A stretch of DNA of 64,000 bases from Brachypterus glaber (lineage: Eukaryota > Arthropoda > Insecta > Coleoptera > Kateretidae): the NCBI GenBank assembly GCA_958510825.1, contig OY294049.1, forward strand, positions 21,693,536-21,757,535, in the 5' to 3' direction. A program made the translations under genes and the position numbers. The notes beneath the pieces were generated by a model, which saw only the letters and a program-made list of their open reading frames with translations, was not told the DNA's origin and made no database searches. Position 1 is the first letter of the stretch, and every line of letters starts with the position of its first letter. This document shows positions 1 through 64,000 of this stretch, one piece after another.

Positions 1-302
1 GTGCTTGAATTTGCTAATTTTTCGCTAAAAACTTGAATAACTCAAAAACTACCGGAGGTAGATATAAAGTGTTACATATTAGAATAAAGCAAATTTAATG
101 CAGATTTTAAGAATTAAAAAATATATAAGGTGTTCCGTTCAAAAAATCAAAGTTGAGTGCCACTTCCGGTACAACCGCAAGTGAAAATATTTTTAATCGA
201 TTGGCCATATTCAAAAACCCCTAAGTGCAAAATATCAGATTAATAAAAATTATTGGTTCTCCATAAACTTTTATTGGGCCACTTCCGTGAATAACCCTGT
301 AT
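1..302. repeat. Partial inverted-repeat element, right end
   Basis: Contains 'aaggtgttccgttc' near 129 and ends in 'gaataaccctgtat'. These phrases resemble the arms of the fold-back element at 42091-43773 (GTGTTCC..., CACTTCCGG...). The left end lies outside the window. No coding signal is visible. Confidence 0.35.
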
Positions 303-408
303 ATTCTATATAGGCCAAGCTTTGGAAAAGCAATTATGATCTAAGTAAGTGTAGTAAATAGCTGCAATGCAGTTTAAATAGTTACTTTAAATACTTATAT
401 TAGGTAAC

Positions 409-487
409 TACAAGGAAAAGACAATTGGGAAATTATTAAAAATTGAAGCTGGAACTCCAATAATTTCCCAATGGTAGTTCCCTTGTA
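409..487. repeat. Short hairpin (about 79 bp)
   Basis: 'tacaaggaaaagac' with 'caattgggaaattatt' is answered by 'aataatttcccaat' and 'cccttgta' in inverted orientation. It is a small palindromic MITE remnant or a local hairpin. Confidence 0.5.
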
Positions 488-1267
488 TTTAATGTATTTG
501 AGGTCTAATAATTTCAGAAAGGTGAGTGCGTTTCCTCTCTCGTAGAGAGATTTTACAGTTTCGTGCTATTTTTCAGCTCTGATGAAGGAAAAAAACCCTA
601 TCTAAAACTTAGGCAATCTAAAAAATTTGTTAACACATACGCCGTCCCACATCCCAGTAAACACCAAATATATTAATTGACAAGGACACAAACTCGCTTC
701 AATTATAAAATATATGTTTTTTCTTGAAAAAATGTAATATAAAGTATAAACTTAACTAAAACCGCAACATAGTTGTTTGATACAACTTGTATCAACAACT
801 AATAACCGTAGTATACTACTAGTAGTAAAGCTCCGAAAACTTTCATATTTTATGTATCATAAATTTAATTAAAAATGTTATTTGCATACTACATCTATAT
901 ACGCAATATTCTAACAATAATGAAAAACATATTTTAATATGATATATTAAAATATGTTTTTTATTTTTTAATTTAATATTTTGTATTAAAATTTAGTAGG
1001 TATACATTTTATTACTGTCGCATACAGTGGCAGACATGGGTTATATAAAAGTCCAAGTTTAGCATATTTTTGCTGCTATTATCAGGGATTTATGAAGAGC
1101 AAAAATAAAAAAAACCTGGTTCAATTTTTATAAAAAGAGGTATCAAGAGATACGTCTTGGTCCCATGAATAATAGTTATTATAGTTATAGCTTTATTTGT
1201 GCATGTAAAATAAAACTGTTTATAAATGGTTTATTTACCAAAAAAAAAAAACGTTTAAAAAGTTTAA
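488..1267. other. AT-rich stretch without a recognisable gene
   Basis: No ORF or known repeat is recognised. A perfect AT hairpin lies near 923-962 (AAAACATATTTTAATA arms). A CTGATGAAGG string near 577 superficially recalls a hammerhead core but lacks the GAAA partner. Confidence 0.5.
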
Positions 1268-1553
1268 AATAAATAATTTAATTAAAAAAAAACACCCGAT
1301 CGATTATCTAAAAAATAACATATAAAACAAAAATAATGAAAAATTAAATTATATAGTCGCAGTCGGAGGCCAATCCGAAATATCATAATAATGATAAAAA
1401 TCTTCAAATTCAAGTATACAAATGTCTTAATAATATGAAGGCAGGAGAGGCCTCCGACTGCGACGGTAACTGTATAATTTAATTTTTCATTATTCTTGTT
1501 TTATACTTTTTAGTAAATCAGTCGGGTGTTTTTTTTTAATTAAATTATTTATT
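1268..1553. mobile_element. MITE with long inverted repeats (286 bp)
   Basis: Arms of about 100 bp. The left arm starts AATAAATAATTTAATT, then AAAAACACCCGA, and runs to GTCGCAGTCGGAGGCC. The right arm is its near-perfect reverse complement, ending TTAAATTATTTATT. No ORF. Family not identified; the target-site duplication is unclear. Confidence 0.8.
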
Positions 1554-2133
1554 GTTTTTTTTTACTTATTGTTTTCACTTTTTTTATTAGATCACAGTTA
1601 TTTGTCGTTGTTTCTCGTCAAGGGTTTAAAAGATATATAAACATAAAAGTTATACATAAAAAGCACCTGACGCTCTGCAAATGCCCATTCTTATTCTACC
1701 TTCCATTAACAGCTCAGTTTGTACCATACTTTTCTTTTATCAAAACATGTTGATATATTGTTTGGGTCTGCTATTAACAATCCCAAGACCCGCTTATAAT
1801 CCCTGAGGTTATCAGCATACAATACACACTAAATAATATTTTTTATTTAAGAGTATAAGTATGTACACTGTAAAAAATGGGTTTAAGTATACAGATTATC
1901 AATCCGTTTAGTATACAGTCAAAGAAGAATTAGTAACTTCTCATGGTAGTCTGCGTTTAAGATGCGTCGTGACTTTTAGTGTATAATAAATCGATGAATA
2001 TTCTGTATAAAATAAGTCATTTGCCCATAAATTAATGTAATATTAGGTACATAAAAAACATGGGACAATTCTACATGAAATAATTTAAAAAATGTCTTCA
2101 AGAAAACGTTAGGCTTTTTCATTTTTTCACATA
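1554..2133. other. No gene seen
   Basis: AT-rich sequence with many stops in all frames. I see no repeat partner within the window. Confidence 0.5.
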
Positions 2134-2385
2134 TACTGGGTGTAACAAGACCACTTCTTTCATTTTAAAAGACAATTCAAATATATTAAAATATATAGGT
2201 TGTCCTATTTAAAAATCAAAAATTTGGATCGTCATTTTTTGTTAAATTCGAAGCGACTGAAATGTACTTTTTATGTTAAAAACTGACATTTCAACCAGTA
2301 AAAGATGCTTTAGATTTGAATTCTTTAACTTTTAAAATAAAGATAAAAAGAGAGTGTATGTACCATGGTCTTGTTACACCCGGTA
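2134..2385. mobile_element. MITE with about 22-bp TIRs, TA ends (252 bp)
   Basis: The left terminus TACTGGGTGTAACAAGACCA matches the reverse complement of the right terminus TACCGGGTGTAACAAGACCA. The TA at each end suits a Tc1/mariner-type TA target duplication. No coding capacity. Confidence 0.75.
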
Positions 2386-2736
2386 TGCATATAAATTTAT
2401 GAGTTTGATCTGAAGCATATAAGGTTAAATCAAATAATTATTTTTTCTGTGTATCTATGTAACTTATTTATCATAAATAATTATACAACTTTATAAGTTC
2501 GACAAGCTAAAACAATATGTATTAATTAAAGAGAAAAATTTATTATTATTATTTTTAACAATAATTTATTGATAGTGTTTTGAATTTTATCCTATACAGA
2601 ATATTTTTAATAAATGTATCTTGTAACCCAAACAAGGTGTTTTGGACGGATATGCCCTGAAGGAAATTTTCAAGAAGTAAATCACACAAGACTAATAATT
2701 ATGTTAATTTCTTCCATTCAGCTTCTTTCATTTCCG

Positions 2737-2911
2737 CATGAAAGAAAGTCTCCGACAAAAGGGGGAGGAATCATTCGCGCTCTCTTTTTACCGTCAAGAG
2801 CGTTATAAGGCATGCATGCCTACAACGGGCCTTCCACTTGCACACACATTCCAAACATATTTCCCGTAGCCACAGATCCGTGAGTCGAACTATAGCTACG
2901 GACGCACATGC
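2737..2911 (+). repeat. Dispersed repeat A, copy 1
   Basis: Shares AAAGGGGGAGGAATCATTCG, GCGTTATAAGG and CCGTGAGTC with 14613-14766 in the same orientation and, more weakly, with 60524-60676 in inverted orientation. Locally higher in GC than its surroundings. A short open frame starting at 2614 overlaps it but has no recognisable protein content. Family unknown. Confidence 0.65.
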
Positions 2912-3055
2912 TTTTACACCTATAGTCCATCATATTTTCATAGTACAGTCGTTTTATTTTCAATTTTTTTTATTTATTTAAGATTTTGAACGGCTTTTAA
3001 AAGATATTAAGTTAAAATTTGAAACACGAAAATAACATTACCCATAAATATGTTG

Positions 3056-3487
3056 TATACACGGAAAAAAAAATTATAGCTACGAGCGCTATAACACACA
3101 TACCAAGCAATTTATAATCACTTATTATATAAATACAAGGCTTTCTCTTACAATTATGGCAGTCAGTGTAAAAATTTATATGAAATACTTTAATTGTTTA
3201 GTGAATAATAAAATATAACAAATAGTATGGCATTTATAGCTTAAATAGATTTAATTATTGTCCGTGCTAATAATTTTTATAATATAATAACATTTCTGTA
3301 AATTTATAATAGTGCCTGTAATAAATATAATCGTGTCTGTAATATATATAATCGTTTCCAATTTATTTTTAACATTATTAGTTATTGTGTCCCTTATAAT
3401 CTATAGCTTAAATCACTATAATTTGCCACTGTTACCAAATATCTTATAATGTATAGCGCAGATCCCACTAATTTCTTTCCGTGTATA
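3056..3487. mobile_element. Small element with TATACACGGAAA inverted termini
   Basis: The left end TATACACGGAAA is the exact inverse of the right end TTTCCGTGTATA, 432 bp apart. The inside is AT-rich with repeated 'tataat' words and no ORF. The 12-bp TIR plus compact size suggests a MITE. Confidence 0.6.
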
Positions 3488-3862
3488 TTTCATATGTTTA
3501 GGGGGCACAGTGGACAGGGGCAAGGGAGGTATTTAAATAAAAAGGGGGTCGTGTGATATATCATTTTAAAGCTCATAAAATTCTCTATTCAACCGTTATA
3601 CATTTAAACTAATTTTAAATTATAAAAATGAAATATTCAGTTTCAAAAAAATCTAAGACACCCGCTTGTTTTAGCAAGAATTTAATAAGTTTTAAAATTA
3701 TTTATAGCACAATTCCCCTTTCCGTTTAAAAAAATAAGTTTCCTTGCCTACCTGCCTCCATTCTGCACCCTAAAAATATATAAAAATATATACCAAAAAA
3801 CTTTTTGGGTTATTTTATTTAAGTGTTCCGAATTACACTTTTGACACGCACTGTATAGGTAA
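3484..3862. mobile_element. Decayed copy of the ACAGAGCGGTCC / AAAGTC MITE family
   Basis: The left part has GGGGTCGTGTGATATATCAT and TTTTAAAGCTCATAAAATTC. The right part carries the inverse and ends in ACTTTTGACACGCACTGTA. These match the arms of the copies at 12601-13293 and 53956-55177. The left arm is truncated beside the element ending at 3487. Confidence 0.65.
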
Positions 3863-4300
3863 TACTATAGTAAAAATATTTACCTTACTAACAATATCCC
3901 TGCAGAGTTTTCAAAGAACATGCATAAAATATAAGATTGTAAATATTTTATAGGGAATACATTATCCTTAAGATGCAGGTATTTTATTTAAAATATATTT
4001 TAATATTCTCTCTATAGTTTATCTTGAAAATAGCAAAAACATATTTAATATAAATATCATACCTTAACAGGATTTTTTAAAACGAGAACCTATATTTTCA
4101 AACGCATTTTTATAAGATTTTAAATAATCTTATATTTAGGCTGCCATTCTGTCTCTTTAAAGATCCTTTAAGACTCAAGTTCTATCTTTAATATTATACT
4201 ATACTAGTACTTTTAAAAAAATAATCTTATTTAATTGACACACAGTTCTTCAATATATTTGTTGGAAAAGATTTGTTTTCTTCGAAGTGACAGGCGCCGA
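3863..4300. other. No gene seen
   Basis: AT-rich sequence with no ORF or recognisable repeat. Confidence 0.5.
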
Positions 4301-4518
4301 CGCCATTTTAATGATTCCATATATAAATCTATAGGCCTATAGTAATCTATATGGCAGCCATATAGGTTTTATATGGAATTACTGTATTGATTCCATATAG
4401 AAGCATATAAGCCTATACTGCCCTACGACGCTAGAAAGCAGTAACTCCATTTGTTTCATAGCAGCGTTTTCAAAATATTACATTAGAGTTGACGTCAAAA
4501 CGTCGCTAGGCGACAAAT
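4301..4518. mobile_element. Left half of a MITE split by the LTR element
   Basis: Carries CTGCCCTACGACGCTAGAAA then GCAGTAACT (4419-4446). Its inverse, AGTAACTGCTTTCTAGCGTA then GTAGGGCAG, occurs just beyond the second LTR at 12494-12521. The LTR retrotransposon therefore landed inside this palindromic element, duplicating AAAT (4515-4518 and 12489-12492). The same family recurs near 37940-38080. Confidence 0.8.
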
Positions 4519-5621
4519 TGTAACAGAGTGGTCACCCTGTATATATTGAGTATTTATATTTTTATTTTAATGGTTATTGAACGTGACATAGCATTGTTCT
4601 TGCTGTTTGTTTTTACAGATGCTAATATTATTAGTATTTGGGAAGCTTGCATTTTGTGTAATTGAGGCGTTTACATAAAAAGGGTGTACATTTTTATTAG
4701 ATTAATTAATTGGTTATTTCGGTTTTCTTAATTAATAAATATGGGAATATCTTTAATGATGTTGTTTTAGATACTGGCAATAGTTAGGGATTGTTTGTAA
4801 AAATGGTTTTTTCTACTTCGAAGCAATGTCATGAAAATCAATATCAATCAATATGTAGAAGTAGTTTTTTTAATCATTTCGCTTAATTAAATTTAAATTC
4901 ATTTTCAGTAATTTAAAGTAATTCAGTTTATTTTGATCGAAAACTCCTCAGATATTTTCGTTAATAGTTTTATGACTGGTATATCGGCATCTCTGGGAAG
5001 GGAAATCTTTGCCTGTGTTTAGTTATGGTCAAAAATGGGATTCGGAAATATGTAGTCGTCTAGTAAAGTTGGGTCTTAGGGAAGTTGTAGAATTAACGTA
5101 ATATGTGAAAATTTAAAGTAAAATTTAGAGTCGCGAGTATAGAAATATCTGAAGGGTAAAGATGCTATTTAATCATAATTTTTTCATTTCAAATTAAAAT
5201 ATTTTGTTGTTTTATTTGTTTTAAACTTTTCATTTTTCTTTTATTAAATTCTTTTAATTGTTGTTTAATCCTTTTGTTTTATTGGAAAGATATATTTTAA
5301 TTAATTTAAAATATATTTGAAGTTTTTTTACCTTTCACATTTCTATATAAAGTTAGTGATATATGAAGACATCGAAGAAACATCTAAGAAAGTCAGATAA
5401 GTATTAAGTAGTAATTAGATTCTTATATTAACATTTGTAATCATATAATATATGATATTGTGGTAATATTATGTAATATTATTACTGGTGGCACGCTACC
5501 CAAATAGCAACTATACAGCTATTTGTATTTGATACGCCTCCAAATAATAGTGTGTGGTTCTAAATTAATGCCTTAGATAATTAATATTTTTGGCTATAAT
5601 TGGGACCAGCAACCTATTACA
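4519..5621 (+). repeat. 5' LTR (1103 bp)
   Basis: Starts TGTAACAGAGTGGTCACC and ends CCAGCAACCTATTACA. It matches the 3' LTR except for three visible differences: TTATTGAACG versus TTATTAAACG, one extra A in CATCTAAGAAAG, and AATTTAAAATAT versus AATTTTAAATAT. It would hold promoter and polyadenylation signals; I could not place a TATA box with confidence in this AT-rich context. Confidence 0.95.
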
Positions 5622-5920
5622 AATTGGTGGACAGCGGAAACGCGTTAAATAACGCTGGGTTTAATTTTTTTTACGTTTTTATAGTTTTTTTTTGCGGTTT
5701 TTACGAAGAATTTTCAGTTTTCACATATTTCTGTTTTTTTTGGTAACCGATTCATTAGTTTTACGTAAAAGTACGAAAAGGTATAAGTTTTTATTTTTTT
5801 GCGGATTTAAAAATCGAGTTTTTTAGCGATTTCCTTTGCGGTCGTTTTTTTTTAATTTTTTTTGTGGACTAGAAATATTTGATTTTTCTCAAGGTAAATT
5901 TATTTATTTTTTTTAACAAA
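5622..5920 (+). promoter_or_regulatory. Putative primer-binding site and 5' leader
   Basis: TGGTGGACAGCGGAAACG begins at 5625, the position expected for a tRNA primer-binding site whose TGG pairs with the tRNA CCA tail. I do not assign the tRNA. The leader is T-rich. A possible splice donor (AAGGTAAAT, around 5891) lies just before the first ATG. Confidence 0.55.
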
Positions 5921-7423
5921 ATGTGTTGCGAATGTTGCAAAAAGATGACTCAAGTGAAAAAGAGCAATTTTTCCTTTGACTTAGTAGAAAATTTTTCAGG
6001 TGGTCCCGATTTTTCATTATTTTTTACTGCCATAGATATTGTTGCTAAAAATAATAGTTTGACGGAGCAAGAGACAATAGATTTAATTATTTTGAAATTA
6101 AGAGGTCAGGCATTGGTTTATTTTCACGCTTTACGAGAAAATGAACGCCCCACTAATTTGGTGGATTTAAAACAGTTTTTTAGTAGAATTTATACGAAAA
6201 AGGTTAATTTTTTTGATATTAAAAATGAACTGTCTACTTGTATACGTTTAAATGATGAACCGTTAGCAAATTTTGTAATTCGTTTAAAAATATTAGGAAA
6301 CAAAATGTTTTCAGATAAATTGAGTCCTAATGAGCAAACAGTTTATAATCGTCTTATCTTAGATCAGTTTTTTGAAGGTATAGACACAGTTTTAGCTAAT
6401 GAAATACTTAGTAGCGGTAAATTTTTTAGCGTCGATGAAGCATTGCAAGCTGGGGAGAATATACTAGAAATTAGAACTAGATTAATTAAACAAACTTTTC
6501 ACGATCAATTTATAGAATTTCAGGATAATCTCAAAATATCTGTTTTACAAAATGAAATAAATTATAATAATAATAATGAATTTTGCGGTAATAATAGTAA
6601 TAATGATAGAAACGGTTTTAATATTAATAGTAATTATAATTTTAAACCTAGGTATAATCAAACACGCAATAGGTACAATAATTTTTATGATAGGCGGAAA
6701 TTTCAAAGGCACAATCCGGTAGGAAATTTGGGTTTTTACAATTATAAATATGATAATACCATAAAGGGTACCGAAATTAGAGATCAGGATAATTACGAAT
6801 ATTTTAAATCAATTAATTATAAAGCGGATGTTTACAAAATTAAGGAAAAGTACCAAGACATATTTTTGTGCCCGGAAAATGTTTCTCTCGCTCACTGTGT
6901 TTCAGAAGATTTAGATATGAATAAAGGAATTGCAACTCAATTTAAGTCAAAATTTGGTAAATTAGATCAATTAAAAAATCAAAAAGTTCGTACAGGCGGT
7001 TTGGCAGTTTTGAAGGATAATGATAGGTTTATTTATTATTTGGTAACGAAAAAGTATTCATACGAAAAGCCGACATATGAAATTTTGTGGAAGACACTTT
7101 TAGAGCTAAGAAATCACGTAATTAAAAACAATGTTAAATATTTGGGTTTGCCAAGAATAGGATGTGGTTTAGATCAGCTTAATTGGGTTAAAGTAAAGGA
7201 AATGATTTGTTATATTTTTAAAGACGTTGATGTTAATATTACGATTTTCTCATATCCGCTAAAAGCAAGATTATCAGTTTATAGTAATTTAAATAGCCAA
7301 CAAGTACATTTTGAGTCGGATTATTATGGGACTAATTCCGAAAACGAATCACATATAATTACGCAAAATCCGGAAGTTAGCGGTACATTTTCAGGTAGAG
7401 ATGAATATTATATTAGGTACTGA
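5921..7423 (+). CDS. Gag-like protein fused to a TARG1/OARD1-type macrodomain
   Basis: 500 residues from the first ATG (5921). The frame is open from about 5879 but has no earlier ATG; a second ATG is at 5945. Residues about 22-190 resemble a Ty3/gypsy Gag capsid (FSGGPDFSLFF, LRGQALVYFHAL, a long helical stretch). Residues about 215-275 are an Asn-rich, Arg-rich linker that may bind nucleic acid; there is no CCHC zinc knuckle. Residues about 311-446 are a macrodomain: SLAHCVSEDLDMNKGIA, GGLAVL, RFIYYLVTKK and LGLPRIGCGLDQLNW. This is the pattern of TARG1, which removes ADP-ribose from acidic residues and cleaves O-acyl-ADP-ribose. The lysine in TKK (K377) and the aspartate in GCGLD (D418) are 41 residues apart, the spacing I recall for catalytic Lys84 and Asp125 of human TARG1. 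The N-terminus has an odd MCCECCKK cluster. The C-terminal about 55 residues are polar and unrecognised. No in-frame stop or shift. An active hydrolase is inference. Confidence 0.9.
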   Translation: MCCECCKKMTQVKKSNFSFDLVENFSGGPDFSLFFTAIDIVAKNNSLTEQETIDLIILKLRGQALVYFHALRENERPTNLVDLKQFFSRIYTKKVNFFDIKNELSTCIRLNDEPLANFVIRLKILGNKMFSDKLSPNEQTVYNRLILDQFFEGIDTVLANEILSSGKFFSVDEALQAGENILEIRTRLIKQTFHDQFIEFQDNLKISVLQNEINYNNNNEFCGNNSNNDRNGFNINSNYNFKPRYNQTRNRYNNFYDRRKFQRHNPVGNLGFYNYKYDNTIKGTEIRDQDNYEYFKSINYKADVYKIKEKYQDIFLCPENVSLAHCVSEDLDMNKGIATQFKSKFGKLDQLKNQKVRTGGLAVLKDNDRFIYYLVTKKYSYEKPTYEILWKTLLELRNHVIKNNVKYLGLPRIGCGLDQLNWVKVKEMICYIFKDVDVNITIFSYPLKARLSVYSNLNSQQVHFESDYYGTNSENESHIITQNPEVSGTFSGRDEYYIRY

Positions 7424-10400
7424 CTGTTGTTTAAAAGGTAAATTGAGTTAGAATAACTAGACCGAAGTTTTTTTGTATATGAGTAGAAACGTAGTTTTGT
7501 GTTATTACGATATTTTTCTAGGTAAAAAAGATCAGAAAATTGTTGAAAATATGTTTTCCTTGTAAGTTATTTTCGAAAATATTATTTGTTTGAATTTGTT
7601 GTCTTTATTTTAAAGTTTTGTTTATACAAACCAGTATTTACGTTTTTTTTTTTCACCCCAAAATCTTAAGCGTCACTTATTTTAGGCCCTAACTGCCCAC
7701 ATGTAAAAACATGTGCTGTGAACCTTTTTGTGCAGGTCAAGAATTTGTACATTTAAACCCTTTAATTCAATATTTTGTGTAAAGTATTTTTAAAATTTAT
7801 AATGAAAATTTAAGATAATAGACGTATTAATATTTTACAAATGAGAAAAGCATAATTTCATGTTAAAAATAGTTTTTAACGTCATTAAGCTTAAAAAAAG
7901 CTTATTTTAACGTTTAGCGTAAATATTATTGAATAATTTTTGAAAGTTAATTTTCTGATCTATTTTTTGTGTATAATTGTCATTTAGCTACAACTCGCTA
8001 ATATTTTTTTTAGATAAAGTAGTAATCTACTAAAAAGACCATACGTTTTTTTTAAATATATATATATATTTTTTTTTTCATTGAAGTGGCAAAGTTTTGT
8101 TTAATTTTGATAAACCTAATTATATTGGATTTGTTTTAAAAAGTTTATGTGCAGAGAGTAGTTTTGAAATACAGTTTTAATATTTGCAGTTATGAAGAAA
8201 TTTAGTTATAACAAGGCTTAAAATTGGCATATGTTACAGTTAAATATATTTTCCAAGAAATTATTAGTTTTTAACGTTTGTTTTATTTTTAAAATATAAA
8301 TAAATGTTTTTTGAAGTTATTTTTGCAGTTATCGATAGTACTCAAATGTTAAGTAATAATTATTGCATATGTTATGTTTTATGTCTGTATGTTAAGGTGG
8401 CCACCGAGAATAAATGTGCGTATGATTGGTTGAATAAAAGTCTGTGAATGCTAATGCAAAATTTTATTGTTTTGCGCATTAAAATGCGTAATTTCTTGTT
8501 TTAAAAAAGTTGTAGTTTTTTTTGAAGATGCTATCAATAACTGACTATTTTTAAAAGTTTTAAGTATTTTGAAAATTTTGTTTGTTAAATTACTCTTAGT
8601 TTTTTTTTTAAGAAAAGCCTAAATTGATATTATAAAAATTAAAATTTATTTTTTGCACATAATTTTGTTTATTTTGATTTTTTACGAGTTTTTTTTTTAT
8701 AAAATTACATTTTTTCATTATCGTAATAAGAATAAGAAACGTTTACTTTGGTTATAATAAATTTTTAGTATATGAGTTCTTGGGTTAGCGAGTTATTTTT
8801 TTAAGTAATAATGAGTAATTACGTTTTTTTTTTTTTTTGAAAAGTTTGTGATCTACATAAATTTCAGTTAGAAAAATAGGAATTGATTTAATTTTTAAGG
8901 TTTGAAGCTGAAACCTCTGTTTAAAACAGACTAATTTATCAATGAAAGTATTTTGCAATAATATTTGAACCTAGAATTCTAAATGAAAGATTGTAGCTAT
9001 ATTTTTTTAAACTGATTAACAACCATAAGATATGGACTAATCAAGTATAGCTTATATCATTTGTAGTGTTACAAACACGTTTTCTTTTGAAAAGTTTTGA
9101 GTGGAAAATATCGTAATAAATATTTGTTAATTTTTCAGAATGATGTATTAATGTAATAATTTGATTAAGTTTTATTGGTTTATATAGTAGGAAGTATTTA
9201 AAGTTTTTAGAGATTTCGAAATGAATTATAAAAAGGTATAGTTATAAAAGAGGTTTTATTGAGTTTATAGGTATATTTTTATACATTTGCTTCAAAAGTT
9301 AAGCAAATTAGGAATTTTAAAATGAGATTTTTGTTTATATTATACAGCCGAAATGAAATTTTTAGCATAAGCTAAAAGTGTTAGTATGGTATACCATAAA
9401 AGTATTGTTTTAATTAAAAGTATTTACCGGTATAATAAGTAAAATAAGGTAAAATAAGTGAAATAAAATAATTTGATAAATAAATTAGTAAATATTGGGT
9501 ATAATAAGTAAAAGAATAGGTACATATACATATGGGTAGATAAATAAGAGAAGTAAGGTAAAATAAGGAAAATAAAATAAGTTAAATATGTTAAATATTG
9601 AGTAAAATAAATAAACGAATGAGTAAATAATTAGGCAATAAAGAAATGAATAAATAATCCAACTAGTATTTTTGGTTATCGTTACGTGATCATTATCCTA
9701 ATTGAAACAAATTAAGACTAGTTACAGGAACGCTATAGCTACGTTGTAATTGCAATATGGAATAAAAATAAGGGTAATAATTACTATCTTGTTACATGTT
9801 TGTAACTTAGTGCAGAACGATCTCGTTACAAAACAGTTACTACGTATCCACGTAATTGTGTGGTAGTTATTTTTTACTGTTTCGTAATGTATAAAGTTTT
9901 AAAATCGTAGTTGTTACCTATATTATAACCAAATAGAAATGGTTAATTTAATTATGGTATTTTTTTTTTATGGCGACAGTATTGCACATTTTAAATCATT
10001 TTTGTAATATAACCCTGGTAATAATTTTGTTGAGTAGCTGCGTAATTAAGCAACTTTGTTATTTCTATTGAGTAAAAATGGATAAAAGTAATGCTTTTGG
10101 TAGAATATACAATTCTGTTACTAATCAGAATATGTTTAATTGTTTTAACACCGTAAAGTAATATAATAATTGAGATCTACGTAATAACAACTCATGAATA
10201 ATAGCGGTTTCAATTATTTAGGTAAAATTCACAAAGAATGCTAGTTGAGAGTACATACAAATATGAGAATAAAGAATAATTGTGTTAAAGATTAATTACT
10301 TAATTAATTAATTAATTAGAGTACTAGTACATTAGTTATATTTAGTAAGAGGTACCTCACGAACACAAACACAAATACAAACTTGAATCAAATTTTAGCT

Positions 10401-11371
10401 GAAGTTTTTAATGAAGCTTTTTGACATTTTTTTGAAGTTTTGTTTAGAATAGAGTTTTATGAAACAGTTAAAATAAAGAAATCAAATGTTTGTAATTAAG
10501 TTTAAATTAATAATGAAACTTAAGGTAAACGTTAAAGGTAGTAACTTACTATTTTGTGTGTATACATATGTGTTTTTTATTATGAGAAAAGTTTTGCGTT
10601 TATTAAGGAATTAATTAAATTTTAGGTATAAATAGTAATGCTTTGTTTCTAATGTTTTTTATGAGTTTTAGGTTTGGTTTGTCAATAATGATTCTGTGTT
10701 GAGAAAAGATATTTGAATAACGAGAAGTTTTTGTCAAGTTAAGGTTGTTGGTTGTATCCAAACTTCAGGAGTTTGTGGAAGTGCTGACAATGTGATCAAA
10801 AGTAGTTAGTAGTTAAACTTTAAGCTTGCTGAAGTTACCTTAAAGGTTGGGTAAAGTTAAAAGTTTTTCTAGGATTTTGAAGTTATTATGGAGTTGTACT
10901 GAAGTTACACTGATACACCGATTCTTGACACGCACTTGATATTTTCCTGTTTTCCCGTGAAAACTGGGGAAATAAAATTTAGTTTGAACGTATTAATTTT
11001 TTTTTGTTACAGTTCCGTTCCTTTTTCTTTTGTTTTGGTTGTTTTCCATATTCATTCCGTAGATGATGGTAACGCTAATAGAGAAGAATAATATTAATCA
11101 CTTTAGATTTTTGTGCTACTTGGGATTGAATTGAGTAGGTTCTAAAGTAGTTCATTAATTTGAATATGGGTTTTTATTATAAGAGACTGATTGAGTAGGT
11201 CTCAAGAAGAATTAGCATTGGATTGTTCGAGTATCGGAGTTAGGAGTGAAGATTATAGAAGAAAGAAGAAGATGATGTCCATTTCAAAAGATTTATATTG
11301 CCATTTTGTTTTGTATAAATAGTATCTAAATCAATTAATTTAAAGTTTTGTTCAAATTAATCTGATTTTTT
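7424..11371 (+). other. Long non-coding, C-poor interior of the LTR element
   Basis: About 3.95 kb between the Gag-macrodomain stop and the polypurine tract. All frames are closed by frequent stops, and I see no RT, integrase or protease motif. The plus strand is rich in T, A and G but poor in C. Around 9425-9660 there is a low-complexity tract of AAATAAGTAAAATAAGG-like words. This stretch replaces the region where pol should lie. Confidence 0.8.
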
Positions 11372-11386
11372 AAAAGGGGGGAGTAT
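11372..11386 (+). promoter_or_regulatory. Polypurine tract
   Basis: AAAAGGGGGGAG followed by TAT lies directly before the TG of the 3' LTR, the usual plus-strand priming site of LTR retrotransposons. Confidence 0.8.
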
Positions 11387-12488
11387 TGTAACAGAGTGGT
11401 CACCCTGTATATATTGAGTATTTATATTTTTATTTTAATGGTTATTAAACGTGACATAGCATTGTTCTTGCTGTTTGTTTTTACAGATGCTAATATTATT
11501 AGTATTTGGGAAGCTTGCATTTTGTGTAATTGAGGCGTTTACATAAAAAGGGTGTACATTTTTATTAGATTAATTAATTGGTTATTTCGGTTTTCTTAAT
11601 TAATAAATATGGGAATATCTTTAATGATGTTGTTTTAGATACTGGCAATAGTTAGGGATTGTTTGTAAAAATGGTTTTTTCTACTTCGAAGCAATGTCAT
11701 GAAAATCAATATCAATCAATATGTAGAAGTAGTTTTTTTAATCATTTCGCTTAATTAAATTTAAATTCATTTTCAGTAATTTAAAGTAATTCAGTTTATT
11801 TTGATCGAAAACTCCTCAGATATTTTCGTTAATAGTTTTATGACTGGTATATCGGCATCTCTGGGAAGGGAAATCTTTGCCTGTGTTTAGTTATGGTCAA
11901 AAATGGGATTCGGAAATATGTAGTCGTCTAGTAAAGTTGGGTCTTAGGGAAGTTGTAGAATTAACGTAATATGTGAAAATTTAAAGTAAAATTTAGAGTC
12001 GCGAGTATAGAAATATCTGAAGGGTAAAGATGCTATTTAATCATAATTTTTTCATTTCAAATTAAAATATTTTGTTGTTTTATTTGTTTTAAACTTTTCA
12101 TTTTTCTTTTATTAAATTCTTTTAATTGTTGTTTAATCCTTTTGTTTTATTGGAAAGATATATTTTAATTAATTTTAAATATATTTGAAGTTTTTTTACC
12201 TTTCACATTTCTATATAAAGTTAGTGATATATGAAGACATCGAAGAAACATCTAGAAAGTCAGATAAGTATTAAGTAGTAATTAGATTCTTATATTAACA
12301 TTTGTAATCATATAATATATGATATTGTGGTAATATTATGTAATATTATTACTGGTGGCACGCTACCCAAATAGCAACTATACAGCTATTTGTATTTGAT
12401 ACGCCTCCAAATAATAGTGTGTGGTTCTAAATTAATGCCTTAGATAATTAATATTTTTGGCTATAATTGGGACCAGCAACCTATTACA
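11387..12488 (+). repeat. 3' LTR (1102 bp)
   Basis: Near-identical partner of the 5' LTR, ending CCTATTACA and followed by the AAAT target duplication. Confidence 0.95.
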
Positions 12489-12585
12489 AAATGAGTAACT
12501 GCTTTCTAGCGTAGTAGGGCAGTATAGCAATCTATATGGCTGCCATATAGAATACTATAGTCTATAGGGAATTGCCAGTTTGAAA
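12489..12585. mobile_element. Right half of the MITE split by the LTR element
   Basis: AGTAACTGCTTTCTAGCGTA then GTAGGGCAG is the inverse of 4419-4446. ATATGGCTGCCATATAG follows, matching inverted words near 4350. Confidence 0.75.
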
Positions 12586-12600
12586 TACACATTAAATCAT

Positions 12601-13293
12601 ATACAGAGCGTGTCAAAAGTCCGCCCCCTTTAACTTTTGAAGCTTAAGATATCAACTTGAAATTTAAAACACTTAAATTAAATAACACAGATAATTTTTT
12701 AGTATATATTTGATATGCTTAGGGTGCATAATGGAGACAGGGGACAGGACGATTTTTTTAAATAGAAAAAGGTCTTGAGACACATATTTTTAAAGCTTAT
12801 AAAATTTTCTATTGCTCTTTATAATTTTTAATTTTTTAAACCTATTTTTTAAGGTTTTCATTTTTCAATTTTTTTGTTAATTTTTTTTTTAAGATTTTTT
12901 TTGTACAATTTTATTTATATCGTTCAAAATTTAGTTTAAAAGTAAAAGTATTTGCATCATGAATTAAACCATTTTTTTTAATTGTTTTTTTTTAAGAAAT
13001 TTTGACGAAAATTTCCATTTTTGGGGGTTTTAATTAATCCCAAAAATTCTCGTAAAAAATAAAAAAATATATATATATATATATGGGCAAACAGAGAGTT
13101 CTATAAACTTTAAAATGATGTACCACACGACCCCCTTCTATTAAAAAAAAACCCCCTTGCCTCCCTGTCACCATTGTGCCCCCTAACCATACCAAATACA
13201 TACCAACAAATTATTTGGGTTATGTTATTTCTGTGTCGATATCTTAAGCCATTCAAAACTTAAAGGGAGGAGCGGACTTTTGACACGCTGTGA
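12601..13293. mobile_element. Inverted-repeat MITE, AAAGTC family (693 bp)
   Basis: The left end ACAGAGCGTGTCAAAAGTCC and the right end GGACTTTTGACACGCTGTGA are inverse. Both arms (about 190 bp) share GATATCAACTTGAAAT-like and GGGGTCGTGTGGTACATCAT-like blocks. The centre has a (TA)n run at about 13067-13084. Related copies: 3484-3862, 30047-30262 (arm), 34838-35070 (arm) and 53956-55177. Confidence 0.85.
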
Positions 13294-13949
13294 TAGATAA
13301 ATAGAACTACTATAAATATTATTCTATATTAAATCTATATGAATCTATATTTTTTTTATTGCTTTCCCATTTTGAAAATTTTCAAAATTTTAGCAAAGCA
13401 TTCCCTTACTGTAACAACTTGTATTTAATAACTAGTGGTTCCAAATATACAAAATCCTTCAGTATTTAATACGGTAACAAATTCTTACACTTAATTTTTT
13501 ATGCATAGATTTTCCAGCGTGTGATTCTAAATTGAGTAGTTTTATCATAATATGCCCACAATTTTCCAACCAGCACAGTATATTATTATGAATGCAAAAT
13601 TAATAATATTAATGTGTGGTGTTATAAAGATAAATTTTTCTCATAATTTAAATAGATACATTTTAGAAATATAATTAATTACCAACATTATAAAACACAA
13701 TGCACCAAAAAGTTAATTTTAACTTTTATTTATGGTACCGTGATATAATTTTGCAGGACATAAAAGCAATTTAACGGCAGTTGATAATATTTGTATGAAT
13801 TAACCCCTGCTGCATTGTATCGTTTATGAGCTAACCCGAATTTCTTTATTATATTCCACAGTCGGAAAGTTAGCTAGCTTGTAAACATTTTTAATAATGT
13901 ATTTTCTACCGGCTGAATTTTGCATACAATACAATATAAGTGGGGTTGT
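13294..13949. other. No gene seen
   Basis: AT-rich; no ORF or repeat recognised. Confidence 0.5.
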
Positions 13950-14430
13950 GAGGCAAGGCAATGCCTTTCAAATCACTGCGACCAATGAGATCTATTGTGA
14001 ATCCGCTTTAAAATTTAGTCCGCATCAAACTTTAGGCTTCCAAAAACCCTAAGAGTTTTTTGGAGGTTATTTGGGATATATCTACAGGTCTACAGCAGAT
14101 AATGTGTTCGGCCGATGCTGGTGCTTATGAGTATAGACGGCATGTGTTGATTTCAGATTTTCCCATTTTTTTAAGATGATATCTTAAAGGGCAATGTCCG
14201 GTTAACATCCCTGTTCCGGCTTGCTGAGATCGAGTATCTTTCTTGTTCGTTCAGGTTCATATTTTATGAATATTTTGTCCCGTCTTAAGTTTTGGTCTTT
14301 CCAGTATCGAGTTTTGATTTTGTTTTCCCATTCTAACTAAAAGATTTTTTTTTTATTTGGATCTGACAAACGCCAAAAAAAAATTAAATCTGTTTTTGCC
14401 CCCTTTCTCGGCAGAATAATTATGTGTATT
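13950..14430 (-). pseudogene. Decayed non-LTR retrotransposon, RNase H and C-terminal tail
   Basis: Reading the minus strand from about 14210 gives MLTGHCPLRYHLKKMGKSE followed by INTCR, then an SAEHII-like block and, after several stops, DLKGIALPHNP near 13955. The order LTGHCPL..HLKKMG...CR...AEHI is typical of the tail after RNase H in I-superfamily or related insect LINEs. Upstream, in shifted frames, come YWKDQNLRRDKIFIKYEPER and, near 14400, AEKGGKNRFNFF, resembling the end of RNase H and the following region. At least two frameshifts and three stops make this a fossil. The match is from memory of the family pattern. Confidence 0.6.
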
Positions 14431-14612
14431 ATTAGCTTAATCTGAATATAATAACCTTAACGTACATTGCACGGTAAATTAAAAGTAGGTTTTTAGGTAA
14501 CCCATTGTAGCACATTTTTTACCCATCTGGATCCAGAATCTGGAGATTTTGGAAATAGCTAAATTTCAATGTACTTTAAGGCATAATATGTAAAATTAGT
14601 GTTTTTTATAGT

Positions 14613-14766
14613 TCTCCGCATGAAACAAAGCCTCCAACGAAAGGGGGAGGAATCATTCGTGCTCTCTTCTTTCTGTCAAAAGCGTTATAAGGCGTGCGTG
14701 CCTGCAACCGGCCTCCCACTTGCACACACACTTGCCACAAATCCGTGAGTCAAACTATAAATACTT
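14613..14766 (+). repeat. Dispersed repeat A, copy 2
   Basis: Shares AAAGGGGGAGGAATCATTCG, GCGTTATAAGGC and ATCCGTGAGTC with 2737-2911, in the same orientation. Confidence 0.65.
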
Positions 14767-14815
14767 TTCTATTAGCAAGTCTTTTGAATTACTCTGAAAT
14801 GTAACCTATCAATAT

Positions 14816-15260
14816 TTAAAAAAAAATCAACAATTTTTTTATTTTCTTTTTGCGAAAAATTAACAAAATTATAAAAAATACAATATTCAAAAATTTAATA
14901 TTTTTAAAAAGTTTAACGCCCCATAAGTTTTTTGTTTTTGGGGAGATTACTTTCAAAAACAATACGGATCTTCCCCTCATAGTACTTGATTTTCCTGAAG
15001 ATTTCGACTGAATCGGATAATTCGTTCCTAACACCTTCCACTCCATTGTATCCACGTATGAATATTTTTAGGTATAGCAAAATTTACCACAATATCCACA
15101 GTCGGTAATTCGTACCCGGGATTTTCCATCTAAATTTTAATCTGGTATAGGTTCCTGTACCTTGAAAAACCAGCTGGAGCGGAAGATATTTGTCTACAAA
15201 AATCGTGACATTAGACAGGCAGACGAACGGACAGACGGACTTTTTTAAAGTTTCTTATTT
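14816..15260. repeat. Dispersed repeat B (phrases CAAAAACAAAAAAG and GTCCGTCTGTCCG)
   Basis: Contains the paired phrases of repeat family B: homopurine/homopyrimidine runs, 'ccccataagttttttg', and AAATCGTGACATTAGACAGG. Related stretches are at 16255-16570, 38505-38900, 53000-53770, 57289-57592 and 59047-59215. The short minus-strand open frame at 14816-15055 is produced by this repeat and is not a gene. Confidence 0.55.
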
Positions 15261-15333
15261 TTTTCATAAAACACACTTGTATTCAAGGATTTTTTGCCTA
15301 GGACGTTTTTTGGAGATTTTGGGAAATTCGAAA

Positions 15334-15733
15334 CTACACTCTAAATATGTCCGTCAATCTTTCAGTAGTATTAACTGTAATATTTAAAGCAAATTCGCCA
15401 TATCAGAATGTGAATTTACAATATTTATTAAATTAATCTCAATATTACTGGGTTTAGTAAAATCTGAGCTCTTTTCCTGTCGGTACAATAATTTTGCGTT
15501 AAAATTCATGAATATAGTCCAAAAAACCGACACTTTTACAAACAGTCCCGAAAATTACAATAATTATAGCTTACATTCTACAAAAGATAGCAGTAAAATT
15601 ACCAAAATAAAAATTCTAATATTTACAGTATCAGTGAATTTACAGTAATGATTTAAATTTACCACTTTTTTTGCTGGTAACATATGACCTACTTTATTTG
15701 CTGCGAAATTACCATATTTTTATTTACAGTGTA
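15334..15733 (-). mobile_element. MITE family C, copy 1 (about 400 bp)
   Basis: Ends TACACTCTAAAT and ATTTACAGTGTA. The whole 400 bp matches 32983-33358 in inverted orientation: shared CCGTCAAT, GAGCTCTTTTCCTGTCGGTA, CTTACATTCTAC and GATAGCAGTAAAATTACC. Non-coding. Confidence 0.85.
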
Positions 15734-15943
15734 CCGTATGATACTATTCTAACGCTTGCTCGCTGTGAATAGTATGCATGCAAAAAGCAATTATCCTTGG
15801 GTTCCTAAATCTACTCAGAGTACATGAGAATCGATCCCAGTAGCTGCTTACTCCATGGACGTGGAGAGCAGCTATTGGTCTTTCACCAGCTCGTCACCTC
15901 GTAGGTGTCGGAACGCGAGGTGACCTGACTGGTTTATATTTTT

Positions 15944-15944
15944 A

Positions 15945-15975
<31 letters not shown>

Positions 15976-15980
15976 TTTTA

Positions 15981-16011
<31 letters not shown>

Positions 16012-16016
16012 TTTTA

Positions 16017-16046
<30 letters not shown>
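15944..16046. repeat. (AAT)n minisatellite, three units of about 36 bp
   Basis: Three copies of a unit consisting of AAATTTTTAAAT plus about eight AAT triplets. The minus-strand Leu-rich open frame across it (15872-16060) is an artefact of the repeat. Confidence 0.9.
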
Positions 16047-16047
<1 letters not shown>

Positions 16048-16703
16048 TCATTCTGTACAAAATAAATTGTTGAAGATGTTCACCAGCTTAGACTATTATA
16101 TAATACGGTTGCATGCAATAACTAAATAAAAACTTTCAGATTTATCATTTTCATTATAAAGTTACAAATTAATATTGCACCATTTAGGGATAAATTAAAT
16201 TGTATTTCCGTTTAAACGTTTGTTTTGCCATTATTGGAACTACTTTAATAAGTCAAAAATAAGTCTTGAAGATATGTAATGCTACGCATTCCATTATATA
16301 CTATTAACGCAAGTTAATATTATTCAAAACAAAAAATTATATTCTTTTATTTTGTTTTTTCGAAAAAAGAAAAAATGTTTAAAAAAAAAATTCAATTTTT
16401 TTTACAAAAAAAGAAAAAATTAAAAATAGTTTTTCCAATTCTTCAAAAGGTAAACTCGCAATAACTTTTTTGTTTTTAGGGTAAATATTTACAAAAACAA
16501 TAGAGATTCTTTCCTTAGTGAACTTGAGTTTTCCTGATTTGGGAATATTCGAAACTACCATTACTAGCACTTTCGTGCTGTAAAAGGTATCATAAAAACC
16601 GCCAAAAAAAGAATTTCATTAATTTCGGGTCTAGGATAGATTTTATAATTAATAAACAAATATCGGGACTAGGACTTTAAATAAAAACACTAAGTTTTAT
16701 GCA
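16047..16703. repeat. Repeat family B fragment and AT-rich sequence
   Basis: 'atgtaatgctacgcattcc' at about 16275 is the terminal phrase of family B (compare 52960, 55232 and 57570). A/T-runs and 'aataacttttttgtttttagg' follow. The 63-residue minus-strand frame at 16379-16570 falls in the repeat. Confidence 0.55.
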
Positions 16704-16746
16704 CTAGCGACGTTTCGTCTTTAATCAAGACTTTATCAAGCTAAAA
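16704..16746 (-). ncRNA. Decayed hammerhead ribozyme of the PLE terminal repeat
   Basis: The minus strand reads TTTTAGCTTGATAAAG, then TCTTGATTAAAGA, CGAAACGTCGCTAG. Stem I (UAGC/GCUA), stem II (GUCUU/AAGAC), GAAA and the ACGU-C cleavage region are visible. The CUGANGA box reads UUGAUAA, so C3 and G8 are lost and activity is unlikely. Confidence 0.6.
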
Positions 16747-17590
16747 GAGAGAAAAACACCTTATGTAATAACATAAAAAAAATATATAACTTAAAAAAGA
16801 AAATTAAAAACGTCTACTTTTTAATCTTATGCCTAGATAATAGGAAAAACATTTACCTTAGCATACTTAAAACACTACATTTAACATAAATATTATTTAA
16901 ATAAACAATTACGAACAATAAACAAAACTATAGAACCGTACACGTAGACATATTTCAAATTAACTGTATATGTTTTTTCTTCCTCTTTCTTATCACAAGA
17001 ACACCTATATGTATTCTTGGTAGACTATAGTGAACTATATTTATATGAAAGACAAATGCTGAAGGCGCCTTTATATAAAATAAAATAGCAAAAGCTAAAT
17101 ACCAACAACTTATCCTATAACAAATGAATGCATTTAACACATCGCGAACTATCAACTAAAAAAAAACTAAAAAAAACACAAACAAAAAAACAAAAAGAAC
17201 AAAAAAGGAGAAAAAAAAATCACTACCCATCAAAAGGCTAGGTTACATGATTTTTATTTCCTTTTTCTCCCTTTTTCAACCCTGCCAATTATTCTTTTTT
17301 ATTTACTACCCCCTCCCTCCTACACGTACCCATTAATGAATAGCATGTCAATTAACTTTTACTTTTTGGTATTTTATAAGATCTCTTATACTCCTCCAAT
17401 AATCCTGAATACACCGTACTAAGTCTGTCTACGTCAGTCCTTAAATTAATATTTTTAGTCAGCTTTATAAAAATCATTTCTGCAATCTTACGTCTCGATG
17501 TATGGTTTTCTTTGTCCACAATAACCATTTTGTCAAAATCAAAGTCATGTTTTTTATCAAAGTGATGCATTGCTAACGCTATATTTGTTT
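16704..17590 (-). pseudogene. Penelope-like element remnant (GIY-YIG C-terminus plus terminal ribozyme)
   Basis: The minus strand from about 17588 to 17352 encodes IALAMHHFDKKHDFDFDKM, then a segment with RRKIAEMIFIKL and TDVDRLSTVYSGLL, ending at a stop. This is the pattern of the C-terminus of PLE polyproteins (the GIY-YIG endonuclease tail with a His motif followed by the 'E.i.I' helix). The rest of the endonuclease and all of the RT are missing. Downstream on the same strand (16746-16704) lies a hammerhead-like sequence, as expected in a PLE terminal repeat. The remnant is 5'-truncated at about 17590. Confidence 0.7.
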
Positions 17591-17880
17591 ATTAATTGTA
17601 TAATCGAAGGACACTAATATAATTTGATAGGATAGATTTTATTTCATTGACATTAAATTTCGTTCGGTATAAATTCATCATATTTATTAAATTGTCAATC
17701 AAAACATTATTTTTACATTTAAAGAAAATCCAAATAATTGTTGAAAAACAAGGCTAAAATGGTAGAAAGAACAAGAAAGGTCCTAAAAAAAGCAATAAAG
17801 CATCAATCTACAAATATTTTGTTAAAATGTAAGTTTCATGATGTGGCAGAAATTTTAGCTACTGGTTCATAATTTTATGT

Positions 17881-19735
17881 AAACGGCTCATTCCACGCCA
17901 AATAGGCAATTTTGTACATCGACTTCTTTGATTTTAATCATTTTTGGTATACTTGCTCTACGTATGCTTAATAAGAACTTATATAATTTTCAGCCTATTT
18001 TTAAACTGCTCTCTCAGTAACGCTAAAAGATACAGATTGAAAAAAAATATATTTTAAAGCTATTTTGTTGTGTTTTAATACATTTTAAAGATATGTAAAA
18101 TTTAGTGATTTTGGTGATGGTCACCAAAGTCGCCAATGTTTGGTGACGATTATCTCAGAATACGCCATCTTTGATTTTTTTAATAAAAAGATATAATAAT
18201 CTGTAGATCTTTCTCTAACCATGTGCCAAAATTCATAATGGGACGACCATGGGATTGCCTTGGGCAAAATATTAAAGATATAAATGTCAGTCAAAATTTC
18301 ATTTCCCAACCACGCAGTTTAATAATACTACCCTGTATTTTTGAAATGGAAATGCTGATAAATTTAATAACTATTTTATATTTATCTGCAACATTTTTTA
18401 CTACGTCTGGTATACATATATACTAGCAGTGGACCCGTTATTCGCACGGGAATTTAGTTTTAGGAATTAATCAAAATAACATCAGTTCTTTTAATGCAAT
18501 AATAAGATACTTACATAATATGTTTTGGAAAACCTTAAATTGAGTTTATATACATATGTACTAGCTGTGATACCCAAACTTCGCATGGGAAATCTAATTT
18601 AAATTTTACTTTCTTCTACTGCGTTAGTAATGTTTTTTTTTATTTTTTTTTTCTCGTCGTTTAATATACAAAAAACAATACCAATAGAAATCTGTGTGTC
18701 GGTCAATCTGTATATCTGTCTGTCCAAGAAAATTTGTGATCACTATAACTTTTTCCCCCAACATTTACCAAAAACAATTCCAGCTGAAAACGTTTGGGCT
18801 CATTCCATGTCAAATGAAACACAAAATATTCAATTTTAAACACAGACTTATTCGATTTGTCTAATTTTTGGCTTATATGCATGCTTAATGAGAATTTGCC
18901 TTTTTTAGATTCTTTTGACATTAAACAATGTTTAGTAAACATAGTAGGCTTTACAAAATATGGCTAGTTATAATTAATTGCTTATTTAAACAAATTATAG
19001 AATATTACGAATGCCTAAAACATTCTGTAAAATGCAAAAATAGTACCTTGCCTAATTTTAATAAAAATATAATTATTAAAAATTCCGTGCGAAAAACGGG
19101 TGTCTTGGCTAGTTATATTAAAAAAACTAATCAATTAACTTAAAATTCAGTTTGCAAAAAAGTTAATTTTAGTTTAAATTTGATTGAGGTAAAGTTAACA
19201 TACAACGTACATCAAACTGTGGTCATAATATTATCGATACTTTAAAAATTGAGTTGCTACTATATTTTTAAAAATTTACCAAAGACAAATATATGGCGGT
19301 TCCATTTTGAAATTTGGGTAACTGTTAGAGAAATGTCTGTAGTTTAACATATATAAAAAAAGAAAATCGAAGATGGCGTATTTTGAGTAAAATGTCACCA
19401 AAAATTGGTTACTTTGGTGACTATCACCAAAATCACCAAACTTAAATTTACTTTATTATCAAAATAACTTACAACTAACAAACTTTAAAATACACTTTGT
19501 CTGAAGTTTCTATATCTTACCGTTATAGAGATACAGCCGTTTAAAAATTATACGTTCTAGAAAAATTGGGCATTTTAGTCATCTTTAAAAGGCCATAACT
19601 CCAAAAATAAATGTCAAAAAAATCTGAAAAAAATCAGGTTATTTTTTGACAAACATAGCACACTTGAGCCAAAAATAGGTCATATCAAAGAAGTCAAAGT
19701 TTTCCTTGGGTCCTATTTGGCACAGAATCACCCAA
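17881..19735. mobile_element. Large diverged fold-back element (about 1.85 kb)
   Basis: The left arm (CCAAATAGGCAA, GACTTCTTTGAT, GATTTTGGTGATGG, GTCACCAAAG, TACGCCATCTT) is repeated in inverse order and orientation on the right (19345-19733: AAGATGGCGTA, CTTTGGTGACTATCACC, AAAATCACCAAAC, TCAAAGAAGTCAAAG, CCTATTTGG). The inside holds other repeat ends (18423-19118). Short open frames inside have no recognisable content. Confidence 0.7.
18423..19118. repeat. CTAGC...TTCGCA(T/C)GGGAA repeat ends
   Basis: Two direct phrases (TTCGCACGGGAATTTAG at 18440, CTTCGCATGGGAAATCTAAT at 18578) and one inverse (AATTCCGTGCGAAAAACGGG at 19081, followed by GGCTAGTTATA). They look like termini of a small element nested in the fold-back. 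Family not assigned. Confidence 0.4.
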
Positions 19736-20458
19736 ACCTATAACTTTAGGTATCACCAGCTCGGGTAATGTAAAATTTTATTGTAATATATTATGAATTA
19801 AAAAACTTTTGTTATAATTTTAAGCAAACTTTCACTTTTTAATGATATTTTCTTATAACTATTTGTAAGACGTAAAATGGCAGTCAATTTAACTGAAAAG
19901 TCAAAAATTGTCAAGAGCACAGTGGTTAATAAAATTACATTAAAAGTAATTCAAAAGTAATCACATGTGCCTTGATTCATTCTTTTAATCAGAGATTCTC
20001 TTATATAATTGTAACTATATAATTTTTAATGTAATTATCTTGTAATAGGAACCTAGATACCAACTCTTTTAGTTCCAGATTTGTGAAGAGTACCTTATTG
20101 ATTTAGTTATAATAATCTTTCAAATATCCTTCAGGATACTAAAAAAACATAAAAATTCAGTCAATACTCTGGTTTTCTATAAAAGCAGAAACCTCGGCAG
20201 AAACTTTATTACTATTTTTGTAATTTTTACTTCTATGAAATTAATTGGAAAAGCAAAATTAAAAAAATATACAATTTTCATGTAAAAGCATGGTTGATTG
20301 GTGGGTATGGGGGCGCCATACCGCCCCCACACTCATGCTTGATTTTTGTTCCGCCCAAACCCTCCCTCCCAAAAAAAAAAAAAAATCCCTAGCATTAATC
20401 CTGTGTAAAAGAAGAGATTTTTAACGTAAAGTGGTTTCATTATTTGTGTAAACACTGC
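19736..20458. other. No gene seen
   Basis: AT-rich, except for a GC palindromic cluster near 20297-20337 (GGGGGCGCCATACCGCCCCC). No ORF of note. Confidence 0.5.
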
Positions 20459-21352
20459 ACACCGCGGGCTTGGATCAACTTTAAAACAAAAGTCCTTGCA
20501 ACGGTGCACCGGTGGGATTTTTTCATAAATCTCTTCTACGATATTATTAAAAAATGAGTTTTGTCAATTTTGAGTTTAAATAATTTAGAAAAAAAAATGA
20601 CAATAACACACATTTTGAACAGAAGAAGTTTCTAAAATATCTTGATTATAAGGACACAGGCGTTTATAATCATAGACGCAACTACAATAATTTGTTGGTC
20701 AAAAACAATTTTATTTCGTTAGAACAACGTAGAGCTAACATATGTGTAATATTTTTGCACAAATTGTTAAATAACAATCAGGATAATCCCGAGTTTTTAA
20801 GTAGACTGCCATTTCGAGTGCCCTTATCTGTAACCAGAAATGAGGATTTGTTTTATTTACCAATAACAAGGTCTTTACTGTACCGTATCTGTCGGTTTAA
20901 AAATACCGTAAACAGAGAAATAGATTTTTTTACCACAAAAATTTCGAATTTTAAAAAGTTAATTCTTGATCTTGATAACGCATAGCCTTGAGCAATTTAT
21001 TTAGTTTTTTTTATTGTATATATTGTAAATAGTTATAACTATATTGAACTATCCTGTAATTGGATCCCTAGGATCTGTTGGATTTGTATATAATAAATAA
21101 ATAAATAAAAAACAAAAGATATGCTACAAAATTTCTTAAATAAATAAACCCTCTCTATTATCCATAATAAAAATTAAACATACACTGAAAAAAATATAAA
21201 AACAAATTAAATTCGATTTATCTCAAGAATCCCTCTACCGATTATTTTCATATTGACAATAAATTCTTGTGATACATTGTAGAAGATTTTTATGAAAAAA
21301 TCCCATCGGTGCAAGGAGTTTTGTTTTAAAGTTGATCCAAGCCCGCCGTGAG
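20459..21352. mobile_element. Inverted-repeat element split by a Jockey fragment
   Basis: CGGGCTTGGATCAACTTTAA then AACAAAAGTCCTTGCA (20464-20500) is inverted at 21310-21346 (TGCAAGGAGTTTTG, TTTAAAGTTGATCCAAGCCCG). Arms are about 75 bp. The 5'-truncated Jockey tail lies between them. Confidence 0.75.
20617..21105 (+). pseudogene. 5'-truncated Jockey-type LINE, ORF2 C-terminus and 3' end
   Basis: The in-frame reading starts before the first possible start: EQKKFLKYLDYKDTG at about 20617, then SLEQRRANICVIFLHKLLNN and RNEDLFYLP, stopping at 20985. This is the conserved tail of Jockey ORF2 (QxxFLKYL...SLexRR...FLxxLxN). The 3' UTR (CCTGTAATTGGAT...CTGTTGG) and an AATAAATAAATAA tail resemble the end of the element at 61419-63602, so both belong to related families. 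Only about 125 residues remain. Confidence 0.8.
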
Positions 21353-22086
21353 CATATAATGGAATATTCGAAAAATATCATAGATCAGCAAATTTGATTA
21401 AGCTGGCGCTTTTATGCAAATATTATTCATTGGGTGATCATTAATTTTCCACCCTTTAACATATGCAGTAAGCTGGGACGAAAAAAAAATATTTTTTGCA
21501 CGATTGGGTAATTTGACGTGTTTACTAGCCTAATTATGACAGCAGTAGGTTATGTTTACAAATTGCTGATCGGTAAGTAAATTACTTACCGATCGGGAGG
21601 CTGTAAGCAAATAATAATCTATTTTTTAATTTTTAAAGCTTTAAATTAGTTTATATTAAAGTTAAATATAAAATTACAATTGGACTTGGACTTGGACAAT
21701 AACTTTTATTGGACTATTAAAGTTTCTGCTTCGAACGAAATAATTATTGAATAATAAGCCAACAGTGACTTTTTTATGTTTTCACATTTTTTTCACTGCA
21801 CCATGTTTTGAAATGTTATCAAATATGTTCATACTGCTCTTTGGACTTTTTCGGTTATAATTGCAAAACATCTTATATTCCACGCACCTTAAAGCTCAAT
21901 ATTGTCATCTTGAAGCATTATTTACAAAAAATGTTTATTTTATAAGGATATTAATTGGCACACAGGACAAACGTCAAAAAAAAAATAGGAATTTAGTATT
22001 GTTTATTATACGTAGCAACTCCTTGTTAGGGTTAAATTTTATCAAAGGTACTGACTTGATTTTTACAATAAAATAAAAAAATTTTA
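21353..22086. other. No gene; one perfect palindrome
   Basis: GATCGGTAAGTAA/TTACTTACCGATC forms a 27-bp palindrome at 21568-21594. TGACGTGTTTAC...GACAGCAG (21516-21547) recurs inverted near 23535-23560, hinting at an older element surrounding the fold-back at 22087. Confidence 0.55.
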
Positions 22087-23264
22087 TACAGGGTGTATTT
22101 GAAATAGGGTAGGAAATTTTAACAGGTGATTCTGCATGATAAAATATGACAAAAAGTTCCTATAAACATATGTCTAGAAATGCGTCATAAGGGAGCTACG
22201 CCCCTTTGAAATTGGCTAAAAAAATCGGTTTTTATTTAATAACTCAGGAACCCTTGGAGACATGTTAACGAGGTTTTGTACGTGAATTAATCCTAATAAG
22301 GGCCATCTTTGTATGTCATTTTCACGTACTTATTTAAACCAGGGGTGTGCGAAACGGGGGGGGGCCCTATCAGTTTTTTGTCCCAAACTTTTTTCTGTGT
22401 AACTTTTTTGCAATTTTATTTTTGAAATATGATTCCTCAGGTCAAAATACATAAAAAAGATACTCTTGTTGTAATACTGTAGGATTAACCGTTTTCGAGA
22501 AAAGTTCATTTGAAGGTGAAGTTTCACGGTTCGAGGACGAAAAATTAAATACTAAAATGTCGAAAACCAACATTTAATGATGCAATGTTATTCTACATCA
22601 AAAACTAAGAAAAAAAGTTTCCATACATGTAGGTCGAAAAAACGCTTATAAAGCTACCATAGCCCTTTAAAAATGGTGCATATTTAGGAGACCATAGCTC
22701 CATTAGGATTGATTTTTGGAAGTACCTGTATATGAGGTTTTTTTCTTAGTTTTTAATGTACATTCGCCCTGCATTATTAAAATTTTTGTTTTCAACATTT
22801 TAGAATTTAATTTTTCGTCCTCAAACCGTGGAATTTCACCTTCAAATGAATTTTTCTCGAAAACGGTTAATCTTACAGTATTACAACAAGAGTACCTTTT
22901 TTATGTATTTTGACCTGAGGAATCATATTTCAAAAATAAAATTGCAAAAAAGTTACACAGAAAAAAGTTTGGGATAAAAAACTGATAAGCCCCCCCCCCG
23001 TTTCGCACACCCCTGGTTGAAATAAGTACATGAAAATAACACATAAAAACGGGCCTTGGTAGGATTAGTTGACGTGCAAGACCTCGTTGATATATCTCAA
23101 AGGGTTCCTGAGTTATTAAATAAAAACCGATTTCGCCACTTTCAAAGGGGCGTAGCTCCCTTATGACGCATTTTTAGACATATATTTATAGGAACTTTTT
23201 GTCATATTTTATCATGTAGAATCACCTGTTAAAATTTCCTACGCTATTTCAAATACACCGTGTA
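22087..23264. mobile_element. Fold-back element with about 470-bp arms (1178 bp)
   Basis: The left terminus TACAGGGTGTATTTGAAATA and the right terminus TATTTCAAATACACCGTGTA are inverse. Arms continue through ATGACGCATTT, GGGGCGTAGCTCCC, CCAGGGGTGTGCGAAACGGG and TGGTCTCC, to about 22560 and from about 22790. TA at both ends fits a TA target duplication. A transcript would form a hairpin of several hundred base pairs. Open frames inside are mirror artefacts. Confidence 0.9.
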
Positions 23265-23905
23265 TAAATCTTGTTAATGTTTATTTTGTTGGATCGTGCA
23301 AAAACCGTAATAAGCATCACGGCCATTAAGTGCTTACCGGTTTCGGATAGTATTGGAGATTTCGACTTCGTCTCAATCTCCAAACTAATCCTCAACCGGT
23401 AAAATACACTTACTCCCCTTAATACTTAAATAACTATTTCCTACGACATAGTTAGTAGTTAGTGCCTATTTCCCAACCGTTGCCTATGATAACGGTTGGG
23501 AAGTGACAATTAGCTGATTTTACATCTGCTGTCAGAAAATTAATAAACGTCAAACACATAACCTCAAATAGACAAACTAATTTTAAGATAATTTTTGCAT
23601 TTTTTTATGTTTAGGTGTTAGGTCGTAGGAAAAATAGTATACACACCTCGACGCAAACCATTACAGTGTACATCAAGTGCTTTTTTTACTCGGCTGCGCC
23701 TCGTAAAAAAAAATTTTGTGCACTAAAAACTAGGTTCTCGTACTCGGTGCGTAATATAGTATTTTTTGCACCCTCTTTTCGGGGACTAAACCTACTGTTT
23801 TACTTCCTCATCTGAAACATATTATCCACGATAGCTGTACACTTTCAACTTAATATTTGGATGGCAATAAATTTAAAATAGCCTCTCCTGCCTGTTTCTC
23901 AATAA
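23265..23905. other. No gene; two hairpins
   Basis: Imperfect hairpin at 23337-23401 (ACCGGTTTCGGATAGT... CAACCGGT, with ATTGGAGATT/AATCTCCAAA). Perfect CCCAACCGTT/AACGGTTGGG hairpin at 23472-23500. Confidence 0.6.
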
Positions 23906-24140
23906 GGGAACGTTCAAGTATTACGTAACGCAAAATATGGCCATTTTTTACCCCCCCCCCCCCCTTTAAACGCGGCGTAACATTTTCGAGGAATCCGTTT
24001 CTTTAGGCCTGAATCATTTGTAAAAAGGTGATCCAATAAACATTTTATTAGTTTATAATGTTTTAAGTGTTACGTAATATTTTTACTGACACCCACCCCC
24101 CCCCCCTCTGTAGCGCGTTACGTAATACTTGAACGCTCCC
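23906..24140. mobile_element. PIF/Harbinger-like MITE (235 bp) with TAA target duplication
   Basis: Termini GGGAACGTTCAAGTATTACG and inverse CGTAATACTTGAACGCTCCC (about 25-bp TIR), flanked by TAA on both sides. It contains long C runs. TIR form and TWA duplication fit PIF/Harbinger; no transposase. Confidence 0.85.
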
Positions 24141-25587
24141 TAACCATTATGGGGCCAGTTTCTATAGGCTGCAGCATAACCTCAAAATTCATATTTTTAT
24201 TAGTTTTTGTTAAAATCTTTTTAAAATTTGTTCTAACAGCGTGCCACATTTAAAATACTACGGCCAGATTGGAAAAAACAATTAAAAACACGAAGTTGTC
24301 ATTTCGCGATTAATGAATATCATTAATTTTAAAAGAATTGCATAAATCGATTAGTTGGTTTTGAATACATATTTTAATTTATATTTTATGTAAATATATA
24401 TAGTTGTCGGTCCTTCAAAAGATAGCGTATATCCCTAGGAGTAAATTGTGTTTTAGCCCTAAGCATGAATGTTTCCCTCGCTTTGCTCCTGGAAAATAGG
24501 ATCCTGTCTATAACCCATTTTCATTCGCTTTGGCGGCAGAAAAACATTGAGCTTTTGGGTATCCCGCTCCGCGACGCGCCGTTTCCAAAATCCAAAAAAA
24601 TCGACCCAGTTTAATACGGAATGCAGTAGGGTCAGATTTAAAGGTGAACAGTACAACTAAATATCTCTACTCGCAATATATCTACATAACACCCGGGGGT
24701 TTTTCTTATATTTTAAGAAGCTCGTGGTTTAAGTTGCTTTAACCAATAAAAAACATCTTAAAACTATTTTCCTAAAAAATAGAAAAAATAAATAAAAATC
24801 TTGTTATGACTGTCATTTGCATTAAGAGGTGTATGAAAAGATTCTTGTTAAAACCAAGCATACAATTTGTTTACAGTTTATTTTAAACTGTCCTCTAATA
24901 TTATATATGAGTGATTTTAAAACTGCACTTAACGCGTTTTAACGGTCAACTAAAGATTATTCTTACACGCCTCGTTTGGACTTTAAAACATAATACAACA
25001 TATGCTGTGCATTTAATTCGACACTTTATTTGAACAAATTGATGCGGGTATATAAATACAAGCAAACAGGAAGAAATGGTTATTTCAGAAACATGAAAAG
25101 AGGTATAATAAAGACGTTTTTTTAGCGATGTTGTCACAAGTCAACACAATCTGCAAAACCTAGCGAAAAAAGTCCAAACCTTTAAATTTAGGAAACAGAA
25201 GGTTTATAATGAATACTCGTCACAATTTACTTTAGTTAACGCAGCAAAGCAGTAGCTGGATTCTATAAAATACACTATAACAGTTATAGTATATTATATG
25301 CTGTGACGTCACAATTTTACATTTATTTTTTGTGGCTATACCTATAGTTACTATAGTTACAGCTGCAAAAAAATAAATGTAAAATCAAGGATGCTATGCA
25401 ACATTTTAACAATAATGTGTGTGTATACGCTTCGATTTAACTAAACTTACTAAATTGGAATTGTGATCAATGAAGTTAGATTTCTTTATTATTTATTTAT
25501 TCAGCATCTTAATTAGGGAAATTAGTTCAGTTACAATAAATCCACGCCCTAGTGTGAGAGATTGTCCAGTGCTACGTGGATTATATA
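24141..25587. other. Mostly unrecognised sequence
   Basis: 24440-24660 is GC-elevated (CCTCGCTTTGCTCCTGG, CCGCTCCGCGACGCGCC) with a 65-residue minus-strand frame I cannot assign. 25308-25387 is a hairpin (ATTTTACATTTATTTTTTG inverse at 25365-25385). No gene supported. Confidence 0.4.
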
Positions 25588-26120
25588 CAGCCTGTTCCAG
25601 AACTCGCGTACCGAAATTTGAGGGTATATTAAAAACCCTCTGGAAAATATGAAAAAAATAAAAAAAAAATCCATCTTCAATACTAATTAAAAAGGAAGCT
25701 ATTTAATCTGACCAATCCTGTTGCTGATGTTAAATTACCTAAAAATTAGTTTTTCCCTACTTATTAGTAACTATGGTTGCATTTTAATGGTTGACTCGTG
25801 CATTGTTTAAGACTTTCAACTTTAGAATCTTTTTAGGTTATTATATTTTGACAAAACCGACAGAGGCTATTAAATATTCTATTTTTATAGGGTCACTCCA
25901 TTCGGCGGTGGTTTTATGATACCCGTCTTAGACGGCAGCAAAAACTGCCGCTGCAACTCCATTCAGCGCGCTGAATGTAGTGTTTTTTTTTATTAGATAC
26001 TCAGATCTTTTAATTGATTTACTGGCTATAAATTCTTAATACAAATTAATAAAATAAAAATACAATAACTGAATTTTATTTATTTATTTCAAAGTAATGA
26101 ACATAGGAAAATTTTTTATC

Positions 26121-26370
26121 GGTGTTCCGAAAAGAGAACATTCTAGCTAGAATGTAATTTTAAGATTGGTGCAGAGGGCAAGGAATTTTGGAAGTTTAAA
26201 ACAGAAAAGTGGTTGGAGACACTTCGCGAAATGCAAAAACTGCTAATAATAAAGAAGCTGTCATTTAGACTTTTGAAGAATAATCTGGAACAAGCATTAG
26301 TATCGTGGCAAGAAATCTTGATATGTCTGTCCTGTGTTTAATGAACTCTAAAAAAAGAAGAAACGCATTA
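26121..26370 (+). pseudogene. Inverted partial copy of the transposase N-terminal region
   Basis: The plus strand reads TTTTAAGATTGGTGCAGAGG, then AATAAAGAAGCTGTCATTTA and GTATCGTGGCAAGAAATCTT. This matches the minus-strand transposase at about 27220-27430 with many substitutions and stops. It lies head-to-head with the main gene inside the same TIRs. Confidence 0.75.
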
Positions 26371-26405
26371 TTTTTAGCAAACTCGCCTTCAATATATGAA
26401 GCATG

Positions 26406-27535
26406 CTAAAGAATATGTTCAAAATGACCTCCACCAACTTGAACACATAGAGCAGCTCTTTTTAACAGACTTCTCCTGGCATTAATAATCATATTTGGAG
26501 TTACTGACTCAAGCGCTTCATGTATTCGGTCTCCTAGTTCTTCTACAGTGTCTGGCATATTTCTATACACTAAATTTTTTACATGGCCCCATAAAAAGAA
26601 GTACATTGGAGTGAGATCAGGGGATCTAGGAGGCCACCTTCTGGGACCCCCACGGCCTATCCAACTGTTTGGAAAACTGATGTCGAGTTGGCTTCTTGCC
26701 GTTTCTGAGAAATGCACTGGACTTTCATGTTGAAACCAGATGTTATCCACATTTGCCAACCTTTGAAGTGGGATGTCATCAATAAGATTTTCCACTTCAT
26801 CCCTTAAGAAGTTAGTGTAGGTTTTGCCATTCAATCTGCCAGGAAACTCATGGGGTCCAACCTAAAAACAAATATTTTAAGCATTTTATGGTGGTTTATT
26901 TCTCAAAATAACTTGCTATAGCATCTCCCAATATTCCGGCCCAAATATTTAAGGAAAACCTTCGTTGGGGATTTCCTTGCCTGAAGGCATGGGGATTTTC
27001 CTGTCCCCAAACATGAAAATTCCTTGAAATAAAAAAACCATATCTTTGAAACCCAGACTCATCCGTAAAAAGAATGCTTTTTACAAAGTTTTCATTTTCT
27101 TGATGTTTCTGCAAGAGCCATGTGCAAAATTCGACTCGTAAAGGATAGTCCTCCGGTGTCAAGCATTGTACTCGAGTGTAATGAAAGGGATGTATTTTTT
27201 CATCTTTTAGAATTCGTTGAACAGAGGTCTTACACATATCAAGATTTCTAGCCACGATACTAAGGCTTGTTTCAGGTTCTACTTCAAAAGCCTGAATGAC
27301 AGCTTCTTCATTATCAACAGTTCTTGCAGTTCGCGGAGCGCCTCCAATCTTTTTTTTGTTTGGTTAAATTTCCAGAATTTCTTGCCCTTTGCACCAATCT
27401 TAAAATAACATTTCTGCTAGGATGTTCTCTATTGGGAAAACGAATAGAATATTCTACAGATGTAGCTGAAGCACTCCGGCCACATTCGCCATATAAAATT
27501 AGCATTTCGCAATACTCTTCTGAAGTAAACATCAT
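26406..27535 (-). pseudogene. Tc1/mariner-type transposase, broken and with lost catalytic residues
   Basis: Three minus-strand frames in order. The N-terminus (27535-27314, FTSEEYCEMLILYGECGRSA) is the helix-turn-helix form of DUF4817. A frameshift in an A-run leads into the frame with VARNLDMCKTSVQRIL (27255-26896), which includes ILFTDESGF, carrying the first catalytic Asp. After 'GDAIASYFEK' comes a stop and about 40 bp of non-coding sequence ending TTTTTAG. Reading resumes with GPHEFPGRLNGKTY and continues to HFEHIL (26406). In this family the second Asp sits where WFQHESPVHFS now has Glu, and the third in RSPDLTPxDFFLWG is Tyr here (RSPDLTPMYFFLWG). The enzyme would be dead even without the frameshift. 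The 40-bp gap could be a small intron, but no clean GT donor keeps the frame. Confidence 0.85.
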
Positions 27536-27980
27536 GAAAGTTTTGATATTTTTTTATGACATTAATAAATATTTATGTCACATTAATCACCATGTCAACC
27601 TACAGAATATGTACCTGCAATAATTAAATTTGCTTCCATAGCTACAAATTCAACCTTTAATGGTAATTTATAATCAGCAACAGTATTGGTCCACTTAAAG
27701 CGTTCTTATTTTTGAATTGAACGAAGATGGATTTTTTTTTAAATTTTTTTCATATTTTCCAGAGGGTTTTTAATATACCCTCAAATTTCGGTAAGCGAGT
27801 TCTGTAACCGGCTGTACATTGTAAAAAGTTAACTAAATATTCAGTTACAAATGAAGAGGAAGTTATGATCCTAGACAAACCAACTTTAGTTTTTGATAAA
27901 AACACTATAGTTTTAAAGTCGCGTACTTTAATATTTAAGGACGAAGGAAATGTTGCGTGTTTTTAACAAAAATTAAAGTA

Positions 27981-28120
27981 CAATTCTGTGGCTTGGTTCT
28001 CAAAGGGCGGATGTCACTTTGTCAATAGCAACGTTTTTAAGTTAACTCTAATGTATTTTTTTAAAAACGCTGCTATCTACAAAGTGACATCCGCCCTTTG
28101 AGAACCAAGCCACAGAATTG
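27981..28120. mobile_element. Perfect-hairpin MITE (140 bp), TA target duplication
   Basis: CAATTCTGTGGCTTGGTTCT then CAAAGGGCGGATGTCACTTT is repeated exactly as inverse at 28080-28120. TA flanks both ends. Arms of about 55 bp are nearly identical, so the copy is young. Confidence 0.9.
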
Positions 28121-28122
28121 TA

Positions 28123-28984
28123 TAGGATAATAACTTTCGATTTCCTATCCATTTGTAACTTAATATTCAGTTTAATTTTTACAGTGTACAGTATTCAAAA
28201 ATAAATGACAAAATTAATAATAGGTCCAAACTATAGTTAACTATCTAAGAATTTAATGAATGAAATAAAATATGTCAAATAATGTTCTCATTTCATTGGT
28301 AAATTTATTAATTAGTTTAGTGTTAATTATTGAGTAAATTACCCACTAACCACTAATCAATTTGTTTGCTTAGAGATTGTTTGAGTTAAATGTCAGAGAC
28401 TAAGTCGAGTTTATCTTGAATTAAGTCGCAATCATTTGCCTTCAAGCAACAATTTGCAAAAAATAACCGTATTTTAGTGGCAAAATTCATAAAATGAGGG
28501 ATTTATTATTCATAACTAAATAAAACATTAAAAAAAAAACAATAATTAAAGCTAGTTTTTTTTTTAACTCTGTAAAAATTTAACAAAAATTGGATTCGGT
28601 TTAATCGCTGTTAAATTTAATCTAAAGTTAGCTTCGGCTTAATCGTAGTTAAACGTTTGTAATTGGTCGGTTTCTAAATAATCCTTGATACTGATATGTT
28701 TTAATCAACAAAATACGCCTAATGTAACAGTTAACTATAGTAAGATCAAGAGATTAGCGTATCATATGTTAATTTAAGTCGTTTTACTATTTTATAGTTA
28801 AATGACAAATTTTACTAATACTTTACTCATTCATACTACTTAAAAGTTACACTTTGAATAATGTTTAAAGTTTATTATGGCTATTAAAGTAAACACTAAA
28901 GCATTGCCGTAAGTAAATAAAACTCTTTACTTATAATGTGGGTACTCCGTAATTATTAATGTACTAACGTCTTACACTGATAGA
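28123..28984. other. No gene seen
   Basis: AT-rich; no ORF or repeat partner recognised. Confidence 0.5.
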
Positions 28985-29660
28985 ACACTATCGTAATCAA
29001 TAGCGTAATTAGGTTATAGAATAAAAGAATAAATAGAAGTATATATGATTTACAACAACAAATTGTACGCATTTTATTTTAAATTCACATATTACTTACA
29101 TGTATGTGCACATAAAAACTAAATATCACATGTAATTACATGTACATGTATACTATACATTGTATAGGCTTATCGTTAGGTATACTTATACACATGGAAA
29201 TTTTAGCCCAAAATGATTACTTTCAAAGTTTTGCTAAAATCAGCTGATATCCGCCATCTTTATTAATCATCCTTTATAAAATACCGGCACTACTATAATA
29301 TTACAACAAAATAGGCCCACAGGGTGCCGCAGTGTAGGTACGAGGTAGAGGTATGAACCCTCATCTTGTCTCTTCAATCAATCAATCAATAATATTACAA
29401 CAATGCTGCAGTGTTAGAGGTACAAACCCTCATCTTGTCTCTCTTCAATCAATCAATTAATAATATTACAACAATGCTGTTGTAAAATTATAATAAATAC
29501 TATGAACTTGTTTAGTTTGGTTATGGTTTATTGCATTTAATATAACCTTATAATGTTTTAGAATAATCGTAAAAATTGTATTCTATACCTAAAAGTTGAC
29601 ACAACAACGTTTTGTATTAATATTTTTAGATTTTTCTATCAGTGTATAAATGTCTTACAA
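28985..29660 (+). repeat. Dispersed repeat D, copy 1
   Basis: AATCAATAGCGTAATTAGGT, TTTATTTTAAATTCACATAT, CACATAAAAACTAAATATCA and GCTGAT...CATCTTTATTAAT match 33916-34310 in the same orientation. TATTTTTAGATTTTTCTATC near 29620 recurs at 35385. Non-coding. Confidence 0.75.
29340..29475 (+). repeat. Tandem duplication of about 74 bp
   Basis: AACCCTCATCTTGTCTCT, TCAATCAATCAAT and AATATTACAACAATGCTG occur twice in a row with few changes, inside repeat D. Confidence 0.8.
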
Positions 29661-29954
29661 AATAATATATCCACTTTAACCTTTGTTAGTTAAAATTGCA
29701 AAAAAATATATAGGAGATGTTGGGGCAAGAGTAGGAATAGGGTAAACGATTCATGTGAATTAATCGTAATGAGTGGACATGTTAGACTACTAACTACCGA
29801 AAGGGTATAAAAAAATGTTCTAACCAGTATTTTCTATATGAAAAATAAAGGGCTTTTGTTAAATAATGAAATAAAAAGCTGTTAAGATTTTTTTTTCAGT
29901 TTTAAAACAAATACATGGCCCACTTCTTGTGGTCGCGTATATACATAGTACTTA

Positions 29955-30262
29955 AGATATTCAGTAGATTTTCTTTGAAAAGAGCATAAAGATACTTTTA
30001 ATATATTCACAGAAAATAAAACGCAAACAGTATGGGCACATTGACCGTTAAAATATACAGAGCGGTCCAAAAGTCACCCCCCCTCTTAACTTTTGAATGA
30101 GTTGAGATATTCAGTAGATTTTCTTTGAAAAGAGCATAAAGATACTTTTAATATATTCACAGAAAATAAAACGCAAACAGTATGGACACATTGACCCTTA
30201 AAATATACAGAGCGGTCCAAAAGTCACCCCCCCCCTCTTAACTTTTGAATGAGTTGAGATAT
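29955..30262 (+). repeat. Tandem duplication of about 150 bp ending in a MITE arm
   Basis: TCAGTAGATTTTCTTTGAAA at 29961 recurs at 30111, and the intervening sequence is copied almost exactly (GGGCACATTGACCGTT versus GGACACATTGACCCTT; C-run 2 bp longer). Each unit ends with ACAGAGCGGTCCAAAAGTCA, the terminus of the AAAGTC MITE family. The 62-residue minus frame here is not a gene. Confidence 0.9.
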
Positions 30263-31174
30263 CGACTTCAAATTTAGAACTCTTAAATAAGACAACTTTA
30301 ACTATCTTTTAGCATATATTTAATACTTTCAGCTCTTAAAGTGTGGGTTCGTGTGATACATAATTTTAAAACAAATAAAATTATCTATGGGACTGTATAT
30401 TTTTTAATTTTTCAAAACATTTTCTTAAGTTAATTTTTCAATTTTTTGTGTTATAAATTGGATTTTTTATGTTGTTTTTTGTGGGTCATAATTAAATAGT
30501 AGAACAGAGTAAGCATTAATGAAATGTCTAAATTTTAGACTTCGAAAGGAAAATATAACTCCAGATATAAATCCCTCACCAACATAAAATAATATCAGAA
30601 CTGAAAAACTGTGGTTTATAGAAATATTTTATTTGCACATGTCAATAAATATTCATTTTCCAGATATTACTCGGAATTTTCTGGGAAAATATAACAACAA
30701 TAAACAATAGGCAAAACACTTTTAGAATAATAGGATATTTTAATGAAACATTGGTGGAATATTTTAGGACGTCACATCGAACCATTTATAATAATTAAAT
30801 TTATATTTGTTAGATTCTTTCTTAATCATTTTACATTACTCTCAAAAAAATCAGATTTTTCGTGGAAAAAAATATACTTGTGTGACAGTTGTGCAATTTG
30901 TGTAATTATAATTCGTTATCATTCTGTTGGGCTGGGCATGAATTATATTTTTATTAATTAAAATCAGTTTTTTTATGATATGACATCCAGGCATCCAGAA
31001 AAAATACATAACCTCAAATAACTGTAGGATATTGCTGGTAGCATCTCAGCATGGACAAAGGATATGCTTTCAAGTAAAGCTAACCTAATTTTTTAATTTT
31101 ACATATCATTGGGAATAAGCAATTTTTTTTTTTCGCGCTGGCGACGTCGGTGCAAAAGACCTTTAAAAGTTATA
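30263..31174. other. MITE-arm remnant, otherwise no gene
   Basis: 30263-30420 continues the left arm of the AAAGTC MITE family (ATCGACTTCAAATTTAGAAC). The rest is AT-rich without recognisable content. Confidence 0.5.
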
Positions 31175-31388
31175 ATGTAGCTGTAATAGCTATAATAATA
31201 ATAATAGCAATAATAGCTATATTATACTCCATTTAATGAGAGAATACGACTCTGACATCGCATCGCGTAAACTAAATAGCCTCTGTAGGGTAATTGGCAT
31301 TTATTTCTTAAAACTTATGGCTATAATAACTAAAATAGCTATAGCCATAATAGTTATAATAGCTGTGATAGCTATAATAGCTAATAGA
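31175..31388. repeat. Degenerate TATAATAGC repeat blocks
   Basis: Two blocks (31175-31218 and 31316-31388) of ATAGCTATAATAG-type words with their inverse surround a unique stretch. The 64-residue frame 31236-31430 runs through the repeat. Confidence 0.6.
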
Positions 31389-31433
31389 CTTGTCGCTTGG
31401 AACCTTATTATATTTAATGAAGATTTATAGAAC

Positions 31434-31542
31434 TAAGGGCCACTTGCACGTACTAAGTTAAAAATGCTGCGTTGTGATTGGGCAACCATTAACTAAATTC
31501 AAGTTTAAGATTATACCACTCTAGGTGCAAGTGGCCTTTAAA
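31434..31542. mobile_element. Harbinger-like MITE (about 109 bp)
   Basis: GGGCCACTTGCAC at 31437 and inverse GTGCAAGTGGCC at 31525 lie next to TAA/TTA flanks. Confidence 0.7.
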
Positions 31543-31578
31543 AGTTTAATTACTTTAACCACTTGTGATATACTGGCA

Positions 31579-31636
31579 AAGTCACTCTATCTAACATCGG
31601 TTTTAGCTCTGTCAAACTACGCTTGACCCTTTTAGA
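31579..31636. repeat. Hairpin
   Basis: AGTCACTCTATCTAA is mirrored by TTAGATGGAGTGACT, with TGTCAAACTACGCTTGAC between. Confidence 0.6.
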
Positions 31637-31639
31637 TGG

Positions 31640-32982
31640 AGTGACTCTATAAGCTGCTAGGGAATACCTGCACTATGTGGCTATTCTGTCAACTATAAAA
31701 TGAAGATAAAGTAAATACTCCTGTTTTCAAATATCTTCATGTTTATTCTGTTCATAATGTCATACATGAATATATTCTAAATAACTTTGTGGCTATTTAT
31801 ATGACTAAAATGTCAATTTAAGGTTTATTTTAAGCTTCAACTAAAATTAATTAAGAAATTGCTTAATGTTCAGAGTTAACGTTGGATTGCAGAAATTCAT
31901 AAACCGCACTAGCTATAATATAAATGTATAATCAAAATATGCAATAGCAAGGCAAAAATAAGTATTTTCTAACGCATTCTCACTAACAAACTGTAAAATA
32001 GCAACATAACCTATAAATGCAATGAATTCACTTACCTCTTATCCATAGAAACTATAAAAAGTCGCCTATAATAGCTAACTAGGTATCTTCCAAATATTTA
32101 AAAGTGTGTTTTATATTTCAGAACTTTTTGATTAATAAATATTAAAGAATGGGATTGGATTGGACAAAAACACCCCTTTGCTTATATTTATTTGTTGTTT
32201 GATCCTTATTATTATTATTATTAATTATAATAATTAAAACCAGTGAATATAGTGTAATCTGTTTCAAACAGACTGTTTGACTGATTAGTAGAAGCTTTAA
32301 GCTTATTGGGGCTTTTTGTGAATCTGTAATACCAATAAATATAATACAACAGTAACCACTGATTACTATGAATCATAGTTTAAATAGATTCCGTGAGCGG
32401 TGGATACTTTGAACTTTTTTTTCAAAATATTTAAGTAACTTTTAATATTGCCGTTATCCTACTGTTTTAACTGTTTTTTTATGTTTAAGGTAACTTTAGC
32501 TATGTCCAGGCATGGCCACTTAATATCTACATCTTATAAATAAAAGAAAAAAATATATATCTGTTCAAAGTAAATAGGGGTAAGGAATCTTTGAACGCTT
32601 ATAGTTTTTCACGCTAATACAATGATATATTAGCTTCAGCATAATTTTAAACACATGTTTACAACGAGAAATATAATATTCTAGCAGTGCTACAAAACAA
32701 TAAGGTTAAACCACTAATAAATTTTATTAAATAAATCATTTAATATCATTATATTCTAGGTAAAAGTTTACTTACCAAAATTGGCGGTTTTTGAATACTG
32801 AAAAATCACAAATACTAACATAACATGTTGAAAAGCACTAAAATATTCGTCTAGGTATCCTAATAACAGCGGGTATCAAATTTGTAAGTTTAATATATTA
32901 ATATTTATTAACTTTAAAGTTATTAAATTAATGTAACTAAACTAGTGAATTTTTTCAAAGTTTACGCCACAGTTTAAAGTAT
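31640..32982. other. No gene seen
   Basis: AT-rich; an (ATT)n run near 32207. No ORF or clear element. Confidence 0.5.
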
Positions 32983-33358
32983 ACACTGCAAATGAAAATA
33001 TGGTAATTTTACAGCAAATAAAGTGGTAAATTTAAATCAGTACTGTAAATTCACTGTTGTCTGTAAAAATGTGAATTTTTATTTTAGTAATTTTACTGCT
33101 ATCTTTCGTAGAATGTAAGCTTTAATTATGGTAATTTTCAACCAATATTGTAAAAGTGCCGGGTTTTTGGACCACATGCATGAATTTTAATGCACAATTA
33201 TTGTACCGACAGGAAAAGAGCTGAAATTTTACTAAACCGAGTAATATTGAGGTTAATTTTTATAAATATTGTAAACTCACATTCTGACATAGTGAATTTG
33301 CTTTAATTATTACAGTTAATACTACTGAAATATTGACGGACAAATTTAGAGTGTAGAA
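32983..33358 (+). mobile_element. MITE family C, copy 2 (about 376 bp)
   Basis: TACACTGCAAAT to ATTTAGAGTGTA, the inverse-orientation relative of 15334-15733 with about 10-15% differences by eye. Non-coding. Confidence 0.85.
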
Positions 33359-33915
33359 TATTAACTGTTTATTGTATCAAAGCCTATCAATCTTAATCAA
33401 TATTAAGTTATTGTCTAGTTAATTTTTCGACCTATCTACCTACCCCCTTTAAAAAGTAATGAAATTTTAATCAACGTTATCTAAACCTATTCAAAAAAAT
33501 CTATTAATGGGTGTTCCCACTTGGATGAAAATAATAGATTAAAAAAGTGATTATAGTATACACCTTTTGTATGTTTATGACATGTCATCCAGTACAATAA
33601 TAAGATATATTATAAGAGCGCCAGATGATCGAAGTCAAGATGTATGTTATCACTTTTTATATTTCATTTAGATAACAAATACAGACTGTATCCAGAGCCA
33701 GGCCGTAATAAGTTCAAACTTTCAAAACAAGATAGGGGCTATTCAAGAATTACGTCACCTCCATAGGTGGAGGGGGTTGGTGAAAAGGAGACAACGAGTG
33801 ACGAAGGGTAGGAGGTCTGGCCAAATATAACGTCACTTTAAAAAAAAAGTTAAGTATGTAAGTAATTATAAATAAACAAAAAAGTACTAACACCCATTTC
33901 TTCACTGGTAGAAAA
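33359..33915. other. Fragment of a GGGGCTATTCAAG element
   Basis: 33696-33850 has GGGGCTATTCAAGAATTACG, resembling the TIR of the MITE at 23906, and ATAACGTCACTTT. The rest is unrecognised. Confidence 0.4.
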
Positions 33916-34310
33916 TTTTCGTAATCAATAGCGTAATTAGGTTATAAAATACAACAATAAATAGTTGTATATGCGCCAACCACTATATATTGCATAGAAT
34001 ACAACAACAAACAAGTAAACGTGTTCGGGATTTACAAACAAGTGCAGTTGTTCAATTTACAACAACAAATTTTACCCATTTTATTTTAAATTCACATATT
34101 ACATGTGCACATAAAAACTAAATATCACATGTAATTACATTTGCATATACATACTTATGCAAATGAAAATTTGAGCCCAGAATGCCTACTTTCATTTAAG
34201 TGAAACATTTACACTGCCTATCTAGAATTAGCTGATTTTCGGCATCTTTATTAATTATATAGTGACAACAATGTTGTTGTAAAATTAAATATGAAGTGGA
34301 TTAGTATATA
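33916..34310 (+). repeat. Dispersed repeat D, copy 2
   Basis: Same blocks as 28985-29510, with the insertion of a CGCCAACCACTATATATTGC region. Confidence 0.75.
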
Positions 34311-34360
34311 ATATATATTATTATAAATATTATATATTACATATATATTATTATAAATTA

Positions 34361-34831
34361 TACCACGTGTTTTTTAACCTGAAACTTTTAAATATCTCGA
34401 TTACCAATGTATTTTAGAAAAAAAATTGCTAAACAAAAGTTGTTTAGTTTTACAGATATTTACGTTTTCAAGGTCTTTCAAGGTCATCTTTGTTTTTTTG
34501 AATAGAAACATATATTTTTTTACTGCTATTCAATTCTCCTCAAAAAAGAAAAATCTTTTATAAAAACCTTTTTTTGATTGGACTTTTAGTTGCAGAAATA
34601 ACACAGCCACACAAAATCAAAAAAGTTTGATCTCCGACGGACCCGAAAAAGTTTCTATTAAAAAAACATTTGACCTAAAATTGACCTTAAAAACGTAAAT
34701 ATCCGTAAAAAATAAATACTCCGTTTTGTTTCCCACATTAAAATAAACAACTTTTGTCTAATATTCTTTTTTCTAAAATGCATAGTAGTCGAGATGTTTG
34801 AAAGTTTCAGGTTAAAAAAAAACACCCGGTA
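34361..34831. mobile_element. Fold-back MITE (471 bp)
   Basis: TACCACGTGTTTTTTAACCT then GAAACTTT is inverted at 34797-34831 (AAAGTTTCAGG ... ACACCCGGTA). Inner blocks also pair (AAACAAAAGTTGTTTAG with ATAAACAACTTTTGT; ATATTTACGTTTT with AAAACGTAAATAT). TA termini. The 90-residue frame at 34658-34930 is an artefact. Confidence 0.85.
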
Positions 34832-34837
34832 TATTAT

Positions 34838-35070
34838 TATACAGAGCGGTCCAAAAGTTACCCCTCCCCTTCTTAACTTTTGGACGAGTTGAGATATCGA
34901 CTTCAAATTTAGAACTCTTACATAAGACAAACTAAACTATCTTTTAGCATATATTTGATGATTTCAGCTCTTAAAATATGGGCAGGGGGACATGGGGGGA
35001 CATTGTTTTAAACATAAGGGGGGTCGTGTGATACATCATTTTAAAGCTTATGAAAGTTTGGGGAAAAAAT
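34838..35070. mobile_element. Solo arm of the AAAGTC MITE family
   Basis: ACAGAGCGGTCCAAAAGTTA, then GAGTTGAGATATCGACTTC and GGGGTCGTGTGATACATCAT. It is the left arm only. Confidence 0.75.
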
Positions 35071-36328
35071 GTGTTAAGCCTAATGCGTTTTTCCATCTAG
35101 GGACGCCTTTGGATAAATTAAAAAAAAAAACAAATTAACATAAACTTATTGCTCTTATTTATACTAGTATACATACAAAAGCTAGTCGCTCTAGCTTAAA
35201 GGGTATCAGAGTTATAAATTAAAAACCTTATTTTTATTACAGTTTTAAGGGGCCGTACAACCTTTATAGGAACTTTTTTTGATATTTTTGGATGCAGAAT
35301 CACCTCTTAAATTTTGGCATGTGAGTTATTGATCACACTGTACTATACCTAAAAGTAAAAGGTGACACAACAACATTCTGTAATAATATTTTTAGATTTT
35401 TCTATCCGTGTTGGAAACACGTACTAATTGAACATACAATTGATTTTTCTACAATTATTTAAACATCTTTATTTCAAGTATTTGTATACTTGCAATAAGA
35501 GTCTAACACAAGTATTACAAATACTTGATATTAGAATATTTTTTCTTTGTGTGTAAGTGATGATTGATCCGACCTATTTCACATATTTTATATCGGCCAG
35601 TGGGGTGCATTTCAAACTTATTAGAGGAATATACATATTACAAAGCTTTTGATTGATTACTGTGTTTCTATTTTAAAATATCTGTTCTATTTTTCATCAA
35701 TATTAAAAAACAGTTATTTATGATACAAGGACTTAAACTACAGTTTTTTCGGATAAAGGAGTGTCTTGCCGGGTGAGCATTAGCGAGTCTGACAACTCAC
35801 GTCTTTAATTTTTGTTGTGTACATATTTATCATGTATTGTTTTCTTCTTTAGTGACAATGAAAATATGACAGACGTAATTAAGATTAAGAGAAAAATGGT
35901 TTTATAACTTAGCTAAGGTAAATAATAGCCATTTTTAAATCTTGTAGTGACAAAAATGTTTTAATTAATATTATAATTAATTTTAATCTGTTCACACTAT
36001 GTTGTTGTTTTTAAAAACAACCCACGTTTCTTAAGAAATAAATGGATTTATAAATGTATGATAAGCCGATAATTTTCTATGATAATTTGTCATAATAGTT
36101 AAAGCTATAAGCACTTGTCAGTTATTAAATATATTTATTACAAATTAATATGTATATTTTTTTAATGTAAATGGTTAACTATGTATTTCCAGAATTAATG
36201 ATACCATGTGGTCACTATGGAGTGACGTTTCAGAGAAATATACAATTATATGGTACATAGCCTTAGCCTTAGCCAAATCCAGTGTGCATTCGATATTTCT
36301 ATGACCGCTTATACAGAAATCTGACTGT
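35071..36328. other. Small repeat scraps, no gene
   Basis: 35263-35330 resembles the arm of the 22087 fold-back (GGAACTTTTT, GCAGAATCACCT). 35345-35410 matches repeat D. The remainder is unrecognised AT-rich sequence. Confidence 0.45.
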
Positions 36329-37183
36329 AGGGGAAAGTAGAGTAACCGTGCGCAGTGGGTAACCGTGCGATCGACCGAAAATTCATATTACGCGTTATTC
36401 TGAAACAACCATGGCACTCATGCTTGAGAGGCTTGTCTAACAATTCGCTAACGCTAAGAACGGCGACTGGAACATAACAGTTGTTTACAATATTTGAATG
36501 TCTGAATCGATGTTCGTTGTTGTTATTTTGCACGTATACGAATGGTAAGTTCATAATTCTTAACCGATTATTTTAAAATAAATATATTCTTGAAGGTTAT
36601 TATCATTGGCAATTTTGTTAAATTTAATTAAATAGTTTTTGTTATATGAAGTGATTTATTTTTAAGTTCATTATGGGGTAATAATGCGCGTGCCCCCTCA
36701 TGCAATTAAATGGTAATAAAATTAAATAAAAAAAAAACAAGTTTTTTAAGGCTAACCCCTTTTATTAATCACATCTTACTTATAACTAAAAAGTAGCATA
36801 CAAGATATTTTCAAAAACTCAATTAAAAAAAAATATTTAAAACGATTAAAAATCCAAAAGCTTTCTTTTAAAAATGTAGTGTTTGAAAACCTGTATCTTT
36901 ATCTTTAAAATATAAATATCTTTGTTTTTTATAAATATTTTTGCATTATTTTCTTTTTTATCTTTTGTGTATAATTCCCCAAAAAGTGTACACCATTGCC
37001 ACACGGAGTGGGAAATTGTGCGCAAATACACTTTTGTGCTTTTATTTTTTTTGTGATTATGTTAAAAGCTACTTAAATTTTTGATGATACTCGTTGATAG
37101 TCTGTTAAAGCCACTTACAACATAAGATGCCAATCACATCAAGTTCTGCTTAGGTGCGCACCATTCACCCACTTTCCCCTATT
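36329..37183. mobile_element. Element with TAGGGGAAAGT inverted termini
   Basis: TAGGGGAAAGT at 36334 and ACTTTCCCCTA at 37171 are inverse. Nearby GTGCGCAGTGGG is answered by GTGCGCACCATTCACCCAC. The 81-residue minus-strand frame inside (36309-36554) has no family I recognise; an ATG followed by GTAAGT on the plus strand (36541) is a weak splice-like signal only. Confidence 0.5.
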
Positions 37184-37848
37184 CTTATTTTGACATACAA
37201 TATTTTTGCTAAGGAGGATAGATATAGTTTCAATGACTATGAAAAACTATTACTCAAGCTTACATAGTAAAACATGGCCAAAATTAAAATAATCATTAGA
37301 GCACTTTTTTAGAAAATCGATTTTCAATAATTGTTTTTATATTTTTTTTAGTGAATGTTAACTCCTTATTGGGGATATCAAAAGAATGTATTTTTCTGAG
37401 AAAATTAAGTTATGGTATTAATTTCAGACACAATCACCTATTTATACGTAATTGTTGATACTCAAAAAAAAAATGGATTAAGTGCCTTAAATTTAACCGA
37501 CAAATTGGGACCTTTCGTGGGGGAAATACAGATAATATTATTACCAATTATTCCTCAATTATCCAATTTCATGTAATTTTAAACAAAATTTATTACATAT
37601 AATTGAATATTTAAATGTAATAATAAATATAATTAGCTGGAAGCGTAAAATTCAATTTAAAACATACCACAGTTAAAGAAGTTAAATTTAGAAAGGGACA
37701 AAATCCATTTAGTTTTATAGCTAAAATCAGCCATCTCCAACCGAGGAAAAATGAGAAAAGGTTTCCAAAAGCCAGGAATAATAACACTGCTCTACAAAAA
37801 AAAAATATTTGCCCGGGAGCTTTTAGTTCCATCTGGCTAGATTTGATG
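37184..37848. other. No gene seen
   Basis: AT-rich; a 73-residue minus-strand frame (37611-37832) with no recognisable content. Confidence 0.45.
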
Positions 37849-38500
37849 CTCTGATTTCGGAACCTTTTTCAGTTTTTCTCGATCAGCTCGTTTTTTTGAG
37901 ATATGGCCCACAGTGTTTTTTTTTGCATATACTGACGTCCTTACTTAGAAAGCAGTAACTGTATTTGTTGCATAGCAACTTGTACACGTCAACTCTTATG
38001 TAATATTTGCTGTTATTGCTGTTATTGACAAATGCAGTTACTGCTTTTTAATTAAGCACGGCAGTATAGTTCTAGTAAAAAAAATAATTAAGGTCGAATT
38101 AATTTATTTTTTTCGGTGGATTAGTTCTCTATTAATAGGGTTCTATCCCAAAAAAAAGCGGATTTCAAATATCTTTATTCGTTTCTTTTTAATAGGTTTC
38201 TCAATTTAAAAAAAATAGATTTTTTCGAATTTTTTCGATATATTAAAACTAATTTTACTTATTATTTTTGCCATTTTTGTTAAAAATATGTTTACAAGCG
38301 AATAAAAAATAGCATATGATATACGGTCTTCCGCGGTTGTGAATCTCGGCTCACAATCTCCGAATGCGACCGAGAAATATTATTTTTCGTCCTTGGATCA
38401 TAATATACTATTTTACTACAACTATAGGCAAAGAAAACCACTCAAAAAAAAAAGAGCTGATTGATAAAAACGGAAAAAGTTTCCGAAATCAGCGCATCAA
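37849..38500. mobile_element. Fold-back with a nested MITE
   Basis: TTTGATGCTCTGATTTCGGA (37849 on) is inverse to TCCGAAATCAGCGCATCAAA (ending about 38499); GATCAGCTC pairs with GAGCTGATTG. Inside, 37940-38080 is a relative of the MITE split by the LTR element (TTAGAAAGCAGTAACTG ... CAGTTACTGCTTTTTAA). Confidence 0.7.
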
Positions 38501-40120
38501 ATATATCCAGACCATTCTTGGATATAAATTTGTTTCATGAAAAAATAAGAAACTTTTTTTTATTTATCCGTCTGTCCTTCCGATGTCACGATTTTTGGTA
38601 AAACAATAACTCAAGAACGAATAATCCGATCATCTTGTAATTTTTAGCAAAAATTAAGTTTTATTATTATTTTTGAAAGTAATCTCCACAACAAAAAAAT
38701 TATGAGGGGTTAAAATTTAAAACAATCGAAATAAGTTGAAAAAAGATTCCGATTAACGTAACTTTTTGAGGAAAAATTACTTTTATTGTAAGGATCAATT
38801 CTACAAATTTTGAAAGTAATCCACCCAAAAGCAAAAAAAATATGGGGGTTAAACTTTGTTAAAAGTGAAAAAACTATCATTTTTATTTCTTTTTTAATTT
38901 TTGGTTTTTTTATTTCGCAAAAAGAAAATTAAAACATAAAAATTTAAAAAAAAAGTTTAATTTTCAAAAAAAATTTGTTTTTCTCAAAAATAAAATAAAA
39001 AGCTTATTTTTTACATTTTTGTATTTAGAAAGCATCTGCAAAATTTGAAAAAAGTGGCTCTCGGTCTCTGTGTCTGGTTGTAAATCTTATAACTTTTGAA
39101 TGGAATTTTGAAATTCTTTTGCCAAACGATTCAGGACAAACAAAGGGGGCAAAAACAATTATTTTTGATGATAACTTGTTTACTGTTGTATAGCAAAATT
39201 TTACAGTTAAAAAGTATTTTAAAATTTTTACAAAAACATTTTTAATTATTTTTTTCATATGACCATTAGTTTACGAGATACAGCGATTTAAAATTTCTTG
39301 TAAGCCCTCTAGTAAGGGTATCACTTTTAGCTTGTTAAATTATAGAATGGAGTTATCCGATTTTAGCATTAAAATAAAAATGGACTATTTTCCTTTTAGA
39401 GTTTTACTGCAGTGTTAAAAAAGCCTGATTATGTATTCAAGGTGCAAACAGTTAAAGAGCAACGAGAACTAACTTCAAGATAACCGCTAATTGCCATTAT
39501 TACGGCATTCATTTTGTTTCTGTAAAATGAATGGCCACAGTTCGTTATGGTTTTACGTTTTTATTTTACCTTTTTTATTCAGTTGTTTAACAGTATCTAG
39601 ATAATATTTTAAACTATAAAGATTGCAAATAAATTTGTTTGATTATACTATAATTTACAGTTATTCTTTTAAAAAAAATCAACCCATTGAGGGCCAGTTG
39701 AAAATGTCCAATAGTATCTATATTAAAGAACAAGTTACATACTATTTTAGCGCACGCGTCTGTGTTTGAGAAATGAGCCCCGAAGCTGTGAGTTTTTCAA
39801 TGGACTAGGTTAAATATCTTATGGAAAATAATTCTTATACTATTTTATCTATTTGCGCAATTTACTTTGCTTACAGCGGACTTTAGTTTTAAATAATTTC
39901 AGTATGGTTAATTTGGGGAAATTAACTATATATCTTGGTAACAATAAAATTTACAATAATATTTCCTTCAAATAACTTATTTGTAATCAACACTCGTTTA
40001 ATTACCGTAATTAATTGTTCTACAGTGAGTATTCTCCTGTTAAAAAATGTCCAGTGTATTTTGTTTGTTGATGTAATGTTTTTGTTTAATTTGTTTGTTT
40101 TAATGCATATTTAATAATTT
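38501..40120. repeat. Repeat family B fragment plus AT-rich sequence
   Basis: 38505-38900 carries CATTCTTGGATA, TTTCATGAAAAAATAAGAAA, CCGTCTGTCCTTCC and AAAAAATTATGAGGGG of family B. After that no gene; the 77-residue minus frame at 39025 is not recognised. Confidence 0.5.
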
Positions 40121-40205
40121 AGCCCTGAAGAAGACTAAATATTAGGTGAAACGTTGGCATGATTATGTAATGCAATAAAGTTTTTATTTGCTTTATTTCC
40201 GAGTT
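40121..40205 (+). ncRNA. Hammerhead-like motif of a PLE terminal repeat, degenerate
   Basis: AGCCCTGAAGAAGACTAAAT then ATTAGGTGAAACGTTGGC has CUGAAGA, a weak stem II (inner CUAA/UUAG only), GAAAC, ACGU and a 3-bp stem I (GCC/GGC). An AATAAAG tail follows. It resembles the PLE-linked copies at 16704 and 54650, but stem II is damaged. Confidence 0.45.
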
Positions 40206-40370
40206 TTTATCACAAATAACCCTAAATAAAATTTACTTAAAAAAATTTCATTCGTTTTTTATTATTTACAAATACGTAACAGTTACAAACTTTTTAAGTT
40301 TTAAGTGTACTTTTATTCTGCCAGCCGAGCACCTCCACTTCAAGTGTTTGGGACTTACCCTACACTGTAA

Positions 40371-40991
40371 AAACTGCATGTAAAATAATTTAAATATACA
40401 TTTACATAGTTCGGAATATTAAAATTTACTATTCTGGACTATGCATAATTCATGAATTTATGTTAAAGAATGTAAAATATTGTAAAATAATGTAAAAGAT
40501 GGAAAAAATGTAATGTAATGTAAAAAAATATATTTACATTGATTTACATATTTATTTGTGGCCTAAAATTTACATTCATTATAAATTACGATCTTTATCA
40601 ACCAATAGATCTTTAAAGAAAGATGTAAACAGTTTATACTCGTATTAAGAAGCAAATCGTTTGGTTTATTAAACCAAATGAACTTTAAGCTACAATATTT
40701 CAAAAAACCTTTGACACAGAGACTTGCAATTTGGAACAAACATTTTCTAAGTAGTAAATATTTTTCTTTTCAAATTTCAAGTCTATGCAAAATATTACCA
40801 TTCTGGACTATGTAATTTTTACCCTTCCGGTCTATGCAAAATATTATCATTATGGACTATATAATTTTTACTGTTCCGGTCTATGCAAAACATTACCATT
40901 ATAGACTATGTAATTTTTACCATTCCGGTCTATGGCAACATATTACCATTTACGGACTATGTAATTTAATGTAATTTATTTTTACCGTGTA
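40371..40991. mobile_element. TACACTGTAAAA-ended element with a 49-bp tandem repeat
   Basis: TACACTGTAAAA and inverse TTTTTACCGTGTA, 621 bp apart. The termini resemble MITE family C. Confidence 0.65.
40781..40976 (+). repeat. 49-bp tandem repeat, four units
   Basis: GTCTATGCAAAATATTACCA, TTCTGGACTATGTAATTTTT and ACC(C)TTCCG recur at 40781, 40830, 40879 and 40928, exactly 49 bp apart with point changes. Confidence 0.9.
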
Positions 40992-42090
40992 GAGTAACTT
41001 AGACTTAATAATAACTTCAACTTTCGACATTTATAACATTTAATTTCAGGTCAAAGTTCTGGCTGCGATGAGATCAGCACTTGTCACAGTTTGCCATGAA
41101 TGATTGAAAGCATTGCAAATATTTAGTCCACTGATGTCAGTGCAGGAAATTACCGCGTACCACTTTATTCACCTCCAGGGAGACTATTTGATAAATTAAT
41201 CTGTTATATTGGTCCACTACCAGGATAATTAAATATACAAAGAAGCATATCATTTTAAAGGTGAGTTTTGGACTAAATGAGGATTTTTGAGTAAAAAAAA
41301 GTGCAAAATGATGAAAAGAAATGGTGAAAAACTGTTTAACCAAAAAGTTTATTTGTTAATATTAGTCAAAATAAACATTTGTTAGCAATTTCGTCTTATA
41401 GTAAACGTGACAACTACGCACTATTCTTAAAAAAACGTGATATTTTATTTTATTATCGAAAGCTGTCAAATCACTACTGAATGTAATAGATCAGTTTCCA
41501 TTGACAGATGTCGCTGCAATCATTCCTCATCAACGTTTTGAGATGATTAGTTTTGACTTATTTTTTAAAAGTGCGGGATTGTACTTTTTGTGGTTATTTC
41601 TAACCTCAAATGGTGGTTATTACAAGTGACAGATATTAGCTGTTCAGCAATTTGCTAGCAAAACTTATGATTTGACTAATTTTGCTGTTTTCATTGAACG
41701 CAGTCAATTATTCATTTAGAACTTCAAATAATACTGTACAATATTAATTAAATGTATTATTTTTTTAACTACAGCTTGAAATTTCCCGAGAAATTGTCTA
41801 TGGAACTTGCTTTACAATATTATTAGTAGGTATAAATACCTGTAAAATAGCTCCATAATCTCACTGAAATTTAAGAAACTAATCAGATAATTTTAGCCTA
41901 GTTGTAAATTGTGAATTTTACAGCATGTTAAATTCATAAATAATTAATAAAAAACAACACAATATTTTAATTTATCAGTAAATGGCAGTTTACACAGCAC
42001 ACTTTGCAAAGTTATTTTTATTTTGATATGACATGGCATTTGACAGTTCAACTATCATCAGGTCCAATGTTGCCAAATCCAGTATTAATA
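40992..42090. other. No gene seen
   Basis: No ORF with recognisable content. A 68-residue minus-strand frame at 41137-41343 is AT-driven. Confidence 0.45.
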
Positions 42091-43773
42091 TACCGGGTGC
42101 CACAAAATAGTGGTACACCCCTATAATTTTTTGTTTATTAACTTATTAGAATTAATTTTGGAGGATGTAAATAATTGAATAAACTGCATTTTTTGAAATT
42201 GTAAAACATATTCTGTCACTTCCGGTTTCCCCGGAAATGACCTCAACTTTCGATTTTTGAATGGAACACCCTGTATATTATTACATATTTTGATTCAAAA
42301 TTGAATTCTGAGTACAACCATGTATAATTTATAAATGTTTGACAGAACATGTCATTTTTTAATTGAGTTTTAATTTTAACTACTCATATTAACTATCGTA
42401 CGAACAAAGAACGATCGTTCTTTTTTTTTTATTATAAATTCTAAGGTTACTAAGTTTTATGTTTAAAAAAATAAATATATATCATTAAAATACAGAAAAA
42501 TGCTGCTTTTATAAATGTACTGTTTTTGTTTAATGTTATATTTTTTGAAATTTTACTTAAAAAATATTAACACTTTATGTTATTAACTTCGAACAAAAAC
42601 AACAACTGACTATATTCCGTCCAGTTATTCAAGATAGAAGGGGCGCAGCCCGTTTTACACCACAGAGCGCACAAATAGCATAATTATGCATAAATCGTAG
42701 TGTATCAAAAATTTAACAGTATTGTTTTCCTGGAAAGGGCCTATCCAAAGACTCGCATAACAAGCATAGTATATAAGAATGCGATGCCAGGATTGGCATG
42801 ATGTGTCGTCATATCATATCTATATGTTTGTTATGCGAGCATCTGGATAGGCCTTAAGTTGTAATTGTAACCTAAAAATTTTACGTTTTCCTTGGGTTCA
42901 ATATAATTTACTTTTGTACAATATGTAGAATATGCTAATTTAGTGTGAGTGTATGAAGAATAAACCAAAAAAGTACCTTTTTCAATACCATACAAAATAA
43001 CATTAAGTATAACCATTTTTTTATGTAACTTTCTACTCTTTTATTAGCTTTAACGACCATGAATCACTGTCATAGACAAAAAATCTCACAATATTTTATA
43101 TGTTAAAAGGTACGAGTTTTTAACCAATGATGTACCTTAAAAATTGCGGGAACTTTAAACTAAGTTCTTGAATAATTGGACGGACTATAAAAAAGTTGAT
43201 TTTTATTTTTTATTTATTTTTAATAGTAATTTTTTGCCCATAAATTTTGATTGAAATACAATGATGGGTATCAATCTTTTAAGAAAAAAATATGTGATTT
43301 AATGGTACTACGGTACCAGTACCTTCAAATTGAAAAAAAAAATCAGTTTTATTGAAAAAAATGATTTGCCTAGTTTTAAAGAGCTCCAAATTGGTTAATA
43401 ATTAAATAAAATTTTGTTTCATATTTTTTTTTAAGAAAATGACTAAGCCAAGAATAATTTTGCATATTTCAAAGCTAACTAGGTTTTAAATTAAAATTTA
43501 ATTAAAAAATTACATGTTCTGTCAAAAATTGATAAAATATACATGGATGTACTCAGAATTTAATTTTTAATCAAAATATGTAAAAATACACAGGGTGTTC
43601 CATTTAAAAATAAAAAGTTGAGGTTATTTCCGGTAAAATCGGAAGTAACAGAATATTTTTTACAATGTCAAAAATGCAGTTTATTTAATTATTTATATCC
43701 TCTAAATTTTATTCTGATAAGTTATTAAACAAAAAAGTTATAGGGATGTACTACTATTTTGTGGCACCCGGTA
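42091..43773. mobile_element. Fold-back element with TACCGGGTGCCACAAAATAG ends (1.68 kb)
   Basis: The left end TACCGGGTGCCACAAAATAG is the inverse of CTATTTTGTGGCACCCGGTA at 43754-43773. Arms of about 240 bp also share the block with CACTTCCGG, GGAAATGACCTCAAC and GGAACACCCTGT. TA ends. No transposase seen. Confidence 0.85.
42737..42857. mobile_element. Nested hairpin MITE (about 121 bp)
   Basis: GGCCTATCCAAAGACTCGCA then TAACAAGCATA is mirrored by TATGTTTGTTATGCGAGC then ATCTGGATAGGCC. It lies inside the larger fold-back. Confidence 0.85.
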
Positions 43774-45015
43774 TGTCAAAATTCGTAATTAAAATAATTA
43801 ATTAAAGTATGATCCGGGATGTAAAAAAGGCTGAAATTTTGGCTAAGTATTTATTTTTTATGTATCTATAAGCATGTAAAATCTTGTCGTTGCAGGCGAT
43901 TCAGCCCAAAATACGATACTCTAAAAATAAATAAATTCGATAAATCCAAAACATAATATTTTTTAGAAAAATTACTCGAACAAATCGATTTTTATTTTGA
44001 GTAACACATTTGAATTTAGATCCCCAAAGGAGCTTTTTCATTGTAAAATTCGTTTGGACTTTTTAAAAGGTACGAGTTTTTAACCAATGATGTACCTTAA
44101 AAATTGCGGGAACTTTAAACTAAGTTCTTGAATAATTGGACGGACTATAAAAAAGTTGATTTTTATTTTTTATTTATTTTTAATAGTAATTTTTTGCCCA
44201 TAAATTTTGATTGAAATACAATGATGGGTATCAATCTTTTAAGAAAAAAATATGTGATTTAATGGTACTACGGTACCAGTACCTTCAAATTGAAAAAAAA
44301 AATCAGTTTTATTGAAAAAAATGATTTGCCTAGTTTTAAAGAGCTCCAAATTGGTTAATAATTAAATAAAATTTTGTTTCATATTTTTTTTTAAGAAAAT
44401 GACTAAGCCAAGAATAATTTTGCATATTTCAAAGCTAACTAGGTTTTAAATTAAAATTTAATTAAAAAATTACATGTTCTGTCAAAAATTGATAAAATAT
44501 ACATGGATGTACTCAGAATTTAATTTTTAATCAAAATATGTAAAAATACACAGGGTGTTCCATTTAAAAATAAAAAGTTGAGGTTATTTCCGGTAAAATC
44601 GGAAGTAACAGAATATTTTTTACAATGTCAAAAATGCAGTTTATTTAATTATTTATATCCTCTAAATTTTATTCTGATAAGTTATTAAACAAAAAAGTTA
44701 TAGGGATGTACTACTATTTTGTGGCACCCGGTATGTCAAAATTCGTAATTAAAATAATTAATTAAAGTATGATCCGGGATGTAAAAAAGGCTGAAATTTT
44801 GGCTAAGTATTTATTTTTTATGTATCTATAAGCATGTAAAATCTTGTCGTTGCAGGCGATTCAGCCCAAAATACGATACTCTAAAAATAAATAAATTCGA
44901 TAAATCCAAAACATAATATTTTTTAGAAAAATTACTCGAACAAATCGATTTTTATTTTGAGTAACACATTTGAATTTAGATCCCCAAAGGAGCTTTTTCA
45001 TTGTAAAATTCGTTT
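43103..45015 (+). repeat. Perfect tandem duplication, two 953-bp units
   Basis: 43103-44055 and 44063-45015 read the same line by line, separated by 7 bp (GGACTTT). The duplicated unit includes the right arm of the 42091 fold-back. The short frame at 44861-45106 straddles the end of unit two and is not a gene. Confidence 0.95.
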
Positions 45016-45432
45016 TTAGAGTCCAAAAATACGTAAGCAAAAATATAGTAATAGAACTTCTTTTATTTTGTGAGCCGGTGTTATTAAACGTTTGTGTCTG
45101 TACCATTTATTTCATAATTATTATAACGAGTTGATTTGAACTATAGTTAAATAGTTACGTTCTTGAACTATTAATGAATAGTAAGATAAAGTGATGTCTC
45201 TTACTAAGAGGCAAAATGCATTTCGCCCAGACAAAAACCAAAACAGACTGTGCAAGGGAGGAACATAATAATCTTCAATGTTAATTTAAATTGCTTTTAC
45301 TCAGAAATTCATTGCAATGAGTTAAGTTTCAACTATACATAAATTTTATTATAATTACAATGAAAGCAGAGGTTTATTTGATTCAAAAGAATTGATTTCT
45401 TTGCCTTTTTGCATTTTATTACTAATTTCATG
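45016..45432. other. No gene seen
   Basis: AT-rich, no recognised element. Confidence 0.5.
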
Positions 45433-46680
45433 TAAGGTAAATGTCCCAAATATCGGACACAATCCAATTATCGGACACTTTTTCACGTTTTTACAAAAAA
45501 ACAAGATATTTAGGTAATAAAATCAAAAAAATATTTTTTATTTGAAATTTTGAACATATTTGAATCAGAGCGTAAGTATCATTTGCCATTTATATCGTGT
45601 CAGCAGCCATGAAATATATATCCTTTTTCTAATCAAAGTAAGTAAGGCAACGTTTAACTGTAAATTGATTTTTTTAATATAAGTAATTGTTAAAATGTCT
45701 ATCAAACTCTTTTTAATTCATAATATTGTAGTTTTATACCATTTTAAACCATTTTTGATGTTATTTTAAAGATATTTTTATATTAAATCGGTGTCCGATA
45801 AATAGGACAATAAAATATAGGCAGTTCCATATATCGGACGGGCGTCCGATATATAGTACAATGTAGATTTACTTTTAACTTCCAATATAAAATAAAGGAA
45901 ATATATTTTTAAAACAAATATTATATAAAATGATTCTAAACAGTATAAAGCTTTTTCTACCCATTTATCGGACTAGCACTTTCTTTCAAATAAGCCGTTT
46001 ATTATGTATTTTTAGTAACTGTCCGATATTTGGGTCTACCCTATAATTTTGTAAGTCCTAAATATCGGACACCATAAATTAATGCAAAGTCCATGGACTT
46101 GCAATATTATCTGGATAATAATTTAAGTATATCGCCAATGTTTTTTTTTATAGATCTTAGCTATAGGTTATTATAATCATGTAATTATTCATTTCTGTTC
46201 AGGGAATCGTTATTTTAATACTTCTATTAATTTTAAAAACACATATTAGTCAAGAAAAAGCCTAAATGGACTACCACCCATTATAATAATAATATAAAAT
46301 TTTATAATATTTTGTCATAAAACCAGCAGCAAGTAAGTTTATAAAAAATAATGACAAATATACACATTTGCACTATATTATTAAATATATTTTCTTAAAT
46401 TTCTTTATTATTATTATACTTAGCCGATAATTGGGACACAACTAGTCCGATATTTAGGACAAGGTGTCCGATATTTGGTACATTCGTGCTTTTTTTATAT
46501 TTCATTTAATATAAAAAAACTATCAAAAATGAATGTATATTTAATTAGTTTTTTTGATTTATAAATAAATTTAAAAACTAGAAATATATATTTTATAGTT
46601 ATTAAGGTTCATATGTAATTTTAACACACCATCAAAGTCCGAAATTGCTCTAAAGTGTCCGATATATGGGACAGACCTTA
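45433..46680. mobile_element. Non-autonomous element with many TCCGATAT motifs (1.25 kb)
   Basis: Ends TAAGGTAAATGTCCCAAATA then TCGGACAC, and inverse GTGTCCGATATATGGGACAG then ACCTTA. Inside, TCCGATA occurs near 45795, 45845, 46022, 46448, 46468 and 46658, and its inverse TATCGGA near 45461, 45474, 45831, 45966 and 46064. Such dense bipolar subterminal motifs are usual for transposase binding in hAT, P or Mutator-type elements; I do not assign a superfamily. No ORF. Confidence 0.8.
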
Positions 46681-47171
46681 ACTCCCGGATCTCAAAACAG
46701 GGATTTCCCGGTACTGGAGCAATTTTTTTGGTCCCGGGACCTAACGATCCAATCTACCAAAAAAATTCGATGCCATATTGGATCCCGCCATTTTCAATTT
46801 TTAACATCTGATTCAGTTTCAGCAACCTTAAAAACCTTAGAATACCCATTTTAAAAAATATTGTGTATTTTGTTAAAATTCTAATTAATTTTTCTATTTT
46901 AACTGGAATAAATAATCTCAAAAACGGTGTATACACTGATAAAACAGTTTATTTGTATCAACAAAATATTTGGTTGGATATGGCCAATTGAATTATTTGG
47001 TTGTGGCAAATAAAATTTATTTCTATCAAATAAACTATTTTGTTCCCATTAATAAATCATTTTGAAATGAAAATATTTGTTTGCATGAACTAAATATTTA
47101 TTTGACTCAAATAAATTTTGTTACTCACAACAAAATAAGTTAATTGGCCATATTCAAATACACCTTTTTAT
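46681..47171. repeat. Inverted AT repeat with TGGCCA-bearing ends
   Basis: ATATGGCCAATTGAATTAT (46979) is mirrored by TAATTGGCCATATTC (47141), with AAATAATTTATTTG-like words between. The 62- and 60-residue frames near 46700 are not recognised. Confidence 0.5.
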
Positions 47172-47456
47172 GGGAGGATTGGTGTAGTGGTCTACCGCGT
47201 CTGTACATGACAAGTCTACTAGCCAATTAGCGTGAGTTCGATTCTCACTGGCGCCGATTTGCCTTTTTCAGTTAATTAATAATTGAAATTTGACAAAGGC
47301 GTAAGTGAAGTGGACACTCCCTATAAAAACTGGTTCGAAAGTCAGTATAAGCCGGTGGTTCCCTCTACTACTAGCCCCCTCAAGTCTTGGACTTAGGGGA
47401 TGCTTAATTAAGTAGAATAGTACAAGGTTAAAGAAACATGTAATGTAATCAGTATA
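47172..47456 (+). mobile_element. tRNA-derived SINE, full head
   Basis: The head carries box A-like TTGGTGTAGTGGTCTA and box B-like GAGTTCGATTCTCAC with a perfect 5-bp T-stem, then GGCGCCG. The acceptor stem does not pair, so it is not a working tRNA. The body (GCCTTTTTCAGTTAATTAAT ... TGGTTCCCTCTACTACTAGC ... AGTCTTGGACTTAGGGGA) recurs at 59329. RNA polymerase III transcription through the boxes is expected for this class. Confidence 0.8.
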
Positions 47457-48460
47457 GAAAACTTTTAGTTATCAAGCTAGAAAATAGACATGTTGAGTCA
47501 GAATCCGTTGACAGAAATTTGTATCATTTTGCTTACATGTTTGTTTATATACTTGCTTGTATGTTGGTTTTTGTGTTTGTTTATATGTTTATTTATAAAT
47601 TTGTTTACGCGTTCGTTTATATGTTTGTTCAGACTAGAAAGATTTACCAAAAAAGTCCTTAAGTAAAAAAACGTAGATCTAATTCAAATACTCATACTCT
47701 TTCATCCCCTTTTGAACATCCATGCTGCAAACATGTATATATGTATATATTTATGAGATTTTATATTAAATATTCATATAATATGTATATTATACATTTT
47801 ATATCTTGCTGTAAAAAGCGTGGATTTAAAATGAATATTTTAAGAGCCCGGACCTGTCGGCATTTGATTCTAGGGAATGGTTGCATTCCTCGCTATCGTT
47901 ATCGCGGAATAATGCATCTCAATGGGTGAAGATGTTAGATATGGGAGATATGGCCTCTTCATTAGCTCAAGGACAGAATCAGGCTCATATTCATCCTGCC
48001 AATTACTGCAGACCAATCGGACAGATTGAACTGTTTTGACTATAATAAACGATGGGCGATAATTTATACTTTTTATCCCTTGGGCTAATACTCCTATCAC
48101 GATCTGTAGGTACAAAATAAACAAATATTATGAATAATGCTCTTCTGGAAGAATATGATGAACGATAATGGCTTTGAATTTGTGTATATGTGTCTATACG
48201 TATAAGAATAAAAGAATTATATATTTCATTTCAAAAGTAATTTTTTATAGTACAAGTAGGAACATACAAATTTTTAACATCATTATTATTGTTAATTTAT
48301 AAAGTCCTACAGGCGCTAATTAATTTTATAATTATTACAGCACATTGTTGTGTAATATTAATTTTTATAGCCGAGTTTATTATATCCCGAGACGCGTAGC
48401 ACCAAGGTTTAAAAGATATATGCCTAACTTATAACATTATAACACCAATTTTTATATAAG
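47457..48460. other. Unrecognised stretch with an 84-residue minus frame
   Basis: Tandem-like TGTTTGTTTATAT words near 47540-47630. Between 47835 and 48125 the sequence is less AT-biased and is open in part on both strands: the minus frame contains SVRLVCSNWQDEYEPDSVL, and the plus reading contains NASQWVKMLDMGDMASSLAQ. I recognise neither as a known protein; an old exon or TE remnant is possible. Confidence 0.3.
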
Positions 48461-49303
48461 TTGGGTGAGCCAATTATTGCCATGCCAGGATATTACTATA
48501 TTAACAATAAACATATTTTTATTCCAATGGATAAAAAATAAACAAACTGCAGGAGCTTCAAAAAATATATTATTACTTTTAAAAAAAGATTCCATACTGA
48601 CAATATTAGGATACCCTTTCCCAAATATTTCCAGGGTACTGGCAATAATAGTAAAGAACATAAGTATAAAAAATTAACAAACTAATAAGAAAATATTGTG
48701 GCACAATAACAATTGCAGCTGTTTTTAGTACAATTTTGGCACTTAATTAACAATTTGTCGTTTTTAGTAAGCCCCATGCACTTCATGTACGTATCGATTA
48801 CAATCTTATATAATTACGATATTATCCTCTTCAAATAAAAATCAGAACCAAGATTCAGACGTCTCTGGTTTCTTCTTTAATTTTTTTCTTGTTTTTTTTT
48901 TTGTTTTTGTCATTTGTTTGTTGTTAACCACTTCGCATGGTAATATTAGGAACACCGCTACTTAGTCAACAATCTCAAAAAATTATCTACATTGGGCGAA
49001 GCACAATATAGGCATATTTGTGCCTACCTTATTACGTTCTTGCCCTGCAATAATTATTATAATCGATGCTAGGTTTGGACTTTTTAGTAGCACAACTTAC
49101 AAGTTTTTATAGTGAAAGGGCATGAAACACAAACTGCATTTTTGTATACGCCATGACCAACTGGATACAGATACATCATATTTACAGATATATTTTAGAT
49201 ATAACAGGTATACTGGAAGTGTCATCTATGGCACAGAGGACGAACTAACAAGTTTTAGAGGGGCTGGCAATATTAGGAACATGGCAGTAATTTGCTCACC
49301 CAC
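48461..49303. mobile_element. Element with GGGTGAGC...ATTGCCATG inverted termini
   Basis: GGGTGAGCCAATTATTGCCA at 48462 is inverse to TGGCAGTAATTTGCTCACCC at 49283. The word AATATTAGGA recurs inside near 48604, 48942 and 49270. The three small frames here are not genes. Confidence 0.75.
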
Positions 49304-49649
49304 CTTATATATTTTTTGTAAATTTAATTTAATTTATTGTAACTTTTACGAGGTATTTCGTCCTGTTTGATTATTATAACACGTAGGGTTTTAAAGTCAC
49401 AAGCCATTAAAATTTGCCAAAATTGAATTCTATTGTCATTTGAAAACTACGTGATGTTGTGAAATTTAATTGTTTTAAGCATTAAGGATTTTATGCACAG
49501 AGCCATAAAAATATTAACAATGTAATTTTTTGTAACCTGACTAAAAAAATGAAAATCTTAATATTAAAATATATAAAAATCAATCCTTAAAATTATGGTA
49601 AGCGGAAAAATATTATATTAACCACGCTAGGAAAGACTAGGCATATCGG
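49304..49649. other. No gene seen
   Basis: AT-rich, no recognised element. Confidence 0.5.
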
Positions 49650-49935
49650 GATGTGGTCACATTTAGTAGTTTTTTTTTATTTCTACTTGTGTTAAAAACT
49701 GGACATTTTTTGGTGATAGTTCTATATTTTTTAAGCTTTCATTGTTTACTTTTAATAGTCAACAATTTGCAATGTCAAAAAAAGAAATGTCAATAAAAAT
49801 AGTGTAGTTTTAAACGGCCGTAGAAATAATAATCCTGCCTTCCTAAGCTGAAAGGTCCTATCGGTATATGTTAAACCTATGTAAATAGGACTTCAGCTTA
49901 GCACGGCAGAATTTACTAAATGTGGTCACTCTGGA
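49650..49935. mobile_element. MITE-like inverted repeat
   Basis: GGTCACATTTAGTA near 49655 and inverse TACTAAATGTGGTC near 49916. An internal hairpin TAAGCTGAAAGGTCCTAT/ATAGGACTTCAGCTTA sits at 49846-49902. Confidence 0.65.
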
Positions 49936-50688
49936 TGTAATACGCTTAGATATAAAAAATATACTCTCTACCTTAGTCTATAATTACTATTATGATTATT
50001 ATTAGGCTTATAAGGTTAGGTAGGCCATAAATTGTATCTTTTTTATGTCAGTTTAATCTTGATTTAGTTACAACAAATTTAATTTATATTAAAGACATTG
50101 CAATTGATATATTTATTAGTAAAATGTTGAGAAAGAGGAAAAAAAATATATTTTATTTACTACATTTATCAGTGTCTCTTAAGTAAATAACATAGTAATT
50201 TATAAAATATAGTAATAAAAATAAAATTATTCTTAATATGTGTGGTATACATCTTTGTAATACATATAAATGGCTCAAATTATATTAGACGGGAGCAGTT
50301 TGTCCTCTCGTTCAAAAACTTGACTTAGGTATCTTAATAGTATTCTTTTTTTTCTTTTTGTTAACTTGACTATGAAATAAAAACGGTTTGTGGTTATACC
50401 GACCTAGCAAGTCAGTGTTTTTTGTGGCATTATTATTATTAGAAATAAAATGTATAGATAGCAGTTAGGTATGTGTCAAAAAAAGACCTCTTCTAGCATT
50501 TGTTTTTAATATATAGTTTACTTTTTAAAGGTTATAAGTTCATTTTTATTATTTCTAATTTAATTTTTAAAGCTTTACATATACGTCAAAAAACGACGGT
50601 TTTTTTAGAACTAGCATCTGTTATAGAGTTTAAAAAATTCTTTTTTCAAACAGATACTTTTCATGCTTTCATAAAATTAAATAAAATT
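49936..50688. other. No gene seen
   Basis: AT-rich. A 66-residue plus frame at 50500-50700 has no recognisable content. Confidence 0.45.
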
Positions 50689-50819
50689 AGGCTGATTTAG
50701 GCATAATTATCACTAACTAAACTAAGCTGTTGGCGAAAAAGAAAGATGCTTCTCATCTGGCCAATAAAAAGTACAGAATTGCTTAGTTAAGTTAGTGATA
50801 ATTATGCCTGAATCAACCT
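50689..50819. mobile_element. Hairpin MITE (about 131 bp)
   Basis: GGCATAATTATCACTAACTA then AACTAAGC is mirrored by GCTTAGTTAAGTTAGTGATA then ATTATGCC. Confidence 0.85.
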
Positions 50820-51104
50820 TATCTTTATAGAATTTATACTAGAATTAATTAAATTTAATTAAGAAACAAATTAAACGATATCTACAATTTTATTTAGTTT
50901 GTTTAAATTTAAAATAAAACATGATCATATCCTATAGATTAAGTTACTGAGTGAATCTATAAAAAATATATAGTGTGGTTCTGAAGTGTAATTCTTGTTG
51001 AATTTTATTGGTTTATTATACCTTAAAAAGTATAACTTTAAATTTAAAGGTATGCCTACTATAATTTTTACAAGGGCTTAGATCTTTTTCGTCTATGGGG
51101 GGTA

Positions 51105-51440
51105 ATACCCAGGGCCGGCCTCAAATTTGGCGCCCCTAGCAAAAGAAAAAACGCCCTAAAATAAAGCTTTGTGCGCCTACAAAAAAAAAATTCCCCCCAA
51201 AAAATGCCATCAAGAAAAAAAGCCAGCTTTGTCCCTGACGGTTTCTACCAAACGTGGCGCCCCTACAAAAGCTTTGTCCCTGACGGTATCTTGGCGCCCA
51301 AAAAAATACCAACAAGAAAAAAAACTGTGTCCCTGGCGACTTCTACCAAACTTGGAGCCCTGCAAACAAAATTGGCACCCACGCCTATGGGGGGGTAATT
51401 GCCCCCATTACCTCCCCCCTCATCTACTCCCTTGACTTTT
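51105..51440 (+). repeat. Degenerate tandem repeat beginning with a hAT-like CAGGGCCGGCC end
   Basis: GCTTTGTCCCTGACGGT, TTCTACCAAACGTGGCGCCC and AAGAAAAAAA recur two to three times with decay. The start CAGGGCCGGCCTCAAATTTG followed by GCGCCCC resembles a hAT terminus. Overlapping frames at 51169-51435 are repeat artefacts. Confidence 0.5.
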
Positions 51441-51459
51441 TAAACGCCTCACATATTTA

Positions 51460-51986
51460 TACAAACCTCCCATTCAGATAAATGGCCACCCCATTAACTG
51501 GGAAAACCATGCCAAATACCTCGGCATTACAATCTCCAAAAACTTGACGTGGGATCAGCACGTCAAAAACACCCTCCAAATAGCAAATTGCCGCCTCTCC
51601 AAACTCTATCCCTTAATAGGCAGAAAGAGTCCCCTATCCATTAAAAACAAACTTCTTCTCTACAACCAAACCCTAAAGCCGGTACTTCTTTACGGAGCCC
51701 CAGCCTGGAAAAAAAATCACCCTTAACAAAACGCTCTCAGCAAAACTTCAGGCCTTCCAAAACAAGGCACTCAGAATATGCCTCGATGCCCCCTGGTTCA
51801 TGAGGAACAACCAGATACACAGAGATCTCGAAATGCCCCTCCTAAAAATGGAAATCATCCGCTACAGCACGTCTTTTATACAAGACAATTTAGATCACCC
51901 AAACCCCCTCATTTCAAACTTTCTAGATTACGATCATGAAATACACAACACTCACAAAAAGATCAAGAACGTCCTCAACCAGTAAT
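51460..51986 (+). pseudogene. Non-LTR retrotransposon (Jockey-like) RT C-terminal fragment
   Basis: From 51460 the frame reads IQINGHPINWENHAKYLGIT, then LTWDQHVKNTLQIANCRLSK and LKPVLLYGAPAWKKNHP, stopping at 51726. After a frameshift it continues LQAFQNKALRICLDAPWFMR, then NNQIHRDLEMPLL and NLDHPN, stopping at 51985. KYLGITI...LTW..H is the RT thumb; Q.KALR...APWF.RN..IHRDL is the Jockey-type tail. GC content is clearly higher than the surroundings, so this family entered separately or decayed less. Confidence 0.8.
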
Positions 51987-51996
51987 GGTACCCACT

Positions 51997-52205
51997 AATA
52001 CAGGACAGATGCATTCCCAGCATCAGTGAGATAGTCTCACTCCTCCCGCACATCCCTCCTCTCCCTATCACATCCCTCCCCATCCCCCTCCCACCCACTC
52101 CACAGCGCCAAATTATGACAGATGCAACTCGCATCAGTGAGCAGAGACTCACTCCCCCCAAATTATGACCGATGCAACTCGCATCAGTGAGCATAGACTC
52201 ACTGC
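51997..52205 (+). repeat. About 50-bp tandem repeat in the LINE 3' region
   Basis: CAAATTATGACAGATGCAAC then TCGCATCAGTGAGCAGAGAC occurs twice (52110, 52160), with a third diverged unit at 51997-52040 (ACAGATGCATTCCCAGCATC). It follows directly on the RT fragment and is probably its 3' UTR. Confidence 0.8.
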
Positions 52206-52939
52206 CCCAACTTTCAATTCAGATTAAATATTTTTTTAGATAAATGAGCCATAGGCTGCGCCTGTCTCTTAAAGACCCAAACAAACTATTGATGATACAA
52301 ACCTCATTGGCTTCTGTTTATCTGTCTGTGTTTCTGTACATACATGTATATCTGTCTGTACCACTTAATACCCTTTTTGACCCACTTTAAAGAAAAGATA
52401 AAAAGCTTAAATTTAATGCATTGTGATCATTAATGTAATATTATAAAAAAAAAACAGTGCACCTTTTACCCCCACCTAAAAACTTTATTCTGTCGTATGC
52501 CATTATAACAGAAATTTAAAATTTGATACAGATATAAATGTATAATCAAGAAAAACAAATTAAAAATTAATTTTCACCCCTGTTTATTCCAGTTAACCAA
52601 TTACCGTTAAGTGGTATTGAATTTTAGACTTTCACTGTAATATTTTAATAGTTTACAGATGTATAGGTACTTTTAGATAAAAAAGATGGTATCATTTTTA
52701 TGGATTTCGAAATGTCTTTCTCATATAAACTAGACGCTCTGGTTTTAGCATTTATATTTATTGTTATTTCGGATTTTTGCTAATCTAACTGTTTTATGCA
52801 AAACAGAAGTACGTATTTTTAAGATATTCTTCACAGCGGGCAAGAGTTAAAAGAGTTAATACGGTAGTTTAGAATTTTCCAAAATCGCCAGAAAAAAGTG
52901 CCAGACAAAAAATTCTTGGATAGAAACATGTTTTATGGA
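52206..52939. other. No gene seen
   Basis: TATCTGTCTGT words near 52320-52360, otherwise AT-rich and unrecognised. Confidence 0.5.
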
Positions 52940-54358
52940 AAAACAAGCCGTTAAGATATGTAATGCTACGCATTCCTTTATATACTATTCACAGTAAATG
53001 GTATATTGAATTTTCCCAAATATTTTTTTTTTTAAGTTAAAAAAAATCAACATTTTCCAAAAAATTTTTTTTTCTTTAACAGTATTTTTTTTTGAAAAAA
53101 AGTAAAAAAAAAATAAATTTTTTTATTTCCTTTTTGCCAAAAAAGAAAAATTTTGAAAAAAAATAAAAATTATAGTTTTTCATTGTTTAAAAATTTAGTC
53201 CCCCATAACTTTTTTGTTTTTGTGGGGAATACTTTATTAAAAGAAATTTTTCCTAAAAAAGTTACGTTAATCGGAATATTCTTTTATCTTTTTAAAAAGT
53301 TTAACCCCATAACTTTTTTGTTTTTGTGGGGATTACTTTCAAAAACGATAGGTATCTTTCCCTTATAGGACTTGATTTTTCCTGAAAATTTCGAGACGAT
53401 TGGGTTATTCATTATTGAGCTATCATGTCTACAAAAAACGTGACATCGGATGGACGGACGGACATTTTCTAAGTTTCTTATTTTTTCATGAAACACATTT
53501 GTATCCAAGAATTTTTTGTCTAGGATGGTTCTACCTAGCGATTTTGGAAAATTCGAAACTAACGCTGTGAAAGGTATAATAGGCAACTTTGAAACTGTCC
53601 ATTTGTCCGTCCGTCTAATGACACGTTTCTTATAAACACCATAACTTAAATCTACTCGAAATTTTCAGGAAAAATCAAATTCTGTGATATGAGGGGAAGA
53701 TCTCAAAAACTTAAAAGTTATGGGGGGTTAATCTTTTAGAAAAATTGAAAAAAGCTGGAGGGAAAGTCGAATGCACGTAATTTAGGAAAAAATTCGCAAA
53801 TAATAAAAACCGGCCAATTTGAATGAAAAATTTAACTTTTTATTAGTGATTATTTATTAGTTAATACTTAAATACTCGTTTCTTTTTGTATATTGTAGTT
53901 CAGTCATATATTACTAACTTTAAAACAGTAAAAAAATCATATTTTGTGAAGTACATACAGTGCGGTCCAAAAGTCACCCCCCCCCCCTTTAACTTTTGAA
54001 CGAGTTGAGATATCGACTTTAAATTTAGAACTCTTAAATAAGACAAGTTAAACTATCTTTTAGCATATATTTGATATTTTCAGCTCTTAAAATGTGCGCA
54101 GGGGTGCATGGGGGGACATTTTTTTAAATGGAAAGGGGGGTCGTGTGATATATCATTTTAAAGCTTATAAAATTCTCTATTTAAACTAACATTTTTAAAT
54201 TTTTTAAAAATGTTTTTTAAGGTTTTGATTTTTTAATTTTTTGTGTTAAAACATTTGTTTTTTTAATAAGGACAGAAATTTTTAATTTTAAACAAAATTA
54301 TAAAAATATTAATTTATTATTCCATCAATCTATTTTCTAATCATCGTACAGAGAGATA

Positions 54359-54403
54359 TTGGTAGACTGACAGTTTCGGGCTGCTGGCCCTCTTCAGTAC
54401 CAA
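54359..54403 (-). ncRNA. Hammerhead ribozyme, type I, apparently intact (minus strand)
   Basis: The minus-strand sequence equals the copy at 54650-54694. All core positions are present: CUGAAGA, GAAA, UC before the cleavage site, and three stems. Confidence 0.8.
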
Positions 54404-54649
54404 GAGTTAAAAATTAAAAATTTCTGTCCTTACTAATTTTACGTCTAACCACCCGTTAGTGGTACTATGTGCTTGAGACACACAAGTCTTCAACTTGCTA
54501 CCATTCAAAGTCTCCAGATAAGGAGAGGTATGAGTAGTTGTCTACATCTAGAAATAGATGGCCCACAAGTCTACATCAATCTAATGGCTATATTCCTTTT
54601 GCGAGTAAAGTCTAAAAACGTTTTCTTAATCAGCGTGCAGAGTTGACTC

Positions 54650-54694
54650 TTGGTACTGAAGAGGGCCAGCAGCCCGAAACTGTCAGTCTACCAA
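54650..54694 (+). ncRNA. Hammerhead ribozyme, type I, apparently intact (plus strand)
   Basis: TTGGTA | CTGAAGA | GGGC-CAGCA-GCCC | GAA | ACT-GTC-AGT | C | TACCAA. Stem I is 6 bp (UUGGUA/UACCAA), stem II is 4 bp with loop CAGCA, and stem III is 3 bp (ACU/AGU) with loop GUC. Cleavage is predicted after C54688. The very short stem III is typical of PLE hammerheads, which often work as dimers. Every invariant core nucleotide (C3 U4 G5 A6, G8 A9, G12 A13 A14, A15.1, U16.1, C17) is visible. Confidence 0.82.
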
Positions 54695-55374
54695 TATCTC
54701 TCTGTACGATGATTAGAAAATAGATTGATGGAATAATAAATTTGTTTTTTTAAGTTTTTTTTATAAATTTTTATTTATGTCAACTAAAATTAGTTTAAAA
54801 GTATAATTAACATTTTTTTATGATGAAATTAGGCATTTTTAAAAAATTATTTGTTTTTTTACTTTTATATTTAGAGGAATTTTGACATTAATACCCATTT
54901 TCAACCTCATTCAAAACCCAATTTTTTTTTTTTTAATTTAAAAATATGGAGTTAAATGGAGAATTTTATAAGCTTTAAAATGATGTGTTACACGACCCCC
55001 CTTTCCCTTTAAAAAAATGTGCCCCCATGCCCCCCTGCCCACATTTTAAGAGCTGAAAGTATTAAATATATGCTAAAAGATAGTTTAAGTTGTCTTATTT
55101 AAAAGTTCCAAATTTGAAATCGATATCTCAACTGGTTCAAAAGTTAAGAGGGGGGGTGACTTTTGGACCGCTCTGTATATCGATCGAAAACGCAATATAA
55201 TATCCGCTGTAAATAGTATATTTGGAATGCGAAGCATTACACATCTTCAAGGCTTGTTTTAAATTACTATAAGTAAGCTTTTATAAAATGTGTTTGTTTT
55301 ATAAGTAGAATAGTAACGAAATCGATATTAGTCCAGTCAAATAATAAATGTTAATAACAATAAATGTACACGGG

Positions 55375-56209
55375 CCATAGACAAAGAACATAGATGAGCT
55401 GTCATCTCAAGGTTATATACAAATTTACGAGTCCTCCATTTTGATTGGAAGTTAAGTCAGAAATCAGCCGGAAAATTTAAATTAGTGGGTAAAATGTAAA
55501 TAAATAAACGACATAACCTTACTTTTTAATGTTTTCTTATGTTATATTAAAAAAAATCAAACTTACCTAAAAAATATGATACTGCTGTCTGCAGTTAGCA
55601 GTCGTTTTATGTTTCTACAACTTTTTATAAAACACGTCATTGCAAAGACTTTACTAGTTTTTTGAAAAAGCACTATAAAATATACAAAAAACATAGAAAG
55701 ACTTTAAAAGTTCAAAAAAGCTATTATATAGTCTATAATAAAATAAAATGTTCACCCTTCTAGCACAAAACACCAAACGCGTAGAAAAAATAACAGAAAA
55801 ACCTCGAAAACAAACTCAAAACATACATAAATTAGGTTATGTTAACCTGTTGCACGAATATGTTAGAGGTGTGTGCGAAGAATTATATTTTTTTATTTAA
55901 ATTACTGGTAAAAATAAATATCTGTGTAGTATAACATATTGATTTAGTTTTTACATATATAACAAACTGTTGCAACAAAACAACGACAAAAAGAAACTTT
56001 TACTGACTACTGAAGTGAAATGAAAAGACACATCTCTAACAAAGAAAATAATCCTATCTAACGCAACACAGTGTTACCAACATAAAATATATATTTTTTT
56101 ACTTTATGTTGGATAATTGGAATCAAAATGGAGGACGCATTTAGTCGGGACGCAGAAGTATGCGCAGACTGTCAAAAATCAATCTATTTGTTTATTTTGT
56201 CTATGACAT
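55375..56209. mobile_element. Inverted-repeat element (about 835 bp)
   Basis: CCATAGACAAAGAACATAGA and CCTCCATTTTGATTGGAA on the left are inverse to TTCCAATTATCC-type, TCAAAATGGAGG and TTTTGTCTATGACATG on the right. Arms are diverged. No ORF. Confidence 0.65.
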
Positions 56210-56232
56210 GTTATAGACGTGTCGACACGGGC

Positions 56233-56859
56233 TGATATTTTAAATGGTAGTAATGGATGGTAACAGAACACTCCTGTTAGTTTTGTTACCGGGTGATTTG
56301 CTTAATTAAAATTAGCCATATTTGAGGTGAAATTGGTTATGTCCATTTTTCAGCCAAATTATTTATAGGACAATAAAAGTAGTTATAAGTTATTTTGTAG
56401 CTCTTGAAATTATCTATAAGTTTCATATATTATAAATTTTCATAGGTACTTTGGTACGGTTACAGAGGGCGCAACTCGACTTTCAACGCCCACTGTAACC
56501 CTAACAAAATACATAATATATAAAGCTTATAGAGAATTTCAAGAGCTACAAGTTTGCTTATATCCTCCGGAAAATAATTTGGCTGAAAAATCTAAAAAAA
56601 CAATTTCACCCCCAATATGGCTATTTTTGAATATTTATAACTCGATTGTTATTAAAATATTAAAAAAATGATCCAAACAAAAATTATTGGAAATATTCCC
56701 GTTAACAAAATTGGTTATATGCGTTTTTATGGTAAGAAGCATATTTAGCGAGAACCGCATTCACCCTTAAAATTCAAGATAGAGGACACCACGCAAATCA
56801 CCCGGTGAAAAACTAACAGGAGTGTTCTGTTACTATCCACTACTACCCTTTAAAATATT
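56233..56859. mobile_element. Inverted-repeat element (about 627 bp)
   Basis: GATATTTTAAATGGTAGTAA, ACAGAACACTCCTGTTAG and CCGGGTGATTTGC are mirrored at 56783-56859 (GCAAATCACCCGG, CTAACAGGAGTGTTCTGTTA, TTTAAAATATT). The centre has a hairpin GGTTACAGAGGGC ... CACTGTAACC at 56458-56503. Confidence 0.8.
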
Positions 56860-57288
56860 AGACCATGTAAATTTATTGCAATGTAAAATAGGAATTTCTT
56901 GTTATTTGACTGGACTATATTCTTTTAAAGAAGAATTAAAATTAAATTTATTTTAAGGACTTTTTAAATTAAAGATCTTCTTAACAGTAAACAATCAATG
57001 CTAAGTCTTTTTTTTAGCACGTTATATTTTGATTGTTTTAAAAATAAAAAAAAAGTAGAAGTAATCATTGAAGGCTGATAAAAAATTTGGTTAAAACAAG
57101 GGATTTTTATTTTCTTGTTTCTAATTCTAATAGCCGTAGCAATTACTATAGACGAGCGCGCTCTCAACTTTAAGCTTTAACCTTAGTAAGGCAGGATGCG
57201 AGCAAGTGAGAGGCACAATCGTCTATAGTAATTGCGCCGGCTATACAGGTATTACATTTTATCTAAAATGATGAAAATTATTAACTTT
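56860..57288. other. No gene seen
   Basis: ATAGCCG...CAATTACTATAGACGAGC (57130-57155) is partly mirrored by CGTCTATAGTAATTGCGCCGGCTAT (57220-57245): a MITE of about 115 bp. The minus frame at 56964-57167 overlaps it and is not recognised. Confidence 0.5.
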
Positions 57289-57592
57289 TAATTCTGTTTA
57301 TTCTTGGATACAAATGTGTTTCATGAAAAATGAGAAACTTTGAAAAGTCCGTCTGTCCGTATTATTTTTCAAAGTAATCCCCCCAAAAACAAAAAAGTTA
57401 TGGCGGGTTAAACTTTTTAAAAAAATGAAAAACTACATTAAAAAAAAAATAAGTTTTTTAAAAAAAAGATGTGTTTTTATTTTTCTTATTTTTTTTTTAA
57501 TATTTGGGAAAGTTTAATATACCATTTACTGTGAATAATATACATATAATGGAATGCGTAGCATTACATATCTTCACGGCTTGTTATATTAT
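57289..57592. repeat. Repeat family B, right-end copy
   Basis: TAATTCTGTTTATTCTTGGA, AAAGTCCGTCTGTCCGTATT, then ACCATTTACTGTGAATAATA and GGAATGCGTAGCATTACATA before CTTCACGGCTTGTTA. The first about 165 bp recur without visible change at 59049-59213. Confidence 0.8.
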
Positions 57593-58648
57593 TGGTATAA
57601 TATTGTATTATACTACAAGAATAAAATAATTTATTAATAAAAAGAATAACAAATTATTATTAACTTCTTAATGATTCCTACCTTTCTTTAGGTGTAAGAA
57701 ACAAATTAGTTATTTCGTCAATTGATCAATAAAAGATACGTATCTATAATTAAAATATATGATCAAACTTCACATTCATTTTAATAGAATCAATTATTAA
57801 AATTAAAATTGAAATCATTCAGTTTTTCTCTTATTTTAAATTCATATTAATTATTCTTGACGTTAGAAGTTATCTTCAGATCACTAATCATTTTAACATA
57901 ACAAAAATCTTAATGAATTGATCAATAGCTCTTTTTTTATATTTAACGGTAAAACTAATGTAGTAATTTCCATGTATAGATTAATATTACACTATCCCAC
58001 AAAACGAAATTTTTGAAGCATACTTTTTTTCTGACATAACCTATCTTAAAGCATTCTTTCTCCTAATTCTGAATCTGTTTCAGATTTGGGCTACGACCGC
58101 ACAGTTTTTATATACAGAGTGTTTTAGAAAAAAAAACACCTTTTTCCAAATGACTGTAGAATTTATTTTTATGAATATTTTTTAATCAAATTCGGGTCAC
58201 TTATAAAAAAAGGATGTGCTTTTAAGACTTTGGAAGATTTTTTTAAATATCGACCCCCATTTTTTTTACACTGAAAAAAAATATTTTTTTTGCTGTCAAA
58301 TTTTCAAAAGATGAATTTTTTTTTCGTAATCCCAATTAAAACATTTTCTATTTATCTGGCTTTATTTTGCTTCTTGAATTTTTAATAGAGAGCTTCCAGA
58401 AGTGGCGCCACATCAATTTTAAGTGCGTCAAGACGGGAATTTTAACACCGGTATGAGCGCTATTCAGCGAACCGGAGCAGTCCGTAGCTAGTCGTAGGTG
58501 TTTAAACTAAAAAATATACAATATTCGTTTATTAAATAAATGATTATACAAAAAAAAAAACAATGTATTTAGCTTAATTTTATCTACCAACCTTAATGGC
58601 TTGCGTTAACAAATATATATCTTAACCTAAAAATAATGTAAATGTTTC

Positions 58649-59040
58649 TTACCTTTTTTTTCTTTTGTATGCAAATCTAACAACTTCTACTACGGACCAA
58701 CAGTAATCACCCATCATAGCAGGATTTCCTTTTTCCTGATATCGCTTTTCCATATTCGAAATTTTTTGGTGAAATCTTTCACCTTGCTCCTCACTGACGG
58801 CGCCCAGATTAGGTGGAAAGTAATCCAGATGTGAATGTAGAAAATGTATTTTAAGGAACATTCTACATCCGAGTTACATAATTCTTTTCCCTTTTATTAC
58901 CCAAAAACCCAAGTTTAAATGAATGCCAGGCCAACTTCTCAGTCTTTGAAAGTGTTGACTCAAAATTCCTATCTTTAACAATTTTTCTGATTTGTGGTCC
59001 TACAAATACGCCCGCTTTAATTTTGGTTTCTGACAGCTTC
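58649..59040 (-). pseudogene. Broken fragment of a TE-associated arthropod protein
   Basis: On the minus strand from about 59040: KLPKLSETKIKAGVFVGPQI, then VKDRNFESTLSKTEKLAWHS and a stop. After a gap: LKIHFLHSHLDYFPPNLGAV, then SEEQGERFHQKISNMEKRYQ and PAMMGDYCWSV, ending at 58649. I recognise the order (FVGPQI..., W.SF, FLHSHLDFFP, EQGERFHQDI, MEKRYQG, ADYCW) from an uncharacterised protein repeated in many arthropod genomes, probably of transposon origin. Function unknown. A segment between the two halves is missing and the ending has drifted, so it is dead here. Confidence 0.65.
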
Positions 59041-59046
59041 GGTAAT

Positions 59047-59215
59047 TTTAATTCTGTTTATTCTTGGATACAAATGTGTTTCATGAAAAATGAGAAACTT
59101 TGAAAAGTCCGTCTGTCCGTATTATTTTTCAAAGTAATCCCCCCAAAAACAAAAAAGTTATGGCGGGTTAAACTTTTTAAAAAAATGAAAAACTACATTA
59201 AAAAAAAAATAAATA
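59047..59215. repeat. Repeat family B fragment
   Basis: Copy of 57289-57457 with no visible difference, implying a recent duplication or gene conversion. Confidence 0.85.
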
Positions 59216-59328
59216 AATAAATTATAATTCATTTATTTTAATTCCAGTAATCCCGGTTATTATAATTATAAATAATTACCTGAAATAAAGTTTGTAAGAT
59301 TGGGCTAGTTAGCATAAAAGAACTCACT

Positions 59329-59535
59329 GGCGCCGATTGCCTTTTTCAGTTAATTAATAATTGAAATTTGGCAATGGCGTACTCCCTAGATATATTGGTT
59401 CGAAAGTCAATTAAAGCTGGTGGTTCCCTCTACTACTAGCCCACACAAGTCTTGGACTTAGGGGATTCTTAATTAAGTAGAATAGTACGAGGTTAAAAAC
59501 AAACAACAAAAACAAACAACAATTAAATGTAATTA
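59329..59535 (+). mobile_element. tRNA-derived SINE, 5'-truncated
   Basis: Starts within the T-arm (CTCACTGGCGCCG) and shares the body of 47172-47456 (TTGAAATTTGGCAATGGCGT, TGGTTCCCTCTACTACTAGC, AGTCTTGGACTTAGGGGATT). It ends in an AACAAACAACAAAAAC tail. Confidence 0.8.
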
Positions 59536-60256
59536 CCTGAAATAAAGTATTAAATATTTTATATACCTGTTAGAAATAATTTTTCTAACACAAATAAACA
59601 CGGCAAAGAAGCGCCATATTTAGTTTTAAGGCATATGTACTGTTCCGACACGCTCGAGAGTGCTCCTACCATGCATATTGGTGTTAAACTTTCCGACACG
59701 AAGCACTGAAAATTAATGTAGCGCCACTTCTAGAAGCTTACCATTAAAAATTCAAAAAACATAATGAGGCCAGATAAATAGAGAATGTTTTAATATGAGT
59801 AACGTAAAAAAAATCCATCTTTTAAAAATTTGACAGCAAAAAACAATTTTTTTTTCAGTGTAAAAAAAAATGGAGGTCGACATTTGAAAAAATCTTTCAA
59901 AGTCTTAAAAGCACATCCTTTTATTATAAGTGACCCGAATTTGGTTAAAAAATATTCATAAAAATAAATTCTACAGTCATTTGGAAAAAGGTTTTTTTTT
60001 CTCTAAAACACCCTGTGTATAAAAACTGTGCGGTCTTAGCCCAAATCTGAAAACAGATTTAAAATCAGAAGAAAAAATGCTTCAGGATAAGATATGTCAG
60101 AAAAAAAGTATATTTTCTCTGTGAGACAGTGTTATTAATCTATAAATCGAAATTATTACATTAGTTTTACGGTTAAACATAAAAAAAGAGATATTGATCA
60201 ATTCATTAAGATCTTTGTTTTGTTAAAATGATTAGTGATGTGAAGATAACTTAATC

Positions 60257-60523
60257 TATTATATAAAATATTAACTCACTTCAGCAATCAACGCCCAGCC
60301 CAAACCCATGGACCTAGAAACTTGAAATTTGGAAAGTTTGTTCCTTTTATGATGTGATTTTTCGAAAATCAACCCTTAAAGGGGTGAAACGGGAGATGAA
60401 AAGTTTTTTAAAAAACATTTCTGGTATATAAAATTATCTCATATGTTCTTTTTTTTTACTAAATCTAAAAGTAACTCAGCTAATAAAATATTCTTTTGTG
60501 ATTTTTTTTTGTATTATTCTTTT
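60257..60523. other. No gene seen
   Basis: 'aaaggggtgaaacgggag' near 60378 is a common repeat phrase; nothing else recognised. Confidence 0.4.
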
Positions 60524-60676
60524 TTATTGTTTGACACACGAATATGTGGCTATCGAAAGAATATGAAGAATGTGTGTGCCTCTCACTTGCACGCACGCAC
60601 GCCTTATGACGCTTATGATATAAAGAAAAGAGCGCGCTGGCCGTTCCGTGATACCTTCCCCTTTCGTCATAGCTTT
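60524..60676 (-). repeat. Dispersed repeat A, copy 3 (inverted)
   Basis: The inverse reads GCGTCATAAGGCGTGCG and GATAGCCACATATTCGTGTG then TCAAAC, parallel to 2737-2911. Open frames on both strands here (60443-60805, 60524-60757) are not recognised proteins. Confidence 0.55.
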
Positions 60677-60737
60677 ATTACCGTGTGGCAGACAATATCT
60701 ATTTATTTGATTATTTACCCTGAAGGTATGATTTTTA

Positions 60738-60949
60738 TAGTAGAGAAAAAGATGCAAGTCGCTTGCAAAACAACTTTACACTACGATATTTCAAGAAATC
60801 TTTGACATAGAGACCTAAAATTTGGAACTAATTTTGTTTATTACATAGAAAATCTTTGTTCCAAATTTTAAGTCACTGGGTCAAAGCGTTTTTAAAATAT
60901 CTTAGTGTAAACTTGTTTTACAAGCGACTTGCATCTTTTTCTCTTCTAT
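60738..60949. mobile_element. Hairpin MITE (212 bp)
   Basis: TAGTAGAGAAAAAGATGCAA then GTCGCTTGCAAAACAA is mirrored by TTGTTTTACAAGCGACTTGC then ATCTTTTTCTCTTCTA. A related stretch with GACACAGAGACTTGCAATTT lies near 40715. Confidence 0.9.
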
Positions 60950-61418
60950 ATCCGTATTTCTGTCAATACTAAAGCAATGTTTTAGTGTGTACCCATCTAT
61001 TTCTATGAGAGACAGGTTAAAGCATCAACAAAGAGAAGCCACATGATATTCAATAGAGAACTATAGATGCTCTATCCGTAACAAAACAACCCAACAAAGG
61101 GCCGCTCTGTGATAATCTAAAATATGAAGATTTTAAAACTGACATCTTTGATATATGAATAGGACTAATTTCTAATCTGATGTTGGTGTTAAGTTATTTT
61201 TTTGAAATACATTTTGAACCAGAATATTTTTTATGATAATGTCATAAATATACACATAAATTTTATATATTCTAATGAGAATTTGGTTTATCTCCAATTT
61301 AGGCAGTATAGTTTAAATTTATCTGAACAAATATTTAAATTAAAAAATATTTTTTATACAAAATTTTAATAAAACTGGAACAAAGTATTTTTTTTGTTTA
61401 TGAAATTAATCGATTTGA
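60950..61418 (+). pseudogene. Possible decayed endonuclease end of the Jockey element
   Basis: Short readable pieces such as ENLVYLQFRQYSLNLSEQIF (about 61280-61340) and NWNKVFF (about 61375) sit where the end of the AP endonuclease and the linker to RT should be, but stops and shifts break them. No catalytic endonuclease motif is readable. Confidence 0.3.
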
Positions 61419-63102
61419 AAAAGTATATTCGTAGATCCAATATTCCATGATAATGTTGCAAGATATATTCATATATATTCATACATCAATCAAGTGCCAA
61501 AAATGATATTTAGAAAAGGTAACTATCCTACATGGTATACGCCGGAAATTATTAATAAAATCAAAATAAAAAACTTTTATCATAAAAAATACAGAAAATA
61601 TATATTAACCTATTATAACACTAAATTCAAACAATTGAGATACGAAATAAAAATTGATATTCGTTTAGCTTATGATAACTTTGTTTCTAAAGCCCAAGAT
61701 TCAGTCATTAATGATCCCAAGACATTTTGGAAATTCGCTAACTTAAAACGAAATAAATCTCGAATACCACAACAAATGTTTAACGGTGACACGTTATGTG
61801 AAACACCACAGCAAGTGGTAGACGGTTTCGCTAGCTATTTTGGTAATGTTTTTCAAGATCCCAGTCAAATAAATAATAACGTAGAAATCAACAACTCCCA
61901 AAATATTAATGTTAATTCATTCACTGTAGAAGACATTCAGTCAGCATTAAGTAAACTGCCCAACAAATCTACAGCAGGATATTTGTTGAAAGATTGTGCA
62001 GATATTTTTATTTACCCGCTTTTAATACTTTTTAATTTAATATTAAAAAAATCTTTTTTTCCAAATATTTGGAAATTTGGAAAGGTGTGCCCTATCTTTA
62101 AAAAAGGCGACCCATCGATAATTTCCAACTATCGTCCAATAACCATTTTATGCAACTTCTCAAAGGTTTGGGAAATGTGTTTGTATAGCCGCATCTATCC
62201 GTTGGTAAAAAATATGATTTCAATCAATCAGCACGGTTTTATGGAAAACCGCTCTACTGTCACTAATCTTGTTCAATTCTCTAATTATGTTTCCAATGTA
62301 GTTGACAATAGAGGACAGGTAGATGTGGTGTATACGGATATATCAAAGGCCTTTGATCGTATCGATCACCCACTTATTGTCCATAAATTGTCATTGTTTG
62401 GCTTTAGCAATCCTCTCTTAAAGCTTTTTATTTCATACTTATCTGATAGGTTTTTATACGTGTTTTACAATGGTTTTAAATCATACCTATTTTTAGCTAA
62501 GTCGGGAGTTCCTCAAGGGTCTAACCTTGGACCCCTATTATTCCTATTATTCATAAATGATCTGTCTGGATTTATTCAATGTCTATTTCTTCTTTTTGCA
62601 GATGATTTAAAACTTATGCTACAAATTACCGACATAAATGATTGCATTAGACTTCAAACAATCCTCAATGAATTAAACAGGTGGTGCACATTAAATAACC
62701 TAGAATTGAATATCTCAAAATGCAATGTTATGACTTACACTCGCAAAAAAAAACCTGTCGTATTTGATTATGCAATAAATTCTATAACTCTAGAAAGAAT
62801 TTACAGCTTTAAAGATCTGGGCGTTATCTTTTCAAATGATTTTTCATTTAAAGAGCACATTAATTATATATCTTCATCTTCAATGAAAACTGTTGGTTAC
62901 ATTATTCGAAACTATAAGGAATTTAACAATGAACTTGCACTTAAAACACTGTACAACTCTTTTGTACGTTCTAGAATGGAGTACTGTGGTATTGTCTGGT
63001 CACCCTACTACCAGTCTCACAAACAGCAGCTTGAAAGAGTGCAAAAAAGGTATTTAAAGTTTTTATATCTTAGGGTCTCCGGCTCATATCCAGTGAGAAA
63101 CT

Positions 63103-63159
<57 letters not shown>

Positions 63160-63470
63160 TATTATCTCAATTCAATTTTAACTCACTTGAAACTCGTAGG
63201 ATAATATCAAGTATTAAATTTTTATATAACTTAATACATAATAAAATAGATTCTTCTTTCATTTTAAGTCAGTTAAATCTTACAATTCCAAGAAATCCAA
63301 GGAATTCATTACCTTTTTACAACACCAATGCAAGAACTAATGCAGCATACTGTCCTATATTTGGTATGATGCATAATTTTAATGAATATTGTTATGATTG
63401 TGATATAAATTTTGATAGTTTTAATAGTATTAAAAATATTATTATTTTAGGCATTTGGACTCTTAATTAG
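61419..63470 (+). CDS. Jockey-type non-LTR retrotransposon ORF2, RT part, 5'-truncated
   Basis: Open from 61419; the first ATG is at 61503 but is internal, since residues before it (SYINQVPKMI) already match the family linker before RT. Numbering from the GTG at 61494: linker YPTWYTPEI (11-19); RT KVCPIFKKGDPSIISNYRPI (197-216); palm motif TDISKAFDRIDH (281-292); VPQGSNLGPLLF (339-350); FADD (368-371); thumb DLGVIFSNDFSFKEH (441-455); tail QKRYLKFL and SLETRR. The catalytic Asp residues (282, 370, 371) are present. Two oddities: after KST-AG the usual PDGIP-type segment is missing (about 6 residues, in frame), and a (TA)n microsatellite adds a run of Ile-Tyr pairs at 539-555. The endonuclease is missing, so the copy is probably dead although RT is unbroken. 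RT would copy element RNA at nicked chromosomal DNA. Confidence 0.85.
63106..63158 (+). repeat. (AT)n microsatellite inside the coding frame
   Basis: About 26 AT units without a stop, because TATATA reads only Tyr and Ile. It sits between the RT tail and the LLSQF...SLETRR block. Confidence 0.95.
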
Positions 63471-63602
63471 CTTAATTGTGTTTAATTATGTTTTAATTTT
63501 TTTTCTCATCTTTTATATATAGAATTTTTGTTATTTAGTTTTAAATTTAATTGTCCTGTAATTGGTTAATCTGTTGGGCAATAAATATATTATTATTATA
63601 CA
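63471..63602 (+). other. 3' UTR and tail of the Jockey element
   Basis: TGTCCTGTAATTGGTTAATC and TGTTGGGCAATAAATATATT followed by (ATT)n. It is similar to the end of the fragment at 20986-21105. Confidence 0.75.
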
Positions 63603-64000
63603 TCGAAAATATACCAAATCTGGAGGTGTATTTGCAGGATTATTTTTTGAAATATTTTTTTAACAATTTAAATCTTTAAAAGTAATTTAAATAAATAATC
63701 AATAATAATTATTTTGATGTTAATTTATTTTGACCCAATAAATTCATGTTTGACATTTCTAATTTTTGGAAATAAAGATCTAAATTCGTTAAATTTTATT
63801 AATATTGAATAAAAATAAGCAAATAAGACTTAAATGTTACCTTAATTTTGCATTTGATTCATATTTTGTTATAATATTAAATTTTTCTGCTGTTATGATT
63901 TCAAAAAGCTATAAAAGTGGTGTTTTGATTTTCTGGGATATATTCGAGACGAAAATTTCCCGTTCCTATGGTAGGCCTTGCTTTTTATTGGTTGAAACCG
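63603..64000. other. No gene seen
   Basis: AT-rich flank without recognisable content. Confidence 0.5.

What the first reader, a model, noticed from the sequence alone, without database searches (positions are those of the whole stretch)
5921..7423. Gag capsid-like region fused to a TARG1/OARD1-type macrodomain in an LTR retrotransposon
One unbroken frame carries a gypsy-like Gag and then a full macrodomain with SLAHCVSEDL, YYLVTKK, PTYE and PRIGCGLD motifs. The Lys of TKK and the Asp of GCGLD are 41 residues apart, as I recall for Lys84/Asp125 of TARG1. An ADP-ribosyl hydrolase built into a retroelement structural protein would be carried into the particle and could reverse host PARP marks on particle, RNA or integration site. 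That parallels the use of macrodomains by some RNA viruses, but the role here is inference. I do not know of a described family with this architecture.
Basis: partly seen in the sequence, partly recalled or inferred. Interest (0 to 1): 0.95.

Follow-up and report, generated by a model that had tools for sequence, protein, structure and literature searches.

The report
Retrotransposon Gag fused to ADP-ribose hydrolase
A probably insect genome carries a multi-copy jumping element whose only protein joins a virus-like shell protein to a domain of the kind that, in human cells, strips ADP-ribose marks; selection keeps the domain intact, which suggests that the element uses it to undo a host chemical mark while it copies itself.

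Summary
Window 5921-7423 is one unbroken 500-aa frame: a Ty3/gypsy-type Gag, an Asn-rich linker and a complete TARG1-type macrodomain (E 1e-40 to human TARG1; predicted fold 0.6 A from 4j5s; Lys84/Asp125 equivalents kept). It is not one odd copy: the genome gives 64 full-length matches to this macrodomain at 93-100% identity (the window's included), and 40 of 49 other fetched copies have an open Gag-macro frame. Between open copies the macrodomain (pN/pS 0.22) and capsid (0.35) look constrained; linker and tail less so (0.86). A relative (Gag 44% identical) has zinc knuckles plus PR-RT-RNaseH-INT and no macrodomain: here nucleocapsid and Pol are replaced by the macrodomain. Unexpectedly, other Ty3/gypsy families of this genome carry TARG1-type macrodomains in Pol, between RNaseH and integrase or after the integrase. 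I propose that these elements deliver an ADP-ribosyl hydrolase with the particle or integrase; substrate and activity are inference. Macro domains in fish endogenous retroviruses are in print; my ten searches found nothing on this architecture.

The parts
4515..4518 (.). left target-site duplication AAAT
4519..5621 (+). 5' LTR, 1103 bp, TGTAAC...ATTACA
   Evidence: (2 mismatches and 1 indel between the LTRs)
5625..5637 (+). candidate primer-binding site TGGTGGACAGCGG, 3 bases after the LTR
   Evidence: primer tRNA not identified
5921..7423 (+). Gag-macro reading frame, 500 aa plus stop
   Evidence: 40 of 49 other fetched copies have a frame of 495 aa or more
5921..6595 (+). Gag capsid-like part, residues 1-225 (boundary chosen by me)
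   Evidence: residues 9-198 are 44.5% identical to the Gag of L210; hhalign score 25.4 against a maximum of 18.6 in 40 shuffles, though its probability is only 5%; pN/pS 0.35
6596..6820 (+). Asn/Arg-rich linker, residues 226-300; no CCHC knuckle in the frame
   Evidence: pN/pS 0.86
6821..7258 (+). TARG1-type macrodomain, residues 301-446
   Evidence: pN/pS 0.22
7049..7051 (+). codon of Lys377, equivalent of TARG1 Lys84
   Evidence: Lys in 41 of 41 rows
7172..7174 (+). codon of Asp418, equivalent of TARG1 Asp125
   Evidence: Asp in 40 of 41 rows, Asn in 1
7259..7420 (+). C-terminal tail, residues 447-500
   Evidence: pN/pS 0.86
7424..11371 (+). non-coding internal region without pol
   Evidence: no stop-to-stop frame over 70 aa; no PR/RT/RNaseH/INT remnant; conserved at 89-94% in 6 of 6 other copies looked at
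11372..11384 (+). candidate polypurine tract AAAAGGGGGGAGT
11387..12488 (+). 3' LTR, 1102 bp
12489..12492 (.). right target-site duplication AAAT

Best explanation
SHOWN: a non-autonomous Ty3/gypsy-type LTR retrotransposon family whose only protein is Gag capsid + Asn-rich linker + TARG1-type macrodomain; the macrodomain stands where a relative with a full set of pol domains has its zinc-knuckle nucleocapsid and frame-overlapping Pol; among open copies capsid and macrodomain show fewer amino-acid than silent changes. INFERRED: Gag-macro assembles into virus-like particles (its own or mixed with a helper's), so that each particle holds many copies of an ADP-ribosyl hydrolase; reverse transcriptase and integrase come in trans from an autonomous element; the macrodomain removes ester-linked ADP-ribose from proteins, or from the ends of RNA or DNA, during reverse transcription or integration, where PARP1-type enzymes act on DNA ends (recalled). 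The Pol-borne macrodomains of the same genome, next to the integrase on one side or the other, point to the same stage.
For: TARG1 match E 1e-40, fold, Lys/Asp kept. 41 open copies: Lys 41, Asp 40; macro pN/pS 0.22 [0.11-0.42], capsid 0.35 [0.20-0.64], linker 0.86 [0.34-2.91], tail 0.86 [0.46-1.69]. In six copies the Gag and macro pieces have 0-3 gap bases against the window, the downstream 4 kb 109-260. Relative L210/L220 with CCHC knuckles, PR, RT, RNaseH, INT and no macrodomain. Pol families: macro after the integrase in A and B (Pfam rve and Macro both over cut-off in L128 and L136); RNaseH-macro-INT in L224/L226 and L225/L227; A against B the macrodomain is better conserved (67% identity, dN 0.22-0.23) than the integrase core (48-50%, dN 0.39-0.40). 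TARG1 removes ADP-ribose from proteins and from RNA and DNA ends (passages of PMC11088682; PMC4695847).
Against: No activity, particle, packaging or helper was shown. No autonomous element with these LTRs was found: the relative lacks the PBS, PPT and LTR-end motifs in the three stretches looked at, 10.6 kb; its own LTRs were not located, and its integrase match in L220 runs over two frames, so that copy may be broken. A passage of PMC10221186 says that insects lack most vertebrate PARPs and that insect-specific alphaviruses lost macrodomain activity, so a benefit in insects is not obvious. One of 41 rows has Asn at the Asp418 position. The pN/pS set was filtered for open frames (9 of 49 dropped), its pairs are not independent, and the linker's interval overlaps the macrodomain's. 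In the RNaseH-macro families the macrodomain is less alike (51-56% identity) than the RNaseH piece (57-64%).
Confidence: 0.5

Rival explanations
1. The macrodomain serves as a binding module that took over the nucleocapsid's job: it holds ADP-ribosylated (or plain) RNA and so packages the element's RNA; hydrolysis is secondary.
For: It sits in the place of the two CCHC knuckles of the relative (Pfam zf-CCHC 32.9 bits), and the window frame has no CCHC motif. An Asn/Arg-rich linker precedes it.
Against: Both catalytic residues are kept in 40 of 41 rows, more than a pure reader would seem to need. In Pol families the same domain sits beside the integrase, not in the nucleocapsid position.
Confidence: 0.2
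2. Counter-defence: the macrodomain strips antiviral PARP marks, as proposed for alphavirus and coronavirus macrodomains.
For: Repeated presence of TARG1-type macrodomains in retroelement proteins and in phage records (33 of 50,697) looks like a conflict function. SIRT6 mono-ADP-ribosylation silences L1 in mammals (passage of PMC4695847).
Against: Insects lack most vertebrate PARPs and insect-specific alphaviruses lost the activity (passage of PMC10221186).
Confidence: 0.13
3. Selfish competition: Gag-macro is mainly a shell that hijacks a helper's particles, and the macrodomain only stabilises or localises it.
For: No pol; 64 full-length macrodomain matches against one long row and one fragment of the nearest full-pol Gag type (L210, L213). 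Both counts are lower bounds.
Against: Does not explain why both catalytic residues are kept, nor the Pol-borne macrodomains.
Confidence: 0.1
4. Passenger: the macrodomain was captured by chance and has no use.
For: Some copies have frameshifts or stops (9 of 49 fetched copies lack a frame of 495 aa; 7 of 36 Pol-borne ones have a stop in the macrodomain).
Against: pN/pS 0.22 with the tail of the same protein at 0.86; Gag and macro pieces almost without indels beside indel-rich non-coding DNA.
Confidence: 0.04
5. Domesticated host gene family, not an element.
For: Intact frame.
Against: LTR pair with target duplication; of 40 scored LTR matches (691 candidates) 26 form 13 pairs 6.4-7.0 kb apart (my count); scattered copies; a host-type TARG1 exon lies elsewhere (L222).
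Confidence: 0.01

Closest known systems
Human TARG1/OARD1 (C6orf130), terminal ADP-ribose protein glycohydrolase
   Same: fold, 49% identity in the structural match, Lys84/Asp125 equivalents with 41-residue spacing
   Different: stand-alone host enzyme; here the C-terminal part of a Gag, without proven activity
Ty3/gypsy (Metaviridae) LTR retrotransposons
   Same: LTRs, 4-bp duplication, candidate PBS and PPT, Gag homologous to that of an element with PR, RT, RNaseH and INT
   Different: no zinc knuckle, no protease, no pol; macrodomain instead
TR-GAG non-autonomous LTR elements of plants (name and definition recalled; search listing only)
   Same: LTR element whose only gene is gag
   Different: animal host and an added enzyme-type domain
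[quoted passage not shown] 2009, known to me only through one passage of PMC4977317)
   Same: a retroelement that took up a macro domain
   Different: reported there as additional open reading frames of vertebrate retroviruses; here fused in frame to Gag, TARG1 type, in a pol-less element. Which macrodomain type the fish ones are I do not know
Macrodomains of alphaviruses and coronaviruses
   Same: viral use of a macrodomain against ADP-ribosylation (abstract starts); distant structural matches, 12-15% identity
   Different: in replicase proteins of RNA viruses (recalled); not TARG1 type by the structural ranking
Leptinotarsa decemlineata LOC111504128 (P0002) and the window genome's own TARG1-type exon (L222)
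   Same: closest macrodomains by identity (54%; 50%)
   Different: host-type genes (my reading) without Gag

Membership tests
Ty3/gypsy LTR retrotransposon | LTR pair with TG...CA ends, 4-6 bp target duplication, PBS, PPT | tested here: met
   primer tRNA not identified
Ty3/gypsy LTR retrotransposon | Gag homologous to Ty3/gypsy Gag | tested here: met
   44.5% identity, E 1.5e-54, to the Gag of L210, followed by RT and RNaseH, protease (RVP 24.0 bits, cut-off 20.7) and an integrase in the adjoining L220
Ty3/gypsy LTR retrotransposon | own PR-RT-RNaseH-INT | tested here: not met
   none in the element nor in downstream pieces of 6 of 6 other copies: a non-autonomous member only
TR-GAG type non-autonomous LTR element | LTRs plus gag, no pol (definition recalled) | tested here: met
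TARG1/OARD1 macrodomain family | sequence and fold | tested here: met
TARG1/OARD1 macrodomain family | catalytic Lys84 and Asp125 (roles recalled) | tested here: met
TARG1/OARD1 macrodomain family | hydrolysis of ADP-ribosyl-Glu or O-acetyl-ADP-ribose | not testable with these tools
   needs purified protein
Viral counter-defence macrodomain | reverses host antiviral ADP-ribosylation | not testable with these tools
   inference only

The most novel reading that the evidence does not exclude
TARG1-type ADP-ribosyl hydrolase domains are a recurrent functional module of animal Ty3/gypsy elements, taken up more than once and placed in different spots (in place of the nucleocapsid in Gag, after the protease, between RNaseH and integrase, after the integrase); they act on ADP-ribose marks at the integrating DNA ends or on the element's nucleic acid, so that host ADP-ribosylation is a general check on LTR retrotransposition in insects. 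In the window family a pol-less parasite kept only capsid and hydrolase.
Probability: 0.35. Interest if true: 0.92.

Novelty: new variant of a known kind. Interest (0 to 1): 0.82.

Why it matters
It makes a question directly testable: does ADP-ribosylation restrain LTR retrotransposons, and do the elements carry the eraser with them? The pattern inside one protein (capsid and macrodomain constrained, linker and tail much less) says that the enzyme-type domain pays its way in an element that has otherwise shed nearly everything. The Pol-borne versions in the same genome, beside the integrase and in one comparison better conserved than its core, suggest that this is not an accident of one family.

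Tried and rejected
Gag structure: single-sequence AlphaFold2 gave pLDDT 37.5, so nothing is drawn from it. Gag by profile: hhalign against the P0012-family N-termini (taken as Gags by eye; Pfam gives no Gag family there) scored above all 40 shuffles but with a probability of only 5%. Gag relatives in the 5.8-billion-protein set: none of 2028 candidates at E 1e-3; none in viral contigs (13 pattern matches, none confirmed). Macrodomain relatives in viral and prokaryotic contigs: 80 kept of 85 confirmed, and 41; none of the 121 loci matched the RT, INT, PR or Gag queries at E 1e-4. Rfam on the element: no match at gathering scores. Pol remnants in the internal region: none at E below 1 with the relative's Pol; weak, chance-like matches (best E 0.32) with other Pol queries. 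The INT control is void because the A copy used (L126) is broken there; redone with L128, L130 and L132 (L130 has one stop in the integrase piece). A single origin of the LTR-element macrodomains is not rejected (p-AU 0.32), window plus the P0012/P0029 set is near the limit (0.065), window plus P0008 not rejected (0.44), window plus the own Pol-borne set not rejected (0.41); so 'independent capture' stays inference. The tree puts the window with insect host-type genes with support 61/52 only.

Full report
WHAT IS THERE. The host is probably an insect: the nearest named macrodomain relatives include Leptinotarsa and Sipha, but I did not identify it. The element spans 4519-12488: LTRs of 1103 and 1102 bp with TGTAAC...ATTACA ends, AAAT duplicated at both sides, a candidate PBS 3 bases inside the 5' LTR and a purine tract before the 3' LTR. 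The LTRs differ by 2 substitutions and 1 indel, so the insertion is young. Its only stop-to-stop frame of 90 aa or more holds 5921-7423.

THE MACRODOMAIN. Residues 297-444 match human TARG1/C6orf130 at E about 1e-40; the next PDB macrodomains score 0.025 or worse. Pfam Macro passes its cut-off only when the domain is scanned alone (23.5 against 22 bits; 20.4 in the whole protein). The AlphaFold2 model (17 sequences) has pLDDT 92.4, and the eight best Foldseek matches are all TARG1 structures, E 5.7e-20 to 5.1e-17, ahead of DarG at 1.4e-9. K84/D125 of human TARG1 correspond to K377/D418 with the same spacing of 41.

THE GAG. Pfam alone does not settle it (PNMA 17.2 and Retrotrans_gag 12.7 bits, both below cut-off); hhalign against the P0012-family N-termini scores 25.4, the best of 40 shuffles 18.6, but with a probability of only 5%. 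The decisive result is L210 of the same genome: 44.5% identical over residues 9-198 (E 1.5e-54; 40% over 11-298), with two CCHC knuckles at its end (Pfam zf-CCHC 32.9 bits, cut-off 20.8), then a frame, overlapping it by about 105 bases, with a retroviral-type protease (RVP 24.0 bits, cut-off 20.7), RT (E 3e-90) and RNaseH (E 4e-46). The nearly adjoining L220 holds an integrase match that runs over two frames (E 2.6e-55), so this copy may be broken. The TARG1 profile found no macrodomain in L210, L220 or L221. The window protein keeps capsid and Asn-rich linker, has no CCHC motif and has the macrodomain where nucleocapsid and Pol would follow, in the Gag frame itself.

IT IS A FAMILY. The Gag query gave 107 match rows in the genome (128 of 216 candidates scored). 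The macrodomain query gave 150 rows (150 of 590 candidates scored, so a lower bound): by my count of the table, 79 rows belong to the window's family, 64 of them spanning residues 1-150 of the query at 93-100% identity (the window's own included) and 63 of those without a stop. LTR query: 40 scored of 691 candidates, of which 26 form 13 pairs 6.4-7.0 kb apart, 2 lie 12.6 kb apart and 12 are single in the list (my count). I fetched 49 other copies of the frame (L161-L209): 40 have a frame of 495 aa or more, 9 do not. In six copies whose downstream piece I fetched, the 4-kb internal region is 89-94% identical to the window's; their longest frames are 66-120 aa, and no PR, RT, RNaseH or INT query matched. 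So in all seven looked at, the pol-less form is the family's form, not a deletion in this copy.

SELECTION. Over 41 open copies including the window, mean pairwise pN/pS (bootstrap over codons) is 0.22 [0.11-0.42] for the macrodomain, 0.35 [0.20-0.64] for capsid, 0.86 [0.34-2.91] for the linker and 0.86 [0.46-1.69] for the tail; Lys377 is Lys in 41 of 41, Asp418 is Asp in 40 and Asn in 1. Caveats: only open copies were used, pairs are not independent, and the linker's interval is wide and overlaps the macrodomain's; the tail's does not. In six copies the Gag piece differs from the window by 0.5-2.8% mismatches and the macro piece by 1.1-3.8%, with 0-3 gap bases, the downstream region by 3.1-5.4% with 109-260 gap bases.

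MACRODOMAINS IN POL OF THE SAME GENOME. The Pfam Macro scan found 38 places: two (L122, L123) do not match the TARG1 profile and look like host genes; 36 do match. Grouped by macrodomain identity of 70% or more they form family A (15 places), family B (20 places, 67% identical to A) and L158. I read the context of A in L124-L129 and L132, of B in L133, L136 and L148, and of L158, not of each place. In A and B the macrodomain follows the integrase: Pfam rve 40.3 and 34.8 bits (cut-off 32.6) and Macro 32.8 and 33.5 bits in one open piece each of L128 and L136. In A an env-like frame follows (Baculo_F 67.7 bits, cut-off 24.1, in L129). Lys is kept in 35 of 36, Asp in 36 of 36; 7 of 36 have a stop in the macrodomain. 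Within B dN/dS is 0.17 (14 distinct sequences), within A 0.61 (13, very few substitutions). Between A and B the macrodomain (67% identity, dN 0.22-0.23) is better conserved than the integrase core (48-50%, dN 0.39-0.40); dS is saturated (2.05-2.82). L223, L224 and L225 carry RNaseH then macrodomain in frames of 1496, 1614 and 1567 aa, and the pieces after L224 and L225 match the integrase (E 2e-39 and 4e-19). There the macrodomain is 51-56% identical between families (dN 0.34-0.40) and the RNaseH piece 57-64% (dN 0.39-0.46), with dS saturated. Of the 71 rows at 39-50% identity, one (C4:38397048, L222) looks like a host-type TARG1 exon, 60-65% identical to P0002/P0003; of the other 70, 24 lie in frames of 1000 aa or more with no stop in the match (my count). 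I did not read the context of all 70.

ELSEWHERE. In the protein set (16 hits of 6514 candidates; 24 of 63) the macrodomain occurs in Ty3/gypsy-type proteins as RNaseH-macro-INT (P0008; P0029-P0036 in whole or part), RT-RNaseH-macro (P0009), macro-PR (P0010) and Gag-like-PR-macro (P0012, P0013, P0017-P0028, P0037 in whole or part; the Gag part by eye), and in P0038 after a PHD finger. No protein with the window's Gag came up (for the first 16).

ORIGIN. The own-genome Pol-borne macrodomains form one clade (100/96) and join P0008 and P0009 (82/80); the P0012 and P0029 types form another (100/99); the window sits with insect host-type genes, unsupported (61/52). By identity the window is nearest to Leptinotarsa LOC111504128 (54%). 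A separate capture of a host TARG1 by this Gag is the simplest reading, but a common origin with the other LTR elements is not rejected (p 0.32; p 0.41).

HOW IT MAY WORK. The macrodomain is in the Gag frame, hence presumably made at Gag level, unlike a Pol domain. With capsid constrained too, delivery in a particle is the natural reading. TARG1 removes ADP-ribose from proteins and from RNA and DNA ends (passages). The Pol versions beside the integrase favour a role at integration or on DNA ends. Against a simple antiviral-PARP story, insects lack most vertebrate PARPs (passage of PMC10221186); PARP1-type repair signalling remains (recalled). The target is unknown.

PRINT. Ten library searches (nine on macro domains and retroelements, one on TR-GAG) showed no description of a macrodomain in a Ty3/gypsy or Gag protein. 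One search listed only 20 of 394 papers, and of the listed papers of all ten searches I looked for passages in eight. One passage of PMC4977317 reports macro domain proteins in fish ERVs after Basta et al. 2009, which is not held. PMC12992720 on insect ERVs holds none of the macro terms asked for. Of all papers cited I saw passages, abstract starts or listings only. Most subscription papers are not in the library, so absence here is weak evidence.

Noticed in passing
L124-L129 (G000:C9:133585-136884, C1:41701532-41704831 and others): Family A: after the Pol-end macrodomain follows an env-like frame (Baculo_F 67.7 bits in L129): an insect endogenous retrovirus-like family with a macrodomain in Pol.
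   Followed up: partly
G000:C4:69503141-69511108, C4:39973140, C2:84441144, C19:4587790: Copies with similar stop patterns and a shifted frame in the Gag N-terminus recur at four loci while the rest is open (478 aa at three of them); one of them (C4:69503141) has LTRs that read 100% identical to the window's. This looks like spread of Gag-defective copies helped in trans.
   Followed up: no
P0038 (553 aa, source lgn): TARG1-type macrodomain between a PHD finger (Pfam) and a C-terminal part that looks to me like ORF1 of an insect LINE: perhaps a non-LTR element with the same module.
   Followed up: no
P0009, P0005, P0003: A second, degenerate macrodomain-like stretch follows the TARG1-type one in P0009 (RT-RNaseH-macro) and in host-type P0005; in P0003 the second match is not significant. 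Possible capture of a tandem pair.
   Followed up: no
P0007 (eukprot): Uracil-DNA glycosylase (precomputed PF03167) fused to a TARG1-type macrodomain in a eukaryote transcript.
   Followed up: no
L001-L121: TARG1-type macrodomains in 33 of 50,697 phage records and in many viral and bacterial contigs.
   Followed up: partly
window 26409-26861 and 26899-27363, minus strand: Broken mariner-like transposase frames (by eye).
   Followed up: no
window 61419-63467, plus strand: 683-aa frame with a non-LTR reverse transcriptase look (by eye).
   Followed up: no
L211 (C4:21383170-21388020), L212 (C2:35271323-35275667): Another Ty3/gypsy Gag family, 28-29% identical to the window Gag; the L211 frame passes Pfam for Retrotrans_gag (28.1 bits) and a CCHC knuckle.
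   Followed up: partly
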